Shown here piece by piece: positions 1-64,000 of a DNA stretch of 64,000 nt. The stretch is from Liolophura sinensis (taxonomy: Eukaryota; Mollusca; Polyplacophora; Chitonida; Chitonidae). Both the position numbers and the translations under genes were made by a program. The notes under the pieces were generated by a model, which was not told the DNA's origin, searched no databases, and saw only the letters and a program-made list of their open reading frames with translations. The stretch lies in assembly GCF_032854445.1 (NCBI RefSeq), contig NC_088300.1, positions 76,251,966-76,315,965 of the forward strand. The letters are read 5' to 3'. Positions within the stretch are counted from its first letter, which is position 1, and each line of letters begins with the position of its first letter.

Positions 1-770
1 TATGGCTGCATTTGGTATCATCAGTGTGACTGGTGATGGTTATGGTGTCATGACAAATCTGTATAGCTGTGTTTGGTGTGGTGTCATGACAGGTTTGTAT
101 AGCTGTGTTTGGTGTGGTGTCATGACAGGTTCGTATGGCTGTGTTTGGTATAGGTGTCATGACAGGTTTGTATGGGTGAGTATTGGTATCATCAGTACGG
201 CTGTTGATAGGTATGGTGTCATCACAGATTTGTTTGGTATGATGTCATGACAAATTTGTATTGCTGTTTGGTATGGTGTCATGACAAATTTGTATTGTTG
301 TGTTTGGTATGGTGTCATCACAGATTTGTTCGGCTGTGTTTGGTATGGTGTCATGACAGGTTTGTTTGTGTTTGGTATCAGCAGGACTGGTGATGGGTTT
401 GGTGTCATCACATTTGTTTAATATGGTGTCATGACAAATTTGTATGGCTGTTTGGTATGGTGTCATCACTAATTTGTTTGGCTGTGTTTGGTATCATCAG
501 TATGGCTGTGTTTGGTATGGTGTCATGACAGGTTTTGTATGGCTGTTTGGTATGGTGTCATGACAGATTTGTATGGCTGTGTTTGGTATGGTATCATGAC
601 AGGTTTGTTTGACTTTGGTATCATCAGTATGACTGGTGACGGGTATGGTGTCATCATGATGGTTTTGTATGGCTGTGTTTGGTATCATCAGTATGGTGTC
701 ATCATCATGATGGTTTTGTATGGCTGTGTTAGGTATCATCAGTATGCAGTCATCTGTGTGACATGATTTG
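1..770. repeat. Degenerate minisatellite with GTGTCATGACA core
   Basis: Irregular tandem units of roughly 36 bp (TTGTATGGCTGTGTTTGGTA plus TGGTGTCATGACAGG), interspersed with longer variants containing GGTATCATCAGTATGGCTG. Each unit has the palindrome TCATGA. Open frames through it on both strands are repeat artefacts. The array may begin left of the window. Confidence 0.9.
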
Positions 771-1904
771 TATCATCATTAGTTTACAGAATTGTCAGGT
801 TAGTTGGATTCAAGTATGTCATTGGCTGGCGAATATTCTAATTTGAACAAAAAATAACACAAATTTCTCAAAGCCACTTCACCATTTTTCAGTTCTCCAC
901 GAGTTCTGAAAAGACAAGTGATACAGATTACACGTACACCAATATATGAGAAATGATCATAAATTTGGTGACAATAAAGATGAGAAGTGTTTTTAATAAA
1001 AAAAACTTTGCTAACTTCTTCTGGATCGTTGTCTATTTGTAGGGATTTCTTGTCAACACAACTTTTTCAACAGTTGTTTTGGCTGTGCTGAGACTTGGTT
1101 TCCCAGAAGTTATGTCCTTTTTAAAGATGGAACCTGGGTTCATCGTTCAACAGTTGACTTGGTGCCTGCTAGCTTTGAGATTGGTTGGCCATGTTTCCAG
1201 CGTAGCTTCCACACTAAATGTCCTCTGAAACTCTAGTCCTGATGCCTGTGCAGTTGTCAAAGTGTCAAAACTGCATGTGGTTTTCTGTGATCTTAGAGTC
1301 ATTCTGAATTCACATTCATCTCAATATGCGAGAATAACAATGACCGTAACATCAAAATTGACACAAACATAAACACTTCCACTCGGGCACATCCAAACTT
1401 TGCAAACCATTATTTTTTAATCCTGAGTCGCCGTTGCAAGGGTGGACTCTTGCTGTCCACCCTTGCTGCTGTTACAAAAATGTTACCACCATTTTTTCCA
1501 CAAGAGATGATCGATCACAATTCATTATTAAAACATGTCGTTTTCTATGAGCTCATGTTTTTCCGGACGATGCTGAATATGACTTGATTCGTTTCAGAAA
1601 CAGCGATGTGCAAAGTCTGGTTTGCTGTTGATGCAACACATATGATTGTGTTAACTGTGACATGATAATCTAATGTTTTAGTGATTAAATTAAATCGGCA
1701 CACTTTAGTTATTCCACTGGAACAGTGCTCTTCAGAGGAAGAGAGAACTGACCGTGGATATGTTTGGCTGAAACTGTTGCTATAGATTACTGATAGGGTG
1801 GGCTTGTTTTTGTCCAATACATAGATGTTTTTTTATCTGTTCCATTTGACTTGTTTCCGTGTGCTTTCAAAGATTATTTCACTTAAATGACATTGTTCAG
1901 CCAG
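771..1904. other. Unannotated sequence between minisatellites
   Basis: No coding region or transposon was recognised. The one clear structure is a 12-bp perfect inverted repeat at 1436-1466 (separate entry). Short open frames here show no recognisable motif. Confidence 0.5.
1436..1466. repeat. Perfect 12-bp inverted repeat (hairpin), 7-nt loop
   Basis: GCAAGGGTGGAC at 1436-1447 is followed by TCTTGCT and then the exact reverse complement GTCCACCCTTGC at 1455-1466. It could form a stable stem-loop in DNA or RNA. No gene was found beside it. Confidence 0.85.
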
Positions 1905-2285
1905 GAAACCATAGCCACATGAGCAGAAACAGGAGTTATGTGGCCGAAACTAGACGCAGCTCAGGAGAAACCTCCATCCTTCAACTGGTGCTAGACAGAC
2001 TTCCTGACATGTCCATAGCCACACGAGCAGAAACAGGGGTTATGTGGAGGAAACTAAGACACAGCTCAGGAGAAACCTCCATCCTTCAACTGGTGCTAGA
2101 CAGACTTCCTGACATGTCCATAGCCACACGAGCAGAAACAGGAGTTATGAGTGGAGGAAACTAGACACAGCTCAGGAGAAACCTCCATCCTTCAACTAGT
2201 GCTAGACAGACTTCCTGACATGTCCATAGCCACACGAGCAGAAACAGGAGTTATGAGTGGAGGAAACTTAGCCACAACTCCCTCA
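1905..2285. repeat. Tandem repeat, about 105-bp unit, about 3.6 copies
   Basis: Each unit contains CCATAGCCACACGAGCAGAA, GGAGAAACCTCCATCCTTCA and GTGCTAGACAGACTTCCTGA. The sequence resembles a degenerate fragment of a SINE body (GGAAAC, CAGACTTCC) that was tandemly amplified; that origin is inferred. Confidence 0.9.
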
Positions 2286-2539
2286 CTGATCACATAAACC
2301 ACAACCAACCAGCAGAAACAGAGGTTCTGGTATCACTAATCAGGGCCCAGGTGGAGACTCCACCCATTACAGGGTTCTATATGGTTTGCTAGGCAGCAGC
2401 ATTTTCTTATGCCTCTTTCTTATGCCTTTTGCCTGTCAAAGGCAACAAAAAAATGTCAAAGTCGTCTGATTCATTTAGTTACAGGATTTATCTAGCATAC
2501 ATGTGTTTACCAGAAATTGGCCAGATTCTTTAGAGGATG

Positions 2540-2885
2540 ACAAATGACACTACAGGAAGACACATGACACTACAGGATGACACATGACACTACAGGAAGA
2601 CACATGACACTACAGGAAGACACATGACACTACAGGAAGACACATGACACTACAGGAAGACACATGACACTACAGGAAGACACATGACACTACAGGAAGA
2701 CACATGACACTACAGGATGACACATGACACTACAGGATGACACATGACACTACAGGATGACACATGACATTACAGGATGACACATGACATTACAGGAAGA
2801 CATGACATTACAGGAAGACACATGACATTACAGGAAGACACATGACATTACAGGATGACACATGACATTACAGGATGACACATGC
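2540..2885. repeat. Minisatellite, 20-bp unit, about 17 copies
   Basis: The unit is ATGACACTACAGGAAGACAC, varying to ATGACATTACAGGATGACAC toward the right end. Very homogeneous on the left, so expansion is probably recent. Confidence 0.97.
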
Positions 2886-4325
2886 ATGGCATTAATTCAC
2901 ATAAACAATCCATGTAATCACAATAAGCCTATGATATATCTTGGACACTTATCATGCCAGACACTCTCCAACACATAAACAAGAATGAAAATGTCTGATG
3001 TATCACAACAGTGTTGTACCTCCACTCCCCAACATACAGATAAACAATGAAAATGTTTGATGTGATATATCTGAACACTGCTGCATCATACACACTCATG
3101 AAGAACAAGCATTCTGAAAGTATTGCAAAAGTAACCCATGTACCCTGTTGGTAATAACAGCTATGTGAAAATTCACAGCAGAGCAGAAACAAACAAATTA
3201 GTTAAAACCAAACCTGATACTGGTATGCACTAATGAATCACTTTGAACAGAAGTTTGGAAAACTGTTGAAAGTCCAAATTTGGACAAAAGCTGACATCAT
3301 TTTGTCCAAATTAGGTGTAGGGCCCCGAAACTTGAACTTGATCTGTGAACTGTGATGAAACAATCTGCTAAGTGTCAATTCAATACAATCAGCTGTTTTC
3401 AAAAAAATTCTGGACAACTTGTGTGACAGCTGACTACACTAACAATAGGGGACCATTAAATAACAACACTGTTGTAGCACACACTCTCCTAACATACTGA
3501 ATTTCCACCAGATTGCTATCAATCTATTTCCATACAATTTCAAGTGCACGATTCCTGACCATGTATTATTGTATCATGCTTTATCAGTGAAATACGTCAT
3601 TTCAGACAGCCAGAATTCCACCTTCAACACGAATATATGTACATTTGCTATTAAACCTATAAAGCATTGCCATCGGCATGTGAGATCATGTTAAACCCCA
3701 AGCATTCATTCATTCAACATGTGAGATCATAATTTCCACTTTCCTTCTTAAACCTATCATGAAGCTTGTCATGAAGCGCACATGGTTAAGTAAGCCCTTA
3801 ACTACCATGGCAATGTATGTTGTAGGGATATGGAGTGCACTTATCCAAGGGATACTAATCACTAAGTACGCTTCATGAACCCGGCCCCTGTACCTATCAT
3901 TAAAGCAAACCATCACTTAAGTTTCTTGGTTTGTTGCCACTGCCACAAAGCTATTACAAATTTATGTAAGGATTGAAAATTTCACCACGTATAGCTTACC
4001 TTTTTGTGTATCTGGCGGTGAAATTGTGACATACCTGCCTTTGCCTGTGACATGTTCAGAATTTTACCACCTAACCTCACATAAAATCCAGAATTCAACA
4101 TTTACATAATACTCATTTAGGTGCTGTCATATGTGGCTTGGTGGAATCCGCCCCTGATGCAGCAGTTCCAGCTGTGACTACAAACAGCCTGTATTGTACA
4201 TATTCAAGTGGTCCTTAACACGACCGTTACTTTACAAACCACTTGGCCATAGACCCATCAAATATGGTACTCCTTGGCACGCATTAAACATTTCCAGCTG
4301 ATGGTTTTTTCATGGTTCCAAGCAC
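2886..4325. other. Intergenic sequence downstream of HASPIN
   Basis: No coding exon recognised. It should contain the HASPIN 3' UTR immediately left of the stop codon at 4326. A short repeat tail (GTTAAACCCCAAGCATTCAT) at about 3689-3716 resembles the 3' end of the repeat at 22985-23190. Confidence 0.45.
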
Positions 4326-7300
4326 TCAAGAATCAAATAAACCATTGGTTATCACTAAATCATGAGCACTTTGGTAGTCCAACAAAATCTTCTTGGTTTC
4401 CTTCAGATTTTTCTGAATGTTTTTGTGAGCTTTGCTGCGAACAGTGCAGGTCTTCTGATTTGTGAGCTTGTCTAGCAAGTAGTGTAACCACAAAATGTTT
4501 GTGTACGGGCAAAAAGTTTCCCAGGAATTCCTGAAATGAACAATAGTAATCACTCATTTACTAATTCATAAAGAAACAAAAAGAGAACTGATGAAATGAA
4601 AATGACAATGAGTATTGTCCAGACTCCTTTATATTAGGGATGACACTTTCTGAATATAGTAGAGATTGTAGTGCTGAATACTGTCTGATATCACTAAGGG
4701 TTTCAAAACAACGACCTCAGAATCACCAAGTCAATCTGACAGCCAGACCACTTGATCAACAGGATGTATCCAGAAAGTGCAATCTCTAATTATGTTATTT
4801 ACTTATTTGATTCATGTTTTACACCCTACTTAAAAATATTTGACTTATATGGCAGCGCCCGGCAATACAGAGAGAGGAAACCAGGCAGAGCCACAGAGAA
4901 ACCCATGACCATGTGCAGGTTGCTGACAGACCTCCCCACGTATGGCCGGAGAGGAAGCAGCCCTAATAATGATAATAGTGTAATGTAAAACATTTTCTTA
5001 ATTTATCTACCAATCTGATATGATCAGCAAAGGAAGCTTCACAGGGGTAATGCATGTTTGATGTAAAGTCTTTTGGTCAGATATCTCCCTTTGTAGTAGT
5101 CAGATATGTGTTACTGGTCATTAGGTGTCTGACTGAGGTTGCTGGTTCAAAAACCCACAGTGGTCTCAACAAATGATCAGTGAAAAAATTGTGCTCTGTT
5201 TATAACTCTATGGTGTGAAAGATCTGTAGCTTATCCTGACAATATGTGAGGGACAGAGAGCACATTGAAATATTCTTTTAATTTAAATGATCTTAACCCA
5301 TATCCGCCCAAGCCATTTTTAGTAAATAAAGCTGAATCTGCCCAGTCCTATAGAAAAATAACTATTGTTTTCTGCACAGTGAACAGAAAATGTAGATTCT
5401 ACACATTTTTGTTTGAAAGGAACTACGTCAAGTTATATACTGTTAGAAAGCCTAATAACTGTCCTACAACATGGAATGATTTATTACATAACATTTTTGC
5501 TGTTGCCATGGTTACCGTACCTGTGAAAACTAAGAATAGTGGGGGTAAATTTATCACAACAGTGGAGTTGTAGGTTTATCTGCACCCATAAAATCAGAAA
5601 TAAAGCTATAAAATGATTTCTTTCCTGGATATTGTAGAGGTATTGGCATAGTACACAGAGACAGACATCACAACTTACTTAGCTACAGTATAAGGTAACA
5701 GGTGAGAATTAATTACAGGTGTGTTGTTTTGAAATATAACGTCACTACACAAGTTAGAATATCCAGAAGTGTTACAGCTCCATTTCAATGTACAGTAACC
5801 ATGTAACATGTCCATAAACACAATAAAATAAAATTACAGACTATCAATCACTCTGTCCAGGTAAATTGATTTATTTTGGGGATATTCTCATCAAATATCA
5901 TGGCTCAAATCAATTTTTGCAAACATTGTATGACATGTAATTGGACACATTTGAAAATACCAAGATGTTATTCTATGCAGATGGGGCCACAGCTCATATC
6001 AAATAAAGTAACTTTTGAACCCAGGATTTCATTCACACTCATGGATTGATGTATTGAGTGATCAATTATATTATTCTTTGATTAGTTTATCGGCTGTACC
6101 GGTATGCCAAGAGAACGAACTCTGACTGAATTATCATGTAGATCTACATCGCCAATGTCAGTGTCACTGTCATTATCACTACCATTAGCAACATTACCAT
6201 TGCTAGTAGTTGATCTAGGCCTAGGTCTACTGGTGTTGACATCTCCGTTGTCACCAAAACTATGCGGCACATAGACGTCTGACACATCAGAATCAAACTC
6301 AATTTCACTTTCAGAATCATCACTAAAGAGCTGCGATATATCTCCTCCACTGTTGATAGCTTGGGCAAATCTCTCGTTTTTCCTTTGAATGCCACGAACA
6401 ATGCCGAGAGGAATGTTATCATCCGAAGAATCCGTGTCTTCTGCCATTTTTACACACAAAAATCACCTCCAACAGCGCGAGATGCTCAGTCCGCACAGGG
6501 TAAACACGTGTGTAAACAAAACCTGCCACGCCCCGCCTGCACTGTCCACTAATTTTACTGAACAATCGATGTAAATTTCTTCAAAATCGCAAAACACAAG
6601 ACTGCAACTACAACGGAAGCCCACTGAAGCAGATCTGATGTCACATCAATGCTACGGGGATTCCCCAAGCCAAGAAAAGCGTGACCTAAATGATGATACG
6701 GAATACCCCGTATCTGGGCATATTCAGCTTTCAAAACACGTACGGCGTACGCCGTACTTGGGCGGATATGGGTTAACTGTGAGTGTGTCCCAACTGCTGC
6801 CTACTGCGACACTGTCACAGATGCATTACACAGGATTACAACATACCTTTACCTCAGTAAACATCAGAGGTAACTTATTTTATGCCTTTGATGAAACAAT
6901 GCTTCAAACAGATGCTCTCTTGCTTACCCATTGCTATCCTTCATCAATCGATAGATGTCAAACTGATAGTCGCCTCGGCCTTCAAACAATGTCTCATCTT
7001 TGGACAGGTCACAAAACACGGTGCAGCCATCTGAAATAACAACATGCACACTGAAAGTTGCCCCATTTTGAGCATGCTTCATTCAAATCATAGTTTTCTG
7101 ATTGGTCCATACCTCCACAGAGTTAACTGAACAAAACAAGTTCACTGAACAAAAATATGACAGCTTACTAATGAAAAGCTGAGTTTCGTTTTAGTGCTTA
7201 CTAACTGACAAACTACAGTGCATACCCTTGGTGAGGCGTGAAAGTGTGAAGTCGATGATGGTGACATGAATCCCATGAGTAGTCACACTGTGTACACTGT

Positions 7301-10300
7301 TCTCTAAACTGTAATCTAACGTCTTCTCCGTCGTTCTCCTAACTAGGACATTCCCCCAGTGGAGATCTCTGTGCTCAAATTCTAGCTCCATCTCAGCCAC
7401 TGCTAACGAGTAAGCCACCTGCTGGATCACACTTCTCACCTCAAGGATGTTCTTAAACTGTGGACAGACAAACAAACGACAAACGCAGCAGTCAGCAGGA
7501 GATTTCCACAATGTGAAATCAGGATGCCATTAGCACTTCTGTTTCTCAGGGAGGGATGACTGTAATTCTGTGTATTTTAGGGTGTAAAGTCTTTTGCGCT
7601 GCCAGCTTACCATTTTTGGTGCACAGGTACATGCTCAGTATCAAATGATGAAAATTGTCTAAGCTTTAGGCAGGTATGAGCTTTAATGATTAAAGTTTAT
7701 AATTTTGGGCGAGAGGACAGAAGGAGACAGGTGGTGATGAGGCTGCGAGTGATGAGGCTGCGAGCTGCTAGGCACCCCTCCCGGCTGCACGCATAGAAAG
7801 GTTCAGATTTTGAGGGTAAAACTTTGTCAAGATTTTTATGGCTCCTTTTTCAAAGGCTGGGCCAGGTATGCGCCAAAGTTTATTGGCCACACAATGTTTG
7901 GGACTGAGCTACGTTAACACTGTTGCTTACGGAAAATTAATGAGGGTCTGAGGCCACGCACAGTGCATATATCTTTGATGTCCATAGAAGACTTATATGC
8001 ATGGCAGCTCCAGCTGGCAGTGTACTGACTACACTATGCCTTGTGTTTACTGCACGGGTCAACCTTTTCACATGGAACATATGTAATTACTGAAGTGGAG
8101 GTCTTTAAGTGTGATAGAAATATGCATACAAATAGTATTATAACAAGAATGAATGAGTTAATAATATATGTACATCGTAACATAATTAAAACGCCAACTT
8201 GAACATCCTATTCCTGTTATAAATGAAATAAATCTGTTTTTCATGCCACCTGATTATTTATTTTTTACAGTAAATATACATATATGATGAATTCAATCTA
8301 TTTCAGGCTAGGTCTTACATAAATAAAGCGTCAAGTGGGTTATCATTTCCACCTTTCACGAGATATGACATTCAACCTTCACTGTGCAATATTCTATTAT
8401 ATTTTGACAATATCATGTTTCTGTGTATTTGGAAAAATTTATGCAACGTTTTTAGCCGTAGGCCTTCACAGACATTGTGTACATAGCATGACGACTTACA
8501 TGACAGTGAGATGTCACTTTTATGAGTGAAATAAATCCTGACATTTCACCTTTCTATAAATAATATTACAATATCTGTGATTGTTTCAAAGGCTATTAAG
8601 TGATATAGGATCTTATAGACATAACAATCTATAAATAAATGATTACAGTAAGGATAAAACTATGATCCTAGTTCACACTTTTACACATGAATGAAGTGTT
8701 CACATACTCTTAGCTCACTTACCTTAAATGATTCTAAATCACATCCGCCATCGGCAAACTCAAAAACAATGAACAGCTGTGACTCCTCGAACATATCTGC
8801 AAAAGAAATGGAACTACATGTACCCTTAGTACTTGAACAATAATGAAGAGTCAGCAGGGAACAAGACGAACGATTTGGAATCTAAGGTTCAGCTGTTGGG
8901 TTAGCAACAACCAGTCCAAAAGACATAAATGAAGAAAAAAAAAATCCCATGTAATTAGATACTAAAAAGAATGCTGATCAAGTTGTACTGCTGACCTAAA
9001 ACAGACAGTACACTTTGGTTTTTCCAGTGGTATCTTGCCTTCAAAACAAACCTCAAAACACCTTTCTAAGATCAATAGACTTGTCAGAACCAGGCAAAAA
9101 GTGGAATTTAGTAAAGGAAGAAATTCTAGGTCATTTATAATATTACCTTTCAAACTCACCTGGCCGTTCATTCTCTGACTCCTTGTTGTTGTTGTACTCA
9201 TCCCACAGCTGTAACAGCAGTTCTGGGTATTTTCCCTGGACACAGGACACTCTGTAACAGCGCCAACACTCAACACATATCACCTTATACACACATATAC
9301 ATGTAATGTGGGGTAATCCTTGGCAAATAGTAAGGATTAGGGATTAGGATTAGGTCAACCTGACAATCTAATGTCAGATGTAACACTGCAAACATCAAGG
9401 CATATTTAGTCTAGCAACATATTTTTTAAATTACATGTACTTACTTGGGTAAATAAAAATGATACTTCTGCGTTATCAAAAGAAACAAGAATACACGTCA
9501 ACACAGAAACGCAATTTCATAGACCATCAGAAAGTACATGTACATTTTTCTCTATGCGTTGAGATTTCTAGCATTTAAGCAATAAGGAGTCAAAGTAGTA
9601 AACTAAATCTGACAGCAATGCTATTTCTTGTTTCATTTACCTCTGGACTGTAACAAAGTTGTCAGTTTGATTTAATGCGTCGTCTCTTAAAGCACTCAGC
9701 TCTCTGGAAATAAAACATGGAAAAGATATTTATAAGAAAAAAAACAAATAATCATCAAGTAGATTTTATTCCCTTCTGAAGAATATAATATTTCAGTATG
9801 CCAATAAAATAAAGGTACACATCAAAGATTTTTTAATTATATTAATTTGATAACACACAACACTGAATAAATCTGAACAATGTTCAAGATTTCAGCAATT
9901 TTTTCACCACTACATAATAAATTTTACTGACTCCCTGTCAGGTGCACAGTTCAGGGATGTCAAACATATACATGTACATGCAGTTCGACTGGGCCCAGTG
10001 CTAGTCCTATCAGTTCAAGTGTATTAAGATAAGGGTGTTCACAATATTATTTAATTTTGCATCATCACAAGGCTATACCATAAATTCACATAACATCAAG
10101 GATGGGCTATGCACTCACCTGGAAATAACAATTTCTGGTAAGATTTCCTCAAATGTCTTCTGAGCCTCATCGTTTACTGAAAAGTCTCCCTCGATCGGGA
10201 TCACCTTGAAAACAACACAATTAAATATTCAAATGTTTATTTAAACGGAGTATGCCTTGTCATTGCGTGTTGACGCACATTTGATCAGACTATGCCTTGT

Positions 10301-13300
10301 CATTGCGTGTAGACGCACATTTGATCAGACTATGCTTTGTCATTGCGTATAGACGCACATTTGATCAGGCTATGCCTTGACATTGCATGTAGACACACCT
10401 TTGATCAGACTATGCCTTGTCATTGCGTGTTGACGCACATTTGATCAGACTATGGCTTGTCATTGCGTGTAGACGCACATTTGATCAGACTATGCCTTGT
10501 CATTGCGTGTAGACGCACCTTTGATCAGACTATGCTTTGTCATTGCGCATAGACGCACATTTGATCAGGCTATGCCTTGACATTGCGTGTAGACACACCT
10601 TTGATCAGACTATGTCTTGTCATTGCGTGTAGACCCACCTTTGATCAGACTATGCCTTGTCATTGCATGTGGACGCACATTTGATCAGACTTTGCCTTGT
10701 CATTGCATGTAGATGCACATCTGATCAAATCCAAAGGAAGCAGCTTTTTTTTCTTCTTGAATGTCACAGTGCAGAATACCACACTTAAATACACTGATAA
10801 GGTTACAACTGCTAATGGTAATCATGCTACGTTCCAGACATTGATTTTGAAAATTTAGTAAACTTTGCAAAACACAGCACAGGACTATACTGATATTGTG
10901 TTAATTAAATGAATTTACAAACTCAAATGCCACAGGTTTTAGTGTTAAACAGAGCAAGTTTCATCCCACCATAATGCTGGACACCGTCATATAAGTGGAA
11001 TATTCTTGAGCACAGCGTAAAACACCAATCAAATAAATAAAAGAGCCCAGGGCTATGTGGAAAATGTGTTAATCAAATGACTTTACAAACCTTAAATGCC
11101 ACAGGTTCTGGTGTTAAAGCTCTAAACACTTCTCCATACACCCCTTCCCCGATCTTCACACAACTCTCCATCACCCTGCAACACACAGCCAAGTAGTTAA
11201 CACCTCACTCACTGTTCTCCTGTGCATATACTTCTTATACTGTAAACCTTCAACCTTTTCAACCACAAAAGCAGCTTTTTTTCATTGGAATTTATGAATA
11301 CATTTAATTAAAAAATTACAACTCCAGAGAAGAACCTACATGAAATTACTTTGGTCATATGGAAACCTGCACTAAAGATAATTTAATTCATATACAGAAA
11401 CCAATTCAGTCTGAAAAATGTATCAATATGTTTCCAGAGGGCCAGATTTATAGTCGCTCTGCACTAAAGACATTACATCTGGAGGTTGGGGACAAACTAG
11501 GCAGCCAGATTACGGCATCTTGGTTTCCACGTTTGTAATGGTCTGAAATTACACAAGGAGACAAAGTAACAACATCAGTCGATGGAGATACTGAACGGGC
11601 AAGCTAGTTGCTTACGTTTCTGTGAAGTATGCTGAGAAAGGAATGACATCATCCTGTCCACACTGCAGAAGAACCTTTGACCTGGGACACAGCAATTTCT
11701 GACAATCATTCTTTCTTGGGGTGAGCATTTCCTGCACAAAATACATTTGAGAAATTATACATAAATGGCCTTGAGAACTACATGTATTTATTTATTTATT
11801 TGATCGGTGTTTTACGCCGTACTCAAGAATATTTCACTTATACGACGACAGCCAGCATTATGGTGGGTGGAAACCGGGCACAGCCCGGGAAAACCCACGA
11901 TCATCCGCAGGTTGCTGTCAGACCTTCCCACTTACGGCCGGAGAGGAAGCCAGCATGAGCTGGACTTGAACTCACAGCGACCGCATTGGTGAGAGGCTCC
12001 TGGGTCATTACGCTGCGCTAGCGCGCTAACCGACTGAGCCACGGAGGCCCCGAGAGAACTACATGTAGTAAACATATTCATGTAATATATATTTCCATCA
12101 TTACATGAAAACAAACCTTTAGTGAAACTGTAATACAATGACAAATTCAATAATAATGTAGTGAAAAATGCTCTAGTGTGGAAGTATCATTAAATTTGAA
12201 TAGTATCATTAATCGTGTCAAACTATAAATTTATGTATATGTACAATTTAAAGAGATCTTTGGCATTTTCACACTAAAAATCAAAAGCAATAAAAACATA
12301 CACTCGAATGCTGAACTTACTGAGAAGGATTTCTGAAAATCACACTGTGGGTCCATCTGGGCTAATCGTGTGTTGGAGCGCCTCTTGGACAAGTGTGGGA
12401 TGGAGGCTATTGACTTGTCTGGAGTATGGAAGGATGCTGTAAGGTCCCCTTCCTCACGAGAGAGCATCCGACTGACCTCTGACCCTGCTGTCCTGTAAAC
12501 ATCAGCCTCCTCGCTCTCCCGACTGGCCTCACTCAGATCATCACTAAGGTCTGTTGTCCAGTCATGGCTCTTTCCAAAACCTGTCAGGGAATAACAGGAG
12601 TTGCTGAAATTTAGACCATTGTCGTAACCTTCGCCAGCTTCTGAGTAACTGCCATGATCAGGGTGCACCACTCCGTCTTCATCATCAGGATTATTGTCTT
12701 CATCACCTTTGTCATTGTCCTCATTGCTGTTGTCTCTATCTACTCTAACGTCCTCCATGTGACAAGGAGAATTTCTGGCCTTTTGGTTGTTGGTCTCCAT
12801 GTGTTCCCCATCAGCTGTGTTATGTTCCATGGATAGATCCTCCAGCCCCTCAGCTATGTAACTGAGCTGATCCTCGTCCTCAGATGATACCTCTGTGTAC
12901 ACTGAGAAGTCAGGGTCATCCTCTTCCTGTGTGGAACTGTCACTATCGTCACTGCTCACTATCTCAAATTCATCCTCCTCTCCTCCTGATGCACATATAG
13001 AGCTATCAAAGTTATCTGACTGGGCGAAAACTCCCCTGTGTGAAGTCCTCAAAGACTTGTGCATATCATCAAACAGACTATCAGAGTTATCAAAAGTGTT
13101 CATAGACAGCAAAGACACCTTCCTGCCAACATCTATCTTGTCTTCCACCAACTCAGCAGAGACTACATAATTCTTCAGATGTAACATGGACTGCTTTAGG
13201 GGGCTTAATGGCACTGAGCAGGGGTGGATGCCAGCCTTCCTGCCTGAGTGCGAGGATAATGATTGAGACCTCGTACATCTACTGTAGGGTTTGCTTACTG

Positions 13301-16215
13301 ACAGGTTACTAACCCTTGATTCATGCTGCGGACTCGAGACGTTGCTCATGGAATGTGACTGGCACAGCTGCTGTAAACTGGCTGAGCACAATGAAAGCTT
13401 ACTGCGGATTTCATTGTCTTCAATATTGTTCATATCGTCAGCTTTACTTATTCCAAACACATTGTCAAATTCTGATGTATTTTTAGAGCTTTCAATGTGA
13501 GACAGCTCATCGCCTGACAAGCCCCTTATACACGCACCTTCCTTAGCACTGCAACAGAATGGAGTGCTAGTGCCAATAGATACACCACTCCTGGATTTCT
13601 TTTGACATCTACCTTGAGTTGCTGGTGTACTGTGAGCTCTTTTCAACTCATTTTGTACATCTATACTAATGTTCTTGTCAACTACCAAAGAATCTGAGAG
13701 GATAAGACTGTAATCTTCAAATTCACTAAAATTCATTGACTCCTTTGGTTTCTTGCATCTTGTGTCTGTTTCTTGCAGAAGTAATTTGCTCATATTATTC
13801 TGGCTATTTTCGGTCAATGAATTTATTGTCTTGAAAGATTTTACTGCCCTTACATTTCTCCTAGTTTTCTTCCTCTGCACATCAACACTATTTTCTATCA
13901 GCAGTCCATTTCTTATTTCCTTCAGAGCCTGGCGTTTACAGTTACGCTCTTTCCTCATGTTAGTGCTCTTCTTTTCTGAGCTGGAATTCTGTGCAAAATA
14001 CAAATTAGGAATAAATCTCAACGAAATTGGACATTTTGCTCCTCCGCTGGGCCTCTTCATATGTAATAAGTATTCAGCTCCTCATGGAGCAAACAAAGCT
14101 TAATTTACAGTTTACACAAGAGATTGATTTTTTAAAAATCTGACATCACAATATTTTACCAACATGGTACTACTAGACTTATGAACAGTGGCTTGCCATC
14201 AAAAGCTTTCATCTCTCGGAACTAGAAACTGTGTACGCTTATGATTTTGATGCATATTACAATGGAGGAAAAGTCACCTGTTGGGTTGCTTTACTGGACA
14301 ATTGCTTTGATCTGGTGGTCTTATTTTCCTTCCCATTCTTCTTCTTAGAAGTATGTGTTCCATCAAAAGAAGAGCTAGACAAAAATACATGTTGTATAGC
14401 ACCTGTACATACGTAAATAACATGTTGTATAGCACCTGTACATACATACATAACATGTTGTACAGTACCTGTACATATGTAAATAACGTGTTGCATAGTG
14501 CCAGTATATACGTAACTAACATGTTGTATAGTACCAGTACATACACACATAACATGTTGTACTGTATCTGTACATACGTACATAACATGTTGTATAGTAC
14601 CTATACACACATACATACATACATAACATGGTGTATAGTACCTGTACATATGTAAATAACACGTTGTACATGTACATGCACATTCATACATAACATGTTG
14701 TATAGTACCTGTACATACGTACATAACACGTTGTATAGTACCTGTACATATGTAAATAACATGTTGCATAGTACCTGTACATACATAAAAAACATGTTGT
14801 ATAGTGCCAGCACATACGTAAAGAACATGTTGTATAGTACCAGTACGTACATAAATTACATGTTGTACAGTACCAGTACATACGTACATAAACTGTTGTA
14901 TAGTGCCAGTACATACGTAACTAACATGTTGTATAGTACCAGTACATACGTACATAACATGTTGTATAGTACCTGTACATACGTCCATAACACGTTGTAT
15001 AGTACCTATACACACATACATACATACATAACATGGTGTATAGTACCTGTACATATGTAAATAACACGTTGTACATGTACATGCACATTCATACATAACA
15101 TGTTGTACAGTACCTGTACATATGTACATAACATATTGTATAATACCTGTACTTATGCACATAACATGTTGTGTAGTACCTGTACATACGTAAATAACAT
15201 GTTGTATAGTGCCAGTACATACGTACATAACATTGATACTGACATGTATCTGACTAAGTGGACAATCAAATGTTCAATTTTACCTGAGGTTTTCTTTCCA
15301 CAATAAACTCAATCAAGTCGCTATATTTTGAAACATGGCAAAAGATGACTTTTTTTTGGACTGGGTTAGCTCCTCTAGAATGTGTGGACAGAGGAAATGT
15401 TCAGTGAACTTCAGATGTCTGACATGGTATTGTGTTGTAATTACACGGCCGTACCGACCATTGGGAATTACAAATACTTTATAATACATTATTGATAGAA
15501 AGAAAGATAGCAATTGGTTTACTAGACTTATAATTCTATGCTGCATTGTGGGAGTCTTTGTGCTGCATCATTTGCATATTATCTAGTCAGGCCGACAGAT
15601 TAGACCAGTGACAAATTTCCCTTATAATTCTGTTGACACATTTTCCAAAACATAGGCCCAGCAGGTTTAGTTAGGAGTCAAATGCAACTCATTTGTGTAT
15701 TCAGCTGAACCAAACCAAATTCTGAATTTGTTTTTCAGCGGTATGTCCCTTTAACTACTAGCAGCCTAAGATCACAATATTGTGATGGGACCAAACAGCA
15801 CTTAGTCCAAGTCACAGGCAATTCTGGTTTCTTCTTTTAGCTTAAATGAGGAGTCAATGAATCGTGGTTGTTGCATGGTCCCTACATTAAACAAGATAAC
15901 TGTCAATAAAACAGAGAAAGACTTAAGTTTTGATGAATCTGAACATTAACAATAGTTTGGGCAGCAGCCACAGAGTTATTAAAAGACAATTATCTGCATC
16001 CTATGTACCCCACAGTCTGGGAAGGAAAGATAAACTGACCTGTCACTCAGGCTGAGTTTTGATAGGCTTCCTGAGCTGGAGAAGATATGATCAGAAGAGC
16101 CACTGACGCTGAAGACATTACAGTGGTTCCGTTTAGCAGACCAGTCCTCTTCTGCGGTGACGACACGCTGGCGATGACGGCCATATGTTTTTAAGACTCG
16201 TCCTTTTCTTCCCAT
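4326..16215 (-). CDS. HASPIN: Haspin serine/threonine kinase, 12 coding exons, 998 aa
   Basis: Haspin phosphorylates histone H3 Thr3 at mitotic centromeres and so recruits the chromosomal passenger complex. Coding exons in transcript order are 16215-16040, 14374-14278, 13988-12321, 11731-11616, 11175-11091, 10204-10119, 9703-9641, 9251-9160, 8796-8723, 7457-7226, 7030-6928 and 4530-4326. All junctions are GT/AG, phases agree, and the total is 2997 nt including the stop. The N-terminus carries LKTYGRHRQR, like the basic start of vertebrate haspin. Residues about 70-640 are low-complexity, Ser- and acid-rich, and probably disordered. The kinase domain has glycine loop GEGVYGEVF (695-703), catalytic Lys714 (VAFK), HRDLHWGN with Asp850, and IIDFTLSRL (886-894). 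The last has the haspin-specific DFT/DYT in place of DFG. The C-terminal lobe has YQFDIYRLMK and PYTNILWLHYL, both family hallmarks. The start is the first ATG after an in-frame TAA. Human haspin is about 800 aa; the extra length lies in the N-terminal region. Confidence 0.95.
4793..4965 (-). mobile_element. SINE fragment (tRNA-headed mollusc family), 5' truncated
   Basis: It contains the conserved body of the main SINE: the tail side reading ATTTGATTCATGTTTTACACC, the GGAAACCAGGCAGAGCC block, and the CGTATGGCCGGAGAGGAAGC block. It lacks the tRNA-like head with boxes A and B. It lies in the last HASPIN intron, left of the piggyBac element. Confidence 0.8.
5293..6776 (-). mobile_element. Non-autonomous piggyBac-type transposon with TTAA target site
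   Basis: Perfect 16-bp terminal inverted repeats (CCCATATCCGCCCAAG at 5297-5312, its reverse complement at 6757-6772) are flanked on both sides by TTAA (5293-5296 and 6773-6776). TTAA duplication and a CCC-starting terminus are diagnostic of the piggyBac superfamily. The body is about 1.48 kb. A perfect subterminal palindrome (GTACGGCGTACGCCGTAC) adjoins the right terminus. The only sizeable minus-strand frame is a 125-codon acidic segment (separate entry); the catalytic DDD domain is absent. The element lies inside the last HASPIN intron (4531-6927). Both ends and both TTAA copies are undamaged, so the insertion is relatively young. Confidence 0.85.
6082..6459 (-). pseudogene. piggyBac transposase N-terminal remnant, 125 codons
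   Basis: The open frame starts MCVKMAEDTDSSDDNIPLG and is rich in Asp, Ser and Glu (SDDSESEIEFDSDVSD). Acidic low-complexity N-termini of this kind precede the catalytic region in piggyBac transposases and their domesticated PGBD relatives. The frame runs inward from the right terminus of the TTAA-flanked element, the orientation expected of its own transposase, then stops at 6082. No dimerisation, DDD catalytic or cysteine-rich C-terminal domain follows. Assignment rests on context plus composition rather than a unique motif. Confidence 0.5.
10245..10735. repeat. Minisatellite, 40-bp unit, about 12 copies
   Basis: The unit ACTATGCCTTGTCATTGCGT plus GTAGACGCACATTTGATCAG repeats head to tail with few substitutions. 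Each unit carries a TGATCA palindrome. It lies in the HASPIN intron between exons 5 and 6, about 40 bp from the exon 6 acceptor, so it abuts the polypyrimidine/branch region. Confidence 0.95.
10950..11043 (+). mobile_element. SINE 3' fragment
   Basis: The sense-strand 3' end of the main SINE: TCCCACCATAATGCTGG, then ATTCTTGAGCACAGCGTAAA and CACCAATCAAATAAATAAA. The head is missing. It lies in the same HASPIN intron as the 40-bp minisatellite. Confidence 0.85.
11782..12051 (-). mobile_element. Full-length tRNA-headed SINE
   Basis: Read on the minus strand it opens GGGGCCTCCGTGGCTCAGTC with box A-like GGCTCAGTCGGTTAGCGCGC. Next comes the box B-like GTGAGTTCAAGTCCAGC, a conserved central body with CCGTAAGTGGGAAGG and CCCGGTTTCCACCC, then GAATATTCTTGAGTACGGCG and a tail of repeated AAATA. 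About 270 bp; it is the best reference copy in the window. It sits in the HASPIN intron between exons 3 and 4. Molluscan provenance is from memory of such elements. Confidence 0.92.
14385..15240. repeat. Minisatellite, 33-bp unit, about 25 copies, with higher-order duplication
   Basis: The unit is close to AACATGTTGTATAGTACCTG followed by TACATACGTACAT. Because 33 is divisible by three, both strands stay open for long stretches (for example 323 codons of MYVCTGTIQHV-like repeats on the minus strand); this is not a gene. A roughly 120-bp variant block including a shorter unit occurs at about 14580-14695 and again at about 14990-15105, showing segmental duplication inside the array. It lies in HASPIN intron 1, right next to the exon 2 acceptor at 14375. 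Confidence 0.95.
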
Positions 16216-18651
16216 TGTACAATTTGTCACACTACCTTATGTTTTTGACATACACTAGCTCTGTTCTCATCTCTCAAATGCCTAATGTGATTCACACAGC
16301 TCTGCTCAATCCTTTCAGAATCAGCTCAACTTGATCTGTTTATGAAAGAAAAAAATTCATAACATCATTAATATTTCAACAATACTGTCACAGTATTTAT
16401 CATCCACTCAACTAATTAAAGAACAAAAATTGTCTCTTTTTCTTTATACACCTGGTCAATTTGTAACTTCATAACATCATTAATATTTCAACAATATTGT
16501 CACAGTATTTATCACCTACTCAACTAATTAAAGAACAAATATTGTCTCTTATTCTTTATACACCTGGTCAATTGGTCACTTATGCACAAGACTTTTAAAA
16601 AAGAAAATCAAAAATCTAGACTACAAGAAAGCATTTGAGATTTATGCATCACAAGAAACTGAATTTCTGGATACCAATACCAGATCATGATTCTGTGATC
16701 TATCAGGGGAAGCTCTGACTTTACCATCTACAGAGACAGACTGTATTATTGTGAGTAGATTTCTCTGCAAGTAAAGCTACCTTGACACTGTGCAATAATG
16801 AATCACATTTGCAACATATTTTTCTCTGCGGCAGCTTTGCCAAGCATTGCAAATGCTTTCTTCCAATGCTATGAAACTATTAGGGTCTATTAAATCCTGC
16901 AATCCTGCAATTTATATTCAGACCCAGGACAGCTGCTTCCTTGGCATATCAATTTCACGAACCTGTATGTGCTTCCTCCATGAAATGTAGGAAGCCCTAT
17001 CATTGTACACTATACTTGCCAGTTCTGAATTGATATCTGAAGATAAAACATTCTTCTGTATGTGTGTATAAAGTACCCTATGAGTTTTTGTTGGAATGTG
17101 ATGGTATATATGCCTCAAAAAAGGTAATGATCAAGGCACAACTGTCGTCCATGCAAATCAAGTGTTCTGTTGACATGCCTTTTCGCAATGGGGAACTCGT
17201 AAAACTCCTGCCCATCTGTAGCAAGACAGTCATTCATTTGTTGAACTCATTTGTTCTTTCCTTCATTAGATCACAATTATCGGTGTATGTATGCTCATAA
17301 AACATGTTTGAAGTATGTATAAAGCACAGTAATGTCACACAAGAAAACAAAGTGTTCTGTGATTTGGACCTTCTGTGCAGCTCATCCTCTAGACTCCCAC
17401 TGTTTACCCTTAACTACCTGCAAATCCTATCCTGAGAAACCCACAAAACTAATATTACAGTGAGCTCAATGATCTCCCTCCTTATTTAACATTTTGACAT
17501 TTACCTTGTTGCAGGACATTTGGCCAGCCTCCAATCCTTCTGTGTCCATGCTACTCCCAGCACAATGGCCTGGGAAGCGGGTACATCAAAAGTCAGACTT
17601 AGCCGGGAAGTGGGCATATATTTCCATAAACTTTAGGGCAGGCACAGCACCAACTGTTGTTTTATCTCTGCTCAGCCTTTAATGGTTATTTAGTGGGCCA
17701 GGGAAGTGGCTAAAAAAGCACTGCTACAGCTTAATTCTGCAAACCGAATGATCTCCCTCCTTGTCTCACAAGTAGCAGTAAAGCTGAGGTTCCTGCTGTT
17801 GAATGATGTCAGTTTTTCTCAATCAGAGAAGCGGTCAACAATTAACATAGGATGACAACCTCAGCTTTACAACGCCCTTTGTTACATTTTCACATACACC
17901 TTTTCTGTTGACATGTAGTAAGACTACTGCCAATATGCAGCCATGCCCTGGTGAAGATGCCGGCCAAGTAATGTTACTTTGTTGTGCCAAAATGTGACTA
18001 TTTAAGAATATATCTGGCTGACAGGACTATTAGAGTCGATACTAGGAAGCAGTCTGGTTGATTACAGTGACAGAGGTAGGCTATATTAGCCCAAAAGTTT
18101 TGCATTTATCAGCTGTTAAATGTCTACCGAATGAATGAATGTCACAAACATAAAATATGGAGGTAAGCTTTTAACATCGTTGAAGTACCACAACACATAA
18201 ACAGGGCTTAGCAATAGTTTTCAAATGAGTGGTTTAAAATGTGAGATTTCCATTCCATCATCTTTACTGGGCTGGAAGTACACCTTCAATCTAGCTTGTG
18301 TAATAAGTTTTCAGATTTTCCGGGAGGAGAGGAAATCTAGTCATGAAATATGTAGGCCTAAATGTTGTTGGCACCTTAATTTTCCACTAAATTAAAAAAC
18401 ATAACCTTAAACCATTTTAACAATGCTGGTGGTGGTGGCAGTGACACAGCTATCTCGTTGCATTATGGTATACGCTAAAGATCATTGTAGTGTTAGCCCA
18501 GGTACCATGCATGTATACTTATTACGTCAACTGTTTTGAGGTCGTCCAGCTGAGCGTGTCTTCATTGCTGTTGTTGTTGGAAGCTGATTGTCCAGCTGAT
18601 TAGCTGATCTAATGCCACAGAAGATACTTCACCGAAGAGTATCATACTTAC
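16216..18651. other. HASPIN upstream region / presumed 5' leader intron
   Basis: No coding exon was recognised in this 2.4 kb. It contains a probable HASPIN leader-exon acceptor near 16335 and a 112-bp tandem duplication (listed separately). The rest is AT-rich sequence without clear repeats. Short open frames here have no splice context or recognisable motif. Confidence 0.5.
16359..16582. repeat. Tandem duplication, two copies of about 112 bp
   Basis: The block beginning CATAACATCATTAATATTTC at about 16359 recurs about 112 bp later with only a handful of substitutions (for example ACTGTCACAG against ATTGTCACAG). The two copies abut, so this is a recent two-unit duplication. It lies just 5' of the first HASPIN coding exon, in sequence presumed to be a leader intron. 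Confidence 0.9.
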
Positions 18652-18900
18652 ACTGACTTATAGTCACATCATTAACCTTCCACGGTCCATTATCGTCCGC
18701 TTTATGTCATAATATGCCCTCGAATTTACAGACAACGGCAGATTCAGCATCAGAAATCCATTTTACTGTGGCGGTACAGGTTTAAAGGAAAACTAACTAT
18801 ATCTTTGATTGGTCGCCTTTCGCTGAAAAGGCAATTTTCATTGGTTGCAAACTTTCGCGCCTCCACAGGAGAAGATTTCTCCCCGCTACTGCTGTTGGTA
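18652..18900. promoter_or_regulatory. Candidate bidirectional E2F/CCAAT promoter (HASPIN and microprotein)
   Basis: A CpG-richer stretch contains two inverted CCAAT boxes (GATTGG at 18807-18812 and ATTGG at 18840-18844). A consensus E2F site, TTTCGCGCC, lies at 18853-18861. On the minus strand a strong splice donor, CAGT|GTAAGTATG, lies at 18652/18651, and a strong acceptor (CTTTCATAAACAG) lies at about 16335 just upstream of the HASPIN start. Together they suggest a non-coding HASPIN first exon beginning here. To the right the microprotein gene follows. NF-Y plus E2F sites are typical of S/G2/M-phase genes, which fits haspin. Transcription start sites are inferred. Confidence 0.4.
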
Positions 18901-19312
18901 CTTTCGTTCTGAAGTTGGGTTCCCGGTCAAGCATCTTGGAGGATAAGATTCATCGTGCCTGGCGTTTTGTGTTGGTATTTTAAAGTTTCACTGTTCATTA
19001 CTCCCGAGTTCATCTGTGGCACGAAAATCTGGACGGTGTTGGATGTGTAAAGACACTGACGGCGTCACCCTCAAACCAAATTTGTTCGTGCACTCAATGT
19101 CAACATATATGATCATGAAAGTCTCAACTCATATATTAGTTTCTGTTTAAAAAAGAGAGAGAAAAAAAAATTAAAAGAAAACTTTTAAGTTATAAAGAAG
19201 AAAACATATAATATACCGTGCCGATACTTAACTTTTGTTCCGCCCTATGTGTTTCATTCTGTATGACACCATGCTCTCGTTTCATTGCAGGTACTGCACA
19301 CTGCATGGAAAC

Positions 19313-19845
19313 ATGTTCTCAGAACGTGCTCGAAAACCCCTTGTATATGTCCTTGGTATAATTGTACTTTATAAAGCAGGTAATATTTTCAGATAAACTG
19401 AAGGGAAAAAAAAGCATCTAATTTTATCAGCAGGCAAAGACTAGCTGCATTATGTAACACTTTTATCATCTCATACATGTATCTGTTGTAAGCCCTAGCT
19501 GATCTAATGTGAATCTGAGAGGCTGTGAAAACAGACCTGACACTGCACATCTATTCAGGAAAGAGGTAGGGCAATTAAGCTTGTGAGATATATGATATTG
19601 AGGTCAGCAGGTTTTAGTAATGGATACTTTATTTCCAAAAACTTGCACTGAAAACTGAAATTTGAATGTTAGATATATATAAGATATTTTGCATATTGTG
19701 TGGACTTGAAAGGATTGTTAAATAAGACCATTTTTAAGTTCCAGTACATGTGTATATTTTTCTTACAGGTACATTTGTGGCAGCCAAATATTATCACAAA
19801 CAGAATATGTCTGACCGGTTGGCTACCCAAGCTAGTAAAGACTGA
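19313..19845 (+). CDS. Candidate single-pass membrane microprotein, 47 aa, 2 coding exons
   Basis: This gene model is a proposal. Exon 1 codes from ATG at 19313 to 19379 and exon 2 from 19769 to the TGA at 19845. The donor is GCAG|GTAATA and the acceptor TTTTCTTACAG|GT, and phases agree (67 + 77 nt). A strong acceptor (CTCTCGTTTCATTGCAG) ends at 19290, 22 nt before the ATG, implying a non-coding first exon. The product begins MFSERARKP, has one hydrophobic helix (LVYVLGIIVLYKAGTFVAA), then a basic KYYHKQ and a polar tail ending SKD. Small size, positive residues flanking one helix, and an upstream E2F/CCAAT-type promoter recall nuclear-encoded mitochondrial inner-membrane or SMIM-type microproteins. 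I cannot match it to a named family. It is divergent from HASPIN. Confidence 0.45.
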
Positions 19846-21980
19846 GAAGCCAGAGGAAAATTTATTATTGATTTACAAAAGCCTTCACAACGAGGAGTGT
19901 GATCTGCCTGACATGTCATGTTATGACTGGAAGACTGCCATGGACTCCTGGAGATGTGCATATCAGGCCAAGATAATATACATTACCATTTGTCTGGCTA
20001 ACCCCGCCATTTTAAAACCTGGCACTCATTCATGTGAGAGCCCATTTTGTGAAAGGGATGAGGGAGTACATTTTATGAAAGTGTGGACAATATTTAGCGG
20101 AACACTTTTATTGCTACAGAATGAATCTGTTGAAGTCTGATTTTTTTGTTTTAGCTGTGTGTTGATAGTGTATATAAATGAATTCTGGTATGACCACGTG
20201 CCTGGTTTTCCTTCCGTACAGGTCCAGTTCAAAAATGTTTTTTAATAGTGCATATCTTTAGCAAATAAGTGTGATCCTTGGTTATCATGACAAATAATGT
20301 TTCAAAATTTTCTCTGTTAATTTGAAAGCCCTTTAAAGGGAAAGAAAACAATAACATGACATATATGTCAGATGAAAGTCCATTTCTGTATTTTTTCACT
20401 TTGGGTAACAGTGAAAGCAATTTAATAACCTTACTCTTTTGACAGTGACAATCATTTGTGTTTGATGGTTTGGGCTTCAAAGAAAATTTACTTATTTTTC
20501 ATTGTAGGCAGAGGGATGCCCTGAAAATATGCTGACTAAGTTGAAATAAATACAGTACAGGAAAACAATAATTTTTTGGAATTATTCCAGCCAAGTAAAA
20601 TGCATGTGAAAAGTGAATTTTATGATGACCTTGTTTGACCTTATTGTGGCCAGTAAATAAACTGTATGCCAGTGTAGAGCTATGGATGCATTTGTGGAAA
20701 GGACCTTCCACAAATGTGAAAGAATTTGAAACTATGGATATTCACTGTGTCCTGTTAGATTACTGTAGGATCTGATATTCTGTATGAATTTTACTCCCAT
20801 GAAAAACTTCAATGAAAAAAAGCAAACTATTTTCCAGCAGAGTATTATTGATATTTGATCTGATGAATAATGGTCCTTCATTTTAGCATTAACAATTTTC
20901 TTTGGATTCTTGGAATGGAATCTGATTGAGTTGTGATTTATTGTTGAGTCATTGAGGCTAAGCTAGCCAGTGGTTTGAAACCAAAACCTAGTTGTTCAGC
21001 CATATTGTCAGGTAGAACTTAACTCATGTATGTGTCTGTAAATTTCGAACTTTCAATTTCTCAATTTGAAAAAAGAAAATTAAAATTCAGTCACACAATC
21101 AGGAGAATTGTGGTGGGACCAGTTGTGAAATAAAAATATGATAACCGCAAAACCACATTCAGTATACCAAACCACCAATGAATTAAGAAAATATAAAAGT
21201 AAGGAAATAGAATGGATTTGTGCAAACAGAAGTAGTCCACAGTTTTCAATTGATGACGGAAAGACATATGGTTTTGTTTTATGGACAGATTAATAATCTG
21301 TATATAAATCATGTACCATGCTAGTTGATAAGTTGTTTGTTAATCAGTATACATGTATGTATTTGCGATTGGATTACAACTGTTCATATATCCATCTTGC
21401 TCAAAACGATGAATATAGGCCTATGGCCTCAATAACCCCGGGCTAAGCCGAATGTTATTATTAAGCATGCGAAGTGCCAGAGATTTTGTATAGATCACAA
21501 AAGCTCCTCATGTGGCATATCCTTCCTCCAAAGGAACAGTAACCTTCCACGCTGACGCATCAGATACAGCAATTTCGTCAGTTCAACACCGCACTGAAAA
21601 GTATACGTTGACCCCGACTACCAAAAATGCTATGTTAAAATGACCTTATGACACATTCCGCCCAAAGTTATTTACTTGTGTACTGACGGATTAGTTTTCC
21701 TCAAATCAAGTGGCCCAGTTTCAAATGACAAATGAGCTTACTCACAGTTTGAGTTATTCATGTTGAGCGAAATGAAGAATGACAATGACTGCATGGTGAT
21801 CAATCAGCCTCACCAGCCTTGAATGTGGGTCATTCCACCACCAGTAGCTTTTTGAGGGACTGGTGCCGCTGTCAACCGCCCATGGCCGACGACCATGTGT
21901 GACCACGCCCGCTCAGGATTGCTACATGCGGCTCCAGCGCTTCCGAGATCGGCTCCGAGCAGCGACATGAGCTGCTGATG
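19846..21980. other. Non-coding AT-rich stretch after the microprotein
   Basis: It presumably includes the microprotein 3' UTR. Several short frames on both strands lack splice context or motifs. I see no transposon termini or tandem array. Confidence 0.4.
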
Positions 21981-21984
21981 AAAC

Positions 21985-22960
21985 TGTTGCGCAGTACAGC
22001 AAGTGGATTTCAGCTCAGGCAGTCCAAAACGCCTGAGGTTGGCCTCCGAGCCCGACGACGACACCGGGGCCTCGACTTCATGGCAGCCCGCGAGTCTCGA
22101 TGCCAGCCGTATAGCTCTATTGACTCCGCACGTGTATGGCGCCGCGTTAGGGAGCGTTATGCTGATGCCAATGTCCTGCGAAGGATGGCACAAGCAGTGG
22201 TGCTAATGTCATGGTGTGGGTAGGCATATCCTTTCCATTTAATCGATGACAACTTGAATGGGTAATGGTACAGAGATGAAATCTTGAGGCAGATTGTTGT
22301 GCGATTTTGTGCTCCTCCAGCACCTGCATGATGCCTTTATGAACAGTTGCAATCAAAGCGCGACTGAGATACCTTGTTTAATTGTTACTTGACCGGGAAC
22401 TCATTCATGGACAACTTTGATATGGAATTCATGCCTGGAATATCCACTCTCTGCCCGGCATCATTGAAAACTGATGACCGCTTCTCTCTTGTGTGTTATC
22501 GGCTTTATTTCCTATTTGTATAATTTCTTACATACCTTAGTCTTTGGGAGCTAGTATTAAACGTTATTTTGGAAATGGATCTTGCGATTATCGACTTGGA
22601 ACGACCATTGCGGAATACGAATGGTATGTGAATGTCGGACATGACGCTTATATTCCTGCAAGACAATGGTCGCCTTCACATCGCCAGGATCTGCGGGGAG
22701 TTCCTGGATGCCGATCTAGGATACCCTTGTCCTCAAGTGGCCACCATTTCGCCTATCGAACACCTCTGGTACATTCTGAAGCACTGAGTGCGATAAAGTC
22801 TCCCAGCTCCAGAGCACGTCCGGCAGTTCCAGAGCACGACCGTGGCACTCCAGAAGGAATGGGACAACACTCTACAGGCCACCGTTAACAATTTGGTGAT
22901 ATCTATGTGTAGGAGATGTACCGCTTTTCGTAGTACTAACAGTGGACACCCTCGGTACTA
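21985..22960 (+). pseudogene. Decayed Tc1-like transposase fragment
   Basis: Pieces in different frames match Tc1 transposases in the right order. They are GLRARRRHRGLD (end of the DNA-binding region, about 22040), then ARVWRRVRERYADANV (about 22120), then the sequence around WYRDEIL (about 22265). The C-terminal part follows with GRLHIARICGEFLD (about 22670), SPIEHLWYILKH (about 22750) and EWDNTLQATVNNL (about 22855). Frameshifts, stops, a deletion before the VWRR block and an unrelated stretch of about 280 bp at 22375-22655 break it. The first catalytic Asp region is missing. GC content is clearly higher than in the flanks. No terminal inverted repeats were found. Confidence 0.72.
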
Positions 22961-22984
22961 ACTGGCCCGGCTTAACGACTGGTT

Positions 22985-23190
22985 GAGCGTGATCAGTATA
23001 ATGTCTTGGGCGGGCGTCTTACTTGCCTGCGGTAAGTCGTCTCAGTGAAGCAGCATTAGATAAAAGAGCGGTGGGAATCCGTCCCGTAACGAGGAGGCAC
23101 ATTACGTGCACTCGAAGAGCTCATGTGACTGGAAAATTGTTAAGTATGACGTTAACCCTTAAGCATTCACTCACTCATTCACTCTTTACT
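22985..23190 (+). mobile_element. SINE-like repeat, third family
   Basis: A GC-rich body (GTGGGAATCCGTCCCGTAAC) is followed by AAAATTGTTAAGTATGACGT and a TTAAGCATTCACTCACTCAT tail of simple repeats, the typical end of another invertebrate SINE type. A similar tail occurs near 3689-3716. It directly follows the Tc1 remnant. Confidence 0.5.
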
Positions 23191-24427
23191 GAAATGCGTC
23201 CCCAATCTCCGCCCTCACACACACCTAAAAAAAAGAAAGAAAAAACATAAAAAAAGAATAAAATAGCACTACCTTCTGTAATCTATAGTCATTGGAAGTG
23301 CTTGATAAACCCAAAGTTGTCTAAACATTGGTGTGTGTTACAGAAGAGAAAATAGATTGCAAGACACGATATTCGATGCGTTGATGCCGGCCAAAAACGA
23401 GCCCAATCATTGGAGGCACTTGTAATCCAATGTATCTGAACATGAATATGATGTAGAACAGAAAATGATCCGTGCAAAACATCTTGTCCACCGAAATTTA
23501 GCTCTGCCCTCAGATATCGTGAAGGCTCAATGTCCTGGCCTACCAATCTAAAGGTCTAATCCACCTCTCGCTGTTTTGACTGCGTCTTTTAAATCTTCTT
23601 TTGTGTTATGAATTTTGTGTTATTACCTGACGAAAGACAGTGTTTCTCTTCCACCATTCCGGTTCCCTAAACCCACACATAAATTAAGAGCAGAATTCTT
23701 AAGAAACAATCAAATAAGTACATGCGGTCGGTATTATATACACTTGATAACGATGTTAAGTTTTGCTAGGATAGGTCATACAAATGAACCACAGATGTTC
23801 TCTTTGAAAGTCCAATCATCTTCGTTTAAGATCTTTGTATTATAAGGTTACGCAAACGAACTCGAACCCTTTACTTAATTGCACGAACTGATCTATTTCT
23901 TACTCATGAAAAATTCAAATTTTGGCGTATGCTGTATAAACAGTTAAAATAAACTCTTGACATACCGCTGAAGAAAATATTTGAAGAAAATGACGTGAGC
24001 ATTTTAAGTAACTTAAAACGTACCATAAAAAGGCGGATGAAGAGACATTAGGAACCCATTCTCACATATGAGAACAGAGTATTCGGTACGTATTGTCCAT
24101 TTCCAAAGTGCGTAAGTATCTCATTTTTATATCATTATATCATTAATCAATCAAAAGGTTTCCATCTTACAAGACACGTTTTAATTAACAACCCCTGTAA
24201 GCATGGCAGTGTTGTTCGAAGTGGTGTAGGCCTACTGTTGTCAACATGTTTTCGTCATTTCACATACACGGGGCATTCAATGTTTTAACCAATAAAACTG
24301 AAAAGCATTTAATTTTCACCGTACCTTGTCAGTGTTAGTGCAATGAGACAATTATCTGATATAAAGCAGACCTCTACTCCTTATTAGCCCAGGCACTCCA
24401 TAGGTCAAGGCCCAACATTTCACATAT
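23191..24427. other. Non-coding stretch
   Basis: No exon, repeat array or transposon end recognised; only short unconvincing frames. Confidence 0.4.
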
Positions 24428-24429
24428 TA

Positions 24430-24686
24430 TTCATTTATTTCATTTGATTGGTGTTTTACGCCGTACTCAAGAATATTTCACTTAAACGACGGCGGCCAGC
24501 ATTATGGTGGGCAAAGCCCGGGAGAAACCCACGACCATCCGCAGGTTGCTGTTAGACCTTCCCACGTACGGCCGGAGAGGAAGCCAGCATGAGCTGGACT
24601 TGAACTCACAGCAACCGGATTAATAAGAGACTCCTGGGTCGTTAAGCTGCGCTAACGCGCTAACCAACTGAGCCACGGAGGCCCCC
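24430..24686 (-). mobile_element. Near full-length tRNA-headed SINE
   Basis: Same family as 11782-12051, with intact head (GGGGCCTCCGTGGCTCAGTT), box B region, body and tail. A short deletion removes part of the body around the GGAAACCGGG block (GTGGGCAAAGCCCGGG here). Confidence 0.92.
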
Positions 24687-24689
24687 TCT

Positions 24690-26050
24690 CACATATTGAT
24701 ACTACCCAGGGGAGCCAATTCTCCTCGTTATTTTTAACTCGGTGCATGTCTTTAGTTTATATAGCAAAAGCGTAGCTTTTTAGTAGTTATCTAACTTTTA
24801 ATGCACACCCTGTATTTGTCAATGTGTTAACTCAGATTTTGCTAAATGCATTGTAATAACACGGCTTTGTAAACCCTCAGGCAACTCAGAAACCATGTTT
24901 TTACCTTTTGAAATACTGCCTTAACTCATGCAAGTAGTTCGTGTCAAACATAATGGAATAATATAATTGCTCGATGAAGTGCAACACGGGGTACAAAATT
25001 TTTCTTTTTACACCTTTCCCCCACCCAGTAAAATGCTGTTGAGATCCAATTTATATCAGTGACACCACATCCATATGTTTTGATTATGTTTTGCTTCGGA
25101 GATTGTACTCATATAGCTGTGTTTTTCTATACATTTTGAATGCTGAATTAAAGCAGTGTATGTGTGTATCAAGAATCAAAAGCTTGACGTGATCACTTAT
25201 TTTAACAAATATATGGTCAAAATGGCCATCATGGCCAATGCAGGATGCATTATTTTAAACTCATTTTACCAGGATTTACTATTCAGGGAGAGTGTTTAAT
25301 GGTCTTTCATATACTTCACGTTATTGTTTTGTTTGCCTTTGAATTCAAAGGAGTCATTTATGCCCTCTGTAAAAACTTTGTCTTGGTGATTGACAGATCT
25401 GATATAAATATTTATTAAACGCCAAATATATCACCAAATGATAGCAATGGCAATGTGAGTATGACTCATCTTTACAACAGGTAAGACAATAACTTACTTG
25501 AGCTAATTGACCTCATCTGAACCTTACAATTATAATTGTAAAGGAAAGAAGTACATAGCTTTATGTATCTGACAAATGAATCAAACCATCGGATAAAAAG
25601 CTTACAGATTTTAGATGTAAAGGTACAAGTGAAAGGAATATTCTGCTAACAGCTCAAATTAAACACATTGTTTAGGCAAATAATGGATTGTTAACTTCAC
25701 TTTGTCATAAACAATACAAACCATATGCACTGATGTGTTCTGTCACATTTAGTATAATCTATGCGGCAACTGTGTAACACGTCACCTTCGGTATAATTTA
25801 TATACATCTATTGTGTATATACAACGCATAGGGCGATTTGTGCAAAATGTTGACCACCACATCTAAACAAGTTTGGGGTCGTATTATCAGAGCTCAATGC
25901 CGCAGCTCCTATATAGTACATGTGCATGTATAATGGGCATGTGCGGTGTTCCATTATATCTTTTAAACTTAATATACGTATATAGGTCTGCCTCCGAAAG
26001 AAAATAATAAATAAGCCGGTAAAGCTTGAAAACAGCCTTAAAACGTATGT
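24690..26050. other. Non-coding stretch between SINEs
   Basis: AT-rich sequence without recognisable genes or repeats. Confidence 0.4.
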
Positions 26051-26054
26051 TTAT

Positions 26055-26150
26055 TTGATGTTTAACGTCGTATACTCATGGTCGAGTTTCGTGTGCTTTT
26101 ATGAAGGCTTATGGGCGGAGGAACCTGCCTGAGTCCATGTGAGCCTGTAC
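26055..26150 (-). mobile_element. SINE 3'-end fragment, divergent
   Basis: TTTATTTGATGTTTAACGTC followed by GTATACTCATGGTCGAGTTTC resembles the tail-side end of the SINE families here. No head is present. Confidence 0.4.
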
Positions 26151-26344
26151 AAGACATCTGATCTTTTATAATTTTATTTCGAAACATCAGTGTAGAATAG
26201 AAATGTACCTAATGCCTATACGCTGAGATAAGGTGTAGTCTCGATGAGGCCATTAAGTCTCTTATACTTAGGCATGTGATTTCGAAAATTTAAGAATTTG
26301 TCTTTGTTAGGCGCTACAAGTACAAACCATCGCATAAATTGTGT

Positions 26345-26692
26345 ATGTATGTATATGCTTTGGGGTTTTACGTCGTACTTAACAATTTTTCAGTCATATG
26401 ACGAGGAGTCATCATTGTGTGTGTGTGTACATACATACTGCGTCTTCGTGTGGCAGGGGGAGCTCCATGCTGCCAAAGTGCTGCCGAATCATGCCGAAGA
26501 CACCACACATGACACCTCGGCCGCGTTAACCAGTTCTGTTTCCTTGCTCTGACCTTTCAGTGTTGGGTGCCAATCGAGGCTGCAACAAGTACGTATCATG
26601 TGGTCTTAGGTATGACCCGACCCTGTTTTGTTACTAGGTCTCCCAACTTCGATGCGGACGCTCTAACCATTCAGCCACCGAAGCGCGGTCGC
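26345..26692 (-). mobile_element. SINE of a second family
   Basis: Read on the minus strand it begins with a tRNA-like head (GCGCTTCGGTGGCTGAATGG, TTAGAGCGTCCGCATCGAAG). The body contains CATGTGTGGTGTCTTCGGCA, and it ends near TAAGTACGACGTAAAACCCC. The tail region resembles the main SINE, but the head and body are unrelated to it. Confidence 0.7.
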
Positions 26693-28038
26693 ATAAAGTA
26701 ACTTTCTTCCTGTAATTGTCCTATACAGTGCGCTTTCAAATTAGCCGGCAAGTCCCCAAAATACGTCCAAGTAGGTATATTGATCGAAATGAGTAGATGA
26801 TGTTATACTTGTAACATGCACTTATACAGCAATACTGAAGTCGACTTTCCAACAAAACGGCATACTGGGAGCAAGTTATTTAAACAAGGAGTCCACCATG
26901 CATGTGTGTGCTACACTTAAGAACATAAATAAGAAGAACATGTGTACAAAATGACAAAACTATATTAATAATGAAGTTTACACGTCTATCGCGTATTCAC
27001 ATGATATACATAAGATGTGAGCGAAGTTCAAAGTTTCACGAAGACGCCCCTCACCGCCACCGGACAAAACCGTTCTCGTATATGAAACGCGACGTTAGGA
27101 GGTTAGACACAAGTTAGATACGATATGCTGATAAGTCGTTTAATAATTGTGAAAGATTTCTACAATCTGTACTTTCGCACACTATATAGGTTATAAGAAC
27201 AAGACTATCATCAAGTGTTTCTGAGCTCACACGAACAGAAAATCTGCTGTGAAGTGAAAGAAGTATACCCGCTCAACTCTTTGACATTTCTCCACCATTC
27301 CTATATAGCAGGTAAGCTACAAGGAAGGCGTAGGTATGGTATTCTGTTCATTTTCTTGAACCGTCAGATGATGTATCATACGTATATGTGAGTAACACAC
27401 GAAGTGTGGATTTGACTTCACGTGTTAAAACCTCTTGCTCAAGAGTTTTTTCACTGGTATATACATCTAGACCAAGTTTAGCCTATATGGGTGGAGAAAA
27501 CTGTATCGACTGACCGGAGTAAGAAGCATATGTGTATATCTGATATAGATAGCAGATGGTCTTTTGGTCACCCTATAACGCTATAAAATATTACCATAAA
27601 AATCTCCAAAATATAAATCAAAATAGTTTTGGGGTCAATTTGACCTGATTGGAACTTCAAATGGCACTGAGGCCTACCGTGTTATAGTCCAGCCTTGTAA
27701 TAATCCGGCGAAGTGTCTGAACTATATTACTTCGTCTAGTCACGTTAAAGTATATAAACGTAAACAAGTAATCAATGGTGAATGAGTGGAAACCTTGAAA
27801 CCATCATCGTTTCACCTCGCTCAGTTGACTTACTCGACCTTGGCATTAACCTGATCGTGACGTGTGTGAATGAGCATGACATTTTGTGCACAAGAGACGC
27901 GAGCATTGTGTATGTTCTTATCCTTCATACGATTCACAGTACATTTCACTGTGAACGGATTATAACGTATAAACGTTCGTTTTGTTTGTTTTTAATCTTC
28001 AGATTAAGTAGCAACCCTTGGGATCACGTGTATCCAGG
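26693..28038. other. Upstream region of the LRR gene
   Basis: No coding exon recognised. A possible leader acceptor (TTTTTAATCTTCAG) ends at about 28002, so the LRR gene may have a non-coding first exon in this stretch. Confidence 0.4.
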
Positions 28039-29592
28039 ATGGGGTCAATAAGCCATATCCTTGTCGTCTTCTGCTTAACCTTACTTAGCAGCCAGGGGTT
28101 TTTGTTTCTTGACGACTCTTGTCCATATGCCAAACCTTGTGTGTGCAGCTTGTCATCTATTTACTGCCAGAATCAAGGCCTGAGACAAGTACCACAGATG
28201 ATTAAACCGCAAATCAACTCCTACTACTCCATGGATGTATCACAGAATCTAATTACGTCACTACCTGCTGCTGCTTTCAAAAATCTCACCGTCGGAACTC
28301 TGATCGTAGGGCCAAATCCACTAACCAATATTGACGATGCTGCCTTTGTTGGCTTAAATGTAACCTGGTTGATTCTGGCAAATGTGCCTGGCATGACCCA
28401 AATCCCCGCTTCTGTAAGTCATCTAAGCACTCTTAAGAAGTTATATGTATATCGGACGAACATAACTGGCCTGGATGATTCCCTGATGAAAGGTATCGGC
28501 GACACACTGGAAGAACTGTCAATATCTTCAACAAATATCACAGTTTGGCCAACAAGTATGCAATATGCCACAAAACTGAGAGATTTGTCTGCTGGAGGCA
28601 ACACTTACAACGACATCCCTGACAACGCCTTCCAGGGGTTTTACCACAGTCTGGAATCTGTAAGTTTACGTAAGTGCGGACTGAACGCTGTTCCTCGAAA
28701 AGCTCTTGGGAGATTGATAAAGCTGAAAACATTGGACCTAAGCAACAACCCTTTCATCCTTTTCCCAGATGATTCATTCGGTCCAAGCCTCCAAAATTCC
28801 TTAAACACCCTGTACATTTCAAAGACCAGCGTCTCTGACATACCACCAGCAGTGAGATCGCTCACATTTCTAAGCACCTTGGGTCTGTGTCCAAACCCCG
28901 TGAAAACTCTGAACATGATGTCATTCGGTGGACTGAGCAAATCTTTAGAGAGGCTGTACATGGCAGGATGTGAAATGGAAAGTATTCCACCGGTTATGAA
29001 GACTTTAACCCAGTTGACCTTGTTAGATCTTACGAAGAGCGGACTGACAACTATTCGGGACGACGACTTCAATGGATTGTCAGTTCTAAATGAACTAAAC
29101 CTGGAACGGAACAGGTTCATCAAAATAAGCGACCACGCTTTCCGAGGGTTGAAGTATCTCCACAAACTAACACTTTTCCAGTCCAATCTGACGGCGCTTC
29201 CAAGAGCTGTGAACGACTTGCCATTCTTGAAGGATCTATATGCGTATGAAAATCAGATAACCACGATTCCTGATAACAGTCTGGTTGGTGCGAGGTCTTT
29301 ACACCACCTGGTTCTGGACGATAACCCGATCAGCCAGATAAGTGACCACGCCTTTGACGGAGCCTCCTCCCTCACCCTGATCATGATGACTAGAGGTAAA
29401 ATGACGACGGTCCCCAAGGCGTTGACGGCCCTGGATGGGTTTAGCAGAATCAATCTCAGCGACAACCCAGTCCAATGTACTTGTGATCTTAAGTGGATCC
29501 TCAACTACGTCAATATAGAGGTTGGTGGAGACTGCTACAACATGCCGCTTAGCGTCTCCAAATACATCCATACCCGCCTAATACATTGCTGA
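28039..29592 (+). CDS. Secreted leucine-rich-repeat protein, 517 aa, single exon
   Basis: An intronless reading frame begins with a hydrophobic signal peptide (residues 1-20, core ILVVFCLTLLSS). A cysteine-rich LRRNT-like segment follows (CPYAKPCVCSLSSIYC). Then come roughly fifteen 22-26-residue leucine-rich repeats with xLxxLxLxxN cores such as LKTLDLSNNPF and LTLLDLTKSGL, and a C-terminal LRRCT cap (NPVQCTCDLKWILNYV ... C). There is no transmembrane segment or GPI-like tail after the cap, so a secreted product is inferred. The frame stays open seven codons further upstream but offers only a TTG there. The ATG at 28039 places the signal peptide at the N-terminus. Invertebrate LRR proteins of this build act in adhesion, signalling or pathogen recognition; no specific function can be assigned. 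Neighbouring genes do not look functionally linked. Confidence 0.88.
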   Translation: MGSISHILVVFCLTLLSSQGFLFLDDSCPYAKPCVCSLSSIYCQNQGLRQVPQMIKPQINSYYSMDVSQNLITSLPAAAFKNLTVGTLIVGPNPLTNIDDAAFVGLNVTWLILANVPGMTQIPASVSHLSTLKKLYVYRTNITGLDDSLMKGIGDTLEELSISSTNITVWPTSMQYATKLRDLSAGGNTYNDIPDNAFQGFYHSLESVSLRKCGLNAVPRKALGRLIKLKTLDLSNNPFILFPDDSFGPSLQNSLNTLYISKTSVSDIPPAVRSLTFLSTLGLCPNPVKTLNMMSFGGLSKSLERLYMAGCEMESIPPVMKTLTQLTLLDLTKSGLTTIRDDDFNGLSVLNELNLERNRFIKISDHAFRGLKYLHKLTLFQSNLTALPRAVNDLPFLKDLYAYENQITTIPDNSLVGARSLHHLVLDDNPISQISDHAFDGASSLTLIMMTRGKMTTVPKALTALDGFSRINLSDNPVQCTCDLKWILNYVNIEVGGDCYNMPLSVSKYIHTRLIHC

Positions 29593-31438
29593 AAGACGTA
29601 TACATGAACATCGTGTCAGAAAAAACTATTTTAGTCCGGAGCAAGCTCCATTTATCATATAATATATAGGATGAACGTGGTATTACAAGGCATTAGTCTG
29701 ATTAAACTTATGTTGCACTTAGGCACAGTCCAAATCTCTGTTGATCAACACACCAAATGAATCTAACAAAGCTTGTAAAATCTAACGATGTCTCCCTACT
29801 TGATTGCATGTAGGCCTACATATATTTTCGTTTTCAGAGGTATAGTTTGTTAAAGTGTTACTTCAGTCCTAAGAGAAGCTACGCGGAAATATTAAAATGA
29901 TATAAAAGGATACCCTAGGGAACAGAGCCAACACCAGGGTTCAATAAGATTTACGACGAATAACACTATTTAACTAATGTAAGTGAAAAGTTCTCAAAAA
30001 CAAAATCTTCGGCAGTTTCCGTAAAATTTTCCTGATGTGACGTGACAATGTTCCTTATGTGACGATGAATCAAGTAGATGTGACCTTGGGTAAGGCAGTT
30101 ATCCTGGAATGACGTCATGCGCGCTTGAAAGTGCCGACGTCATTTGCTGCTTTACGTCAGGGATGGGTGACGCCAAATGTTCTTGCATGACGTAACACCA
30201 GGCAAAATTGGTAACGACAGAAAAGTTTTGTTTCTGTATTATCCTCCGAAACTAGTGACAGCAGTTTTGATACATTGCTATTTTTTAAATAATTTAGAAA
30301 AGCAGTTCGGACTATCTCAATCCTTATCATTTAATCCTCCTTTTGAGACATTCACGTCTTCACACTGTAGTAGATGTTTAAACACCTAGGATCTGCCCGG
30401 TTTCATCCCGCCATAATGCTGACCGCCTCGGGTGGGTATAAAGAAATGGGCCGTACTTTGACACTAAATATCTCCGAAACCTTCTTATGTCAGCTTCGAA
30501 AAATTTACACTCAAAAGCCATTATGTCTTAAGTATACAGAACAAATTTCAATTTCATCCTTTAAGATTTCTATTCACGGGACCAAAATCAAAACAGAGTC
30601 AAAAACGCATGTTCCGGACATTTCAAAATGATGTTCTCCCTTGTTTTACTTGAAAAGGTGATCAATTGGTCCTCCATCTTCTCGGTAGACGGCGCGCAAA
30701 CGTTTCTTCTATGAATTTATTGAGTCCCGAATCCCCTTAAGAGTCCTTGATGCGTGTCACACAAGTGCAGCGTGCGCTCTACTCATGACACCTGACAGGT
30801 GATGCAATGTAGGTCACCGGAACGTGCGTTTTTGAGGCTATGTTTTCCTTTTAACCCTATATTACATCCCCATAAAGCCGTATTCAACATTTTAAGAACA
30901 CTTTAAAAATAAAACACATTCTTTGATAATATAAAACCATGAAGTGTTATCGAATAAGAGACTTGATTCTTTAACACGTTAAGTTCACAGATCTTAAATC
31001 TTTCAACAGACAATCTTTCTTCAGACCTTTTGTCATTTCTCGTGACCTCTCATCAAGCTGTATTCCCAACAGTACACTACACGCAACCGGCATCATGTTG
31101 CGGGACCAATACTTTACAATATACAGCTTTTTTAAACGAAAGTGTTTTAAAGCTGCAGATCACAATGGTCTCTATACATATCAGTCACACAAATTCTTGC
31201 GTTGTTGCATACAGTATCAGAAAGCGCCTCCATTTAAATTTGCGTACCAGCATCTCATAAATGATGTTAAATTCGGTGTGCGTATGTACATTGTGGTACT
31301 CTCATGTGGATGTAACTGGGAGTGTGCTAGTTCAGGAAAGTTTACATAAAAGTGAGTTTCAGACAAATTATCGGCAGCTGAGTTAGGTTATGGGACTTCA
31401 TGAGGCTTACCAAAAGTGCAAAAGTATCATCGCTAGTT
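29593..31438. other. Intergenic region between LRR and CD225-like genes
   Basis: It should contain the 3' UTRs of two convergent genes. It includes the CRE-like cluster at 30038-30195 and a short SINE-body fragment at about 30391-30440 (ATCCCGCCATAATGCTGACC). No coding exon recognised. Confidence 0.45.
30038..30195. promoter_or_regulatory. Cluster of CRE/ATF-like TGACG sites
   Basis: Seven TGACG cores occur in 158 bp: 30038, 30060, a perfect palindromic CRE TGACGTCA at 30110-30117, GACGTCA at 30136-30142, TACGTCA at 30153-30159, TGACG at 30168 and TGACGTAA at 30188-30195. CREB/ATF-family bZIP factors bind such sites. The density suggests an enhancer or a cryptic promoter, but no adjacent transcription start was identified. 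Confidence 0.45.
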
Positions 31439-32026
31439 TCAGTTCTTCCTGGTTGTAAGATACACCACGATAAACAAGATGACACTACCCGTCAGCAGTG
31501 TCAGGAACATGCCAAAGAAGAAGAGGAATGTTGCCCATCTGGCATAAACTTTCGCTTTTGAGTCGTTTCCCACTTGATAGAATCGATCGGACTTGTTCAT
31601 GGTGCGAACGGCAGGCAGGCAACAGATGAGGAAAAATACCATACAGCAAGGCGAGATAGACACGGCATGGATATGGTGGTTAAACCGGTTGTACGGGTTC
31701 GGCAAGATGGTGGCTGTAGAGGTCGTGGACACCATCGAGCTGACCGAGTCCCGCTTCAGTTCGGTCATGTTAGCACCGCCACTCAAATTAACGGCGAGAT
31801 CCTGGATAGAGATCTCACTGGGTCTCCGTTCACTTCTCGATGCCCTCCTCTCTGCATTTTGGTTTGGTCGCAGTGAAAACCTCCTCTGTCCGTGAATATC
31901 ACCGGCTTCATTATGTTGAACCGAGTGCTTCTTGTAAATGTTATGATAGCCAGAGTATAAAGGTCCATGTGCATCAGATGGGGATGTACTTGGGGAAGAC
32001 ACGGTTTGTAGTTCATCATCAGTCAT
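31439..32026 (-). CDS. CD225/dispanin-like two-pass membrane protein, 195 aa
   Basis: The frame starts at MTDDELQ and ends TTRKN. Residues 1-115 are Ser/Arg-rich and polar, presumably cytoplasmic. The C-terminal 80 residues hold a first hydrophobic stretch (ISPCCMVFFLICCLPAV), a polar loop with KSDRFYQVGNDSKAKVYARW, and a second long membrane segment (FLFFFGMFLTLLTGSVILFIV). Cys-Cys at the start of the first membrane segment, a charged loop containing a small-residue YARWA stretch, and a second membrane helix at the extreme C-terminus are the layout of the CD225/dispanin family (IFITM, PRRT, TMEM233 groups). The match is by architecture, not a strong motif. A good splice acceptor lies just upstream (exon edge at 32090), so the gene has at least one 5' leader exon further right. 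The open frame also extends to an ATG in that leader, but the MTDDE start is favoured because it lies within the exon. Confidence 0.6.
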   Translation of the reverse strand: MTDDELQTVSSPSTSPSDAHGPLYSGYHNIYKKHSVQHNEAGDIHGQRRFSLRPNQNAERRASRSERRPSEISIQDLAVNLSGGANMTELKRDSVSSMVSTTSTATILPNPYNRFNHHIHAVSISPCCMVFFLICCLPAVRTMNKSDRFYQVGNDSKAKVYARWATFLFFFGMFLTLLTGSVILFIVVYLTTRKN

Positions 32027-32192
32027 CTTGAAACAAGTCTTATGGCACACCTCCTGAGGATTTCTATGGAAGACAGATTCACAAATAAACCTGGAATAAA
32101 ACATGTCAGAAGAGTTAAAAAAACAAAAAAAGTATTTACCGCGTTGTCATTACGAGTCACAGTGGTTGTTCCAGTTTCATCGTATTTACGTG

Positions 32193-32331
32193 GGAAGGTA
32201 ATTCAGCTACCTGCGGATGGTCGTGGGTTTCCCCCGGCTGTGTCCGTTGTCCTCCCACCATAATGCTGACCGAGGTAGTATAAGTGAAAAATTCTTGAGT
32301 ACGGCGTAAAACACCAATCAAATAAATAATA
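32193..32331 (+). mobile_element. SINE 3' half
   Basis: Main family, sense strand: CTACCTGCGGATGGTCGTGG, CCTCCCACCATAATGCTGAC, then ATTCTTGAGTACGGCGTAAA and the CAATCAAATAAATAA tail. It lies just upstream of the CD225-like gene's leader acceptor. Confidence 0.88.
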
Positions 32332-32890
32332 AATCATTGTATTCAAGTCCACAAGGTTTACCCAGACCGTATCTAGTCTTGTTCTCTCCTCTGAAAACGC
32401 CAGTTTAAACCTTCAAAAATCTGGGTCCACTCCGTGTGTCTTTCCTTGTTGATTAACATGATGGATTAGATAGTTCATATGCACCTTACCCAGTGTGTAG
32501 GCTACATCACGTGATGTTTTTTTTAAACTGAGATCAGAGCAGCAGGTTACTAACTGATTTGTAACAATATAGCCGACAAAAAGTTGCTAACCTGTTTCAC
32601 TCCCTGAAAAGAGTTTATTATTGCAAAACATATACTATGCAGCCACTTTTCTTTAAATTGTATAACTTATGCACTGATATCTTGCATCAGACGGAATAAG
32701 CTTTATATGTAAGTTACAGCTCGACCACACAAACACCATGCATCGACCTACATATGGCACAACCCTATGTATGGGCATCTACAGAGGTTCACCCATACAA
32801 AACCTTTACTAAAACTTTCTGAATAGCAGGTGAACGAAAATACATAACAGCAACTTTTACCACGCAAATTAAAGGTCAACAAGTGTGTTA
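32332..32890. other. Intergenic stretch left of POLN
   Basis: No gene or repeat recognised. It lies between the CD225-like gene's 5' side and the repeats that follow the POLN stop codon. Confidence 0.4.
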
Positions 32891-32894
32891 CGGA

Positions 32895-33498
32895 CAGTAA
32901 GCTTGTGTCTTGGTTTGTTCATGATGTGTAAATGTCCTCTCTGTCTGCTGGGAAGCACTCCAGATAAAATCCAGCTGATATACTGGGTCTGTGTATTAGC
33001 AGGTTTAGTGATGCGAAGCACTCCAGGTAGAATCCAGCTGATATACTGGGTCTGTGTATAATTAGATACAGTCAGTGATGGGAAGCACTCCACATAAAAT
33101 CCAGCTGACATATTGGGTTTGTGTACAACCAGGTATAGTGATTGTAAGCACTGCAGAAGCATGTTCTTGGCAATAAGGTTGTGTCTATTGGTTTGTTCAT
33201 GGTGTGTGAACAATGTCCTCTCTGCTTGCACCCTCTCTAACACACTCCAGATAAAATCCTGCTGACATACTGGGTCTGTGTACATGCAAGTATAGTGATG
33301 GGACACACTCCAGATAAAATCTTGCTGACATACTGGGTCTGTGTACAGGCAGGTATAGTAATGGGAAGCACTCCAGATAAAATTCAGCTGACATACTGGG
33401 TCTGTGTACAAGCAGGTACAGTGATGGGACATACTCCAGATAAAATCCAGCTGATATACTGGGTCTATGTACAAGCAGGTATAGTGACTATAAGCATT
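32895..33498 (-). repeat. Compound tandem repeat built partly from the POLN last exon
   Basis: Units of about 62 bp (CACTCCAGATAAAATCCAGC, TGACATACTGGGTCTGTGTA) are interrupted by at least two degraded copies of the end of POLN exon 23. Those copies read TTGGTTTGTTCATGATGTGT (about 32911) and TTGGTTTGTTCATGGTGTGT (about 33189), against TTGGTTTGTTCATGATCTGT in the real exon (33534). On the minus strand one copy still translates as GHLHIMNKP, next to GHLQIMNKP of the true C-terminus. The array begins immediately after the POLN stop and probably lies in its 3' UTR. Confidence 0.85.
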
Positions 33499-36400
33499 TC
33501 AGAAGCATGTTCCTGGCAGTAAAGTTGTGTTTGTTGGTTTGTTCATGATCTGTAGATGTCCCCACTTTTTGCCCACACTCAGGGATACACTCAGGGGCAC
33601 CTTCAGCTTGATCATCTTCCCACACAGCTGGTCAGCAGATTCCATCACACCTTTCACCAGATCTGCAGATAAATAGTCTACATGTACATATACATGTATG
33701 TACTGCACTTTTTCACATGTCTCTTTACATAAATATGACATGCTGAGAACTGTTTTTTGTCTAGGCTGAACTGCTAGTTTTTCTAAAAGCCTACATTTTC
33801 AGTTAGTATTGGCACAGATTAATGGAAGAAAATACAGTCACAATTCTTCACATATAATACTGCTCCAAATTCACCTAATAATTACACCAAATAATTCACA
33901 GAGTTGAGCTGAACATTGCTAGGGAACTTAAGAGCCAAAATTATCATTTACTTAATGAAGATGTTAATGCCAGGAAAGAAATTCCATATTAAATTATTAT
34001 ACAACAATGATTGGATTTATGGAGTGCAGAGAGTAAACCACTGCCCTTCCCTTTCCACATTCACACCCGAACCAGTTACATCTGAACTGTGGCCTACAAT
34101 CTCTAGTGCTCAATGATTGAGAGAAATCTAGAAAACTTTTCTAATGGAACACCCATGTATACTTCAGCTGGGTCTTCAAAACATAATTTTCAGCTGGAAC
34201 ACATCTGACTGTATAATAGACCTAAACACACCTGAGAATTCTTCCAGATTGTCATCGGGTACCTCATACAACAGCTCATCATGAATCTGTAATAACAGCC
34301 TGGTAACAGAAAGTGTAAAGAGTAATTGGGATAGCAAAAACAATTTCAGGCTTGTGTATTTTCTATACACCATGAGTTATAAGAAAAGACCACCATTATA
34401 CATGTATGAAGTAGGCACAGTGAAGGCCATTTCGTGCACATTCCAAATATAGTTTTCATGACTTTTACAGGGAATGCAAACAAGAAGATTCTCTGACCAA
34501 ACAGGCTGAAGCACAGTCACGTCATAGATTCCATACTGTTTTAACACACTTATATTTCAACATGAAATACAGATATTAGATGCAGTACAACATATACATA
34601 TACAGGGTGTCCCAAAAGTTGCGCACCATCCAGGTTGAGGTTGAATGCTTGAGCTACAGAGCGGTGTGTTGCCCCATCTCTTCCAAACATAAAAAAACAA
34701 TTCACTTTTTTCTTGTACTGTTAGTTTATTACCAATAATTAACTCTGAAAGAGAGAAAAAAATTTAAAATCAGTATTAAATTTGAAACACAGAAAAAAAA
34801 ATGAAAATCAGGACGGTGCACGACTTCTGGGACACCCTGTATATTCATGTTGAATGTGTAAATATAGAACCTCAAATTTTATTTGCATTTTATTCACAGT
34901 GAAAAAAAAGATAAAAAAATCCATATCTGGAATCAGCATTATAAGTGGCTTTATGGGCTCTTCTTTTAAACTGGTTATCCAAATCAATGTTTTGTCTCCT
35001 TCATACATGCCTGTCAGACACCAATAAACTGAAACCTGCATAAATGTATTTCATTTACCCCAATGAACACCCCCATCCCACTTCCATATCTGGATCAGCA
35101 ATATTTCACACTGATAGACAGAATTCAGACAAAGCCTTAATTTTTCTGACCCAGCTTCACAGTGACCATGTCTCTGAGCTGATGCAGATTAACTTCCAGT
35201 ATAGACCTTTCTTAACAGACATGCACTCATGAACACACATTTGACTAACCCAATACACTGGTGATAGATATCAAATTTTTATTGGATGTGATGGCATCAA
35301 ATCTGCTCTTGACAGAAAATGGAATGAGTAATTAATGTTTTTGCAAAAGAATGCACTGGTCATGCATGCACCATTTGGACAATAATGCACAAATGTTGAC
35401 ACAGGCTAGGATTCGCTGCAGGGGTTAAGTGACTTGGAGAAATGTCGCTAATAAAAGAATTGTCCCAAAACAAAAAACAAATCTGCAATACATACCTGGC
35501 TTTAAGGTGTGGCCTAAAGAGCAATGCTCGTTCAACCTGTAACATCGCTGCCTTACAGATGTCTGCTGCTGAGCCTGTCACACAGAAACACAACACACAT
35601 GAGACGTGTACTACAACACTACCACCAAATACTTCCCACACAATACCATCACTGATATAGTGGGACAATACGCAGAGTAACATGGCTGCCTTACAGATGT
35701 CTGTTACTGAGCCTGTCACACAGAGACACAACAAACACAAGACGTGTACTGCAACACCACCAAATACTTCCCACGAAATACCATCACTGATATAGTGGGA
35801 CAATAAGAGAGTAACACGAAACATCATGAAACAACAGAAAGGAATATTTGTGGTCTGCTTTACCTTGTACACAGAAATTGACCGCCTGTCTTTCTGCTTG
35901 AGCTTTCAACTTGGGAGATTTGCTAGTGATGTTAGGAATAAGTCTCCGTCGCTTGAAAACAGTACAGGTGTACCCTGCAACACAATAAACTTGTGCAAAT
36001 ACAACCAATAAATAATCAGGATTACTTCTGCTTCAGTTCATGTGTGTAAAATTTGGATTTCTATTATTAAATCAGGTTTGAACAAGAGAATTAATTATAC
36101 TTGCAATGAGAATTCTCTGCAAGAATATAACAGATACAATGTTAACATGGATGAGGATGTATTATATGCTTAAATCTTGTTTTACTGTTAATTGATCAGA
36201 TTCTATAAGACAATAGTTGAGGTATGGGAAACTTCGTAAATGCATTTGAATGCCATTGGTGAATGACAAAAGTACACAAACCATTGCTCCGACAGAAATC
36301 CGTGCACTTTTTTGTGAAAAAGTTTACTGCAGGGAATTTATCTGAAAACAAAATAACACATCAACAAGATATATATTCAAAACATTGTTTTAAAATAAAA

Positions 36401-39400
36401 AATAATCAACTACATTATTGACTGATCTTTCATGCTGGACTCTTTTCTGTTTTTATACTTGAATGAACAACCACCGAGTTCAAACACTTAGCTCCCTAAG
36501 GAAACTATCAAACTTTCCCACTAAGTGCTTGACAAGCTTTGCCAAACTGACACACAAACAACCATAATGTGATAGTGCTGGCTAAACGCTGGGCTAGTAC
36601 ATAATGTCTCACTTGTTTTCATAGTGTACGTAGACTCTTGGTTATTGATACTGTTTATGTTTTCATACATGTATAATTATTACTCTATCGTCTGTACTTC
36701 TTACCCAAAAAACTTGTAATTATAGCCTTTGCATGTGATGGCTCTATCTTCAAATATTCAGCAAGTTTTTCTTTGCCTACAAAACAAGTTTACTTGCATA
36801 TTATTCTGTATGAATTTCACTGTTATGGTTATAAGTGAATTTGTACAGTATTTCAAATACAATTATCACAGTACCATATTTCTTGTTCCACTTGTATACA
36901 TGGCAAATAATGCAATGGACATATTCAAGAATGGAAACAAGAAAAGAAAACAAATCTAACCTGCACCATACATGACGGAGTAAACTACTCGTTTTGTTTG
37001 CTCCCTCTCGGCTTGAGTCACATCACCCAAAGGCTTATCCAACCTGTTCAAAAACATCAGCTGATATGGAAATACAGCATTATACAACTTTGCTCCCGCT
37101 ATTACATGATAACTCAGTCATCAAAATGCTTGTGAGTTATAACAAAAAATGTTTTCTTTTGGTTGGGAGGGTGGGGGGAGCGCGCTCTAACTGGATGCAC
37201 ACAAAACTGCAATACATTTTCGGGCAAACCACAGAACAACATGCAGTGTGAATCTACTTGGGCAACACTGCATTCTACCAACTGCTGTAATTCTACTCAT
37301 TGCAAAACAGCACTTTTAAAAACAAAAACTAAAGCTAAGAAAAACTGTCTACAATGACTGAGAGGAGAAGTAATAAATAATTCCTATTACGAGACTAATA
37401 GATGTTTCTTAATATAATAATATGCTACCAATCAAACAACCGTAAAATATAAACCTTGCTGTTGAAGTATCATAAAAGGAATACAAATATAGTACCACTG
37501 AGATGTCAGCTCTAGGAATATATCTTCTGTCTTAGCTCCAGTGAAGATGCTGATCAGTTTGGGGTCATCAGACAAGTGTGCCAGCAGTCTTAATTCAATC
37601 TGCTGGAAATCTACACAAAAACAGAGCGGGGCTGTAACCGTGCCATGTGTGTATAAAATATTTATTGGACCTGATTGGTGTTTTATGTCGTATTCAAGAA
37701 TGTTTCAGTTTTACGACGGCAGCAAATATTATGGTGAAAGGAAAAAGGGAGAAAATCCACAATCTTCCACAGGTTGCTGGCAGACTTTTCCAGGTGCGGC
37801 CAGAGAGGATCTCATTGGTGAGAGGCTCCTGTGTCAGAGTACTGCATTGGCATGCTGGAGGTCACCGTGCCAAAGTATTTATTTATTTGATTGGTGTTTT
37901 ACACCATACTCAAGAATATTTCATCTTATAGGATGGCATTATAGTGGCTTTGTTCAGGACCATCCACAAGTTGATGGCAGACCTTTCAACAAACAGTCAG
38001 AGAGGAAACCAGCATGAGCTGGACTTGAACCCACAGTGACCGCATTGGTAACAGGCTCCTGGGCCACTGCGACGCACTGGCTTGCTAACCCCCATGCCAA
38101 AATATGATTGCAATATATGACCTTCATCTCAAATGTAACACAATAGACTGTGTTATATTAGTTTTCTAACTTATAGCTAAGAGAAACTCTGTCGGAGGAA
38201 GCAAAATGTAAGCAAAATGTTGTAAACTACTTTGACAAACTGTACCAATGACATACATGAACATGTAGCATACACTGGCATACCTGCAGCCAAGAAAGAT
38301 GCTCCCTCCACACTTATAATTGGGTCTCTAGCAAACACCGGGAGTGTTGAATCCTCATCCTTACCTTGTGAAGAAAAAGCACTTTACTGCTAAACTGAGC
38401 TTAAATTTTGTCCATGTTAATCCATGAACACTTAACCCCAGTATAACATGTAATCTGTAAGTATGAGTGAGGTGTTTTATATTTTGACATCATTGAAATG
38501 TTTTCTTCAAAATAATAGAAAACAGGGACAGAGAAGTGCTTAGGCGAAAGTTATATAACTGAAGTCTATATCTCAAATGTTACTCTCCACTCAAACTTCT
38601 AATGAACTTTAGCTTTTTTCCAACTATATTCATCAATTCACTATGAAAACATTTCCTCCTTCATTTGTCTACTTTTTTACCACTTAGTGACTGAGCCTAA
38701 ACGGTTCACCGGCTCTCTCCAAATAGATGCTAAGAACGCAAGCATACATACATGTACAAACAAACTTAATTAATAAAACAGCTGTGCCCTCTACTAGTTG
38801 AATAAAGATAGCAATGATTTCAATGACTTCACAAGTAATCAAGAATTATCACAGGTGGCATTATAGGCAGAATTCACTCTTCTTTATCAGTTTAGTCTTG
38901 CTTTCTTTAGAGGGCTGGAGAGCCCCATTACAATAGTTACCAACTATGTAGGAAGTTTTGTAGTCTGTGATGATGACAGGCTGTTTGGGGACTGACTGAA
39001 GGTTAGGCTGGTAGGAGGTGAGTCTACCAGTAGCAGCAGCAGTCTGGTCCCAGTGGGTATGGAGGTAACCTTTCTCCACACAACTTATCAGGCCATCTAC
39101 ATACGTAGACTTTAGCTTCTGCAACTGAGATTAAAACATGACAATTATACGGACTTCTGTTACAACTGGATGAGGCTGTATAAAATTGCTTTATCACACA
39201 CACGCACACACGTGACCTATTGATTAGTCTACCCGTCTATATTCCAGCACTGTAGCTGGGTGTTTTTGTTGATTAGTCTACCTGTCTATATTCCAGCACT
39301 ACAGCTGGGAGTTTCTGTCGATTAGTCTACCTGTCTATATTCCAGCACTATAGCTGGGAGTTTCTGTTGATTAGTCTACATGTCTATATTCCAGCACTAT

Positions 39401-42400
39401 AGCTGGGAGTGTCTTTTGATTAGTTTACCTGTCTATATTTCAGCACTGTCGCTGGGAGTCTCTGCTGATCAGCCTACCTGTCTATATATATTCCAGCACT
39501 ATAGCTGGGAGTTTCTGTTGATTAGTCTACATGTCTATATTCCAGCACTATAGCTGGGAGTTTCTGTTGATTAGTTTACCTGTCTATATTCCAGCACTAT
39601 AGCTGGGAGTTTCTGCTGATCAGCCTGCCTGTCTATATATATTCCAGCACTATAGTTGGGAGTTTCTGTTGGTTAGTTTACCTGTCTATATTTCAGCACT
39701 GTAGCTGGGAGTTTCTGCTGATCAGCCTACCTGTCTATATATATTCCAGCACTATAGCTGGGAGTTTCTGTTGATTAGTCTATCTGTCTATATTTCAGCA
39801 CTATAGGTGGGAGTTTCTGTTGATTAGTCTACATGTCTATATTCCAGCACTGTAGCTGGGAGTTTCTGCTGATAAGCCTACCTGTCCATATATATTCCAG
39901 CACTATAGCTGAGAGTTTCTGCGGATTAGTCTACCTGTCTATATTGCAGCACTATAGCTGGGAGTTTCTGTTGATTAGTTTACCTGTCTATATTGCAGCA
40001 CGGTAGCTGGGAGTTTCTGCTGATCAGCCTACCTGTCTACATATATTCCAGTACTATAGTTGGGAGTTTTTGTTGATTAGTCTATCTGTCTATATTCCAG
40101 CACTATAGCTGGGAGTTTCTGTTGATTAGTTTACATGTCTATATTTCGGCACTGTCGCTGAGAGTTTCTGCTGATTAGTCTACCCGTCTATATTCCAGCA
40201 CTATAACTGGGAGTTTCTGTTGATTAGTCTACATGTCTATATTCCAGCACTATAGGTGGGAGTTTCTGTTGATTAGTCTACCTGTCTATATTCCAGCACT
40301 ATAGTTGGGAGTTTCTGTTGACTAGTCTACCTGTCTATATTCCAGCACTACGGCAGGAAGTGGGTGTCCCTCTGACAGTTGGGTCAGTACGGCCTCAGAT
40401 GTTGACTTCACATGATTCACGCTTGTCATGCTGACCTTCTTCTTCATCTTGGAAATTAGATCAAGGCGCAATTCTTCAAATATCACCTATCAAGAAAATA
40501 TAATGAGGACTAATAAGTTAAAACTGATTACTACGATGGAATGCTAAGGCATAAGAAATGACAGTGTGATAGCAATACTTTGCAATCATTTTCCACATGA
40601 ATTCCTTCAAACTTACCGACTTTTAAATAATATAGGAATGAATGTTTCATAGCAGAGTTATGGAAGAGTTCATAGCAGACGTATCTATCAGAAAAGTAAT
40701 AATAGTAAAAGTAGTCAATCTATCAATGGAAAAGCCTCATTTGTTTATTTAGTGATGTAAATAAACTATAAGCAGGAATTATCAAGAAATTGGCAAAATT
40801 ACCTGTCGTAACTGAGGGTGGCTGTTAATACAAAACCAATGGCCAGCCAGGTTATGAGCCTTTTTCTCAAGCCTTGATAACTTGCTCTAACAAATTAATA
40901 GCAAACCAGATTTAAAAAAGAAGAAAAAAACATATACACAACAAAAAGCAACATAACAGAGCAGAAAGAAAGGAGTGTGGAATGAAGAATTAAGTTCTTA
41001 ATAACAAGCACTGTTATTAACACTTCCTGGTATTTACATGAACATAAGGTGTAACCCTAAAATATGAGTGTGCAGAACCCAAATGAAATTAAATGCACAT
41101 AAGCCCTGATACAAAATCTATCTATATGCACATGTCTTAGCCATGTGGCCACCTACAATACTTAGAAAGCCAAGTCAGGAAATAAGAGGTTGTTCTTTGC
41201 AGGTATGAGTAAGAAAAAAACCCAAGCTTTATGAAACAGCGAAGAATTTCGGAACTGGTATACTGTCAGAATATTTCATACACTGAACTACATGCATGCA
41301 CCGTTCGAATCAAGAGGAGACATACCTTCAAAACATCAGAAAACTTCAGAAACATATCTGCATCCACCTTCATGTGACTTTTTTCCATTTTTGCCAATAG
41401 GGGTATCAATGGAGTTTCAAGTTCAAAGAATAAAGGCCAAAGGTTCCTTGCCTTGAGCTTATGAAACAGCTGCAGCATTGTGGATCCCAAATGTTTAAAG
41501 TTTGACATCAGCGTCCCCAAGGTGGAATCTTTGTCTTCCTGAAAAAAAAAACGTGAAACTTTGATTCAGGACACTGACATAATGATCAATGAGTTCCTTA
41601 TTGACTGTTTCTTAATAATAGCCTAAGACTATTGATAACAGTGGCTGACAAAATTCATCTGGGAATATACAGTACCTATATATTTTATTGCAGTCCATGT
41701 TAGACTACCTAAAATATTTAATGGCTCATGTTTACTGGGTGTTCATGAGGGCAACACCTGAAACTACAGCAATGTAGAAGCTCACTCTGGTTTAATTAAT
41801 GGTGTTTTACAGAAAGGTGGATGTGTTCGTCATGAGATTAGGAGAGACACATGACTGATCTGCCCATAACAGTATTACGCATAGCTCTCATACACTATAT
41901 GGCATGCCCAGCATATTACCTTATTTGTTTTGAGTCCGGATTAAAACCAGCAATGAAATGAATATTTAAATAAATAATTAAAAAAAAAAAAAATTAAGTT
42001 TTATTATTTTACCGTGTTTCTGGAAGTTGTGTGAAGCAAGCCTTCAAAATTCTGAACTGGATTATCAGGGTCCAGTAACCATGATGCCACTTTGGCATCA
42101 AGGATTATCCATGATAGCACAACTGTTAAAAAAGGGTGCGCAGTAATTCATATTGTGTAGAACAGAATACATGAACATGATTCAACTGCTATTTTGTGAT
42201 ATCACATGAGAACTTATCATTAAAAAAAAATGCTTATCTTTATAATTTATAATAATTTATAATATTTTTATAATATAATTATTTATTTTTATAATATGAC
42301 AATTTATAATATCTACTATCAATACTAACGTGACTTGTAACAGGGACAACATCAATTACCTGAAAACTCAAAGTCAAAGGTATGCAGCAGGAAAAGCACA

Positions 42401-45400
42401 ACCTCTTTTGCCAGGAAAGAAACCTTCCTCACCTTACTGGACATCAACTCACGTGTAAAATCTCTGTAATTATTTACATCAACACAAGAGATGAACATTT
42501 AAACAAGAGCATTCATGCAGTCTCTAAAGGCTGTGAAACAAACCAAATATACAAAACTGAGAGAAATAGCTGAAATGAACCACATCATTGACTTAAACCA
42601 CCAATGCCATCAAGTAGGCTTCACTGTACATGTACATGTATGTATCAGCAACTGAAACTTCTGTGAGATACCGCATAGTTTACCTTGCCCATTGATACAG
42701 GTCTGTTTTCTCCTTGATTCCACCAGTTGGAATGTAAAGACAAGCAAGTGTTTGGTTCTCAGTTTCCTTTCTTGTTGCTTGTTCTGTTTTGGGGGCAATG
42801 TGGTAGTGACCTATAGCAACTCCTACAGCCTGAAAGCAGGAACAGTACCAAACATGAAGTTATATGAGCCACTATAAATAGCCACATCATGAAATGACAT
42901 GGCTTTACTAATATATCCATCATAGTCTTGACATGAAAAGCAGGGATGTTGGAAGCAAATGAAAAGAGGAGGCACCTATCTCACCCAATCACGTCCACAG
43001 AAATTTTACACAATCATTTTTCTGAACAGCACAAATACAAATGAAATATGCACCGTATATTGTGAAGTTTACGCTAACAACACATGCAAATAAACTACAC
43101 GATATTCAGTAGCTACAGTAACTGCTTTTACAGGATCAACTCATCAAAATGCATTTATGGTGTCGGATAGAAACCACAAAAGTGATATAAAGGTACTGTA
43201 CTGACTGGAAATCACTTCCATGAAAAACAAGTTCAAAAGGGCTTCTTAACATCCTGGCAGTTTTCTTGTAATCCTACTGGTATCTTAATGTAGCATATCC
43301 TAGTGTTGGTGTGTTTCATTGTACAACTGATAAATCACAAAGGGAAATTCCTATCCTACGTGATGACACAAAGTAAATTTGATATTATAAAGTTATTCAC
43401 GTTAGAAAACATGCAGGCATGGCTTCATAGACCAGTTATTTTTACTTCTTGTATTGCCTTGCTCAAACCTGAGTTGTCTGATGGCATCACATGACCTTTC
43501 AGGGGAAGATATTGCAAATTAACAAATGCCAAATTTCATGTCTTTATCGATGTTAAATATCTGACATATAAAATGTTCACTGTTAGCGAATCTTGGATTC
43601 CCTACCCCCATCTCATCCCCTTCCTGCCTAGTCCACCGAAAAGGATGTAAAAATGTGACTAATTACAGCTGGATGAGTTTCATTATCTATCTAATATACA
43701 GTGAATGTAGTTTGCTTTCAAGTGAAGCAGAAGTATTTCGTAAACAACATTCCCTCACCTTGGATTCCCTTGGTTTTTTCTGCCAGAGTTAAAAAGAAAA
43801 AAAAAACAATTAAGGTAACTCAAATTAATCAAACTTTCAAACTTTTCTATTAAGTCTCCTTAAACAACATGTGCATTCAAAAGAACACCTGGTGTGTATT
43901 AATTTTGCAGTATTCTGGGCACCTTGCCCTATACAGTTTGCAATCGATTGGAAAACCTGATTTTTCCTAAGAAATCCACGAAGTAATGATCAACCCCACT
44001 TTTCAATCTTGCTACATTTTCTGGTTCAGAGATACAAGCACACTTGTCAACAAGGTTCATACAACTTTGGGTGATGTTGGCACACTTGTCAACAAGGTTC
44101 ATACAACTCTGGGTGATGTTGGCACACTTGTCACCAAGGTCCATACAACTCTGGGTGTTGCTGGAACACTTATCAACAAGGTTCATATAACTCTAGTTCA
44201 GTGATGTCAGCACAATTGTCAACAAGGTTCACACAGCTCTGGAAGATGTTGGCACAGTTGTCAACAAGGTTCATACAACTCTAGTTCAGCGAAGCCAGCA
44301 CAATTGTCAACAAGGTTCACACAGCTATGGATGATGTTGGCACACTTGTCAACAAGGTTCATACAACTCTGAGTAATGTTGGCACACTTATCAACATAGT
44401 TCATACAACTCTGGGTGATGTTGGTACGCTTCTCAACAAGTCTCATACAATGGGCGATGTTGGCACACTTCTCAACAAGGTTCGAACAACTCTGAGTGAT
44501 AGCACACTTCTCAAAAAAGCTCATACAACTCTGAGTGATACAGACACACTTGTCAACAAGGTTCATACAATGTGTGATGTTAGAAACACTTCTCAACCAG
44601 GTTACAACTACTGATACTAGCACTGCTGAACATCTGTCAAAGGTGAGTCTTAGGAAACCAAGGAAGAACCATTAAGAGCCTTGATCAAGACCCATATCTC
44701 CCATATAAAAAAAGACAAGCTAGTAGCAATAAGGTGGAATGTAAATATACACAAAGCAATTCTTAAATTCTCAACATACTGTAAGGGATTCACAATGTCA
44801 AATACAAGCTGCTAGAGATTTCAATACATAAAATGATTAGTTTATACCTTATCATCATTTGATGAAAACAGAGTTGACCCATCCTTGAATACTAGTGTGA
44901 TGATTGCTTCTTCAGACTGAAGAAGACCATTGCCGACAGCCTTTCTGTCTTCCTTAGATATGAAGCCGATATTGACAATGTTGAGGGATTTCATCTGTAT
45001 GTCATCATCAAAACAAAACTTATCTGTGTTTGAGGTGAAGATTCCCCTTGAACATGTTGGTGGCACATGTTGATCCTTACAAAAAAATTAGTGTTCCTTA
45101 TTTGAAATGATATTTTCTGTCACACTCAAGAATTTTTCACTTATATAATGGGGGCCAGTTTTAAGTGACAGCAGTAAACCATCAATCATTGGTGTGTAAC
45201 AGGTGAACTTGTGTGTGCCATCTACAGCTAAGAACTTCATGCAAAACCACAGAAAAGAGCACCGTCAACCACTTATAACAACCAAAGTCTCAAGAACTTG
45301 AAGCATCAAATATTACGGTAATTGATGATAAGGGAGCGTAGCCAAAAATCGTGAGCGTTTCAAATTTGAAGTTTCAAGATTGGGAACCATTGATTCTTGA

Positions 45401-48400
45401 TTGCAACGGCAACTTTCATACCGTTTTCAATAAAATTTAACAACTGTCATTCGCGATTGGTCTTGTATTAGATGAAATCATGTTTTAAACGAAACTTGAG
45501 CCCTGTCCTGTCCCGGAGTGATACAATGACCTCTCTGAAAACAACACAACTCTGATATTGGTAAACCTACATGCATGTACGGAACAGTAATCCCAAGGTA
45601 TGACCGCGTCACAGGAACTTTTTGATCTGTACATGGATAATTTGACCTCCACAATCAGAATAAACCTAATAAAAATCACATACCTTTCTTGACAGAGATC
45701 AAGTGATATAGCAAAAGCTGTGTGACCCAAAGATCCAGTCTTAATTATTTGTATGCCGTTTCCCTCTAGTCATGCAGATTTGTGAATCAGTAATGAGGCA
45801 AAATGTATTGGTTTAAAAAAAAATAAATCTGGATTGTGTATTCACCATACAGACTTCCAGTTCCTAATTAACCATATCTGTAATATTTATCTTGTATTTC
45901 CAATCTTTACTTGTATATACCTGTAGTTGCAGCAATGATTGAAATATACATTAAGAGTATTTTAAAAATTTTGTGAAAAAGTATAGTTTTTTGTTAAATA
46001 TTTTGTTTATTTATTTACTTGATTGGTGTTTCAAATTTATTTTTTCTGATTGGCGCCATACTCAAGAATATTTCACTTATAGGACAGCAGCCAGCATTAT
46101 GGTGGGAGGAAACCAGGTAGAGCCCGTGGGAAATCCACGACCATGCGCAGGTTGCTGCAAGACCTCCCCATGTACGGCCGGAGAGGAAGCCAGTATGAGC
46201 TGGATTTGAACTCACACCAACCGCATTGGTGAGAGGCTCTTTGTCAATATGCTGCGCTAGTGCACTAACCAGCTGCTGAATATGGAAATACATAAATAAT
46301 CAGTGGGACTTTCGAGACAGCCTGCTTAAGTTAGGTAAAAGAGACACCCGTGCATATGTTAATATTAGCATAGGATTTAAAAAAAAAAAAAAAAATGTCA
46401 AGTACATGTATGTAGGCTAAAAGGTGTATGCCATGTAGATTATATGCATAAGTAATAAAGAAAAATATTATTTGTTTTGTGTTAGTTGAAACTGGGATTG
46501 CCATGTGGTATATTCCCTGTAATAAAATGAAACAATTCTTGGTCTTCTCCTGACCAAGCTTGGAGGAATTCAACTGGATGAAGAGTCTTGCCGTTGTTGT
46601 CACGTTTTAGAGAAAAGCTGGGGAAATTCATCTTCATCAAATGAAAACATCCAATATTCATGATCAGAGTTGTACTTATCTTCTTGGGAAGTATTTACTG
46701 ACATGGAGTAAAATACATACAATATCAGTGAGAAGTGCTCACAGAGGGGATTAACATCTGGAAATTGAGTTCTGACATGCGTATGATCTGAATATCATCA
46801 GGTGTCATAAGTTACTGAAATGAACTCACTCACATACCAGTAGTGGCATATGTAAAAGGGCAGTTATATAAAGAGCAAATAAATTGAACATTATGTGTAA
46901 TACTTTATATTATATTAATTTTAACCACTAAGCCATTTCATTCTAGGTTCATAGTGACTTCCTGAACTCTGAATGGATTACCTAGCTGTTCCCATCCACT
47001 GACTGGCGCTGTAATATACAAGTGTATGTTGCTCTTGCATGACTTCCCATATACAAAGCTAAATAAAATACTGATGAAACTCTGGAAATGTTAGATACGG
47101 AAAGACAAAGCTATCAAGAACAATTGTCTTTGTTATCTGTATGTATAACCTCGCTTTGTTAATCGCTCTCCTGCATTAGTGCCACCAGATGTTGTTATCT
47201 GACATAGAACTCAAGAAAAGTGAAAGATTTATACACTGTCCCGAAATACATGTTTAGGGTTTTATGCAGAGAATATTTTCTGTAACCGTCCTTTCAGCGA
47301 GCTGATTATTAAATTTAAACTGGCAGACGCACTCCTGAATGTAGGCTACTGCTAACTAGACTTGGAATTTATAGTATCCTACATGTTTGTCTCTATTTGG
47401 TCTACCGGTACCTGCACATTTTCTTCTCAACCTAAAATATAAAAGAAAAATGTATTGTATAATTTTCACACAGAGTTTTCATTAGTTTCAGTAACAAACA
47501 GTAGCCGATATCAATGTCTCGCAATATCTCTTTAGATTCATCATCTCTCAAGGGCGCCATGTGGAGCTACTTTTTATCTTTCTTTGGTCCTGACAACAGA
47601 GATCTCACACTTGCCCCGAGATCTTACAGGCTCAGTTGAAATCCAGTTTACATCAATCACGAGCAGATCGCGAGGTGAGGAGGACCTCTTGATCTGTTCC
47701 AAAACTGATCAAACTCGAAATTCTCACGAAATGCCAAAAATATATTTGGCTACGCTCCCTAAACAAAGTATATATATGGTATATATTGTATTTTTACATG
47801 TATGTTCATCTGTATCATCCACATCAACTTCCGAAAGTGGAATGGTCCTCGTTGGATTGGTTGGTTAAAGCACCCTGAGTTAGGCATCCAACTAATGAGC
47901 TTGCGTGTTGGAATCCAGCTCTCGCTTCGAAGGCCACAGCTTTGAATCTAGAGATTGATCAGCTATATGGTGAAGGGCAGTGCTCTACTTTGTGCACAGC
48001 TGTTTCCTCTATACACAGATCTGACCACTATCATATAAGTGAAAAAGTTTTGAGTTTTGCGTTACACATCAATCAAATAAACAAATGCGCTTTCAACATT
48101 AAGGGCTCATTAGCATCAACTGAATGAACTGAAGAAAAGAATAACCCACAATTGCCTACAAATAACCTACAAAAACCAATTTATTTATAAGCTTTTCTTT
48201 TAAGGTTTATACGGTTTCAAGAAATAAAACATAAGCATATCTGTGCACAAAGTTAAAAAAAACATGACATAAAATAACCCACTCATTGACCAGGTGTCAA
48301 AATATAATGAGAGCCCTCCCTACAGAAATCACAATACTGTACCTTGACAGTTGCTGAAATTTGCTTGCTTGTTGCTGCAGACGGTTTGAACGGGGTCTTG

Positions 48401-51400
48401 AACTTTCTTTTAGACTTGGTCATCTTATCATAATCTTGACTCACACTTAACATGTTTTCTGTGCAAAATTGGTTCAATTTGGTATTTTGCAGATGTAAAC
48501 GTGCATATATGGTTCATGAGCATATATCAATATAAGGAGAAGAGAGAAGGTGGTATTTCAGGATAGAAATTATCAACTTCTACAAATGATTCTTTGATAA
48601 ATGTTGTGAAAACACAGCATTTTGAGTAATTCTAGAACAGTGAAATCTAAGAAATTGCAATTAATATCACGGCATTTTCTTGTTTTACCTGTTTCTGTGC
48701 AAGCCATGACACTAGAGGGGCTGTAAGCTGCTAAATGTATTTTTAAGCGTTTACATGAACAGAATAAAACTCTAACTAAGGTAAATTGGTCCAGATTTCA
48801 CTGAATGGGACCAGTTACGTGTGACCATTTTACAACTATCACACTACTTTCAATCTCCGTGCTATATCAGAAAAGGTATTCAGTGTTAATGGAACACTGA
48901 ATCTAAGTACCTTAGTAATGGCAAACAGTTTGCCTTTTATGCTTTCAGACACTTAATGAAATGTACCAGGTACCAAGCAGCAGTGAAGACTGTTGTTTAT
49001 CCAATGGAATAACACACTTTATATACCAGTACCTATTAAATCCAGATCACTGTCTTGTGTAGAGGCTAAGTCACAGCTGTGTAACCTGGGCTGTTTGGCT
49101 GGACAGATTCCTGTTATTGAAGTAATTATTATATCTACAACAAACAAAGACAGGTAAAAGCATTGGTAGAAAGGTTTCAAGAATTTGTAGGACATTGACA
49201 GCCAATTCAGTTTATGTGGGACAGGTGTTGCAGACATTTAATAATGTTGGTCTATAATGACCAACTCTTCAGAAAAACTTCCATGCTTCTGACTACAATG
49301 TATACATGAATTCATAACAAGAAAACTTGAATATACTACGATAAGTAGGCCTAATACAAACCTGTTTCACAAGGCAAACAAAAAAAGAATCCACTTGTAA
49401 CACCTGCTTTAAGACTTTATACAGACATTACTCAGGGTAACAATATCTATAAGAATTTTCCAATCAAAGAACAAACAAGTCACATGCAAGGGATTTTAAA
49501 ACTATTAAATACCAGTAAATAAGCACAACAGAGCTTCATGCAATTTCACGCTTACAAATCGAAAGAATAAATATCTGCTCCTTTACACATGTACCTTTAG
49601 TAATTTCATTTTGGATGGGTTTGTCTCCATCAGTTATTTCTTCCTCATGACTCTGAATTCTGCAAATGGGGTGTTAGTGGACAATAATGTTAAATAAAAA
49701 TTATCTGTATAACGTTGCCTTAACATTACATGTATATCTGTTCTAAGATTCATGATGATGTATTCTACTGGCACGTTGATTTCAATGCATGTATATCTGT
49801 AGTGCAGTATTAGTGGAATCCATTCAATGCTAATGCCTCCCACCATAATGCTGACTGCTGTTCTGAAATATTCTTGAGCATGGGGTAAAACATCAATCAA
49901 ATAAATCAATCAATGCTAATGATGCCAATTATGATGTTCCACCCAGACATAGTATATATTAAAGGAGAAGAAAACTCAAAAACATGACACTATAGGCTGA
50001 AAAGAGCACATTTTTTTCTATCTGGTTGTGCCTGCTGCATAATTTTGCGATTTTCCTCGCCATACACGTACAGGCTGAAAACGGCAAAGCTGGCATAAAT
50101 TGCTGAATCCATCACGTCCTCCATCTTTAACACACTGTAAGTTATGCAGGGGGTGTGTTGCCTCTGTCAATGAGAGTCATTAAAACTGCTGGCTTGTTTG
50201 TGTAAACTCGGAATCTATGTCCAACATTCTGGTTTCCTGATCGCCAAGCGGAAAACGAACTGTACTCTTCGCTACCTTCTGGGAAGAAGAGTTCTACCGG
50301 AAAAGTACGAACTGCACTTCGGTAGTTTCAAAAGGCAATTCTCCTCCTAACACAGAAGACTTCAGAACTAGTTCTTGGGCAAAATGGAGTTGCCCATAGC
50401 AGATTTGGGAACTGAATTTATTTTTAATTTATCAACTTGAGGTAAATATTAGAATTTTTTTAATGGCATGCACCTGCGAGGAATTACATACTCTTTTCAA
50501 TGGTATTTGATTGATACTTAAATTTTCTTTTCCTTTAACATGTAGCTGAGAGTACTTTGCCGTTTATCTTATGCTAAAGGCAGGTGAGGAAACACGAAGC
50601 ATTCACAGCATGAATGCAAAAATCTGCTAAGTTTTAGAGAGATTTATAACATTGTGTGTCACCTACAAGATACAAGAATTACTGTATGTAATAATTTAGA
50701 GAACAGAATCTTTTCCGTAAAAATCAGCTGAAATTTCCTCTACCAGCAAACTCCAATAAGTAAAACAATTTGTTTTGGCCATTTTAGTCAAAGATTTGGT
50801 GCATAGGTTTGTTAAAAGATTTGTGAGAACAATAAAATATATAAAAAATACCATTTAATTAAGTAACCAACCTGTCCACTTTCCTCTTCATCTCTTCCTT
50901 TGACAACATTTTAATACTGTCATTATCTCCAGATACGATGTCCAGAAGTTGGCCACACTCAGGGGGGGATAGCTCTGGACCAACAGGCTCATTTAAGCTC
51001 CACTGGTCATTGTCAATCTTTTCATTCATAAATGGATGATTTTTCATGAGGCATAAGACAGGTTCATTCTGACAAAATTCAATGCTCTGGTCAACACTGT
51101 GATTTGTTATAGGAGGGGTCCACACTCCTAACATTTCTTGTCTGTCTACATCAAGTGGTGAAACATTACTGGCACAGTCAGCAAAAACAGCCTGGCCTTC
51201 ACCTGACAGATCAAGTGGGGATAAAGAAAAATCATCTGATGATGGTGACAGTCTTGCATTGGGCTGGGACATAAGGCCATTACTTGCATGTGTTATCTGA
51301 TCTGCCTTTGTTCCCACGTCTTGGGGATCCTGTTGAGAGGAAATGTCACCCAATAAAGTTGGAATTTCTGGAGCAGAGGTTGACTGTGTGGCTGTCTTCT

Positions 51401-52143
51401 GCCATCTTGATGGAGGCATCATACCAGTGTTTGGAATATCTGTATTAAAACTACCTCTGTAAACAGAGCTGTAGTAGCTAACAGAGTCTGAAAAAGAATT
51501 TTACCACAGAAATATAAAATAAGTACATGTAGCATAAATTTATAAATAGTACATGAGAGCTTTCAGTATATCTATATTTATATATTAATACCAAGGTGTC
51601 AAGCCTTTGACCTCAGCCTGATGGTGAGAAAATAATATAAACTTAAATAAATAAATGTACATGTAATGCATCACATAGTAAAGGTGCTCATTGGAAAATG
51701 TGACTAATCAGACTGTTTGCACACTCTCATGTCACTTTGTCTTCCAGAAGGTCAGTGTATGGTTTATCACAGTTTTCAAACCCATAAAACTAAATGCCAT
51801 CATATTGGTAAAAAATTCTTAAATAGCATGGTGTTAAACAAACATAAAACAAGTAAATACATTGTGAATGTGTCCACAATACCTCACAAACATTATGTTT
51901 ACCATTTTGCTGGGGCACGGCATGGCTCAAAATAAATTGTTTTTTCCTTTCACTTTCTTCCAATATGGCTTTCATCACAACCTGAGCATCTTCACTGAGA
52001 TCACAGAAAGGTGAAACATGTGGTGGATCAAACTTAGGACGCCAGATTCGCACTTTTATCACAGGTCCTGTCTCTCTGCTTCCAACATTAAATGTACATG
52101 TATCTTCAGATCTTCTCTCATTATTAAATGCCCTGCCATCCAT
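33499..52143 (-). CDS. POLN: DNA polymerase nu (family A), 23 coding exons, 1062 aa
   Basis: This is an A-family, error-prone translesion polymerase related to POLQ but without a helicase domain; in other animals POLN is linked to crosslink repair and recombination. Exons are 52143-51903, 51487-50872, 49659-49595, 49110-49033, 48458-48343, 45075-44848, 43779-43759, 42829-42684, 42463-42360, 42122-42013, 41538-41326, 40886-40803, 40486-40331, 39118-38941, 38364-38284, 37610-37496, 37043-36961, 36776-36705, 36341-36282, 35974-35864, 35574-35496, 34299-34232 and 33662-33499. All phases match and the total is 3189 nt. Landmarks are degenerate exonuclease-like VASWLLDP (exon 10), ATGRL (755-759), motif A DFQQIELR (813-820), motif B with REQTKRVVYSVMYGAG (864-879), QAERQAVNFCVQGSAADICK, motif C QIHDE (990-994) and C-terminal GKKWGHL. 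The N-terminal 450 residues are variable and I recognise no domain there. The start is the first ATG after an in-frame TAA; an upstream leader exon is likely. Human POLN is about 900 aa. POLQ is less likely because the order and wording of motifs fit POLN. Confidence 0.93.
34601..34841. mobile_element. MITE with long terminal inverted repeats and TA target site
   Basis: CAGGGTGTCCCAAAAGTTGC at 34603 is matched by an inverted copy ending at 34839 (GGACACCCTG terminus), with 3 mismatches over about 25 bp. TA flanks both ends. The element is 237 bp and non-coding. TA duplication suggests Tc1/mariner mobilisation. It lies in the POLN intron between exons 21 and 22. Confidence 0.8.
35540..35815 (-). 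repeat. Partial tandem duplication of POLN exon 21 and upstream intron
   Basis: About 130-140 bp containing the first part of exon 21, its splice acceptor and adjoining intron occur twice. The functional copy reads GSAADICKAAMLQ after the acceptor. The upstream copy (about 35677-35725) reads GSVTDICKAAML, then leaves the exon sequence. Both copies keep the TGTGACAG acceptor and the shared intron block GATATAGTGGGACAATA. Confidence 0.9.
37655..37855 (-). mobile_element. SINE, divergent partial copy
   Basis: Main-family tail side (GATTGGTGTTTTATGTCGTA), body with CAGGTTGCTGGCAGACTTTTC and part of the box B side (TTGGTGAGAGGCTCCTGTGT). It lies in the POLN intron between exons 15 and 16 and is followed at once by a second copy. 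Confidence 0.85.
37872..38092 (-). mobile_element. SINE, second adjacent copy
   Basis: Starts ATTTATTTGATTGGTGTTTT and keeps CCAGCATGAGCTGGACTTGA, CCGCATTGGTAACAGGCTCC and part of the head. It is in the same orientation as the preceding copy, about 15 bp away. Confidence 0.85.
39222..40330 (-). repeat. Minisatellite derived from the POLN exon 13 / intron 13 junction
   Basis: About 22 units of 49-53 bp, close to GATTAGTCTACCTGTCTATA then TTCCAGCACTATAGCTGGGA then GTTTCTGTT. The right-hand end of the array runs directly into POLN exon 13, whose last bases on the minus strand are TGCTGGAATATAGACAG followed by the donor GTAGAC. Each unit therefore reproduces the last roughly 20 bases of the exon plus the donor and the first intron bases. 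By eye about a dozen units keep an intact CAG|GTA. Confidence 0.93.
42236..42316. repeat. AT-rich simple sequence
   Basis: Repeated TTTATAATATTT-like words with nearly no G or C, in the POLN intron between exons 9 and 10. Confidence 0.8.
44025..44615. repeat. Minisatellite, 42-bp unit, about 14 copies
   Basis: The unit is near GGCACACTTGTCAACAAGGT plus TCATACAACTCTGGGTGATGTT. As 42 is a multiple of three, both strands stay open (minus reads NLVDKCANITQSCM repeats). It lies in the POLN intron between the 228-nt exon 6 and the 21-nt exon 7 and is not itself spliced in. Confidence 0.95.
45110..45170 (-). mobile_element. Short SINE fragment
   Basis: CACTCAAGAATTTTTCACTT and ATAATGGGGGCCAGTTTTA match the tail-proximal part of the main SINE; nothing else of it remains. 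Confidence 0.5.
45329..47762. mobile_element. Non-autonomous PIF/Harbinger-like transposon with TAA target site
   Basis: The left end GGGAGCGTAGCCAAA (45332) and right end TTTGGCTACGCTCCC (ending 47759) are inverted repeats. Weaker similarity continues inward (CGTGAG and TTTC-rich words on both sides). TAA stands directly outside both ends. Three-base TWA duplications and G-starting termini are characteristic of PIF/Harbinger elements. The roughly 2.43 kb interior shows no transposase and contains a SINE in antisense orientation (46006-46275) and a poly-A run. It sits in the POLN intron between exons 5 and 6. Confidence 0.65.
46006..46275 (-). mobile_element. SINE nested in the Harbinger-like element
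   Basis: Main-family copy with body (GGTGGGAGGAAACCAGGTAG, ACGGCCGGAGAGGAAGCCAG) and part of the head. The tail side is scrambled: ATTGGTGTTTCAAATTTATT is followed by a second GATTGGCGCCATACTCAAGA, a local duplication. Confidence 0.88.
47845..48092 (+). mobile_element. Divergent SINE copy
   Basis: A head-like GGTTGGTTAAAGCACCCTGA, a degraded box B, and a clear 3' end (CACTATCATATAAGTGAAAA, CACATCAATCAAATAAACAAA). Much more diverged than other copies. In the POLN intron between exons 5 and 6, right of the Harbinger-like element. Confidence 0.6.
49825..49918 (+). mobile_element. SINE 3' fragment
   Basis: CCTCCCACCATAATGCTGAC, GAAATATTCTTGAGCATGGG and CATCAATCAAATAAATCAATC mark the main-family 3' end. 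In the POLN intron between exons 2 and 3. Confidence 0.85.
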
Positions 52144-53129
52144 AGCTTAATCTGATTTACATGTGTCGAAATGCTAAAGGAACAAAAAAAAAGAAACTTG
52201 TATTTTCTGTCTGAAAGATTGTGAAGACCATGTTGTTGTATCATGTCCTCAAAATGATATACAGCATAAGTTTTAGGGCTGATGACATATCAGAAGTACA
52301 TAAGTACAGACTTTATGTTTTTATGTACTATAAATTATAATAAACTGTCAACATTTAACCCATGAAATGATGAAAGCTAGGTCTCAACTGCAAGTTAGCC
52401 ATCAGTGCCATCTAGATTGACTAGGTCTAGGCCATGCAGTGCATTTTCATTTGGTATGTGTACACGCATGTATACCAAAAGTACATAATGTTAGTTAGCA
52501 ACAGTTTAATTCCATGATACATGTAGCTTCAGTGTTGTTGGCTGATATTTGAGAAATCAGCCGTTGTCAAGTAATTTGGCCTGTTACATCTAGATCGTAA
52601 ACATTAGGAGCTGGGCTACTAATGCTGCAGTCGTACATCCAGGGTCACTAAAATGGTTTAATATGTCCCACTTTGTACTTTTGCAGGTATCCCATTCATG
52701 ATTATGCTCATATCAAGGCACCTTTTCCTTGATATTTTTCATTCTCGAAATGCATGATTTTTGTAAATTTAAAATAAATTAAATTAAGTCTAGCAAACTT
52801 AAAGTGTTACACGTGACCTCTATTTTTTTTCGTAGCATTATTTTTTCTCACTATAAATGCTATCGCTGGACAATTTTTAAAAATCTGAATGTTCCAACTT
52901 AAACGTAGCAAGCTACTTGTAAAAATCGAGATGTCAGATTCAGATATTTCAGTAGCCTAATTGAGAGAAGCAGGTTTATGAAGAGCAGTCTACCGTTGTC
53001 ACAGCTCTGCGATGTTGATGTTTGTTCTGTTTTTCGCTATGGAGACATTTGTTGCTTGAATTGGGAATGTGTGGTCGAAAACAAATTGGTAACCCTTTCT
53101 TACTTAAAGCTTAAAATGATTAAACTCAC

Positions 53130-53213
53130 GTAGATGTAGCCGTAGGAACGAAAGCAGACGATGGATTATGAGCTGAAGCGCTACTTTGATTTCCATTGAT
53201 GATAATTTAATTC
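53130..53213 (-). other. Candidate POLN 5' leader exon
   Basis: An 84-nt segment bounded on the minus strand by a good acceptor (ATATTTTTACAG) and a good donor (GTGAGTTT), about 1 kb upstream of the first POLN coding exon. None of its frames joins POLN in frame, so it would be untranslated. Confidence 0.3.
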
Positions 53214-53343
53214 CTGTAAAAATATAGAATCAGATACATTTTCTGAGTATACATCTAAAAAAAAAAATTGTAAGAAAAAATTTTTTACTCATTTATGACG
53301 AGTCCAATATCAGGAAATACTTCAGTCCTTAACCATTATTTAC

Positions 53344-53519
53344 CTTGTTCCCAGAATCCGCCCGTGTAGCAACACCTGGTTCATGGGTTTCAGGTTGCAT
53401 TCTTGTTGAGTCGGCCATGAAATAGCCTCACGAGGGGAAGGCATGAGATCGAGAAGCTTATATTTGACGACTTTTTTCATGTTTTGAAGACGAACAATGG
53501 GTAGATCATAAACAGACAT
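53344..53519 (-). other. Unassigned open segment with donor, starts MSVYDLPIVR
   Basis: An ATG at 53519 opens 58 codons (MSVYDLPIVRLQNMKK ... NQVLLHGRILGT) up to a donor-like AAG|GTAAATAA. The text looks protein-like and has no low complexity, but it does not join the next candidate exon in frame (N then stop). It could be a first coding exon of another minus-strand gene or an upstream frame in the POLN leader. Confidence 0.3.
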
Positions 53520-54163
53520 TGTGCAGAACAAATTGGGTAAGCTTCTGAGAGGTGACAAACATTGTTTTTGGTCTTTTTACGGAAAAAATCGGCAGTTTTA
53601 TTTCAAGACATAACAACAACATCACATCAATGACTGATAGTGAGTGATACAGCTTTGCTGGCCCAGCTAGTTTGACTCGGTGTACTATTTTCAAATTCTG
53701 ACATTCATCGTGACAACATTGTGGATTTATAAAGTTAAGGCTGATGACATGTGGTTGAGTGACGTCAATTTATTTCATTCAGTGAATAATCTGCTTTTCG
53801 TTTATGGTTACATGTTGACATTAATCTAATTTATCTTTCTGGAGCTCAAATCTACTCGTACTGGAGTTGGGTAACGTATTTTTTTGACTCCTTGTGGTAT
53901 TGTGTCTGTTCAGAGACGTAAGTAAGAAGACGATAACTCCTGTGATCCTTCTAGATGAACTAATAGATTCTCACTCTGTCATCCATTCAATTTACTCTCA
54001 CTTAAAAAACATGGCATAGATTTCAACCTCTCACTTCTTTCCTGCTGATGGCAATCAAACTGACATTAATTACTCATTTCTATGTAAATTTCTGGTTAAG
54101 TCTTGAATACTATTTCTTTTAATGTTCTATGCACGGAGTTGGTGACCAAAGTAGTTTACTCAC

Positions 54164-54253
54164 TGTCTTGTGATCAAATTCATAGTTTTGCATTGATGTC
54201 ATGGCTTTTCTGAGCCAATCATCAGCACACTCATTGGTCATGTGACTAGAGTA
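54164..54253 (-). other. Orphan 90-nt candidate coding exon
   Basis: Flanked on the minus strand by acceptor TTTTCACCTCCAG and donor GTGAGTAA. Exactly 30 open codons in phase 0 include NECADDWLRKAMTSMQNYEF. No partner exon could be joined with confidence. It lies between POLN and the PRELI gene. Confidence 0.35.
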
Positions 54254-55485
54254 CTGGAGGTGAAAAGAAAGCAAATTTAACCCAGGTAGGCTAGATGTTA
54301 AAGACCATTTTAGCATAAAACATGAAAAATATAGCTTAAAGGAAAGAAATTCTCTCTGGAAAAGTAATAAGAATGTATGTTGCCTTCAAATATGATAGTT
54401 TTAATGTCTAGTAGTACTTTAAACTTTGGGAATCAGCAAAAATTAGCATTTCATCCATTTAGCTCCATGTTATTTATCACTTTGTGTGCCTTGCAAGGAA
54501 TCCGGGTGCTTGAAACTATGCAAGAACTCCAAAGACACCAAACAGCAGGTTGTCAACGGGCATTTTGTAAAATCCTGTGGTCTGCATGTTGTTTCTGAAA
54601 TGTATCTAAATTCTGGTATTGAAAATATCCAGAAAACTATGATACAGTATTTACACTTTCTGCAGGCACAACTGCAAACTTCATAATCCAACCAAGAAGG
54701 GCAGAAAAAGGAACTATTTTTTGCAGGTTAGTTTGAATGCCATGAGCACTGATCTTATTGGGTCCAGTTCCATCGGCCTGGTATTCTAAAATGCATGGTG
54801 ACTTTTTTGAGAGGCTGGGATGGGCTCAGCGTTGTGATGAATGTCACAATAACAACCAGGTCCATCTGGATGAACTAACTGAACATCTGGGTAGCAACCA
54901 AAACTGGCAGCGCCCTTATCTATCCATCAGCCAAACATAACCCCCCAACCAAAATAGAATACTAATAAATAGAATAACCCCAACCACCTAAGTGTAAGAG
55001 CAGGGGGAGCTCAGCGTAAAGAATTGGGTGGCGTCTTTGTTATTTACATGCCTCTCAGATGTTCATTGTGGGAAGCAGATTCTTCATGTAATTGACATGG
55101 TTGTGCCAATAGGCCTCACCAGTGGTTAGAACATGGTCTGTATAACATGTATCTTCATTCTCTGTATCAGGATTTACAGGCTTTTACAGTACAAGGCTAG
55201 TAGACCAAAGGTTTAAGGAGGGAAGAAACAATCTGATGATTTGGAGAATCTGTCTTCTGTCATCTAATCACACGGAATCCAAATAAAATTTTTGTTGCCT
55301 TTTTCCTAGATATGTCTGTTGTCTCAGACAGGTTATCGATAACCAAGGGCTTCAAACTATCCAGGGTAGTTTTGATAACCAACATTAATATACATCTTTG
55401 GTCTGATTTTACTTTCAGGTAGCTCCATGCTTATAATGAGAAAAGTGTGTGTAGATCAACAAGGAAAGTGTTTATTGAGGCAAGA
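54254..55485. other. Upstream region of the PRELI-domain gene
   Basis: No coding exon recognised; expected to hold the promoter and 5' UTR of the PRELID1-like gene. Confidence 0.4.
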
Positions 55486-58168
55486 ATGGTAAAGCTTTTT
55501 GATTCCAGCTCTGTTATCAAGTACACATGGGACCAAGTATCCTGTGCCCTATGGCAGAAGTACCCTAACCCACACAGGTAAGGAAGATACACCTGATGAT
55601 TGCAAAGTTTCAGTAAAGCTTACATGACATACATTGATTGTACTCACATGTACTCATACATGGTATGTTTTAATTTATTATGAAAAATTGCTGATGAATG
55701 CAGTGTTTTAGGTCAATGTGAGTTTACTGATTTTAAAACAATGTAAAAATTGACTTCTTTCAGTGGCATATAGAAGGCCAGGTGGATAACAGAACAAATA
55801 TTATGCTTGACAACAGTATTAGTACATATAGCTATACTGAAACGTTCACAGAATAAATAGAAGTTGTGGATCTTATATTTGTTTTGTTATCATGTTAAAA
55901 ATTGCAGCATGTTTATAATGACAGCGTTGTTGGGAAATAGTTAATTATGTCCCTTTATGTGAATATTACATTATTTCATGTTTGATACTATATTTTTTTC
56001 TCTGGTAGAGAACCCATTATCTGACCGATACTGGGGTTAGTTCTGTGCACATTTACCATTCAGATGTTCTGCACAACCAATAAGAACTGCTCAAGTTGAC
56101 TGAATAAATTTTTGCTCTGGACAATCAGTTTCTAGAGTCAGAGTTTAGATTAAAGAGTATGTGGTAGTTAGAAGTGTTGTAAACAAGTTGATGCGAATTA
56201 ATCACAGTAGATGCTGAACGTTATAAGTTAAACAGGATGTCTCAACGTTTGCCACATCCATGTGACCTAAGGCATAACATTTTACTTTCACATATCTGTT
56301 GAAGTGCTGAAATGAGATAAGAGCAATGTGTATTTCCTTGAATTTTCAGCAAGCATGTGCTGACAGAGGATGTGTTGTCCAGGGAGGTGCGAGAAGGCAA
56401 ACTATACACCAAACGTCTATTGACAAAAACCAATCGCATGCCACGCTGGGGAGAGAGGATTGTTCCAGGCCCCAGGAATGTCTGCATCGTGGAGGAGACT
56501 GTGGTAGATCCTGACAATAAGACCTTCATAACCTACACCCGCAACATAGCCATGCGCAGGTTCTTGGTGAGTGTTGGGTATTTAGGACCTGGGATGTTCA
56601 TAATTGGTACTTGCAGAGAGGCCAAGTTTTGGGGAATTCAGATTGGTCAGCAAGCACTGTCTACAATGTGTAATAATCAAAAGTGCTTTGTCCTTGTGTG
56701 TAGTTCACTGCTGATAGGTCTTGAAATGGTGTGACACGCTGAATGATACCTGTAGGTGCAATCATACAAGAGTATAACTCATAGTTTGCTTGAGTAGTGG
56801 TGAATAAAGCTTGACATAGGCAATATCATGCCACAAAGCGCAGTTATTACTGTATGAGGAACTGAGACATCTAACTTGTGGGAAACACCAAGTGGGTTTT
56901 GTGGGCTTCCCTGTAAAGCATGACAGTCTGTTTCACATGCAGAGTCTTCCTCAGCATAGTCATTATGTCTGCTGACAGGCGACAACAAATGCAAACATTT
57001 GCAAACATATGGAAGAGCAACTCTCAAGGTAGTTTATGAACATTTGTAATTAGATTTTGGAGACAAAACTACACTGATTGAATTTGCCAATGTCAGGGCT
57101 TCTTAAAGGCTATAATTTTATCAATCTACACAGAATAATACCTTCGGAATATGCTTGAAAACACCTTGCAAACAAACGAAAAGGTTGAAGAATTACAGTA
57201 TATGGCTGGCCTTTTTCTTGAAGATTGAATTGCTAGCTTTGAATATCTATAACTATTCATATGCATTAAATACAATTTTATAGATGGTCTGAATACATAC
57301 GTGTATACAGTAATTAAGTTATAAGGAGTGATTTGGTTGTAATATGTTTGTACGTATATGCATTGTTGAAATCTCATCAGTAACAACTACAGATTGCAGT
57401 TTTTGCTCCTGTTATGTGATCTTTTTTGAACTCATTAAAAATGAACTTTTTAAACATTATTAATTGGCATCTTGAAAAAAATAATCTTATCAATGTGGAC
57501 TGTTGATTTGAAAACAAGAGAAAACGGTACCTGTAGTTTGCTGTCTTGTGGGCTCTCCTTGAAACAGTTACACCCTTCAGTACAGCACCTGTAAGTTATG
57601 CAGTCATGCCAAAGTAGGCCTACTGGTCTGTCTGGAGTCAGTATTATGTGATAGGGTGAGTGCCATGTGTGATGGCGTTGTCGTGTCTGCTTGTCCAGGA
57701 TAGAACTACCTGTTCATGTATGGTGGCATGACTGCATTGTAGTGAAAGCAACATTCAGCCTAAAGCACACGAGAATTGTGGACACTTTAGAGAATCACGA
57801 TTATATGGCTATGATCTGTTGATTTAATCCTGTTAACTTTGTTTCAGGCTTTGGAAGAAAAATGTGTTTACTCTATGGCAGGGGAAAGTAAGAAGTGGAC
57901 AGAGTGTGATAGAAAGGCCTGGCTCTGCTCAAGCCTCTTTGGTTTTTCTCGACCAATTACAGCTTTCGGATGTGAGAGGTACAAAAACAATCTAAAGCGA
58001 GCAACAAAAGGTCTGGAGTTCACACTGGAGAGACTGTTCCAAACAGATCCAGTTGCAGAAAATGCAGCTTGTCAGCAAGTGTATAGCAAAGACAAGTTCA
58101 GGGACACAGCAAGAAAGGCCACGGAGATAGCCAAGGCAAAGACTTCACCACTTCTACAGACCAACTGA
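55486..58168 (+). CDS. PRELID1: PRELI/MSF1-domain protein, PRELID1-like, 209 aa, 3 exons
   Basis: Exons are 55486-55577, 56350-56566 and 57848-58168, all GT/AG with matching phases and 630 nt in total. The protein is almost entirely a PRELI/MSF1 lipid-transfer domain. It starts MVKLFDSSSVIKYTWDQV and continues with WQKYPNPHSKHVLTEDVL, then RLLTKTNRMPRWGERIVP, and later KCVYSMAGESKKWTECDRKAW and SSLFGFSRPITAFG. These track vertebrate PRELID1 closely. A lysine/alanine-rich amphipathic tail (ARKATEIAKAKTS) follows the domain, as in PRELID1. Family members pair with TRIAP1 in the mitochondrial intermembrane space and carry phosphatidic acid (PRELID1) or phosphatidylserine (PRELID3) between membranes. 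Length is close to the human 219 aa. The start is the ATG that gives the conserved MVK N-terminus. The PRELID3 group is the main alternative; TKTNRMPRW favours PRELID1. Confidence 0.92.
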
Positions 58169-59585
58169 TCAGCCATTCCCAACAACTCCCATGCACCAAT
58201 TTCATTTGGAGTCAGTCTTGATTTGTTTGTCAACATTTGATTGTCCTGAAGCTGTGCTGTCATGAATTTTTGTTTTAAGATTGTACCTTGTTACTTGTAG
58301 CTTTAGTGCTTGTTATATACATGTACCTGCTTCCTGGTACCTTGCAATTTGTATAAAATGTACAAGGCTGGCAATGGGTTTTGGTGAAATACACCAGAAT
58401 GCATTTGCAATTATCTACCTTAAGGTTGAGGTTAATATTGCCTTTCACAGTGGTCGGAACATAACTGATATGCATTTTATCACTTTTACAAATCCTTTTA
58501 TTATAAAATAGTGCCATAATTGTAAAAAAATGATTCAATAAGGAAGGAATAAGGAAGTAATGCGTAATAGGTTTAGCAAAGAGTGCCATTTCCTTGCTTG
58601 TATGTTAAGAAATTGTTTGTATGCTTTGTTAACAGTAAACTATCATGATCTCGCTATTTACTGTCTTTGGAAAGACTTCTGTGTATATACTGTATGTTGA
58701 ATGTTTGGGACAGGATTTTCTTCTGGTAAGATTGACTGCGGTCTGCTAATAAGATATACATGTATAAATATTAGATGACAACATGAACTACATGTACTTG
58801 TATGCTGAAGCCTTTTAGGCTTTGTGCAGATATTGAATGAAAATGTGTCATAAGGAATTGAAATGACTGAGACAATTATTGTAAAAATATATGACCATAG
58901 AGAATACAATTTTCATTTTAAATTGTTTATCATGTTAATAATCATACATAGATTTGAAAGAACTACCTCCCTGTCAAAGTAGACATTTATGTAGACAAAA
59001 AAATTCAAACATGTCATTAATTTTATTTTACAGAAGGTTTTATTGGTTACTATAAATCTTCTCATCTCTGGAATTTGAAACCAAAAGATGTAAAGATGTA
59101 CTGTTATAGTTAGGATGCGACCTTCACAACCGTAGGTGCTGCTTGTGTTTGTGGACCAGATTGGTGCCTAATTTCTCCACTGTGTAGTTAGCAGTGTTAT
59201 GCTTCTGTTATATACATGGTTAAATGTAGAAAAGAATTCAAGGTGAGGAACATACAACATCTCTTTGAGAGGAAAATACTTTAAGGCTTTTTAATATCTG
59301 AACACCTGTACTTTGCCATTACCAGAGTAAAACATTTAACCTATTTGTTTTTTTTTTGGCTTTGTGATTAGTTGTAGCAGTACACTTATGTCTTTTAATT
59401 TAGAACAGACATGAAGATGTGACTAAGGATCGGCTGTGTTGCCGCACACCCACAGCCCTGTGAGAGGACTACTTCTGTCAACTGCTTATTACAAGACCAA
59501 TGTATACTTGAAAGTTTGCTCTGTATGTGAGTGGATGATGTCTGCTGAGCATCCAGTCTGGGTACGCAAACAGGTTGTTGACATT
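58169..59585. other. PRELID1-like 3' UTR and intergenic sequence
   Basis: AT-rich, no coding exon. The 3' UTR should occupy the left part; no clean polyadenylation signal stood out. Confidence 0.4.
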
Positions 59586-59587
59586 GG

Positions 59588-59816
59588 TTTATTTATTTGA
59601 TTTGTGTTTCACGCCATACTGAAGAGTATTTCGCTCATACGATGGTGGCCAGTTTTATGGTTGCCGGAAATGGGAAACCCACAGCCATTCGCAGGTTGAT
59701 GACAGACCTTCTCACTTACGGCCGGACAGGAAGCCAGCATGAGCTGGACTTGAACTCACAGCGACTGCATTGGTGAGAGGTTGGTGAGAGCGCTAACCAA
59801 CTGAGCCATGGAAGCC
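59588..59816 (-). mobile_element. SINE, near full-length
   Basis: Main family: tail side TTATTTATTTGATTTGTGTT, body with CTTACGGCCGGACAGGAAGC, and head ending AGCCATGGAAGCCCC. About 20 bp are missing from the head, where GGTTGGTGAGAGCGC replaces the usual spacer. Confidence 0.88.
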
Positions 59817-59819
59817 CCT

Positions 59820-60895
59820 TGTTGACATTGAATGACAGTTCCAGATAGGAGCATTTTTTACTGGATAGTAGGATACATTTATATGAGACTTACCAGAGAC
59901 TGAGATGAGAATTGCATATACTGTCCTGAAACTCTGCTAAGGTGACCAGATCATCTTTGGATGTACATGCTGACTTTTCTTGGCACATCAGACCAAGTGT
60001 TATCTTCTTGTCACATATCAGCTGAAAATGTGTATTGTGCATCTAGCTCACAACAGAATGTCACTCAAAGAAATAAAATATTTGCACTGTACCTACCTCT
60101 GCATCCAGGGGGATCAATACCATACACTAACTGCTCTTTACCTTCAGTAAGCAGTTCTATCTAGTTCTTCTGTCTGTCTATTGATTGGAGGGTAAACTGG
60201 TTGGTTTAGGAAATTTTTGACATGCTGTCTTTCACAATAAGCCATTCACTTAATGATCCTGAGTGCAAAATGACATGAAACCCTATTGCGAGACTGCCAC
60301 TGCTGTTGTAAATTTGTGCACGTTTACTATCCCATAGCTTATAGATGAACAATGATCTAAAGAAATTTGTAGATGTCAAACAAACCTATTATGTGACACA
60401 GGCCTATCGGTAATAGGCAATGCATCCAAAATTCAATGATTAAGAAGTATTCAAGAACAGGATTGGTCACTATACAAGACTACACAGAAAGCTGGAGACA
60501 ACTGTTCAGTACCAGGGCACAATACTTCTAGCTGTTAAAGTGATAGGCTATGCACTAGATCTACTGGTCAGCCACATGTCTACACAGAGAATGGGTAGGG
60601 CAACCTGCTGTTGTGGTTGATATGCCAATCTATTTGCTCACTATTTACTTTAGTTCCACCATAATAGCTTGATACTTGAAGCAAAATGAATTTTGGGTGT
60701 CTCTCCATGTATCTGTGCATGGGATACCTTGGATGTTTTGCCTGGGTCAAGGAATACCATGCCTTCGCAAATTAGCAACAACATGGTTGGAGTATTCCAC
60801 CTTTATCATTTGACCACAGGTTAATGAGCAGAGTAAAGTCACGTGCCCAAGGTAAAGCACATAACTTTGGCAAGTAACTGATGAACTTTCCCTGA
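59820..60895. other. Intergenic stretch
   Basis: No gene or repeat recognised other than short unconvincing frames. Confidence 0.4.
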
Positions 60896-60897
60896 TG

Positions 60898-61125
60898 TGA
60901 TGGACAAATGTGCACACAACGTTGATGCAAGACAACTGGCCTTCAATGGACGTTGGATGGACAAATGTGCACACCACGGTGGTGCAAGACAACTGGCCTT
61001 CAGTGGACGTTGGATGGACAAATGTGCACAACACGTTGGTGAAAGACAACAGGCCTTCAATGAACATTGGATGGACAAATGTGCAAACCATGTTGGTCAA
61101 AGACAACTGGCCTTCAACGAACTTT
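60898..61125. repeat. Tandem repeat, 57-bp unit, 4 copies
   Basis: The unit is TGGACAAATGTGCACACAAC with GACAACTGGCCTTCAATGGA, spaced exactly 57 bp (ACAAATG at 60904, 60961, 61018, 61075). A multiple of three, so both strands stay open (DKCAHxxxRQLAFNGRWM repeats). No splice or start context supports a gene. Confidence 0.92.
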
Positions 61126-61565
61126 TGAACCTTTGTCTAAGAATCAGAGATTTTTTTAGGGATTTGATCGCTTTAACTCCGCATCTCGAGCATACAAAAG
61201 AAGAGTTGTTGCTTAACAGTGGCAGTCAGTTTTATGAGGAGAGGAAACTACAGTTTTCCAGATAAACCATCTGAGATGTACAGTCTTCAGCTGATGTTAA
61301 ACTGTGCAAACAGCCACATGCTTCACTGACCATTTACTGTCCCAATATGCCTCAAGCAGTGAGAGCAGGGGAATCTGTTAAATCTCACTCAAGAATGTTT
61401 CACTTGCCTAATTGATAAGCAACTCAGTGAAGGGCTGGTGTTCTCCAGTGATGAACACTCCAGTGATGAACACTCCAGTGAAGCGCTTGTGTTCTCCAAC
61501 CTTCTGATAAATGCTACTTGAAAGTATGATGCTGCAATTCTGTTATTTTCAATGAAGTTTCATTT
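61126..61565. other. Intergenic stretch
   Basis: No coding exon. A small tandem run of GTGATGAACACTCCA occurs at about 61447-61480. Confidence 0.4.
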
Positions 61566-61567
61566 CA

Positions 61568-61742
61568 ATATGATGAGGGGCCTCTGTGGCTCAGTTGGTT
61601 AGCGCACTAGCGCATTGTAATGACCCATGAGCCTCTCACCAGTGTGGTCGCTGTCAGTTCAGGCTGGCAACCGTCGTATAGTGAAATATTCTTGAACAGC
61701 ATAAAACACCAATCAAATAAATGAATAAATAAATAAATAAAA
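61568..61742 (+). mobile_element. SINE with internal deletion
   Basis: The complete tRNA-like head (GGGGCCTCTGTGGCTCAGTT with boxes A and B) joins directly to the 3' end (CGTCGTATAGTGAAATATTC, CACCAATCAAATAAATGAAT). The junction is near GGCTGGCAACCGTCG. The central body of about 100 bp, present in other copies, is missing. Confidence 0.9.
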
Positions 61743-62189
61743 CAATATGATGAAATAAGAAATGTAATTTTGGAAAACTATACCAGAGAATAGACAGATA
61801 GGGTGGAAGCCCCAGGTGAAGCCAGAGGGTACTAACAATACACACCCCGCAGTGGTTGGGTGGCTGCTCTTAGTGAACAACCTCTTTCATTAACAAACCT
61901 ATGACTGCTGAACTTGAGGTGACCTGTTGGCAAGTCACAATTCCCAAATATCATAAACTCACGAATTCATTTTTACACGAGTCCCTAATACTGAGATACT
62001 TGACAAAGATGGCAAACAGACCAAACCGTCTGTGATATGATAGGTTCATGTTTCTAGAATGAGTAATGGTTAGGTTGACAGGTGTTATTCACTTGATCTT
62101 GAAGATCTAGAAGATTTTCACTGATTTTTTTCCAACTATACTCCCATTTCTACCAGTCGGGAATATTTACAGCCAGGATAAAATCACAT
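61743..62189. other. Zinc-finger gene 3' UTR and intergenic sequence
   Basis: No coding exon; should include the 3' UTR of the minus-strand zinc-finger gene. Confidence 0.4.
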
Positions 62190-63343
62190 TCAACTGGAAT
62201 CTTTAGAGTTGTCTAGATTATCTAAAACAAAGGCTAAATGTTCGCTTATGATAACATTTAGATCACGAGTAATACTCATTAGTATTTTATAATTTTCTTT
62301 GATAGATAGTACCCCTGATGGCGTTGCCATGACATCTGACAAAGTCTTGTGGACCTGACTGATCTTCTGGAACAAGTCAACATCTAAAGGCATTGGTACC
62401 ATTTTACACAGCTCTGTAAAGTTTGACAGCCAGTTGTAATAGCCCTGGCTGGAGAAGTCAGGATTAGAGACATAATCCACGGCTGTGAGTGTTTCTGTGG
62501 CAGCTTTACTGTTTGACTCCGCCTCCTGCTCTTGTTCCTCACTCTCAATGGCTGTCTCCAGAGATTCACCTTCATTTATCTCGGCATCCTCCTGTTGACA
62601 ACAGATCTCTACCACCTGACCCTGTCCATCTTCATCCCCAATGTCTTCTATTATCCCATACATATACTCCACAACATTGTCTTCATCGTTTTCTTCCTCC
62701 AAGCTGTCCGTTACTGATGAATTCGGTTGTGCGCTGACAGCTGATGGCTCTAAACTCACATCCTTCTCCACAAAAGGAATGTCTGCTGTCTCCACAATCT
62801 GTTGATGAAGTTGTACTTCATGTTGCTGGCTTGCTGAGTGATTACCTATGGACTCTGTTAGGCTGGTCACTATTAACTGTTCTCCCATAGTCTGTACAGT
62901 CACTTCTCCTGCCTGAGCAGCTTCAATAAGAATCTGTTCACAGTCAGCATCAGGTGTGTCCTCATCCACGTCATTGGCATGGCAACCGGCCATTTGTGAT
63001 TGACCAACCAATGAAATCTGCTGGAGAGACTCACTTCTGCTTAAGCTGCTAATCAACTGCACGATTTTATTCTCTTCTTCTGCATCTTTCTGAGACCTGG
63101 ACCCTGAGGGATTTTTGCACAAGAATTGTATTGTCCCTTTGTCCCCTACTACCTTGACAGTCTCTGTGACAGCATTATGTATCCTACTGAGGTGACCTTT
63201 CAGCTGACCAGCACGTTTGAACTCCTCACCACACATTTCACAAGGATATGGTTTGGATCCTACATGCTCCTTGAGATGCCGTCGTCGACTGGATGGGTCA
63301 GAAAAACGAGCATTACACACTTCGCACGCATATGGTTTCAAAC
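62190..63343 (-). CDS. C2H2 zinc-finger protein, 3'-terminal exon (partial gene)
   Basis: A 383-codon last exon opens after a pyrimidine-rich acceptor (TTTTCTGTTGAAG) at 63344-63345 and ends with DNSKDSS and a stop. It contains the last two C2H2 fingers. Finger 1 is YACEVC followed by RRRHLKEH, and finger 2 is YPCEMC followed by KGHLSRIH, joined by a shortened GSKP linker. After the fingers come about 300 residues rich in Glu, Gln, Ser and Asp, with a long acidic stretch (EEENDEDNVVEYMYG) of the kind found in transactivation regions. The tail has a predicted helical region (WLSNFTELCKMVP ... LAFVLDNL). Earlier exons must lie beyond the right end of the window or were not recognisable in 63344-64000. 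The paralogue could not be decided; multi-finger regulators such as E4F1 have a comparable acidic tail, but the match is too weak to name. Confidence 0.85.
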
Positions 63344-63867
63344 CTTCAACAGAAAATAGCATCCCCGTATTACTTGCTACAAAGAATGCATGTAACTGGT
63401 GGTTAGTATTTAAAGTTGTAAATGTGTTTTGATCTGTTACTTCTTTCAAACTGCTTTCAATCAGGTACGTGTAACAGTAAATAATTCGCATGTCTGTGCT
63501 CCAGTCAGACTAGCCACTCTAGCGATGTTACCACATTAAAAACAGACATTATACTGAAGAAGTGGGGAAATATTTGTAGCCTGCAAATCACAGTGAGAAA
63601 GAAGAATATTATTTTTGCTTTGTCCTGAATGCATGGGCAGATTTGATTTTCCAGACATACATCTAAGGCAATTCATCTAAAGTCTTTGTTTATATATTTT
63701 ACCAAAATGCACCACTACCCAATTGTTTATAAAAAGAAACATAGAAGTCTGGTTGTTTATGTAACTGTACACATATGCACCAAGCATTGTCGAGTACTGG
63801 TATGTACAAGAGTCAGCAGATGGGGGAATCATATAGAGAAAGCATGGCATGCTTCTCTCCATTTATG

Positions 63868-64000
63868 TCTGTCTGTTTGATTGGGGCTTTACATTGCTTT
63901 CAAAATATTTATAGTACTGTCCCATAGGAATACCATGCTGAAGACTCCAAACATGATGTCACAACCAGTCACATTAGGTGAGGCATCATGCCAATATTAC
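63868..64000 (-). mobile_element. Second-family SINE fragment cut by the window end
   Basis: GTTTGATTGGGGCTTTACAT and CATGCTGAAGACTCCAAACA with ATGATGTCACAACCAGTCAC correspond to the tail and body of the 26345-26692 type. The head would lie outside the window. Confidence 0.6.

Follow-up and report, generated by a model that had tools for sequence, protein, structure and literature searches.

In lancelets, minisatellite-like tandem duplications of exon/intron boundaries, known as mirages, have been described in Adh3, in the globins BflGb6 and BflGb9, in TnC and in PGBD5 (PMC3087553, PMC3902484). Either the donor or the acceptor side of the intron may be affected, AG/GT is present in many of the copies, and normal splicing seems, by RT-PCR, to proceed undisturbed (PMC3087553, PMC3902484); they have also been proposed as possible intron seeds (PMC3087553). 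Unstable copy number, between haplotypes or in somatic cells, is a further attribute of mirages. Introns may likewise be gained by tandem duplication of a sequence with AG/GT (the Rogers model), for which potato RdRp is given as an example (PMC4974935). Here, we describe an array in the POLN gene of a mollusc, which is a further case of a mirage, outside the group in which the term was coined. The literature searched contained no earlier case of junction minisatellites in molluscs, or of such minisatellites as decoys.

Molluscan markers identify the host. Haemocyanin domains of the molluscan type gave eight matches in one cluster (best E 3.3e-41), and COX1 follows the invertebrate mitochondrial code. 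A lancelet genome was considered and found unsupported, the markers being molluscan instead, and a search for lancelet-type GFP, run without a positive control, gave no match in the genome. Occurrence in cephalochordates, which belongs to the history of the term and not to the anatomy of the repeat, is an attribute of mirages that this locus lacks. On a separate contig (G000:C99), seven COX1 matches lie ~15.5 kb apart, and the mitochondrial genome has apparently been assembled there as head-to-tail copies.

Within the window, i.e., the whole 64-kb stretch of DNA that was analysed, the exon bearing the authentic 5' splice site lies on the minus strand at 40331-40486 (VIFEELRL...HPLPAVVLEYRQ), and the following exon (LQKLKSTYVDGLISCVEKG...) on the same strand at 38900-39127, its 3' end being approximate; both were assigned by alignment to Pol nu. 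When joined, the two exons align without gaps to human Pol nu (4xvi, E 3.7e-27), with the junction residues EYRQ/LQKLKST here against EYRQVHKIKST in the human protein. This gapless alignment identifies the gene as POLN and the coding donor as CAG/GTAGAC (40325-40333, minus strand, +1 base at 40330), whose predicted U1 duplex is -8.0 kcal/mol. From the conservation of the protein, we infer that this first donor is the one actually spliced.

Tandem Repeats Finder places the minisatellite at 39220-40350 (period 49, 22.7 copies, 85% matches, ~1.13 kb). Split on the minus strand, it resolves into 23 units, 18 of them close to 49 bp and five lengthened to 53 bp by an additional ATAT, and the units are partly arranged in higher-order blocks of about three. 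The array starts within exon 40486-40331 and then occupies most of the following intron, the non-repeat remainder of which (39128-39219, minus strand) holds the acceptor (TTTTAATCTCAG/TTGCAG), outside the array. As in mirages, the 49-bp unit spans the boundary, comprising ~31 nt of exon and ~18 nt of intron. A whole-genome DNA search with the array matched at this locus only, a single assembled copy, subject to the search tool's caveat on repeats. These results bear out the preliminary description, which had placed about 22 units repeating the exon end and its donor directly on the POLN exon.

The repeat unit is of exonic origin. The unit consensus reproduces the last 20 nt of the exon exactly and is homologous to it over ~31 nt with 27 matches, a value reached in any register by none of 20,000 shuffled units (best 20). 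The identity on which the earlier reading stood or fell is therefore well above chance, and its proposal that a junction-spanning unit was amplified into the intron agrees with the 27/31 exonic match and the intronic part of the unit; its statement that the exon's last bases are repeated was right as far as it went, the exonic portion being longer than was noted. Upstream of the donor, the unit consensus reads A CTC CCA GCT ATA GTG CTG GAA TAT AGA CAG (LPAIVLEYRQ) and the exon end A CTT CCT GCC GTA GTG CTG GAA TAT AGA CAG (LPAVVLEYRQ). Of the four differences, three are synonymous and one exchanges V for I, human Pol nu likewise having I (LPKIILEYRQ); this hints at a synonymous bias, which with n = 4 is suggestive and, taken alone, not a strong test. 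Since human Pol nu conserves the peptide, the array must have been copied from the exon and not the reverse. The intronic portion of the unit contains in-frame stops and was therefore intron before the amplification, so that a pre-existing junction was copied.

Between 39232 and 40281 on the minus strand, the copied donors comprise 12 CAG/GT, 5 CAT/GT, 2 CGG/GT, 1 CAG/GC and 2 CAG/AT. CAG/GT is thus present in 13 units when the real donor is counted, and, as in mirages, many but not all units keep AG/GT. The estimate of about a dozen kept donors was accurate, about half of the 22 intronic copies looking competent, whereas the claim that every unit offers a competing donor goes too far, three copies being without GT. 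The genome's U1 RNA has an ordinary 5' end (ATACTTACCTG), and all 12 intronic CAG/GT copies are predicted to pair with U1 as strongly as the authentic donor or more so; for eight of them the pairing is slightly or clearly better, and four (CAG/GTAGGC) reach -10.7. The U1 snRNA genes themselves form a long tandem cluster (G000:C10:30033968-30140539) with a repeat of ~1.97 kb in more than 30 near-identical copies.

We modelled splicing from 14 downstream donors, and all gave one and the same product, ...LEYRQVD*, since the intron opens with the codons GTA GAC TAG (40322-40330, minus strand). With the same stop following from any decoy, the array cannot diversify the protein and could only reduce output. 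As in mirages, it is the outermost copy that forms the authentic junction: the first donor gives the normal Pol nu frame and the other modelled donors truncate it. As to the suggestion that decoys might extend the exon, modelled use of the competent-looking donors gives only a premature stop. With decoys near the acceptor, the remaining intron would be far shorter (105-350 nt vs 1203 nt), and, given this and the predicted U1 pairing, some aberrant splicing at the array is plausible.

It is conceivable, if improbable, that the copied donors form a functional field of decoys, sequestering U1 or diverting splicing to a dead-end transcript, with copy number tuning POLN output. The 12 CAG/GT copies with U1 pairing at least equal to that of the authentic donor, and the premature stop common to all decoys, fit such a role. 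Against it, 10 of the 22 copies are weakened or lost, the donor columns stand out from the other columns of the unit neither by conservation nor by depletion, and comparable lancelet repeats have been reported without disturbance of splicing (PMC3087553, PMC3902484). Specifically, the nine donor columns of the 49 took seven of 41 parsimony changes (P 0.60), neither an enrichment nor a depletion, and the RNA of the array folds no better than shuffled sequences (z +1.31). There is no pointer to selection for or against the donor copies, and the buffering or regulatory role raised in the preliminary description has left no sign, the donor positions evolving like the remainder of the unit.

Overall, the array is very probably a minisatellite of the mirage type whose extra donors are neutral by-products, rarely or never used. 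A short tandem duplication across the POLN exon/intron junction, taking in ~31 nt of exon and ~18 nt of intron, may have been followed by expansion, partly in blocks of about three units, through unequal exchange or slippage. The outermost copy would have stayed attached to the intact exon, and splicing from the first donor would discard all extra copies with the intron; occasional use of a decoy would give a truncated and probably degraded transcript. The array would be tolerated because of this geometry, in which first-donor splicing leaves the protein unchanged. More generally, a tandem copy wholly within an exon would alter the protein, and a copy spanning a donor or an acceptor would leave with the intron if splicing takes the outermost signal.

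Junction arrays were then sought over 264 kb, i.e., the 64-kb window plus 200 kb upstream, with a simple screen for arrays that adjoin an open exon bearing a splice signal, three of the exons being confirmed by Pfam. Minisatellites are abundant in the surveyed DNA (54 arrays, 9.4% of the 264 kb). SEPSECS (Pfam E 4.4e-7) has a donor-side array of 3 x 39 bp (L021:5975-6093, C6:76147975-76148093), in which the exon end ACAG/GTGAGC is copied to give three strong donors. MRPS26 (E 4.5e-6) has one of 13 x 70 bp (L022:5015-5927, C6:76157015-76157927) that begins at the exon donor and holds 11 exact copies of AG/GTGTGTAACAGG. At CDC50/TMEM30 (E 1e-14) the array, of 7.9 x 80 bp, is on the acceptor side (L012:6380-7009, C6:76058380-76059009), with copied acceptors and their pyrimidine tracts. 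A further donor-side array of 4 x 47 bp (L028:7233-7425, C6:76219233-76219425), with copied donor-like GTATGT sites, adjoins an open exon without family assignment (..EENWPPQDYLIS). The real exon always stands with the outermost copy (donor side in POLN, SEPSECS and MRPS26, acceptor side in CDC50), as would be expected if such copies are spliced out. Thus the structure, first regarded as unusual, belongs to a published class, and at least three further genes in the 264 kb surveyed have it as well.

By this rough count, four border-spanning arrays are confirmed, or five with the orphan exon, against 1.3-2.7 of 54 expected by chance, an expectation that assumes 0.5-1 exon border per kb. Depending on the border density assumed, the P value of the excess goes from 0.28 down to 0.012. 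The frequency of junction arrays is accordingly at or slightly above chance on a rough count, and a bias towards junctions, although conceivable, is not claimed.

Two additional repeats lie in the POLN region of the window. A two-copy junction repeat crosses a POLN acceptor at 35500-35760 (minus strand), reading ...TGTGTGACAG/GCTCAGTAACAGACATCTGTAAGGCAGCCATG and then ...TGTGTGACAG/GCTCAGCAGCAGACATCTGTAAGGCAGCGATG (GSVTDICKAAM and GSAADICKAAM); its extra copy is open throughout, and retention would add roughly 40 residues in frame. Upstream, a 42-bp minisatellite at 44037-44603 would translate on the minus strand, without a stop, into a repeat of 14 residues (MNLVDKCANITQSC). The SEPSECS copies are also in frame and stop-free, and use of their donors would add 13 or 26 residues (ELLIKVYTSSTTG).

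A broader regulatory reading would make the POLN array a brake dependent on copy number, in which the stronger copied donors compete with the weak authentic site and part of the transcript is lost to decay; junction arrays elsewhere in this genome would likewise modulate or diversify the products of the genes that carry them, SEPSECS in in-frame steps of 13 residues. We regard this reading as decidedly unlikely. Less is to be said for the idea that the intron arose through tandem duplication of exonic AG/GT sequence as in the Rogers model. The unit does consist of exon plus AG/GT, the POLQ gene of the same genome is intronless at the homologous place (HPLPGLLLEWRRISSAVTK, single frame), and mirages have been proposed as intron seeds. 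However, in-frame stops interrupt the intronic portion of the unit, which also lacks a match to the next exon, and the acceptor lies outside the array; an intron gained by AG/GT duplication has two coding copies and takes its acceptor from the second, neither of which applies here. The stops and the position of the acceptor led us to reject this route for the POLN intron, which leaves it a very slim chance. Long arrays are prone to misassembly and the genome is rich in repeats, but a chance resemblance, a transposon fragment or an assembly artefact is barely credible, given that none of the shuffled units matched the exon as well, that the units differ among themselves (85% matches), unlike artefactual stutter, and that the genome-wide search, within the tool's repeat caveat, found this place only.

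With the POLN array read as a mirage, splice-junction mirages are now placed in a mollusc, several per 264 kb, which suggests that they are no peculiarity of lancelets but arise generally where tandem duplication acts on a minisatellite-rich genome. Such loci are natural experiments, presenting the spliceosome with rows of near-identical splice sites among which the right one has to be chosen. Should the copied donors be in use, the length of the repeat would act as a heritable dial on gene output.

Human IFI6 (6-16, G1P3) is said, by title, to contain a minisatellite providing multiple splice donors (NAR 1995, 23:1854). To the extent that this title conveys, IFI6 and the POLN array have in common minisatellite units with donor sites; they differ in that the IFI6 copies would be used as donors, whereas use of a POLN copy is modelled to run into an immediate stop. 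Intron gain of the Rogers type, as represented by the potato example (PMC4974935), likewise involves tandem duplication with a splice signal, but at POLN an existing junction was copied and no new intron arose. The closest likeness is to the lancelet mirages, with which the POLN array shares tandem copies derived from a boundary, many AG/GT units, an outermost copy that is the real junction, and blockwise turnover of units. It differs from them in its host, a mollusc, in its gene, POLN, and in its dimensions (23 units of 49 bp).
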